Part shown: piece after piece, positions 1 to 21,603 of the stretch
How positions within the stretch are numbered: position 1 is the first letter of the stretch
How the letters are laid out: the number at the start of each line of letters is the position of its first letter
Virus record (IMG/VR): IMGVR_UViG_3300033153_003603
Coordinates: 1 to 21,603 of that record
DNA from: a virus
Length of the DNA stretch: 21,603 bases
Reading direction: 5' to 3' (one strand)
The notes under the pieces: generated by a model
What the model was told of the DNA's origin: nothing
Seen by the model: the letters and a program-made list of their open reading frames with translations, nothing else
The model's database searches: none
Program-made: the position numbers and the translations under genes

Positions 1-112
1 AATGGTAGACGCAAGGGCGACCGATTACCTCGTTGTACGCTATCGGGACTGGCTTGTATCAAGCCTTGGAAAAGCGAAACACGTATTGCAGGTTCGAATC
101 CTGCCTGTCGCA
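1..112 (+). tRNA. partial tRNA-like sequence (Leu/class II type) with oversized anticodon region
   Basis: The 5' acceptor strand lies before the window. Bases 1-9 read as a class II D-loop (AATGGTAGA), followed by CGC as the 3' half of a D-stem. A perfect T-arm is at 88-104 (GCAGG, loop TTCGAAT, CCTGC), followed by CTGTCGC as the 3' acceptor strand and A112 as discriminator. CCA is not encoded. A five-pair anticodon stem is possible at 14-18 with 63-67 (one G-U), but its loop would be 44 nt instead of 7, and no ordinary anticodon loop with U33 is visible. A short variable arm fits at 74-84. A minus-strand reading of the T-arm gives the RQDSNLQ string often produced by antisense tRNA. An alternative start at 17 (GCGACCG) also pairs with the 3' acceptor strand, with one mismatch. 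It may be a disrupted tRNA, an intron-containing tRNA, or a tRNA-like domain of the structured RNA that follows. Confidence 0.5.
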
Positions 113-117
113 AAATT

Positions 118-413
118 CATCTGCCATGTGCAGAAAGAGCTCGGGGTTCGTTAGACGTAACGAACGCTGGTGGCTTTTGCGGGATGTGCCGATAAACACC
201 CTGCTAAACGTCCTTCTGTGCTGATAAGTATCCTTGGGTACTTCCGCAAGGGTAGGTACAGGAGTCAAGCCCCACGTGGCTCAATGCCCTGGTACCCATT
301 GTGTGAGGGTGCTAGAGTACAGCACGGGTGAACGTCACTACCCGGTCACGTATGCAAAATCGTGTGTGAGTAGTGCGGTGACGGCACGAATCTTACCGTG
401 GGGCTTATTTTTT
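118..413 (+). ncRNA. large structured non-coding RNA (3' portion), candidate GOLLD/ROOL-type ornate RNA
   Basis: This stretch has no credible gene, is richer in G+C than its surroundings and is full of complementary segments. TTCGTTA at 147-153 pairs perfectly with 158-164. AAGTATC at 226-232 pairs with 237-243, and CC-GCAA-GG at 244-251 looks like a GNRA-capped helix. A perfect 10-bp long-range stem joins 267-276 with 397-406 and encloses further hairpins: CAATG/CATTG at 282-286 with 297-301, GTGCT/AGCAC at 309-313 with 321-325, CGGG/CCCG at 325-328 with 341-344, and GTCAC/GTGAC at 345-349 with 378-382. T6 at 408-413 directly after the closing stem suggests a terminator-like 3' end. Large ornate phage RNAs of the GOLLD and ROOL classes are known near phage tRNAs. 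Assignment to either is inference, because I cannot match a covariance model here. The 5' limit is uncertain and may lie before the window. Confidence 0.55.
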
Positions 414-450
414 ATGGAAGGTAAATAATCATGACAATAGGATAACAGCG

Positions 451-630
451 ATGGAATATGATAATCTACCAAGAGAATTAGAATGCCGAATTTTTAAGCG
501 GATAATGAAAATATTTGTTTATACGCACAGTGAAAATGCAATTAAAAGTATAGTCGAGGATGAAATTAAAAAATGGTATAAAGAGCAAGAAATTGTTTCT
601 GTTAAGAGTATCCATGATTGCTGGACATAA
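451..630 (+). CDS. small hypothetical protein (59 aa)
   Basis: An ATG-to-TAA frame of 59 codons follows the structured RNA, with a weak AGGA ribosome site about 8 bases upstream of the start. The product starts MEYDNLPREL and ends HDCWT. It is a mix of charged and hydrophobic residues with a likely helical middle (IKSIVEDEIKKWYKEQE). There is no signal peptide or membrane segment, and I do not recognise a family. The next small ORF begins 22 bases downstream with a better ribosome site, so the two may be co-expressed. Being a short ORF with a weak start signal, it is only moderately certain. Confidence 0.5.
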   Translation: MEYDNLPRELECRIFKRIMKIFVYTHSENAIKSIVEDEIKKWYKEQEIVSVKSIHDCWT

Positions 631-652
631 CAAACAATGGAGGATATAAAAA

Positions 653-844
653 ATGAGAATATTAATTAACATTACAATTGAAAATGATAAAGGAAGAAAA
701 ATTAAGGAAGATAGCTATTTATTGCTTGAATACGATAGATATGACATACAGAGAATGATTTTAGACCGAAGCAATGTAACAGATATATATGAGTTTAAAC
801 TTATTGCAGAACGAGATAATTCCAAATTGCATGGGCTAGAATAG
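653..844 (+). CDS. small hypothetical protein (63 aa)
   Basis: A 63-codon ORF with a good ribosome site (TGGAGGA, seven or eight bases before the ATG). The product starts MRILINITIENDKGRKI, consistent with a beta-strand start, and continues with a charged DRYDIQRMI segment. No membrane segment, cysteine motif or known domain is evident. It lies between a structured RNA and the terminase genes, a place where phages carry fast-changing small genes. The function is unknown. Confidence 0.6.
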   Translation: MRILINITIENDKGRKIKEDSYLLLEYDRYDIQRMILDRSNVTDIYEFKLIAERDNSKLHGLE

Positions 845-896
845 ATGAAATTTATAGATGGAGCTATTTAATATGTGGCTATGGTTGGAGGCAAAA

Positions 897-944
897 ATGA
901 AAAAGAAACAAGACAAAATTCGTAATAATTACAAAAAGAAGTAA
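897..944 (+). CDS. possible 15-residue basic peptide
   Basis: A strong ribosome site (TTGGAGG) lies four or five bases before the ATG at 897. The frame reads MKKKQDKIRNNYKKK and stops at 942-944. Nine of 15 residues are Lys or Arg. An in-frame upstream ATG at 873 would give 23 residues (prefix MWLWLEAK) but has no comparable ribosome site. The strong ribosome site is the only reason to list it, since peptides this short often arise by chance. Confidence 0.3.
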   Translation: MKKKQDKIRNNYKKK

Positions 945-945
945 A

Positions 946-984
946 CAACAGGACAAACACTGTGTCGGTGACCAGTGCCTGTTG
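946..984 (+). ncRNA. strong RNA hairpin upstream of the terminase genes
   Basis: CAACAGG (946-952) pairs perfectly with CCTGTTG (978-984). After a five-base bulge (ACAAA), CACTG (958-962) pairs with CAGTG (973-977), and GTC (964-966) with GAC (970-972) closes a GGT loop. This gives about 15 pairs interrupted by one bulge and one unpaired T. No T run follows, so it is not a standard terminator. It starts two bases after the tiny basic ORF ends. It could stabilise the upstream transcript, be a processing site, or be part of a small RNA. Confidence 0.5.
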
Positions 985-1051
985 GAAATTCAACTAAGGG
1001 GGAAGTATAGCCTTTACCTGAGGAAGAAGATGTAGTGGTAGTGTACTCAAA

Positions 1052-1080
1052 AGCCCGCTGTCTATTAAAGATAGCGGGCT
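1052..1080 (+). terminator. 12-bp hairpin, probable weak terminator
   Basis: AGCCCGCTGTCT (1052-1063) pairs with AGATAGCGGGCT (1069-1080) with one G-U pair and loop ATTAA. The stem is GC-rich at the base. On the + strand it is followed by ATTATT rather than a full T run, so termination may be partial. On the - strand it is followed by TTTT. It sits just before the promoter at 1098-1126, which suggests separation of the RNA/small-gene unit from the terminase unit. Confidence 0.45.
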
Positions 1081-1097
1081 ATTATTAACGGTTAATC

Positions 1098-1126
1098 TAC
1101 ACAATTAAAAAAATTGTTGCTATAAT
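1098..1126 (+). promoter_or_regulatory. sigma70-like promoter before the terminase genes
   Basis: TACACA (1098-1103, four of six matches to TTGACA) is separated by 17 bases from a perfect TATAAT (1121-1126). It lies after the hairpin at 1052-1080 and about 77 bases before the probable small terminase start, so it could drive the head operon. Confidence 0.5.
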
Positions 1127-1202
1127 TATTATATTGTTATATACTAATAGTACTATCAGTAAAACAATTAATAAACAGTATATAAACAAACAAGGTTGTA
1201 AC

Positions 1203-1490
1203 ATGCCGAGACAGTTTGTAAAAGGTGACCCTCGAATTAACCGCAAAGGTAGACCTAAAAAAGAGTTTACAATAACTGATAAAATACGACAGATAATCCA
1301 AGAAAAAGACCCGCAACTGAAAAAGACCTACCTTGAGATTTTTGCTAGTACCGTGATTAAACGTGCAATTAAAGGTGACCCGACGTGTGTAAAATTAGTA
1401 ATGCAGTATATCGATGGTATGCCTACTCAAAGAATAGAAATTAACGATAAACTTGAGGAAGCTATTGAAGCATTTAGAAATATTAAATAA
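1203..1490 (+). CDS. probable terminase small subunit (95 aa)
   Basis: The gene lies directly before the large terminase, where the small subunit that recognises phage DNA for packaging is expected. The product starts MPRQFVKGDPRINRKGRPKK, a basic N-terminus like the short Gly-Arg-Pro-Lys segment seen at the start of phage DUF5681-type proteins. It continues with two helical stretches (ITDKIRQIIQE; LKKTYLEIFASTVIKRAI) and a C-terminal acidic helix (DKLEEAIEAFRNI). I chose ATG 1203 over the in-frame ATG at 1134 because the 23 residues between them are low-complexity (Asn, Thr, Lys) and the 1134 start overlaps the promoter region. The ribosome site is modest (AAGG). The assignment rests mainly on position and size. 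Confidence 0.6.
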   Translation: MPRQFVKGDPRINRKGRPKKEFTITDKIRQIIQEKDPQLKKTYLEIFASTVIKRAIKGDPTCVKLVMQYIDGMPTQRIEINDKLEEAIEAFRNIK

Positions 1491-1503
1491 AGAATAAATT
1501 GAT

Positions 1504-2760
1504 GTGGATTATACAGAAAAGCAGAAAGAAATCATCCGGCACGAGAATAGGCATAAGCCACTTATTACGATTTGCGAGGGTGCGGTTCGGTCTGGTAAAA
1601 CAATCATTAATATTGATCTATTCAACATACATATAGCCGAGAAACGATACAAACACGTTGACTATATTATCACCGGTTATACGATAGGATCGATTGAAAG
1701 AAACGTTATAAAGCCGTGGTCGGAAAGATGGGGGATAAGGCTAAGGTTAGATCAGCATAATCGTTTCGAGCTGTATGGTAATAGAGTAAACTGCTTTGGT
1801 GCTGATAAAGGCGATAGTTACAAACACATGACAGGGTTAACCTCGTATGGGTGGTACGGTACTGAGGTAACACTACAGAACTCGAATACGATAAATGAGG
1901 CGTTTGACAGAACGAGCGGTGATGGGTACAGGATATTCTGGGATATGAACCCGGATTACCCAGAACACCCGATAAAGATTAATTATATCAATCGGTCGGG
2001 TGAGAAACTACAAACAGGCCGGGAGCGAATAAAGGCATGGCATTTTCAGTTAGAGGATAACACGTTTCTAACTGGTGAGTATATAGAGAATCTTAAAAAG
2101 TCGACCCCCAGCGGTGTATGGTATGATCGGAGAATCAAAGGGTTATGGGTTGCCGCTGAAGGGCTTGTGTATGAGGACTGGAATCCGGAGGTACATCTTG
2201 TCGAGCCGTTTAAGATACCCGATGAGTGGCAACGGGTAATCGGTATTGATTGGGGATATACGAATCCTTTTGTTGCGTTGTGGGGTGCTGTTGATCCGGA
2301 CGGAAGACTGTATATCTACCGAGAATATTATAAGAACCAGGTACTGATTAGGGAACATGCAAAGAAGTTACACAGGATGGCGTACCAGGATGGCTGGAAG
2401 GATGAGAAAGGAAAACATTCTCGTGAATACATATTCAATGTTGCTGACCATGATGCGCAGGATAATGCGGAATTAAAAAAGTACGGAATTAATACAAGGC
2501 CGGCGCAGAAGGATGTACAAATCGGTATACAGAAAGTAGCGGAAAGATTGAAGGTTCGGAAAGACGGAAAACCCCGATTAATGATATTCCGGGATTGTGT
2601 TAATCTTAAAAGAGAAATGGGTATGTATCGATGGACAGAACGGAAAGAGGGAAAACCCGTAAAAGAAGAGCCACTAAAAGTTGATGACCACGGGCCGGAT
2701 GCGTTAAGGTATATGGTAATGGAACTTGATAATGAGAGATCACATGGTATATATATCTAA
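1504..2760 (+). CDS. terL: terminase large subunit
   Basis: ATPase-nuclease motor that packages and cuts phage DNA at the portal. The Walker A motif is GAVRSGKT at residues 26-33. The C-terminal RNase H-like nuclease has its acidic residues in VIGIDWGYTNP (Asp249), VADHDAQDN (Asp315) and KVDDHGPDALRY (Asp394/395, Asp399). At 418 residues it has the usual size of PBSX/T4-like phage terminases. The start is a GTG with a weak ribosome site, 13 bases after the small subunit, so coupled translation is likely. An ATG two bases upstream is out of frame. Confidence 0.93.
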   Translation: MDYTEKQKEIIRHENRHKPLITICEGAVRSGKTIINIDLFNIHIAEKRYKHVDYIITGYTIGSIERNVIKPWSERWGIRLRLDQHNRFELYGNRVNCFGADKGDSYKHMTGLTSYGWYGTEVTLQNSNTINEAFDRTSGDGYRIFWDMNPDYPEHPIKINYINRSGEKLQTGRERIKAWHFQLEDNTFLTGEYIENLKKSTPSGVWYDRRIKGLWVAAEGLVYEDWNPEVHLVEPFKIPDEWQRVIGIDWGYTNPFVALWGAVDPDGRLYIYREYYKNQVLIREHAKKLHRMAYQDGWKDEKGKHSREYIFNVADHDAQDNAELKKYGINTRPAQKDVQIGIQKVAERLKVRKDGKPRLMIFRDCVNLKREMGMYRWTERKEGKPVKEEPLKVDDHGPDALRYMVMELDNERSHGIYI

Positions 2761-2778
2761 TTATAGCAGGGCGAGAAT

Positions 2779-4083
2779 ATGGGAATAAAGAACAGATTAA
2801 TGACGATATTCAGAAGACAAGAAAGGAAACAGGATGGGAAAGCTATTGGTGCAGGATGGAATCAGGTAGCAACGGTTATGCCGCAGGGTGATACTTTTCT
2901 GCACTTCCTGAGTTTGGCGAGTGAAGAGGATTATCCACAGTACATAAGAATACAAGACCCGTACCTTGATAATTCATGGGTATTTGCAGCAATACAGGTT
3001 ATGGCAATTAACATGGCGCAGGTACCTTTTAAACTTTATAACGGTGAGAATGAGATCGAGGAAAGCGGGCAATATATGTGGTTGTGGAGGCTTTTTAACA
3101 ATGTTGCGCCTTATTACAATCGGTATGCTTTGATCGAGAGTATACCGTTGTGGCTGTCGTTAAGGGGCGAAGTATTTTGGAGAATAATTCGGAGTGATCT
3201 AACTGGGCGGACACCGACAAGAATACGAATATTAGAGCCCGATTATATGCGGGAAATTGTACGGGATGGTGAAATCGTACAATGGGTGTATGAGCCTGTT
3301 AGAGGAAATAAAGATTTTATCGATCCGATAGATATAATACAATTCAAATACTACAATCCGTACAATCGATTCAGGGGATTGTCACCGTTGACGGCGGCAA
3401 TGCTTGGGTTGCATATCGATTATTCGGCCGCCGCTTTCAACTATTACTTCTTCAATAACCAGGCGACACCGGGCGGTGTTCTCACAACCCCTTCAGAAAC
3501 AATTACCGACAAAGAAAAGGATGCTATTGAATTACGATGGAAAAAGAAACATCGGGGGCTGAAGCGTACCGGGATAATGGCGGTGTTAAGCCATGGTGCG
3601 AAGTACGAGCAGATATCACTTGCACAAAAAGACATTGAGTATATCAATCAAAAGAAATGGGCAAGAGAAGAAGTATTTGCTGTGTTAATGGTTCCGCCGG
3701 CGTTGTGTCAGGTTCTCGAATACGCGTCGATAAAATCAAACATTAAAGAGCAGAGAATACAACTTTACGAGAACAATCTCATACCGAAGATGAAGATGGT
3801 AGAGGATACATTAAGGACTGATTTCTTTGGTAGAGAAAAGCTGATGGGGATAATGGGACGGTTCGACCTTGAGCAGGTCGAGGCGTTGAAAGAAAACCTA
3901 ACAGAGAAAATCAAACATGCCCGGTTGTTATGGCAGATGGGATTTACAGCGAACGAGATAAATGAACGATTACAGTTAGGATTTGAGGATAAGCCGTGGC
4001 GGGATCAGTGGTGGACGACAGGAAACATGATGCCGATATCAGGGGATGGTTCAGAAAAAAGTGAAAGAGGCCAAAGAGACTAA
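2779..4083 (+). CDS. portal protein, HK97-like
   Basis: A 434-residue protein in the slot of the portal, the ring at one capsid vertex through which DNA passes and to which the terminase docks. Family-typical stretches are PYLDNSWVFAAIQVMAINMA near residues 55-75, PLWLSLRGEVFWRI, a proline-rich IRILEPDYM and IQFKYYNPYNRFRGLSPLTAA. They are followed by the helical wing/stem region (SIKSNIKEQRIQLYENNLIP). This order fits the lambda/HK97 portal family. The ribosome site is GGGCGAG before the ATG. Its end overlaps the next gene by 38 bases. Confidence 0.9.
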   Translation: MGIKNRLMTIFRRQERKQDGKAIGAGWNQVATVMPQGDTFLHFLSLASEEDYPQYIRIQDPYLDNSWVFAAIQVMAINMAQVPFKLYNGENEIEESGQYMWLWRLFNNVAPYYNRYALIESIPLWLSLRGEVFWRIIRSDLTGRTPTRIRILEPDYMREIVRDGEIVQWVYEPVRGNKDFIDPIDIIQFKYYNPYNRFRGLSPLTAAMLGLHIDYSAAAFNYYFFNNQATPGGVLTTPSETITDKEKDAIELRWKKKHRGLKRTGIMAVLSHGAKYEQISLAQKDIEYINQKKWAREEVFAVLMVPPALCQVLEYASIKSNIKEQRIQLYENNLIPKMKMVEDTLRTDFFGREKLMGIMGRFDLEQVEALKENLTEKIKHARLLWQMGFTANEINERLQLGFEDKPWRDQWWTTGNMMPISGDGSEKSERGQRD

Positions 4084-4864
4084 AGATAAAATATTTGACA
4101 GGGAATATACGGAAGGCAAGAAGATATGGAAACGGTTAATACGTAGAGTAACACCGATTGAAAATGAATATGCAAAAAAGCTACAGGATTACTTTTACAA
4201 GATAAGGCAAGATGTATTGAGCAAGATACTTGGCGAAAAGAGTGTTCTGAAGAAAGAGATAAAAGCAGGTGGATATGATGTAAACGAATTATTGTTTTCA
4301 ACGGAATATGATGCTATAATACAAGAAATAAGCAGGGGTAGTTTTGAGAAAGCGTATAGTTTGGGAATTGAATCAGTTGGTATCGAGACGACATTCAGTT
4401 TGACAAATGTACGGGCAATTGGTTCGCTGTCAAAAAGAATTAGGGCGATAAAAGAAATAAACGAAACGGTAAGGGAGCAGTTGTTGACGACAATGCAACC
4501 TATACTGAAAGAGGGATTGCGAGAGGGTTTAGCGTATGATACAGTTGCAGGGAAACTGGCAGAAGCGGCGAGAGGGGTATTGAATAATGCACGGAATCGG
4601 GCGAAAACCATTGCTCGTACTGAGATAAATGGAGCTATGAATCAGGCAAGGTATGATACGATGAAAGAAACAGGAATAGAGAAACACCGGTGGACAACGA
4701 GCCTTGATACGAAAGTACGTGATAGTCATTTAATGCTTGAAGGACAGGTGCGGTCGGTAGATGAATATTTCGATAACGGGTTACAATTTCCGCACGATCC
4801 GGCGGGTGATCCGGCAGAAGTCATTAATTGCAGGTGTATAGCAGTACCGGTTACAAATGAATAA
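4046..4864 (+). CDS. head morphogenesis protein, SPP1 gp7 / Mu gpF family
   Basis: Minor head protein thought to act in capsid assembly or DNA ejection, usually encoded just after the portal, as here. The N-terminal two thirds are helical and charged. The C-terminal domain (about residues 185-270) carries the family signature: ARTEINGAMNQAR, then HRWTTSLDTKVRDSH, a conserved Gly-Gln, FPHDPAGDP and finally VINCRC. The ATG at 4046 directly abuts AGGGG, which is too close for that ribosome site. GTG at 4061 is an alternative start. The start overlaps the portal C-terminus by 38 bases in another frame, suggesting coupling. Confidence 0.85.
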   Translation: MVQKKVKEAKETKDKIFDREYTEGKKIWKRLIRRVTPIENEYAKKLQDYFYKIRQDVLSKILGEKSVLKKEIKAGGYDVNELLFSTEYDAIIQEISRGSFEKAYSLGIESVGIETTFSLTNVRAIGSLSKRIRAIKEINETVREQLLTTMQPILKEGLREGLAYDTVAGKLAEAARGVLNNARNRAKTIARTEINGAMNQARYDTMKETGIEKHRWTTSLDTKVRDSHLMLEGQVRSVDEYFDNGLQFPHDPAGDPAEVINCRCIAVPVTNE

Positions 4865-4891
4865 AAGAGAGAGAAAAAGGGGAAAATTAAA

Positions 4892-6082
4892 ATGGGAAAA
4901 ATAGAGAAAGCATTAGTTAAATGCGAGATTAAAAAAACAGGTGAGAACGAATATAGTTTTATAATGAGTGATGAGACCATTGACCGGGATGGTGAGATAA
5001 TAAAGGTCGATGGATGGGATATTAAAAACTACAAATCAAACAATATCCTGTTATGGGGACACAGGCATGATATTCCGGGAATTGGTGTTGTCGGTAAAGT
5101 GTTAAAAGAGGATGGGAAACTTGTTGCTAAAAAGGTTCGGTTCGCTTCGCCCGGTATTTATGAACTTGCCGATACGATACATGGATTGGTAGATGATGGG
5201 GTTCTGAAAGCTGTATCAGTAGGGTATATGCCAGTAGAGAGAGAATACCCGGAAATGGAAGATAATAATAAAAAGAAGAAGCCGAGAGTAGTAACGAATA
5301 AGGCTGAACTTTACGAATTGTCTATCGTGAACGTGGGATCGAATCCGAATGCATTGATGACGGTAAAATCGGCCGAGGCGAAAGCACAAAAAGGCTACAC
5401 AGGTGATCCGGCGCAATACCTCGTAGAGGTAATGAATAAGCGGGTGATAAGTTATGCGGGTGCTCACAGCGGTGGAACACCGAAAGCATCGAGAGATGCT
5501 GAATGGGACGCAGCGGCTGAAGTTTCAAAGGCCGATGTCGATGATCTTAAAATAATGTGTGCCTGGATGGATAGTGAAAATCCGGACATAAAATCAAGTT
5601 ACAAGTTTCCTCATCACAAAGCAAGCGGACAACATGCGGTTGTGTTCAGGGCCTGCGCAGCTGCTATTGCTGTTCTAAACGGCGCAAGAGGGGGAGCGAA
5701 TATTCCAAGCGCTGATAGGAAAGGGGTATATAATCATGTAGCAAAACATATCAGGGATGATTTCGATGCTGAACCTGCACCATTGAAGAGCATAGAGGAA
5801 ATCGAAAATGACCCGTATAATATTCTATTGAACGAAATCAATGTATTGAAAAATGAAATCAAAAATGACATTGAAGAGTTGAAAGAAGTATTGAAAGAAA
5901 ATGAAATGAAATGGCAGAGTAGGCTTGAGAGGGGTAAATACAATAGTATTCTGGCAGTGGATGATAAAATAGATAATACATCCGACAAAGCTGCAGAAAA
6001 ACAGAATAAAATAGGGTTATTGTTCAAAGAGCCTGCAACGCTAACGACAATCTTAAAAACAGGAGATGGTAAAAATGAGTGA
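4892..6082 (+). CDS. HK97-type prohead protease with extra C-terminal module and coiled coil
   Basis: The serine protease domain (family U35) occupies about residues 1-163: ETIDRDGEII, then GHRHD with the likely catalytic His57 or His59, AVSVGYMP with Ser109, and ELYELSIVNVGSNPNALM. The enzyme cleaves capsid scaffold or delta domains inside the prohead and then itself. At 396 residues it is longer than a minimal protease (roughly 200). Residues about 186-298 form a separate module with an acidic lead, KFPHHKASG, VLNGARGGANIP and DRKGVYNHVAKHIRDDF. Similar blocks are known in other phage capsid-region proteins, but their function is unclear to me. Residues 305-350 are coiled-coil-like and could act as scaffold. 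The ribosome site is GGGG eight or nine bases before the ATG. The end overlaps the capsid gene start. Confidence 0.88.
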   Translation: MGKIEKALVKCEIKKTGENEYSFIMSDETIDRDGEIIKVDGWDIKNYKSNNILLWGHRHDIPGIGVVGKVLKEDGKLVAKKVRFASPGIYELADTIHGLVDDGVLKAVSVGYMPVEREYPEMEDNNKKKKPRVVTNKAELYELSIVNVGSNPNALMTVKSAEAKAQKGYTGDPAQYLVEVMNKRVISYAGAHSGGTPKASRDAEWDAAAEVSKADVDDLKIMCAWMDSENPDIKSSYKFPHHKASGQHAVVFRACAAAIAVLNGARGGANIPSADRKGVYNHVAKHIRDDFDAEPAPLKSIEEIENDPYNILLNEINVLKNEIKNDIEELKEVLKENEMKWQSRLERGKYNSILAVDDKIDNTSDKAAEKQNKIGLLFKEPATLTTILKTGDGKNE

Positions 6083-7352
6083 CTCAAATAAAAACATTTT
6101 CGCAATGATCGAGGACATGCGAAAGAAAGGTGAAAATGCTACAACTGAAGACCTCTGGAATGTCATTGAGGAAATGCAGAAAGGGCATGAGGACTATCAG
6201 CAAAAGAAAGATGCTGAAGTTGAGACATTGAACAAGACAATCGCAGAAATCATCGAGAAAGCGACAAAGGAAAAAGATAATCACCTAATCAAACCGCCAC
6301 AGAAAAACGGTGGATTCTTGAAGGCGGTTATGGATAACGACATGCTTGGTATTGAGAAATACGGCGGTCGATTTTCGAGGAAGGGTGATCCCTGGGATGA
6401 CAAGGACGATTGGAACAAGTTTATCGGTATGAATGACGCACAGCAGAAGGCGGCGCTTGGTACGGTTCTAAGGGGTGATGCTACTACTGGATCATATCTT
6501 GTACCTGCAGAATGGTACAGTGAAGTGATGAGGATTGCCGCGCAGACAAGCCAGATGATGGGTAAGGTAACGACAATACCGATGCCGGCGAGGACAATGT
6601 ATCTACCGACTGGTGGAACAGGGATTACTCTTGCATGGCCGAGTGATGAAACAACGGCTAAGAGTGAAACCAATCCTACTGTCGGACAGGAAACACTATC
6701 GGCGAAAACCTGTGCCGCATGGATGACATGGACTGAGGAACTCGAGGAAGATTCAATCGTGAATCTTGTACAGTATTTTCAGATGTTGTTCGGTGAGGCC
6801 TGGGCACAAGAGTTTGACAAACAGGTGCTTTATTCGAATGCATCACCGTTTACCGGGATTGCTTATGATAGCGGATGTTCAATCAGGAATATGGCGGCAG
6901 GCAAGACATCTTTTGCGGATGTTGAACTTGACGATTTGATCGACATGGAAAATGATATCTCAACGGCTGGTGGTGAAGGTGCACTCGTTAATGCTGTCTG
7001 GATTATGAGCAGATATACCTTCAATATTCTCAGGAAATTACGAACGGATGACGGAGAATATATCTATCAGAAGGCGGCAGATGGCGTACCGGCTACTATC
7101 TGGAATCGCCCGTATATTATCAGCGATCAGATGCCGGGTAGCTCGAGTGATGCGGTGGATACTCCGTTTCTGATTCTCGGAAATCCGAAATACGTTGCAC
7201 ATGGTGAGAGAGTTGGAATGGAGTTTAAGGTGTACCGCGATACGATTCGGAACGTAGACTATGACCAGATATTCTTGAGGTTCCGAATTCGGGCAGGTTT
7301 TGTTGTTGCTGTAGAAGAGGCTTTTGCAGTACTCGAAACAGCGGCAAGTTAA
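6075..7352 (+). CDS. major capsid protein, HK97 fold
   Basis: A 425-residue shell protein next to the prohead protease. Residues about 5-75 form a charged helical region (LWNVIEEMQKGHEDYQQKK and on), like the delta domain that acts as internal scaffold and is removed by the protease. From about residue 120 the mature shell begins (AALGTVLRGDATTGSYLVPAEW), followed by a predicted A/P-domain region with KCAAWMTWTEELEED-like helix and a C-terminal FRIRAGFVVAVEEAFAVLET strand. I chose ATG 6075 because AGGAG lies about nine bases upstream. The upstream in-frame ATG at 6066 sits inside that site. The start overlaps the protease stop. Confidence 0.9.
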   Translation: MSDSNKNIFAMIEDMRKKGENATTEDLWNVIEEMQKGHEDYQQKKDAEVETLNKTIAEIIEKATKEKDNHLIKPPQKNGGFLKAVMDNDMLGIEKYGGRFSRKGDPWDDKDDWNKFIGMNDAQQKAALGTVLRGDATTGSYLVPAEWYSEVMRIAAQTSQMMGKVTTIPMPARTMYLPTGGTGITLAWPSDETTAKSETNPTVGQETLSAKTCAAWMTWTEELEEDSIVNLVQYFQMLFGEAWAQEFDKQVLYSNASPFTGIAYDSGCSIRNMAAGKTSFADVELDDLIDMENDISTAGGEGALVNAVWIMSRYTFNILRKLRTDDGEYIYQKAADGVPATIWNRPYIISDQMPGSSSDAVDTPFLILGNPKYVAHGERVGMEFKVYRDTIRNVDYDQIFLRFRIRAGFVVAVEEAFAVLETAAS

Positions 7353-7359
7353 TAGATGA

Positions 7360-7400
7360 GCGAATTGTTAATTCGCAGGGTTGAGGGGGCTCCGGCCCCC
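7360..7400 (+). promoter_or_regulatory. two tandem hairpins after the capsid gene
   Basis: GCGAATT (7360-7366) pairs perfectly with AATTCGC (7370-7376) around GTT. Nine bases later GGGGGC (7385-7390) pairs with GCCCCC (7395-7400) around TCCG. No T run follows either stem, so full termination is unlikely. Placed right after the capsid stop codon, they may protect the 3' end of capsid mRNA or act as a partial attenuator that lowers downstream expression. Confidence 0.55.
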
Positions 7401-7436
7401 GATATTACCCCATCAAAATAAACGAGGTAAAGAAAA

Positions 7437-8033
7437 ATGTATGGAGCTTACATTTCAGGGTTCGTACCCGTTGATTATCACACAGAAAATGCGGGTACAG
7501 CGATTACTGAAGAGATTCAAGGACAGAACGGCAAAAGGCTTGCGTTGCTGGCATATGAAGTTGTAACAGATTCAACAGCACATACCTTGTTATTGATGCA
7601 CCCAGGTTCTTCAACAGGATCGAGGAATACAGCAAGTGCGGCGGCGTCGTCTGGACAAAAGGTGATTAATGTTACCAATACCCCGCTTGATCCTGCAGGA
7701 AATGCGGCGGCGCAAAATGATATTGTGGCATATCAGTGCACCGATGGTTCATGGGAGTTTAACACGATTGCATCCGTGTCAACGAAAGCAATCACCCACA
7801 GTACCAATCTTGCGAAAGCTGTTGCATCAGGTGCAAAATACAGAATATTCGGTGTTGCTGCTGATAATGCATCGCACCAGATTACCCTTACGGCGAGTAC
7901 GACCAACAGAAACGGCTATGTACCGATTACTGCGGTGAATCCGTATAAAGGTGATCCGTGGTACGTGTATATTGCCAATGCTACTGCTGCAAGCAAGATC
8001 ATGAACATGCTGCTTGCTTACATCAATAAGTAA
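7437..8033 (+). CDS. putative capsid decoration or minor head protein (198 aa)
   Basis: Unrecognised at family level. It lies directly after the major capsid gene, with a GAGG ribosome site about nine bases before the ATG. The protein is small, rich in Ala, Thr, Ser and Asn, has no membrane segment or signal peptide, and is probably all-beta (short alternating hydrophobic strands such as AHTLLLMHP, KYRIFGVAA and PWYVYIANA). That composition and position fit a surface decoration or head fibre protein, but this is inference. A second frame inside the gene (7669-7938) is also open and is taken as a shadow. Confidence 0.6.
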   Translation: MYGAYISGFVPVDYHTENAGTAITEEIQGQNGKRLALLAYEVVTDSTAHTLLLMHPGSSTGSRNTASAAASSGQKVINVTNTPLDPAGNAAAQNDIVAYQCTDGSWEFNTIASVSTKAITHSTNLAKAVASGAKYRIFGVAADNASHQITLTASTTNRNGYVPITAVNPYKGDPWYVYIANATAASKIMNMLLAYINK

Positions 8034-8068
8034 GTAGTGCGGTCAAAAGGGAGACGAGAGGTAGTAAG

Positions 8069-8118
8069 TAGGGGGCTTCTGAAAGGGTGGGTGTGCCTCC
8101 CGCCTGCCCTACCCCCTA
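8069..8118 (+). promoter_or_regulatory. long GC-rich hairpin between gene units
   Basis: TAGGGGG (8069-8075) pairs perfectly with CCCCCTA (8112-8118). Within it, AGGGTGGG (8084-8091) pairs with CCTGCCCT (8103-8110), including two G-U type pairs. No T run follows. It is the second G-run/C-run hairpin flanking the gene at 7437, so that gene may have its own mRNA segment with protected ends. It ends 17 bases before the next start codon. Confidence 0.5.
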
Positions 8119-8134
8119 TTTGAAAGGAAACAAT

Positions 8135-8434
8135 ATGTGTGAACGTGGCGATACAGTAAAGTGTAATGTATTAGGAAGAGGCGTTATGATTGATAGATGT
8201 ATCGTACCGATTATTAATGCTTTGAATGAATGTGGATTGGTAACTGCTGAAAGCTGTTGCGGGCATGGTGAAACAGAAGGGCATATATTGTTTTATCAGG
8301 ATGGAAAGCCGAGATTGATGGTATTGTATGAGAGAGGCGAGCCGTCAATAGAAATGTACCAAAAAAAGTATCGTAAATATGCGGAAGAATCAGAAGAGAA
8401 AACAAAACGGAAGAGGAGGAAAAATAAACTATGA
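8135..8434 (+). CDS. small Cys-rich phage protein with SCCGHG motif (99 aa)
   Basis: The product starts MCERGDTVKC and has a conserved-looking core: IDRCIVPIINALNECGL, then SCCGHGETEGHILFYQDGKP, ending in a basic tail (KTKRKRRKNKL). Six Cys and the Cys-Cys-Gly-His cluster suggest metal binding or redox sensitivity, though no enzyme family can be named. I recall similar SCCGHG proteins in phage structural regions, without known function. I chose ATG 8135 because AAAGGAAA precedes it. An in-frame ATG at 8087 lies inside the GC hairpin. The stop overlaps the next start (ATGA), indicating coupled translation. Confidence 0.7.
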   Translation: MCERGDTVKCNVLGRGVMIDRCIVPIINALNECGLVTAESCCGHGETEGHILFYQDGKPRLMVLYERGEPSIEMYQKKYRKYAEESEEKTKRKRRKNKL

Positions 8435-8553
8435 ATTTACGAAAACTTGTTGAGGAAATTAAGACAGAAAATGATGTTGTCGATTACAGAAAAAAGGTTG
8501 CAGATGAGATCGAGAAGTTGAAAGAAAAAGAAGAACACAGAACAAGGATATAA
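8431..8553 (+). CDS. tiny helical hypothetical protein (40 aa)
   Basis: The frame starts at the ATGA overlap with the preceding stop and has AGAGGAGG about a dozen bases upstream. The product, MNLRKLVEEI followed by DYRKKVADEIEKLKEKEEH, is almost wholly charged and helical. It ends five bases before the connector gene. It may be a small accessory protein or serve mainly to couple translation between neighbours. Confidence 0.6.
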   Translation: MNLRKLVEEIKTENDVVDYRKKVADEIEKLKEKEEHRTRI

Positions 8554-8557
8554 AATA

Positions 8558-9154
8558 ATGGCTTTTGATCCGTCAATAGATACTGATAATAATCTTGTCG
8601 ATCTTGATACTGCTAATGCGTTTGTCAATGGTGATACGGGCAATGCTGATCAGCAGAAGATACTGACATATTATATTAATAGTGCAAGTGCATTTTGTAA
8701 TCTATATACCGACAGGAAACTGAAGAGCCGGGAATTAACAGAATATTACAGCGGAGACGGCACGAATAGTATAATAACAAATGAATACCCGGTAACAGAG
8801 ATAACAGCGGTATATGATGATCTCAATAGAACGTATGGGAGCGATACTTTAATAGATAGTGATGATCTTGCTATATTACCAGATGGGCTTGCGTATAAAA
8901 TAGTGTATGATGGCGGAGTGTTTCAGGTCGGTATTCGGAATCTGAAAGTACAATATACAGCAGGTTATACATCGATACCGAATGACCTGCAACAGGCATG
9001 TTTGGAAGTGGTAGCGTATTATTTTAAGAATACCGAAGAAAACCGGTCCGGTGTTACAACAAGGACAATGGGCGGGGGTTCTGTTACGGTAGAAACGACA
9101 GATATACCGAAAAGTGCATTGAGAATATTGGAAAGATATAAAAGAAAATGGTAA
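8558..9154 (+). CDS. head-tail connector (adaptor) protein, gp6-like
   Basis: At 198 residues and in the first slot after the capsid block, it matches the adaptor that binds beneath the portal. Typical stretches are LVDLDTANAFV near the N-terminus, a TDRKLKSRELTEYYSG strand region, the IRNLKVQYTAGYTSIPNDLQ motif, a helix LEVVAYYFKNTEENRSGV and a Gly-rich MGGGSVT loop. The YTAGY-x-x-(I/L)P-x-x-(L/I) pattern is characteristic of this connector group. The ribosome site is AAGGA. The next gene begins 17 bases downstream. Confidence 0.75.
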   Translation: MAFDPSIDTDNNLVDLDTANAFVNGDTGNADQQKILTYYINSASAFCNLYTDRKLKSRELTEYYSGDGTNSIITNEYPVTEITAVYDDLNRTYGSDTLIDSDDLAILPDGLAYKIVYDGGVFQVGIRNLKVQYTAGYTSIPNDLQQACLEVVAYYFKNTEENRSGVTTRTMGGGSVTVETTDIPKSALRILERYKRKW

Positions 9155-9171
9155 AAGAATGGTAAACAAGA

Positions 9172-9612
9172 ATGGCTGATATAAGAATAAGTTTTGATGA
9201 CGAGAGGGTGCGGAACGCATTAAATAAATTGATGCGGCATATCCCGAAAATCGTTGAAAGGCCGATGATGGTAGTGGCACAAACAATTGCTGGTATAAGT
9301 CAGGAACATTACTTGCGTGGGCCGAAACCTGACAGGTTAGCAGTTGCTACTGGTAGTTTGCGTAAATCTATCAGCTCAAAAGTAGAAGTAAAGGGAGAAG
9401 AGGTAATAGGATATGTTGGAACTAATGTCGTATCACCGGGTGGGTTTAATTACCCGGCATATTGGGAATTCCACGGACGGAAGGGGAAGCCGAGACCGTT
9501 CTTGACGCCAGCAAGAGAGAACCACCGGGAAAAGTGGTGGGGGGTATTTGTTAAAGAATTAAAAAAAGAGATGCGGGAATATTTGAACAGGTTAAGCAGG
9601 GGAGTAGGTTAA
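9172..9612 (+). CDS. tail completion / head-tail joining protein, HK97 gp10-like
   Basis: A 146-residue protein with a helical N-terminus (VRNALNKLMRHIPKIV), a VATGSLRKSI motif and the C-terminal block YPAYWEFHGRKGKPRPFLTPA. The ratio and order of these motifs (a Tyr/Trp-x-Glu-Phe/His followed by Pro-Arg-Pro-Phe-Leu) fit the HK97 gp10 family, which joins tails to filled heads. It lies between connector and tail terminator, as in other siphoviruses. Confidence 0.8.
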   Translation: MADIRISFDDERVRNALNKLMRHIPKIVERPMMVVAQTIAGISQEHYLRGPKPDRLAVATGSLRKSISSKVEVKGEEVIGYVGTNVVSPGGFNYPAYWEFHGRKGKPRPFLTPARENHREKWWGVFVKELKKEMREYLNRLSRGVG

Positions 9613-9615
9613 TAG

Positions 9616-10065
9616 ATGAGTAAAAGAGAAGATATACTCGATAATGTTGTGACGACATTAGGTGGAATAAAAAAATCTCAAGGTTATAATAATGATATAG
9701 GGCTTGTTACACGAGAAGTCAACGATTGGAATAAGTTGTTACCGAATCAGAAACCGGCGGCTATGGTGTTTTGGACATCGGACGACAAAGAAACAGAGAC
9801 AATTAGTTTATCAGGTCAATACGTATTATCGACGTTGAATCTGGTAATCAGAGGGGTTGTATATGCAAAAAGCGGGCTGGAAGAAGCGTTGAATGATTTT
9901 GCAGAAGATATTGAAACTATAATGGCGGTCGATGAAGAGCGAGACAGTAATGCGAATTATACTATACCCCGCAGAATAACAGTATATCAGGGTGAAGACA
10001 GTTATAATATAATATTCGATTATGAATTTGTAATCGGATATCATTATGTGTATGGCAGCCCATAA
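9616..10065 (+). CDS. probable tail terminator protein
   Basis: Three bases after the preceding stop. The 149-residue product begins MSKREDILDNVVTTLGGI and has a mixed alpha/beta pattern with AAMVFWTSDD, LSTLNLVIRGVVY and a long helix LEEALNDFAEDIETIM, ending with strands of a YEFVIGYHYVYG type. This helix-between-sheets pattern and the slot before the tail tube gene fit the protein that caps the tail tube (lambda U-like). No motif is diagnostic on its own. Confidence 0.65.
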   Translation: MSKREDILDNVVTTLGGIKKSQGYNNDIGLVTREVNDWNKLLPNQKPAAMVFWTSDDKETETISLSGQYVLSTLNLVIRGVVYAKSGLEEALNDFAEDIETIMAVDEERDSNANYTIPRRITVYQGEDSYNIIFDYEFVIGYHYVYGSP

Positions 10066-10067
10066 AA

Positions 10068-10101
10068 CTTAGTTTACTAAGAAAAAAACTTAGGTGCTAA
10101 G
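10068..10101 (+). promoter_or_regulatory. tandem CTTAG/CTAAG hairpins
   Basis: CTTAG-TTTA-CTAAG (10068-10081) and CTTAG-GTG-CTAAG (10089-10101) are separated by seven A's. The outer arms can also pair with each other. They lie between the tail terminator stop and the next ribosome site, without a T run. They may control mRNA stability or be a protein-binding inverted repeat pair. Confidence 0.4.
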
Positions 10102-10133
10102 AAAAATAAGGAAGGATAAAAGGGAAGGATAAA

Positions 10134-10376
10134 ATGAAAAGAGTTAAAACAAAAGAACCGTTTATTACGAAGGCGCACAGAGTGATATGCAAAAAGCCTG
10201 GCGAGATTATCAATATGCCGGATGAGGATTATGAAGAGGTTAAAAGCAAAGTGGTAGTTATCAGTGGTACAGAAGATGAAAAGAAAGACGAAAAAAAAGA
10301 GGAAAAGAAAAGAATAAAACTAAAACCAGAACTAAAACCAGAACTAAAACAAGAAAAAGTAGAGGAGGGTTATTAA
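10134..10376 (+). CDS. Lys/Glu-rich small protein (80 aa)
   Basis: The first half (MKRVKTKEPFITKAHRVICK, then PGEIINMPDEDYEEV) looks folded. The second half is low complexity with a run of Lys/Glu and a short repeat (KPELKPELKQE), encoded by a 12-base tandem repeat near 10317-10350. The ribosome site is doubled: GGAAGGATAAA occurs twice just before the ATG. It precedes the tail tube gene by one base. Its role is unknown. The first half resembles small phage proteins in the head-tail region that contain a PGEIINM(P/S)-like patch. Confidence 0.65.
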   Translation: MKRVKTKEPFITKAHRVICKKPGEIINMPDEDYEEVKSKVVVISGTEDEKKDEKKEEKKRIKLKPELKPELKQEKVEEGY

Positions 10377-10377
10377 A

Positions 10378-11355
10378 ATGCCATTAGGAATAGGAGCAGC
10401 TGGAAGAGCAGGAATTGGTAAAGAAACAACGTGGGGGGAGGCTGTAACAGTAGACACGTTCATCGAGTTATTGACACCGGAAGATGTGCGGAACGATGTT
10501 GAGAAGTTAGAAGCAGGCTTCCTCATGGGATCGAGAAACAACTACAAGTACTATAAGGGGATTGAGGATATAGGCGGTACATTCTCGATGGTTTTGAATC
10601 CTGATAATATCGGGTTACTTTTGTATATGGCTTTGGGCGTGGAAGCTGATCCGGCGCAGGTTGATGAGACTACTGCTTATGACCATGATTTTACGCCGGC
10701 GGGCACGGATACAGACCTTGGGAGTTTTACCCTTGAGATCGAGCGGGATATTACCTGTTGTATCTATGCCGGATGTACAATTAACAACATGACATTGACG
10801 GCGGCAAAGGGATCACTTATTACTGCTGATTTTGAGATTGTCGGAAAATCAGAATTAGATGACCAGAGCCCGCAGCAACTAGAACCGAGTACAAGAATAC
10901 CTTATATGTTCCATCAAGGTTCGCTTGCTATTAATACGGTCGATGTTGCATATGTTAATAGCTTTAATTTCACGTATGGTAACAATCTTGATGTTGATGG
11001 CGGGTTTGTCCTGAATGGTAGCAGGAATCGGGCGCATGCTTATAAACAGGGCGGGACACTAACCGGTTCGATGGAATTAGAATGGACAAGTGATTCAGAC
11101 GATTTAAGGGACGCTTATCTCGATAATACCCAAAAACAACTAACATTAACGATAACAAGCACTGAGGAAATCGAAGCTGGGTATTACTACACCTTAACGG
11201 TAGATATACCAAAGGTGCATATCATGGGTGATCCGCCGGTATTAAGCTCTCGGGACAGGACGCCGTTTACCGTTAATTTTGAGGCGGTGTACGATGCTAC
11301 TAATTTTGTCAAGATTACGCACAGAGATGCACAAGATGCTAAATGGAGCGCATAA
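10378..11355 (+). CDS. major tail tube protein
   Basis: A 325-residue beta-rich protein before the chaperone pair and tape measure, the expected place for the tube subunit. It starts with a GAAGRAGIGKETTWGEAVT segment typical of phage tube proteins. It shows strand-rich repeats such as GGTFSMVLNPDNIGLLLYMALG and TLTAAKGSLITADFEIVGK, and ends with a VDIPKVHIMG and TPFTVNFEAVYD region. The ribosome site is GGAGG. The protein forms the conduit for DNA. The length is normal for the group. Confidence 0.8.
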   Translation: MPLGIGAAGRAGIGKETTWGEAVTVDTFIELLTPEDVRNDVEKLEAGFLMGSRNNYKYYKGIEDIGGTFSMVLNPDNIGLLLYMALGVEADPAQVDETTAYDHDFTPAGTDTDLGSFTLEIERDITCCIYAGCTINNMTLTAAKGSLITADFEIVGKSELDDQSPQQLEPSTRIPYMFHQGSLAINTVDVAYVNSFNFTYGNNLDVDGGFVLNGSRNRAHAYKQGGTLTGSMELEWTSDSDDLRDAYLDNTQKQLTLTITSTEEIEAGYYYTLTVDIPKVHIMGDPPVLSSRDRTPFTVNFEAVYDATNFVKITHRDAQDAKWSA

Positions 11356-11377
11356 ATAATGAATGGAGGCTTTTAAT

Positions 11378-11683
11378 ATGAAATACAATGTTGATAGTAT
11401 CAAGATGTCAGAAACAAAAGAAGTTGATATATCGGAGTATATCCCATCGGCAACAGAACCAGTAAGAAATACGATTGAAATAAAAAATACTGAATGGTTT
11501 ACAGAAGCGAGGAAGATTGAACTGTTAAACGGTGTGTTGGTCGATGATAATTTTCCGTTTGAGAAATGGGACGAAAAGACAATCGATGAAATAGATGAGC
11601 GATGCCCGGAATTGATACAATATTTACAGGATGAAATACAGGAATTCAATCGCCCTTTAGCCGAGAAGAACAACGAGAAATAG
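11378..11683 (+). CDS. tail assembly chaperone, short form (G-like, 101 aa)
   Basis: It sits between the tail tube and tape measure, where lambda-like phages encode the G/GT chaperones that coat the tape measure during assembly. The product is acidic, starts MKYNVDSIKM and ends AEKNNEK. I chose ATG 11378 over 11363 because TGGAGG, the ribosome site, spans 11364-11369. Near its end the mRNA holds CCCTTTA (11653-11659) in the correct frame for -1 slippage, giving the fused long form. It shows no sequence motif shared with lambda G that I can point to, so assignment rests on position, size and the frameshift site. Confidence 0.75.
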   Translation: MKYNVDSIKMSETKEVDISEYIPSATEPVRNTIEIKNTEWFTEARKIELLNGVLVDDNFPFEKWDEKTIDEIDERCPELIQYLQDEIQEFNRPLAEKNNEK

Positions 11684-11949
11684 AACAAGTTACGAAATGG
11701 GTGTACCACAGATATCCTTTTCCTTATGGCACAAAACAGTATTTTCAATACATGAAATGGTACTGGTGGATAGAATCATATTGTTATATGCGGGATATGC
11801 AAGTATTACCAGGTGAGGGCGGGTATCATGATCAGGATTGGAAATATATGGAAATATATAATATTATCCGGTCAGCAATAATCAAGGAACAGAATAGAGA
11901 ACAAAGTAGAGGGTTGCAGCAGATAAGGAAAAGGCATGGCAAAATGTGA
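11378..11949 (+). CDS. tail assembly chaperone, frameshifted long form (GT-like, about 190 aa)
   Basis: After -1 slippage at CCCTTTA the frame continues from AGC (11659) with SREEQREIEQVTKW and on to the stop at 11947-11949. The downstream frame is open from about 11635, so it overlaps the short form by roughly 50 bases, as expected for frameshift pairs. The T-like part is rich in aromatic residues (KQYFQYMKWYWWIESYCY) and ends in a basic tail. Its end overlaps the tape measure start by 14 bases. A GTG at 11701 has no good ribosome site, which argues against separate initiation. The fused product is inferred, not observed. Confidence 0.7.
11653..11659 (+). promoter_or_regulatory. -1 ribosomal frameshift site CCCTTTA
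   Basis: In the short-form frame this reads C-CCT-TTA, a perfect X-XXY-YYZ heptamer. After slipping, the tRNAs sit on CCC and TTT. An AGGA about 10 bases upstream could pair with 16S rRNA and stimulate slipping. I see no strong stem downstream. Confidence 0.7.
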
Positions 11950-13852
11950 AGATGCTGAAATAGCTATTGTCGCAAAAGATAAAACAGGCGACGGAGTAAA
12001 ATCTGCAAAGTCCAAGATCGGCAAATTAACAAAGACTATTAAAAATTATTGGGCTGAAATAGCAGTTGTTGCAGGGACTATTTATGGAGCCATAAAGGCT
12101 GTTAAGAGTCTCACCGATGCTTATGGATTACAAGAAGAAGCAGAAACAAAATTAACAGCCGCATTAAAAGCGACCGGTCGATATAGCGAATCTACAGAAA
12201 CTGCGTTACATAATTTTGCAAAAGAGATGCAAAATGCTACCGGAATCGGTGATGAATTGACGATTGCCGCTGCCGGTATAATGACCACATTTACAAATAT
12301 TGCCACAGAAACTTTCCCGGATGCACTTGAAGCCGCCGCAAATATGTCAAAAATGTTTGGGCAAGATTTACAACAATCTATAATCCAGCTTGGTACAGCC
12401 CTGAATGATCCCATTGCTGGGGTTGGAAGATTAAAACGAATTGGCATATCTTTTAGCGAAGAACAGAAAAAATCAATTGAACTTTTCATGGAACAAAACG
12501 ATATCATGTCTGCTCAGCGGGTGATATTGGATGAATTGGAGCTTGAAATCGGCGGTGTAGCCAGGGCAATGGGCAAAACATGGAAAGGACAAACTGAAAT
12601 ATTGACAGCAGCATTTGGCGATCTGAAAGAAGAAATGGGACGAGTCATAGTCAATAGAATGGAGCCAATGTTGCCTGTAATAACCAGAATGGTAACAGCT
12701 ACTAAAGATTGGATTAAACAGAAAAATGATTTGCGAGAAGCATATAAACTTGTAAATAAAGAAATGGAAGGTACGATTAAATTAACAAGAATACAATTAT
12801 TACAAGCAGAACAAGATGTTGCGCTTCATGAATTAAAAAAACTAAAAAAACAAGCTGAATTAGAAGTAACGACTTCAACGCTTGGAAGTCTTAAAACCGA
12901 AATAAGTACTATCTATGATATGATAGCTGCAATGGAGAATGAAATAGAAACACGAGGTAAAGTTATACATAGTTTACTACTTAATATGGAAAAAGCGAAA
13001 GAAGGGAAAGAAGCAATTAAAGATAGAAGTGACGCCCTTAAGGATGAAGAGGAAATCATACTAGAATGGCGTGATCAAATGGCATTAGCTGGGCTTGATG
13101 CAGCATTTTTTACAAATGCTACACAAACAGCGAAAGATGCCATTGAGGAAACAACAACTGCTATTGGAAACAATACAACTACTATTGGAAACAATACAAC
13201 TACTATTGGAAACAATATGACTGCTATTGCTAACTTGTATGGTGTGTATTCACGATTCGGAGATATAGTAAGAGAGAATAGAGATGCGATTGAATCTTAT
13301 AATCAACATCTTGAAGATTTAAGATTAACAAAAGAAAAGTTACAAATTCTTACGGCTGGGGCGCTTACGGAAGCTTTTATCAATTTTGCCAATGCAACGG
13401 GAACAGTACAAGATAAATTAAAAGATTTGATAAAGGACGCTCTGGCGGGAATACTTAGAGCCATAGGAGAGCAATTACTTGCTATAGCAGCATGGCTAAC
13501 AGTGGGTTTTCAATTCGGTAAAGCGGCAATTGCTGCTGCCGCGGGTGTAGCGGCCATAATAGCTTCAAATGAAGTTAAAAATTGGCAACAGGGTGGTATT
13601 ATTGAAGCGCAGCAGGGTTATGGTGGTGGTGATATTGTACCAGCAATGCTTGAACCAGGTGAAATGGTTATACCGAAAGAAGTAGTACGAAATAATACGG
13701 CAGAACTAAATGCAATGGTATCAGGACAAGGGGGGCAGGGGAGTGCGACTAATGTTATTAATGTATATCTCGATGGTAAAAAGTTACAGGGTGTCATAAC
13801 AAAGTGGACGGAAAACGGACAACTGAGAATAGCGCCGAGGGCTGTTAGATGA
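11936..13852 (+). CDS. tape measure protein (638 aa)
   Basis: It sets tail length and passes DNA into the host. Alternating helical and hydrophobic segments run through it. There is a Lys-rich N-terminus, then a hydrophobic AEIAVVAGTIYGAIKAV (about 39-55), long charged coiled coils, and a second hydrophobic region near 505-555 (LLAIAAWLTVGFQFGKAAIA). The C-terminus carries GGDIVPAMLEPGEMVIPKE, a common tape measure ending. Residues 407-427 are three copies of a TTTIGNN-type repeat. By the usual 0.15 nm per residue the tail would be near 95 nm. The start overlaps the chaperone and AAGGAAAAGG precedes it. Confidence 0.88.
   Translation: MAKCEDAEIAIVAKDKTGDGVKSAKSKIGKLTKTIKNYWAEIAVVAGTIYGAIKAVKSLTDAYGLQEEAETKLTAALKATGRYSESTETALHNFAKEMQNATGIGDELTIAAAGIMTTFTNIATETFPDALEAAANMSKMFGQDLQQSIIQLGTALNDPIAGVGRLKRIGISFSEEQKKSIELFMEQNDIMSAQRVILDELELEIGGVARAMGKTWKGQTEILTAAFGDLKEEMGRVIVNRMEPMLPVITRMVTATKDWIKQKNDLREAYKLVNKEMEGTIKLTRIQLLQAEQDVALHELKKLKKQAELEVTTSTLGSLKTEISTIYDMIAAMENEIETRGKVIHSLLLNMEKAKEGKEAIKDRSDALKDEEEIILEWRDQMALAGLDAAFFTNATQTAKDAIEETTTAIGNNTTTIGNNTTTIGNNMTAIANLYGVYSRFGDIVRENRDAIESYNQHLEDLRLTKEKLQILTAGALTEAFINFANATGTVQDKLKDLIKDALAGILRAIGEQLLAIAAWLTVGFQFGKAAIAAAAGVAAIIASNEVKNWQQGGIIEAQQGYGGGDIVPAMLEPGEMVIPKEVVRNNTAELNAMVSGQGGQGSATNVINVYLDGKKLQGVITKWTENGQLRIAPRAVR
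13154..13216 (+). repeat. 21-base tandem repeat in the tape measure gene
   Basis: Three consecutive 21-base units (13154-13174, 13175-13195, 13196-13216) encode TTAIGNN, TTTIGNN and TTTIGNN. The second and third are identical and the first differs by one base. A decayed partial fourth copy (MTAIAN) follows. In-frame repeats here change tape measure length by seven residues per unit. Confidence 0.9.
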
Positions 13853-14595
13853 GAATATTCTGGAATAACGAACTCGATAAATATACGTTATCGGCGAACA
13901 GTGAGAACAGCTATTATCCGGTCGCAAATGTACAGGATTATCAACTAGCAAAAGTGTACAGGTCTACGGACGATACTTCTGAATGGGTAAAAGTTGACGC
14001 CGGCAGTGGGAATACTATAACCGCTACGGGGGCTTGTATATTAGGGCATAATCTAACCAATGGTGGAACGTATAAAATACAGGGCAATGCTACCGATAGC
14101 TGGGGATCGCCGTCACTTGATGAAACTTTTACTTATAATTCAGATATTATGATCGAGACATTTGATTCAGCGGAATACAGGTTTTGGCGGTTCAGTTTAG
14201 CGGATGATTCAAACCCGGATACTTATTTAGAGATAGGGCGCTTATTTCTTGGAACTTATTTAGAGTTTGCCGATCAGCCGTCAAAAGATTTTCCGTTATC
14301 ATATGAGGATACCTCCTCGGTAGAATACTCGATTACCGGGCAGGCTTTTGGTGATGAAGGAATTATCTACAAGTTATATAATTTCAAATATCCGTACTGG
14401 ACGGATACGGTACGGAAAAATGTAGTAACAATGATCGAGGATATTAAACTTGTAAAACCGGTTATTCTTGTACCGGATGAAGACAATACAGATAAACTCG
14501 TTCCTGTGTATGCTAAATTAAATGACAATCTATCACTGAATCATCTCGTTGCGTATGCGTGGAATTCAACATTGAGTTTTCGTGAAGTGAAATGA
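13849..14595 (+). CDS. putative distal tail protein (248 aa)
   Basis: It overlaps the tape measure stop (ATGA), the slot of the distal tail (Dit/M-like) protein. It starts MRIFWNNELDKYTLSANSEN and has a beta-rich N-terminal part with YRFWRFSLADDSNPDTYLEIGRL, resembling the carbohydrate-binding-like beta sandwiches of the F5/8 type C group. There is a more mixed C-terminal part (TDTVRKNVVTMIEDIKLVKP). I see no clear Dit signature, so the name reflects position plus fold impression. Another possibility is a minor tail protein. Confidence 0.55.
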   Translation: MRIFWNNELDKYTLSANSENSYYPVANVQDYQLAKVYRSTDDTSEWVKVDAGSGNTITATGACILGHNLTNGGTYKIQGNATDSWGSPSLDETFTYNSDIMIETFDSAEYRFWRFSLADDSNPDTYLEIGRLFLGTYLEFADQPSKDFPLSYEDTSSVEYSITGQAFGDEGIIYKLYNFKYPYWTDTVRKNVVTMIEDIKLVKPVILVPDEDNTDKLVPVYAKLNDNLSLNHLVAYAWNSTLSFREVK

Positions 14596-14630
14596 TGAAA
14601 TTGAATTATATGAATTAAAGGAGCTTTATT

Positions 14631-15551
14631 ATGTCGGCGACAAAAATATCGGACTATTCAATCGGTGGTTCTAACTGGACGGAACTACTAACAACAATCG
14701 AAAAACAGCGTAAGGGCTATAATGGTATATCTCTTACGAATTACGACAATAATTCCCTACCAGCGATAGCAGCAGGTTCTTACTTTGAGATATCGGGTGC
14801 TTTGTATGGTTTCGAATCTGAAGAGGCTATCACGGGTTCTCCATCGAGTGGGAACATAAACTATATCTATATTAATGGCACAACGTTTGTACCTGTTTGG
14901 ACAACGACAGCACCAACATGGAGCGATGCTAAAAACGGCTGGTATGATGCGAGTGAAACCCATAGATATGTTGCAGGTTGTTATTATGACGGAGCAAATT
15001 ATACGGGAAAGTGGGTTTATGTAAACAATCGTGATGCTTTAAATATTTTAGATCACATTAAAGATGGAACAACTTATGGAAAGGTGAAGAATACAAATCT
15101 TACAAATAACGATGTAGATTTAGCCAAAGTAATCGGTGACCTTGATGACATTGAAGATGGAACAACTTATGGAAAAACAAAAAATAATAATCTTGTAAAC
15201 GGTCAACCTTCGGAAGTTTTATCGGTAGAAGATCAGGGGGGGATTGCTACAAATGGATTAAAGATTAAAATACTCAATATAGGTGATTGGAATATGGACA
15301 GTACGTATAGTGTTAATATACCACATGGCTTGAATTATAGTGATATCCTATTTGCTTGGGCAATAATTAGAACCGATACAGATGGTGCTAGATATCCTCT
15401 TGTTGGTCAATATACGACACAAGGTGGTGGTCTTAGTTATTCTTCTACGAATGTTAATTTATATCGATTAGAAAACGGGCATTTCGATGGTGCAAATTAT
15501 GATTCTACATCTTATAACCGTGGATGGATAATAATATTGTATAAAGCATAA
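14631..15551 (+). CDS. tail fibre or tip protein with DGTTYGK repeats (306 aa)
   Basis: GGAG precedes the ATG. The N-terminal half (ATKISDYSIGGSNWTELL, then SGNINYIYINGTTFVPVW) is beta-rich and may attach to the tail. The middle holds two repeats, LDHIKDGTTYGKVKNTNL and LDDIEDGTTYGKTKNNNL, of the kind seen in trimeric fibre shafts. The C-terminal part (from about residue 195) is a further beta domain ending GWIIILYKA, possibly receptor-binding. The matching DNA has a 22-base direct repeat at 15061-15082 and 15154-15175. Role inferred from repeats and position. Confidence 0.65.
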   Translation: MSATKISDYSIGGSNWTELLTTIEKQRKGYNGISLTNYDNNSLPAIAAGSYFEISGALYGFESEEAITGSPSSGNINYIYINGTTFVPVWTTTAPTWSDAKNGWYDASETHRYVAGCYYDGANYTGKWVYVNNRDALNILDHIKDGTTYGKVKNTNLTNNDVDLAKVIGDLDDIEDGTTYGKTKNNNLVNGQPSEVLSVEDQGGIATNGLKIKILNIGDWNMDSTYSVNIPHGLNYSDILFAWAIIRTDTDGARYPLVGQYTTQGGGLSYSSTNVNLYRLENGHFDGANYDSTSYNRGWIIILYKA

Positions 15552-15569
15552 CAATATGAGGATAGCATT

Positions 15570-17387
15570 TTGACATATGCTGATTTTATAGACAAGACAA
15601 CCTCCGAAAAAACTGTCTTGATTGAACTTGATTTAGGCCTGACAGAAACGGGATGGTATAACTACGATGCTGGGGTATGGGCGCATAAATGGAGTACAGC
15701 GGGTGAATTGCATAATATCGGTGATGGGAATATCGGCGATTACAATATGGGCGAGGGCGATCGGAGAGTACAAATATCAGTTGGTTCATGTTTTGTTGAT
15801 GGTGATGAATATACCGAGCAGGCAAATGTTGCTGACTGCGTGAGTAATGAAAATAGCTGGTATTATGATGATACGAATTTCATATTCTACATACACATCG
15901 ATAATGGACATGAGCCACAAATACATAGTGTTACAATCGGGTTAACGATTGGTATGAGTAATCGGGCTGGATACTATAATGATTTGTACTATGAGCCGAG
16001 GGTTCTTTCTGTACCGGACATTGAAAGAACGAAAGACCCATTATTTTTTGGGATTATCAGGTTCGATAGCGGCAGTTTTTCGTTAATTAATAGTGACGGT
16101 TATTTTGATACTATCACCAGCTATATTATTTTTGGGCAACCTGTACGAATATTATTCGGTGGAAATGATTTGGATTATTCAAATTTCGAGACTGTATGTA
16201 AAGGGTATATAGAGGATTTAAACCTTAATTATGAGACGGCAGACTTTACAATCATCGATAACCGGAAAAAACTATCTAAAGTTTTGCCTGTTAATACATT
16301 TAACAAGACAACATATCCTAATCTTGATGATGATGATATAGGGAAAGCGATCCCGATAGGGTACGGTGAGATATACCATGCACCGGTTATTTGTATAAAC
16401 AAAGCTCAGGGCGGTACTCCAAGCTGGACATTTAAAGTTTGCGATACGTCGGATCATAGCAACGGTATACAATCGATTGATGCGATATATGTTGATGGTG
16501 TTTCAAAAAGCATTTTATCGAGTAGCCTTACTGATGGTACGGTAACAATAGCCAATGGAGACTGGGACGGACAGGCGGAAGTAGTTGTCGATTTTAAGGG
16601 GTTAAAGGATGATTCAGATAATTACTTAACGAACCCGCTTGATATTATTAAAGACATATTGAGCGTGTATGCTGATGTTACGTATAACTCGACAAATTAC
16701 AATACTACAGAATGGGAGACATCTGAAACGCATGATTTAGCAAATGATATAGGATTGTTCGTTGATGAGGAAACAGAGATAAGTGAATTGATAGAGATGA
16801 TATGTACTTCTGTTCTGGGTTATTTTATCGTGCAGAGTGATGGCAAGTATACGTTTCGTATTCTCGATACTTCAGAAGATGTACAAAGAACAATACACAT
16901 TGAAGAAATGCTAGGGCCCCCGGAAATATCATGGACAGGTACACAATATCTCGATGAGTGTAAAATCGGGTATAAACGTAACTGGAGCAGCAATTCTCAT
17001 AGATGGTATATTAATGATACAAACAAGGATGCAATATACAATAAATATAAAAAACATTCTAATAAATCATTTGAAACGTTATTGGTAAATCTTGATGATG
17101 CGATTGAATACAGCAATACGATAATGGATTATTATAGCGAGGTAAAAGGCATTTATACCGTTACTACCAAAACACAGAATATACAGCTTGATATTTTGCG
17201 AACATTATCGATTGAAATAAACAGGGTTGGCAAGAAGTGGCTGGATTATGTAAAAACGGAAATTATCGGTGTAACAAAGGATTTGATCGAGAATAAGATT
17301 AAAATAACGGCACGGCATATATCCGGGCTCACAGTTTTTTTTTTAGGTGGAGCCCTTTTGCAATTAATGTTGATAAATATGCTATAA
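15570..17387 (+). CDS. tail hub / baseplate-like protein, frame break at T10 run
   Basis: A 605-residue protein starting with TTG after GAGGA. It begins TYADFIDKTTSEKTVLIEL and contains DPLFFGIIRFDSGSFSLINS, then ILFGGNDLDYSNFETVCKGY, IPIGYGEIYHAPVICIN and a C-terminal TVTTKTQNIQLDILRTLSIE. It resembles phage tail proteins near the tip that process or hold the fibres. No single enzyme motif is visible. The in-frame end (FFLGGALLQLMLINML) is hydrophobic and unlike a tail protein. At a run of ten T (17335-17344) the -1 frame continues RWSPFAINVDKYAINIDEY and on to TGA at 17437, giving about 622 residues. See the separate entry. Confidence 0.75.
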   Translation: MTYADFIDKTTSEKTVLIELDLGLTETGWYNYDAGVWAHKWSTAGELHNIGDGNIGDYNMGEGDRRVQISVGSCFVDGDEYTEQANVADCVSNENSWYYDDTNFIFYIHIDNGHEPQIHSVTIGLTIGMSNRAGYYNDLYYEPRVLSVPDIERTKDPLFFGIIRFDSGSFSLINSDGYFDTITSYIIFGQPVRILFGGNDLDYSNFETVCKGYIEDLNLNYETADFTIIDNRKKLSKVLPVNTFNKTTYPNLDDDDIGKAIPIGYGEIYHAPVICINKAQGGTPSWTFKVCDTSDHSNGIQSIDAIYVDGVSKSILSSSLTDGTVTIANGDWDGQAEVVVDFKGLKDDSDNYLTNPLDIIKDILSVYADVTYNSTNYNTTEWETSETHDLANDIGLFVDEETEISELIEMICTSVLGYFIVQSDGKYTFRILDTSEDVQRTIHIEEMLGPPEISWTGTQYLDECKIGYKRNWSSNSHRWYINDTNKDAIYNKYKKHSNKSFETLLVNLDDAIEYSNTIMDYYSEVKGIYTVTTKTQNIQLDILRTLSIEINRVGKKWLDYVKTEIIGVTKDLIENKIKITARHISGLTVFFLGGALLQLMLINML

Positions 17388-17437
17388 ACATAGATGAATA
17401 TGCTTTAAGTTACGGGAGAGGGACTTATGGCGCTTGA
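17335..17437 (+). other. alternative C-terminal reading frame of the hub gene after T10
   Basis: The -1 frame from the T run gives FRWSPFAINVDKYAINIDEY, then ALSYGRGTYGA and TGA (17435-17437), overlapping the next gene start. It has the Asn/Asp-Val-Asp-x-Tyr rhythm and Gly-Arg-Gly-Thr-Tyr end of a genuine tail protein C-terminus. Eleven or eight T's would also restore it. Causes could be programmed slippage on T-TTT-TTT, transcriptional slippage, or a homopolymer sequencing error. GGGCTCAC (17325-17332) can pair with GTGGAGCCC downstream, so the T run lies in a loop. Confidence 0.7.
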
Positions 17438-18569
17438 TGACACTGTACCGGCTGATGGTGACGGAATAACAACAGGAGTAAAAGTAAGTGAATTAGCTGG
17501 ACATATCCGGGATTTAAAAACTGACCTGAACAATGACTTTGCTACACTGGAGTATGTTAACGCTTCTCTGGCTGCTAATACGTTAAACCTGTTTCTTACT
17601 GATACATCTTCAGCGGAGGTTGGTGGTTATTATGAGATGTTGTTTTCTGAAACAGGGTCGGGTGGTTCATCGCTTACGGAGAATAGTGTATCGGATGGCG
17701 AAACGTTATTATGGTCATACGTTAGCCCGCAATTCGCAATTGCCGACCAGATAAGTGCTGGGTTGTATATTGTTAGTATCTGGGTAGAACAAGATAGCAA
17801 TAAAACTGTAACATTTACCGCGAAATTATATAAACGTGATTCTGGGGGTACTGAAACCGAATTAGTGGAAACCTCGACTTCAGATACAGTCACAAAAGAT
17901 ACGAAAACACAAATAATAATGTCAGGTTTTCTTGAGGATATAACTATCTACATGGAAGGCACGGACGATAGTAGAGCTGCCGTAAGAATACCGACATCGG
18001 TTATTACGAAAAAGATATTTGATGCTGACGGCGATACATACATAACGGTCGAAGAAACCGCTGATGAAGATAAGATACATGTTTATACTGCTGGCACTAA
18101 ACGGCTGACGATTGATGAGAACGGATATACTAAAATTATTACTCCTGCACGGTGTCAAGTTTATAGTGATTCTAATTGGTCTATTGCAAATAACGCAGTG
18201 TCAACGTTAAGTTTTAATAGCGAATTAACTGACCCTTCGAATATGCATAGTACGACTACAAATACAAGCCGTATTATACTCCCCACCGATGGGGATTATC
18301 TATGTATTATCAATCTAAAGTGGGCATCTAATGCTACCGGAGCACGCAGGGGAATTATTCGTCTCAATGGAACAACTAATTTGTGGGATGATGTAAGAGA
18401 TGGAGCCACAGGTGTTTTGGGTGTATATGCATATTCATTTTCTTTTTTGGCTGTCGGATTGTCAAAAAACGATTATTTAGAGCTTAGAGTCTACCAGAAT
18501 TCGGGGGCGGGGTTAACTCTTTATGGTAATGCCAATTCCACACTTTTTACCGTTACGAAAATTATTTAG
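17427..18569 (+). CDS. tail fibre / receptor-binding protein with C1q-like C-terminus (380 aa)
   Basis: GGAGAGGG precedes the ATG. The N-terminus has a helical lead (KVSELAGHIRDLKTDLNND) typical of tail-attaching fibre bases. A middle beta region follows (TVTFTAKLYKRDSGG), then VYTAGTKRLTIDENGYTKI, a fragment common in fibre shafts. The C-terminal 150 residues (VYSDSNWSIANNAVSTLSF, then GDYLCIINLKWASNATG, and a final STLFTVTKI) fit the trimeric TNF/C1q-like jelly roll used in many phage fibres to bind host surfaces. Receptor unknown. Confidence 0.75.
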   Translation: MALDDTVPADGDGITTGVKVSELAGHIRDLKTDLNNDFATLEYVNASLAANTLNLFLTDTSSAEVGGYYEMLFSETGSGGSSLTENSVSDGETLLWSYVSPQFAIADQISAGLYIVSIWVEQDSNKTVTFTAKLYKRDSGGTETELVETSTSDTVTKDTKTQIIMSGFLEDITIYMEGTDDSRAAVRIPTSVITKKIFDADGDTYITVEETADEDKIHVYTAGTKRLTIDENGYTKIITPARCQVYSDSNWSIANNAVSTLSFNSELTDPSNMHSTTTNTSRIILPTDGDYLCIINLKWASNATGARRGIIRLNGTTNLWDDVRDGATGVLGVYAYSFSFLAVGLSKNDYLELRVYQNSGAGLTLYGNANSTLFTVTKII

Positions 18570-18612
18570 AAAAGGTATGTGCAAGAAGCAAAAATACAGG
18601 AGAAAAAAAAGA

Positions 18613-19119
18613 ATGACAATTGAACAATTCAAAAAATCGCACAATTTCTCGTTAAACGAGGAACGTTACCAGGGTGGGAAAATAATCGATACTGAAAATA
18701 TTGAGTTCATTGATCCTGTAATGTGGGCTACAAATGACCATTTCGTGTCTGTGTGTAAATGGATGTATCCCGAGAGAAAAGTATATGCGAAGATTCTCCA
18801 TATCACGAGCGGAAATCATACAATGGATTCGGCGCATAGTGTAGGTAAAGCGATTGATGAGGTTATTGTCGGGTTAACGTTGTTTGAAGCAATTACTATT
18901 GCAATGAGTATCAGGCAGAATCACGGTCCTAGCGGACTTGGATTTTATCCGTATTCAAAACCAGTATTTATACATTTCGACCAGAAAGACTGGAATAGGG
19001 ATGTTACACGAACAACAGTATGGTATCGAAACGTTGACGGTGAATATATATCGAATACCCATAGACCTGATGAGGTTTATGAGGAGTTATATAATTGCTT
19101 TGATCTAAAAATGAGATAG
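18613..19119 (+). CDS. endolysin, M15-type peptidase (168 aa)
   Basis: It cuts peptidoglycan peptides at lysis. Metal-binding motifs of the M15 family are present: SAHSVGKAID at residues 73-82 (Ser-x-His-x-x-Gly-x-Ala-x-Asp, with His75 and Asp82) and FIHFD with His121. The layout resembles the M15_3 (DUF882-like) single-domain enzymes. No signal peptide or separate wall-binding domain is visible, so release depends on a holin. I chose ATG 18613 because AGGAG lies upstream. The longer frame from 18523 would overlap the fibre gene in another frame. Confidence 0.85.
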   Translation: MTIEQFKKSHNFSLNEERYQGGKIIDTENIEFIDPVMWATNDHFVSVCKWMYPERKVYAKILHITSGNHTMDSAHSVGKAIDEVIVGLTLFEAITIAMSIRQNHGPSGLGFYPYSKPVFIHFDQKDWNRDVTRTTVWYRNVDGEYISNTHRPDEVYEELYNCFDLKMR

Positions 19120-19129
19120 GAGGGGTAAA

Positions 19130-19306
19130 ATGTTTAAACGATTGATCAAGTCTAAAGTTTTTTGGGCATCTATCGGTGGTATTTGTGTTGCTATCGGGAC
19201 AATGATTGCAGGTGAGCAATCGGTATCGGCTGGACTTATGCAGATATTCGGTTTGTTACTTGCTATTTTCTTCAGGGACACTGCGGCAAAGATGATGGAA
19301 AAATAA
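19130..19306 (+). CDS. small two-span membrane protein of the lysis cassette (58 aa)
   Basis: A strong ribosome site (AGGAGGGG) precedes the ATG, 10 bases after the endolysin stop. The product has a basic N-terminus (MFKRLIKSK), a hydrophobic segment at about 11-28 (FWASIGGICVAIGTMIAG), a short loop, and a second at about 34-48 (AGLMQIFGLLLAIFF), then a charged tail. This hairpin topology fits a small holin or antiholin, but I cannot assign a family. Confidence 0.75.
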   Translation: MFKRLIKSKVFWASIGGICVAIGTMIAGEQSVSAGLMQIFGLLLAIFFRDTAAKMMEK

Positions 19307-19317
19307 TGTTTAATTTT

Positions 19318-19410
19318 ATGAGCGGTAAAAAAGACTGTTAGAGTACAAAAAATCGTTCTATGAGCTGTTATTTGCGTCTGAGGGGATTCTAGAGGGCTTT
19401 TTTTAAAGGC
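19318..19410 (+). pseudogene. possible frame-broken 29-residue ORF
   Basis: An ATG at 19318 reads MSGKKDC and stops. The -1 frame after the A6 run (19327-19332) reads RLLEYKKSFYELLFASEG and on to GFF and a TAA near 19410. That is a coherent amphipathic helix, unlike random sequence. One more A would give a single 29-residue ORF. It may be a short real gene broken by a homopolymer change, a remnant, or chance. No strong ribosome site precedes it. Confidence 0.3.
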
Positions 19411-19431
19411 TGTAAAATTCGGAGAAAATTT

Positions 19432-19854
19432 ATGGGATTTCTCAAGAGGCTTTTTGCGAAGAAAGCAGGTACAGGTGTATCTAATGTACTTGATAGTGTA
19501 GGTAATCTTGCGACTGATATCCGGTCGGCTATAACCGGTGATATGCCACCGGAAGTGAAGGCGGATCTGTATGGTAAAATACTTGACGTAACGTTGGAAG
19601 TTACAAAGATGCAGAGCAATGTGATTGTGGCGGAAGCTCAAGGTGCTTCATGGATTCAGAGAAACTGGAGACCAGTAACGATGCTCACATTTCTTATCCT
19701 TATCATATTGGCAGCATTACGGGTGATTGATTTATCACTAATGCAGGTTCCCAAACCAATGTGGACATTATTGACGGTGGGGATTGGCGGATATATCGGG
19801 GGAAGGACGGTTGAGAAGGCTGTACTTAATATAGGGGGAAATAAAGGGAAATAA
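19432..19854 (+). CDS. holin, GTA-type three-span family
   Basis: A 140-residue protein that would form lesions in the inner membrane so the endolysin reaches the wall. The core AEAQGASWIQRNWRPVTML, followed by a hydrophobic segment (TFLILIILAALRVIDL) and then WTLLTVGIGGYIGGRTVEK, matches the pattern of the family named for gene-transfer-agent holins. The N-terminal half is soluble-looking (PPEVKADLYGKILDVTLEV). The ribosome site is GGAG. Close to the endolysin, as expected. Confidence 0.85.
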   Translation: MGFLKRLFAKKAGTGVSNVLDSVGNLATDIRSAITGDMPPEVKADLYGKILDVTLEVTKMQSNVIVAEAQGASWIQRNWRPVTMLTFLILIILAALRVIDLSLMQVPKPMWTLLTVGIGGYIGGRTVEKAVLNIGGNKGK

Positions 19855-19879
19855 AGAAGGATAGGGAGGGACACGGATA

Positions 19880-20128
19880 ATGGGGATTGTTAAATACGAG
19901 GATGATCCTGAAATGAAAGAATACCAGAAGTCATATATTGAGCTTATTGCCCGAAAAGTAGGAGATGAAATATATCAAAAGCTGGAGAAGAAACATTATG
20001 ATCACGAGCAACGGCTCTCAAAGATAGAAAAGAAAGTATTTAATGGATTCAGTGTAAAAATTAATGTATTATTCGGACTTTATTCGGTGATTATTGCATT
20101 GCTGATCAAACTGGCATTCTGGAAGTAG
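19880..20128 (+). CDS. small membrane-anchored coiled-coil protein, XhlA-like arrangement (82 aa)
   Basis: The N-terminal two thirds are charged and helical (KYEDDPEMKEYQKSYIELI; LEKKHYDHEQRLSKIEKKV). The C-terminus is a membrane span (INVLFGLYSVIIALLIKLAF). This single C-terminal anchor with a coiled coil resembles XhlA-type lysis helper proteins, without clear sequence identity. It is the last gene before the terminator at 20164 and may regulate or assist the holin. GGGAGGGA lies upstream. Confidence 0.7.
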   Translation: MGIVKYEDDPEMKEYQKSYIELIARKVGDEIYQKLEKKHYDHEQRLSKIEKKVFNGFSVKINVLFGLYSVIIALLIKLAFWK

Positions 20129-20163
20129 ACAGTATAACTAAATAGTATAGTGAATTATAATTT

Positions 20164-20195
20164 AACAAGCCTTGGTTGCAGGGCTTGTTTTTTTT
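20164..20195 (+). terminator. rho-independent terminator ending the late operon
   Basis: AACAAGCCTTG (20164-20174) pairs with CAGGGCTTGTT (20179-20189) with one T-G pair and loop GTTG. An eight-T run (20188-20195) overlaps the 3' end of the stem. It lies right after the lysis genes and before the next promoter, and is the clearest terminator in the window. Confidence 0.85.
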
Positions 20196-20228
20196 GTCTA
20201 AATAAGCTGGAAATAGCTGGGAAAACAT

Positions 20229-20297
20229 AAAAAAGTTTAAAAAAGTTTATAAAAAAATGTAAAAAAACTTGACAAGAAAATAAAAAAGGGTTAAAAT
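20229..20297 (+). promoter_or_regulatory. strong sigma70-like promoter with phased A-tracts
   Basis: TTGACA (20269-20274), a 17-base spacer and TAAAAT (20292-20297) form a nearly perfect promoter. Upstream, four A-tracts at 20229-20234, 20239-20244, 20251-20257 and 20261-20267 are spaced 10 to 12.5 bases centre to centre, close to one helical turn, so the DNA should be bent and may act as an UP element. Transcription would begin near 20304 and run into the small genes downstream. Confidence 0.8.
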
Positions 20298-20334
20298 AGT
20301 AATATGAAGTTAATAAAATCAAGGGGGTAGCAAA

Positions 20335-20418
20335 ATGAAAAGACATATTATCAAGGATTATGATCAGGTAAATGCCGATTTTTACATCGCTATTAAATCG
20401 GAACCGAAACCGAAGTAA
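20335..20418 (+). CDS. 27-residue peptide, first ORF after the promoter
   Basis: GGGGG lies eight bases before the ATG. The product MKRHIIKDYDQVNADFYIA, then IKSEPKPK, has no known motif. It is about 30 bases from the predicted transcription start and could be a real small protein or a leader peptide for the folded RNA that follows. Confidence 0.5.
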   Translation: MKRHIIKDYDQVNADFYIAIKSEPKPK

Positions 20419-20441
20419 GACCTGTTTAACAGGGATTAAAA

Positions 20442-20500
20442 GAAAATTGTCCGAGCTCTGGCTCGGCAAAGGTTTTGTCGACCAGTTATGGGCAATTTTC
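20442..20500 (+). ncRNA. folded leader RNA before a small early gene
   Basis: GAAAATTGTCC (20442-20452) pairs with GGGCAATTTTC (20490-20500) over 11 positions including one G-T. Inside are two smaller hairpins, GAGC-TCTG-GCTC (20453-20464) and CAAA-GGT-TTTG (20467-20477), giving a three-way junction. A separate hairpin CCTGT-TTA-ACAGG (20421-20433) lies upstream. No T run follows. It lies between the 27-residue ORF and the gene at 20546 and may be a regulatory leader, a protein-binding site or a small RNA. No known riboswitch class is recognised. Confidence 0.55.
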
Positions 20501-20545
20501 AATTAATAACTTGGGCTGGGTGAATCTTATTTTAGGGGGGGCAAG

Positions 20546-20773
20546 ATGAAGGTAGAGTTAGATTTTCAGGCAGGGCAGATTGAAGGACTTTTTATAATTA
20601 AAGCGAAGAAGGGAATATATTATGTGACTAAACTTTATCAATATGGCAAAGTTTTAAGGGCTTATACTTATTACGTAGAACCTTTAGGAAAATTAGCATA
20701 CGAGACAGCCGGGGAATACAGAATACCGGTGGAAGAGATTGAAAGTATTACAATAACAAATAGAAAATATTAG
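20546..20773 (+). CDS. small hypothetical protein (75 aa)
   Basis: An unusual ribosome site of seven G's (20535-20541) is four bases before the ATG. The product starts MKVELDFQAGQIEGLFIIKA and has alternating strands (KGIYYVTKLYQYGKVLRAYT), suggesting a small beta-rich protein. No Cys pair or membrane segment. It follows a strong promoter and a folded leader, so it is probably made early. The function is unknown. Confidence 0.7.
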   Translation: MKVELDFQAGQIEGLFIIKAKKGIYYVTKLYQYGKVLRAYTYYVEPLGKLAYETAGEYRIPVEEIESITITNRKY

Positions 20774-20784
20774 GGGGAGCAAAA

Positions 20785-20973
20785 ATGACTGAGATAGAAA
20801 AAAGAATGGTGTTAAAAAAAATAGATGGGATAATATTGTTAATTGAGAACCATCTCAATAGATTATCGCAAGGATTTACAAAACCTATCCCGGTGATTGA
20901 TTCACTAGAAATGTATGATGCTTTAGAGAGTGCAAGATCGATAAGGTTAACAAGGAAGGAGACAATAAAATGA
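20785..20973 (+). CDS. small hypothetical helical protein (62 aa)
   Basis: Preceded by AGGGGGAGC. The product starts MTEIEKRMVLKKIDGIILLI and is mostly helical and charged, ending SARSIRLTRKETIK. Its stop overlaps the next start (ATGA). Unrecognised. Confidence 0.65.
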   Translation: MTEIEKRMVLKKIDGIILLIENHLNRLSQGFTKPIPVIDSLEMYDALESARSIRLTRKETIK

Positions 20974-21212
20974 GAATGACACGATTACTTGCAATGGCAG
21001 AAGATGCAAAAGAAGTAGAAAAGTTGAGAGAAGAGAACGAGAGGTTGTGGGTTGTAGTAGATGAAACCATAGCTTTGCTTGAGGAAATCATCAAAGGAAT
21101 TGAAGGAAAAGAGAAATACAAGGATGTGATAATGACTGCAATAGATATTAAAGACATCATTGAAACAGAAAAGAAATATGCCGGATACGAGGATCACAAG
21201 GGTTACAAATAA
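20970..21212 (+). CDS. small coiled-coil hypothetical protein (80 aa)
   Basis: Coupled to the preceding gene by an ATGA overlap, with AAGGAGA upstream. Residues 10-45 (AEDAKEVEKLREENERLW and on to LLEEIIKGIE) have heptad-like spacing, consistent with a coiled-coil dimer. The C-terminal part is charged (KYAGYEDHKGYK). Possibly a partner of the preceding protein. The function is unknown. Confidence 0.7.
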   Translation: MRMTRLLAMAEDAKEVEKLREENERLWVVVDETIALLEEIIKGIEGKEKYKDVIMTAIDIKDIIETEKKYAGYEDHKGYK

Positions 21213-21236
21213 ATTCATGAAAAAAATAAAAAAATA

Positions 21237-21264
21237 TTGTTAAAAAGGGGCATTGTATTATAAT
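21237..21264 (+). promoter_or_regulatory. sigma70-like promoter before the ribbon-helix-helix gene
   Basis: TTGTTA (21237-21242), a 16-base spacer and a perfect TATAAT (21259-21264). It lies in an AT-rich gap of about 85 bases before the next gene, with transcription starting roughly 30 bases before the ATG. Confidence 0.6.
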
Positions 21265-21299
21265 AATAAAAAAGAAAAGTAAAGAAAGGTGGTGATAAC

Positions 21300-21461
21300 A
21301 TGAAAAAGGATATATATATCGGGTTTATGGTGAATGAAGATACAATGAAAAAACTTGATAAGGTGATTGAGAATGAAAATAAAGCTGATCCGACATATCG
21401 GTGGAAACGATCCTCGTATATTCGGAAACTAATTGTTGAACATTTGAAAGAAAAAAATTAA
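21300..21461 (+). CDS. ribbon-helix-helix-like DNA-binding protein (53 aa)
   Basis: The layout fits a small Arc/MetJ/CopG-type regulator: an N-terminal strand (MKKDIYIGFMV), helix one (NEDTMKKLDKVIENE), a turn, and helix two (RSSYIRKLIVEHLKEK) with the SSYIRKLI pattern common in this fold. Such proteins bind DNA as dimers and often repress their own promoter. The promoter at 21237-21264 is directly upstream. The ribosome site is AAAGGTGGTG. The length is typical of the fold. Assignment rests on pattern alone. Confidence 0.65.
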   Translation: MKKDIYIGFMVNEDTMKKLDKVIENENKADPTYRWKRSSYIRKLIVEHLKEKN

Positions 21462-21482
21462 AAGAAAACAGGGAGGCGGAAG

Positions 21483-21603
21483 ATGGAAACAACGGAAACA
21501 AAAAACAATGATTTTGTAAAACGTGTAGTAAAGGCGTTTTCGGAAATGCCGGAAACTTTACCGGAAACACAGGGGCAGATCGGAAACAGGAAGTATACTT
21601 ATG
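21483..21603 (+). CDS. start of a truncated ORF, product unknown
   Basis: GGGAGGCGG precedes the ATG. The 40 visible codons read METTETKNNDFVKRVVKAFS, then EMPETLPETQGQIGNRKYTY, and the frame is open at the window edge. A Lys-Tyr-Thr-Tyr after a polar N-terminus is faintly reminiscent of ERF-type single-strand annealing proteins, but the fragment is too short to call. Confidence 0.5.
   Translation, partial: METTETKNNDFVKRVVKAFSEMPETLPETQGQIGNRKYTY

Follow-up and report, generated by a model that had tools for sequence, protein, structure and literature searches.

Nucleotides 172–413 of the window, the whole 21,603-nt stretch that we analysed (a 21.6-kb IMG/VR virus record), specify a structured RNA, which is neither a chance fold nor a gene. 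The RNA stands at the start of the record, as a large structured RNA by a tRNA-like sequence in a phage, just as a preliminary description had proposed. The locus is best explained by a non-coding RNA of ~240 nt within an operon of short accessory ORFs that share its strand and precede the terminase genes. The record runs on the + strand through DUF5681 (terminase small-like), terminase large, portal, head, connector, and tail genes. The GC content is 0.53 in the RNA versus 0.31 across the next 1.1 kb. Abundant non-coding RNAs of phages are known beside tRNAs (PMC12286853) and, as in ICP1, in gaps that lack ORFs (PMC7567579). The structures of large structured phage RNAs are well resolved, while known functions are still lacking; those of GOLLD and ROOL, large phage RNAs near tRNAs, are unknown (PMC12286853).

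The folding calculations confirmed that the structured region is real. Segment 114–420 yielded a minimum free energy of −122.9 kcal/mol, whereas its shuffles averaged −100.3 kcal/mol (z = −4.1; 0 of 100 shuffles). Segments 172–412 and 266–408, folded alone, gave z-scores of −4.0 and −3.2, respectively. The closing stem P1, AAGCCCCACG paired with CGTGGGGCTT, was exact over its 10 bp and lay where the preliminary description had put it, and the T6 run was found at 408–413. The GNRA loop of that description was present (CC-GCAA-GG, 243–250 region), but it was not invariant, since AATT is inserted in the sister copy L005. The region carries no credible gene, as had been claimed: indels between conserved anchors are non-triplet, and no frame is open throughout all copies. 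The features are collected in Table 1.

Table 1. Features of the RNA and its surroundings in the window, and places of module A in other phage contigs.
Feature	Position	Strand	Remarks
tRNA-like sequence	1–113	+	T arm 88–104; acceptor 3′ strand 105–112; 5′ part cut off by window edge
Linker with hairpins	118–171	+	CTGC..GCAG and TTCGTTA..TAACGAA; joins tRNA-like sequence to RNA; z = −2.8
Module A, H-type pseudoknot	172–204	+	S2 covariation across unrelated phages
Module A, S1	172–174/188–190		GGC with GCC; L1 TTTT 175–178
Module A, S2	179–187/196–204		GCGGGATGT with ACACCCTGC; L3 GATAA 191–195
Module B, long hairpin	212–265	+	TCCTTCTGTGC..GGTACAGGAG; two small inner hairpins, one GCAA-looped
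3′ domain, conserved core	267–406	+	140 nt; covariation in 7 sequences including L043
P1	267–276/397–406
V1, variable hairpin	289–297/307–315
P3	325–329/340–344
P4	347–350/361–364
P5	366–370/392–396
P6	373–376/384–387		Loop GGTGACG
U tract	407–413	+	ATTTTTT; directly 3′ of P1, as in an intrinsic terminator
Shine–Dalgarno-like site	416–424	+	GGAAGG; 9 nt past P1
Module A in L058	18 nt after SSB stop
Module A in L059	10 nt after crAss-like major capsid stop
Module A in L071	after phrog_2367 gene
Module A in L073	6 nt after stop of small ORF
Module A in L070 (identical in L074)	within 1.27-kb ORF-free region
Module A in L075			tRNA-bearing contig; overlaps 40-bit Fusobacteriales-1 match
Module A in L078	right after tRNA-Gln		weaker, uncertain (one S2 mismatch)

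A terminase search retrieved eight contigs of the same phage population (TerL identity 96–100%). Six of them contain the 3′ domain and five the whole RNA, with a truncated copy in L006. The 3′ domain was also found by a later pattern scan in one clearly different phage, L043. The covariance model R1 detected eight copies at 116–161 bits plus the truncated one, and no other match in the records scanned. The viral scans relied on exact patterns, hence distant copies are missed; with three loosened viral patterns for the 3′ domain, L043 was the only new true copy, and the remainder were chance coding matches. One 3′-domain pattern run against 84,980 species genomes, a portal-protein search in species genomes, and phage and plasmid BLAST with the RNA gave no match.

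The compensatory changes to which the preliminary description had looked for confirmation were found in these homologues. In seven distinct sequences of the 3′ domain, 98.4% of the cells were paired across 28 pairs, and seven pairs showed double changes (15 cells). Sliding the partners reduced the pairing to 29–52%, and no shuffle reached the observed covariation score. P5 changes from GUGAG/CUCAC to GCAGG/CCUGC, and P6 from GUGC/GCAC to GUAC/GUAC or GCGU/GCGU; the sister copies are close relatives and this P5/P6 covariation rests on few independent events, with L043, L003, L004, and L007 differing in several ways. L043 keeps the fold with a different sequence. The P6 loop is invariant save for one A in L008. 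V1, which was read by eye, has a fixed position and a sequence that varies between copies. A pseudoknot between GUCAC (345–349) and GUGAC of the P6 loop was rejected: in L043 the loop persists although GUCAC is lost, and covariation is seen in hairpin P4 instead. Among the sister phages, modules A and B hardly vary, which allows no covariation test within those phages; the changes in module B are one-sided only.

The RNA is modular. Modules A and B and the 3′ domain are gained and lost between copies, and the junctions fall at domain borders. In L003 and L004, A, B, and the 3′ domain stand directly behind the first codons of a small ORF, and in L008 behind another junction. In L007, which lacks A and B, the tRNA-like sequence is fused to the 3′ domain, and L043 has the 3′ domain only. 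The linker is missing from L003, L004, L008, and L043. L002 contains a second RNA upstream (1519–1680), which shares module A (97% over 35 nt) and has a different body with an 11-bp closing stem, AAGAATAGTAG/CTACTATTCTT; its fold z-score is −2.1, and model R1 does not match it. If the two copies of module A in L002 recombined, the arrangement in L003 and L004 would be the expected product.

The surroundings of the RNA are variable as well. At window 413–1200 and in the matching stretch of L003–L008, small-ORF cassettes are swapped between sister phages in a mosaic-like manner, and the cassette joints often lie at ACAGGATTAACRCTG. This region forms a recombination hot spot between the early genes and terS. 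Among the accessory ORFs, L005 3720–4097 encodes a YopX-family protein (Pfam PF09643, E = 1.8e-20). Upstream of terS, two more hairpins covary (window 948–982 and 1052–1080; six double-change pairs in six sequences). The hairpin at 1052–1080 is intrinsic-terminator-like, and a promoter-like site (1098–1126) comes next.

The tRNA-like sequence adjoins the RNA as the preliminary description had it. ARAGORN found no tRNA on the record. Upstream, L002 shows a D arm and the acceptor 5′ strand, and a composite of L002 and the window has all four stems (acceptor, D, anticodon, and T), its anticodon loop being longer by ~37 nt. On this composite, ARAGORN returned a cloverleaf only when a 37-nt anticodon-loop insertion was allowed. 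Nucleotides 1–113 alone displayed no excess stability (z = +0.4). A functional tRNA, having a complete cloverleaf and a 7-nt anticodon loop, was rejected in view of this insertion and of the arms deleted in sister phages. Because the D arm is lost in L005 and the 3′ part of the acceptor and T arm in L002, the sequence looks decaying; it is probably best taken for a tRNA that is decaying or has been repurposed.

With the pattern GGCTT-N-TGTGCCNATAAACA, we found additional contigs containing module A. In all, six or seven phage contigs that are unrelated carry it, and its stem covaries among them. Across these phages, 95.2% of the S2 cells were paired, and four pairs showed double changes (13 cells; 0 of 500 shuffles), with a covariation score of 0.603 versus 0.161 in the shuffles; these figures concern the positions left free by the search pattern, which fixes GGC/GCC of S1 and so leaves it untested. 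For S1, there are two independent hints: the second copy in L070 has GGU/ACC, and the Fusobacteriales-1 consensus has CGU/ACG. In 55 other viral loci (458 kb) scanned as a control, no unselected match exceeded 15.1 bits. The matches in L057, L072, L076, and L077 were discarded as probably due to chance on account of coding position or poor stems, scoring at most 24.6 bits as compared with at least 28 for those accepted. In cultured-phage relatives of L059 and L071, module A is absent from the corresponding spot.

In L070 (520–1790, − strand), and identically in L074, a 1.27-kb ORF-free region precedes a scaffold-like gene. Within it, 881 nt fold with a z-score of −11.6 (20 shuffles), and the region has no Rfam match. 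Module A lies at its 5′ edge, the second copy combines the altered S1 with a long insert in a loop, and a hairpin resembling a terminator (CACTTGT..ACAAGTG-T7) lies near 700–670. This ~1-kb region is a candidate for a new large phage RNA. Separately, a short non-coding motif, CAAACCCAGTAACCAYGCGGYTT, is common to L075 (~8520–8580, − strand) and the unrelated Klebsiella phage NC_071131.1, where it lies upstream of terS (L083 ~1500–1541); it also occurs in other phages, by count only.

It is conceivable, if rather unlikely, that module A is a building block common to a wider, unrecognised group of phage non-coding RNAs, comprising the window RNA, the ~1-kb RNA of L070 and L074, and the type seen in L075 and Fusobacteriales-1. 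The portable pseudoknot would then serve the same purpose in each, for example by binding a common host or phage factor. If module A is common to several phage RNAs, one partner found would explain several RNAs together. The 140-nt core proven by covariation and the recurrent pseudoknot of ~33 nt are small enough for probing, pull-down, and mutagenesis, which makes them a tractable starting point.

In all eight 3′-domain copies, six or seven T residues occur among the first nine bases past P1. The Shine–Dalgarno site follows P1 after 8–10 nt and the ATG after 22–25 nt in each of them, though the next ORF differs. Because 8–10 nt between the end of P1 and the Shine–Dalgarno site leaves no room for a promoter, the downstream ORFs need readthrough. 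This requires either a leaky terminator, giving a discrete RNA and a readthrough mRNA, or an element that regulates readthrough. The RNA is retained while its neighbours change (three or four downstream ORFs and three upstream contexts), which argues for an RNA function of its own over the regulation of one gene.

We tentatively favour, at somewhat less than an even chance, an operon-embedded phage non-coding RNA with a leaky terminator-like end, the released RNA acting in trans. P1 and the U tract would form an intrinsic, incomplete terminator. Part of the transcripts would stop at the U tract, leaving a compact RNA, which may resist exonucleases through the pseudoknot toward its 5′ end and the closed multi-branch domain at its 3′ end. 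Readthrough would supply the next ORF. Where the tRNA-like sequence stands in front, tRNA processing could trim the 5′ side. During infection, the released RNA would most likely be a stable structured RNA that works in trans. The recurrence of module A in other phages, also at the 5′ border of the ~1-kb structured non-coding region with its terminator-like end, supports this reading. The shape of P1 counts against it, since a textbook terminator has a short loop and P1 closes a 120-nt domain. A consensus scan did not list P1, and upstream of the RNA no promoter-like site turned up.

The fixed spacing to the Shine–Dalgarno site could equally reflect a cis-acting element. The RNA would then lie in the leader of the small ORFs behind it and act like a riboswitch or antiterminator, as a conditional terminator or translation switch, with the P1-closed multi-branch domain sensing a ligand or protein and deciding on readthrough. 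Besides the spacing, which holds whatever the ORF, the 5′ strand of P1 can instead form a hairpin (AGCC/GGCU) with GTGGCTC, an invariant sequence immediately 3′ of it. Moreover, Fusobacteriales-1, the only Rfam family matching a module A RNA, is typed as cis-regulatory. However, the ORFs that follow are unrelated to one another (one of 59 aa, two other small ones, and one for a DUF7666 protein), and the upstream context varies as well. L002 even has two tandem paralogous elements with a tRNA-like sequence between them, the first without an ORF after it. We regard such a switch as possible, on the doubtful side.

The position of module A in L058, L059, L071, and L073, 6–18 nt past a stop codon and before the next Shine–Dalgarno site, suggests another role, SSB and the major capsid protein being among the genes concerned. 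Module A would be a 3′-end pseudoknot shielding upstream mRNAs from 3′ exonucleases, like the partial terminators after capsid genes, and the rest of the RNA would be scaffolding. Two crAss-like relatives of L059 indeed have ordinary terminator hairpins at the spot of module A. Nevertheless, the 3′ domain occurs without module A in L043 and L007, so A is dispensable for the core of the window RNA. In L070, L075, and L078, it is located within long non-coding regions or at their margins and not right after a gene. Such an element for mRNA stability or processing is an improbable account of the RNA.

A divergent GOLLD or ROOL RNA, which the preliminary description had suggested, is very improbable. 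The RNA is phage-borne, adjoins a tRNA-like sequence, and has a conserved 3′ and a variable 5′ part, as described for GOLLD (PMC12286853). Yet cmscan with 4227 Rfam 15 families at E ≤ 10 gave no such match in window 1–1200, and all of Rfam 15 at the gathering score gave no GOLLD match in the window and its relatives. The direct search for ROOL (RF03087) matched none of eight records at E ≤ 10, and control genomes likewise gave no match. That the region folds by chance, is a coding remnant rich in GC, or represents a DNA site (cos/pac or recombination site) is hardly credible, for, despite the recombination hot spot near terS, where junction sequences are shared, the compensatory changes, the non-triplet indels, and the fold kept by a second phage all speak against it.

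The alternative of a new class, also raised by the preliminary description, fared better: the RNA of ~240 nt has a 140-nt conserved core and no GOLLD or ROOL match. A retron or group II intron RNA was rejected, as RVT_1 was absent from eight records (the control was positive) and no intron model matched. The trait of ROOL and GOLLD of being phage-encoded near tRNA genes recurs here, with the adjoining tRNA-like sequence and a tRNA-His ~375 nt upstream of the L043 copy. GOLLD is likewise phage-borne, lies beside or contains tRNAs, and combines a conserved 3′ with a variable 5′ part (PMC12286853), but it usually exceeds 800 nt, and L043 has the core only. ROOL (574 positions) is a phage and prophage RNA often near tRNA islands (PMC12286853), and the window RNA is much shorter (~240 nt versus 570+). 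Because sequence and length differ, the RNA is neither GOLLD nor ROOL. Fusobacteriales-1 (RF02920) has a middle hairpin laid out as module A (CGU..S2..ACG-gcUAA-S2′), a likeness seen via L075, which scored 40 bits, under the gathering score of 52.1. Its other hairpins are unrelated, Rfam models no pseudoknot at the module A-like hairpin, and RF02920 had no match in the window and L002. The abundant ncRNA of ICP1 (~800 nt) also occupies an ORF-less gap (PMC7567579), but it is known from RNA-seq and has no tRNA nearby, and we liken it by description, not by sequence. By analogy, GOLLD, ROOL (PMC12286853), and the ICP1 ncRNA (PMC7567579) appear to be the nearest functional parallels. The window RNA counts as a new family of a known kind, the structured phage non-coding RNA, outside the catalogued families.
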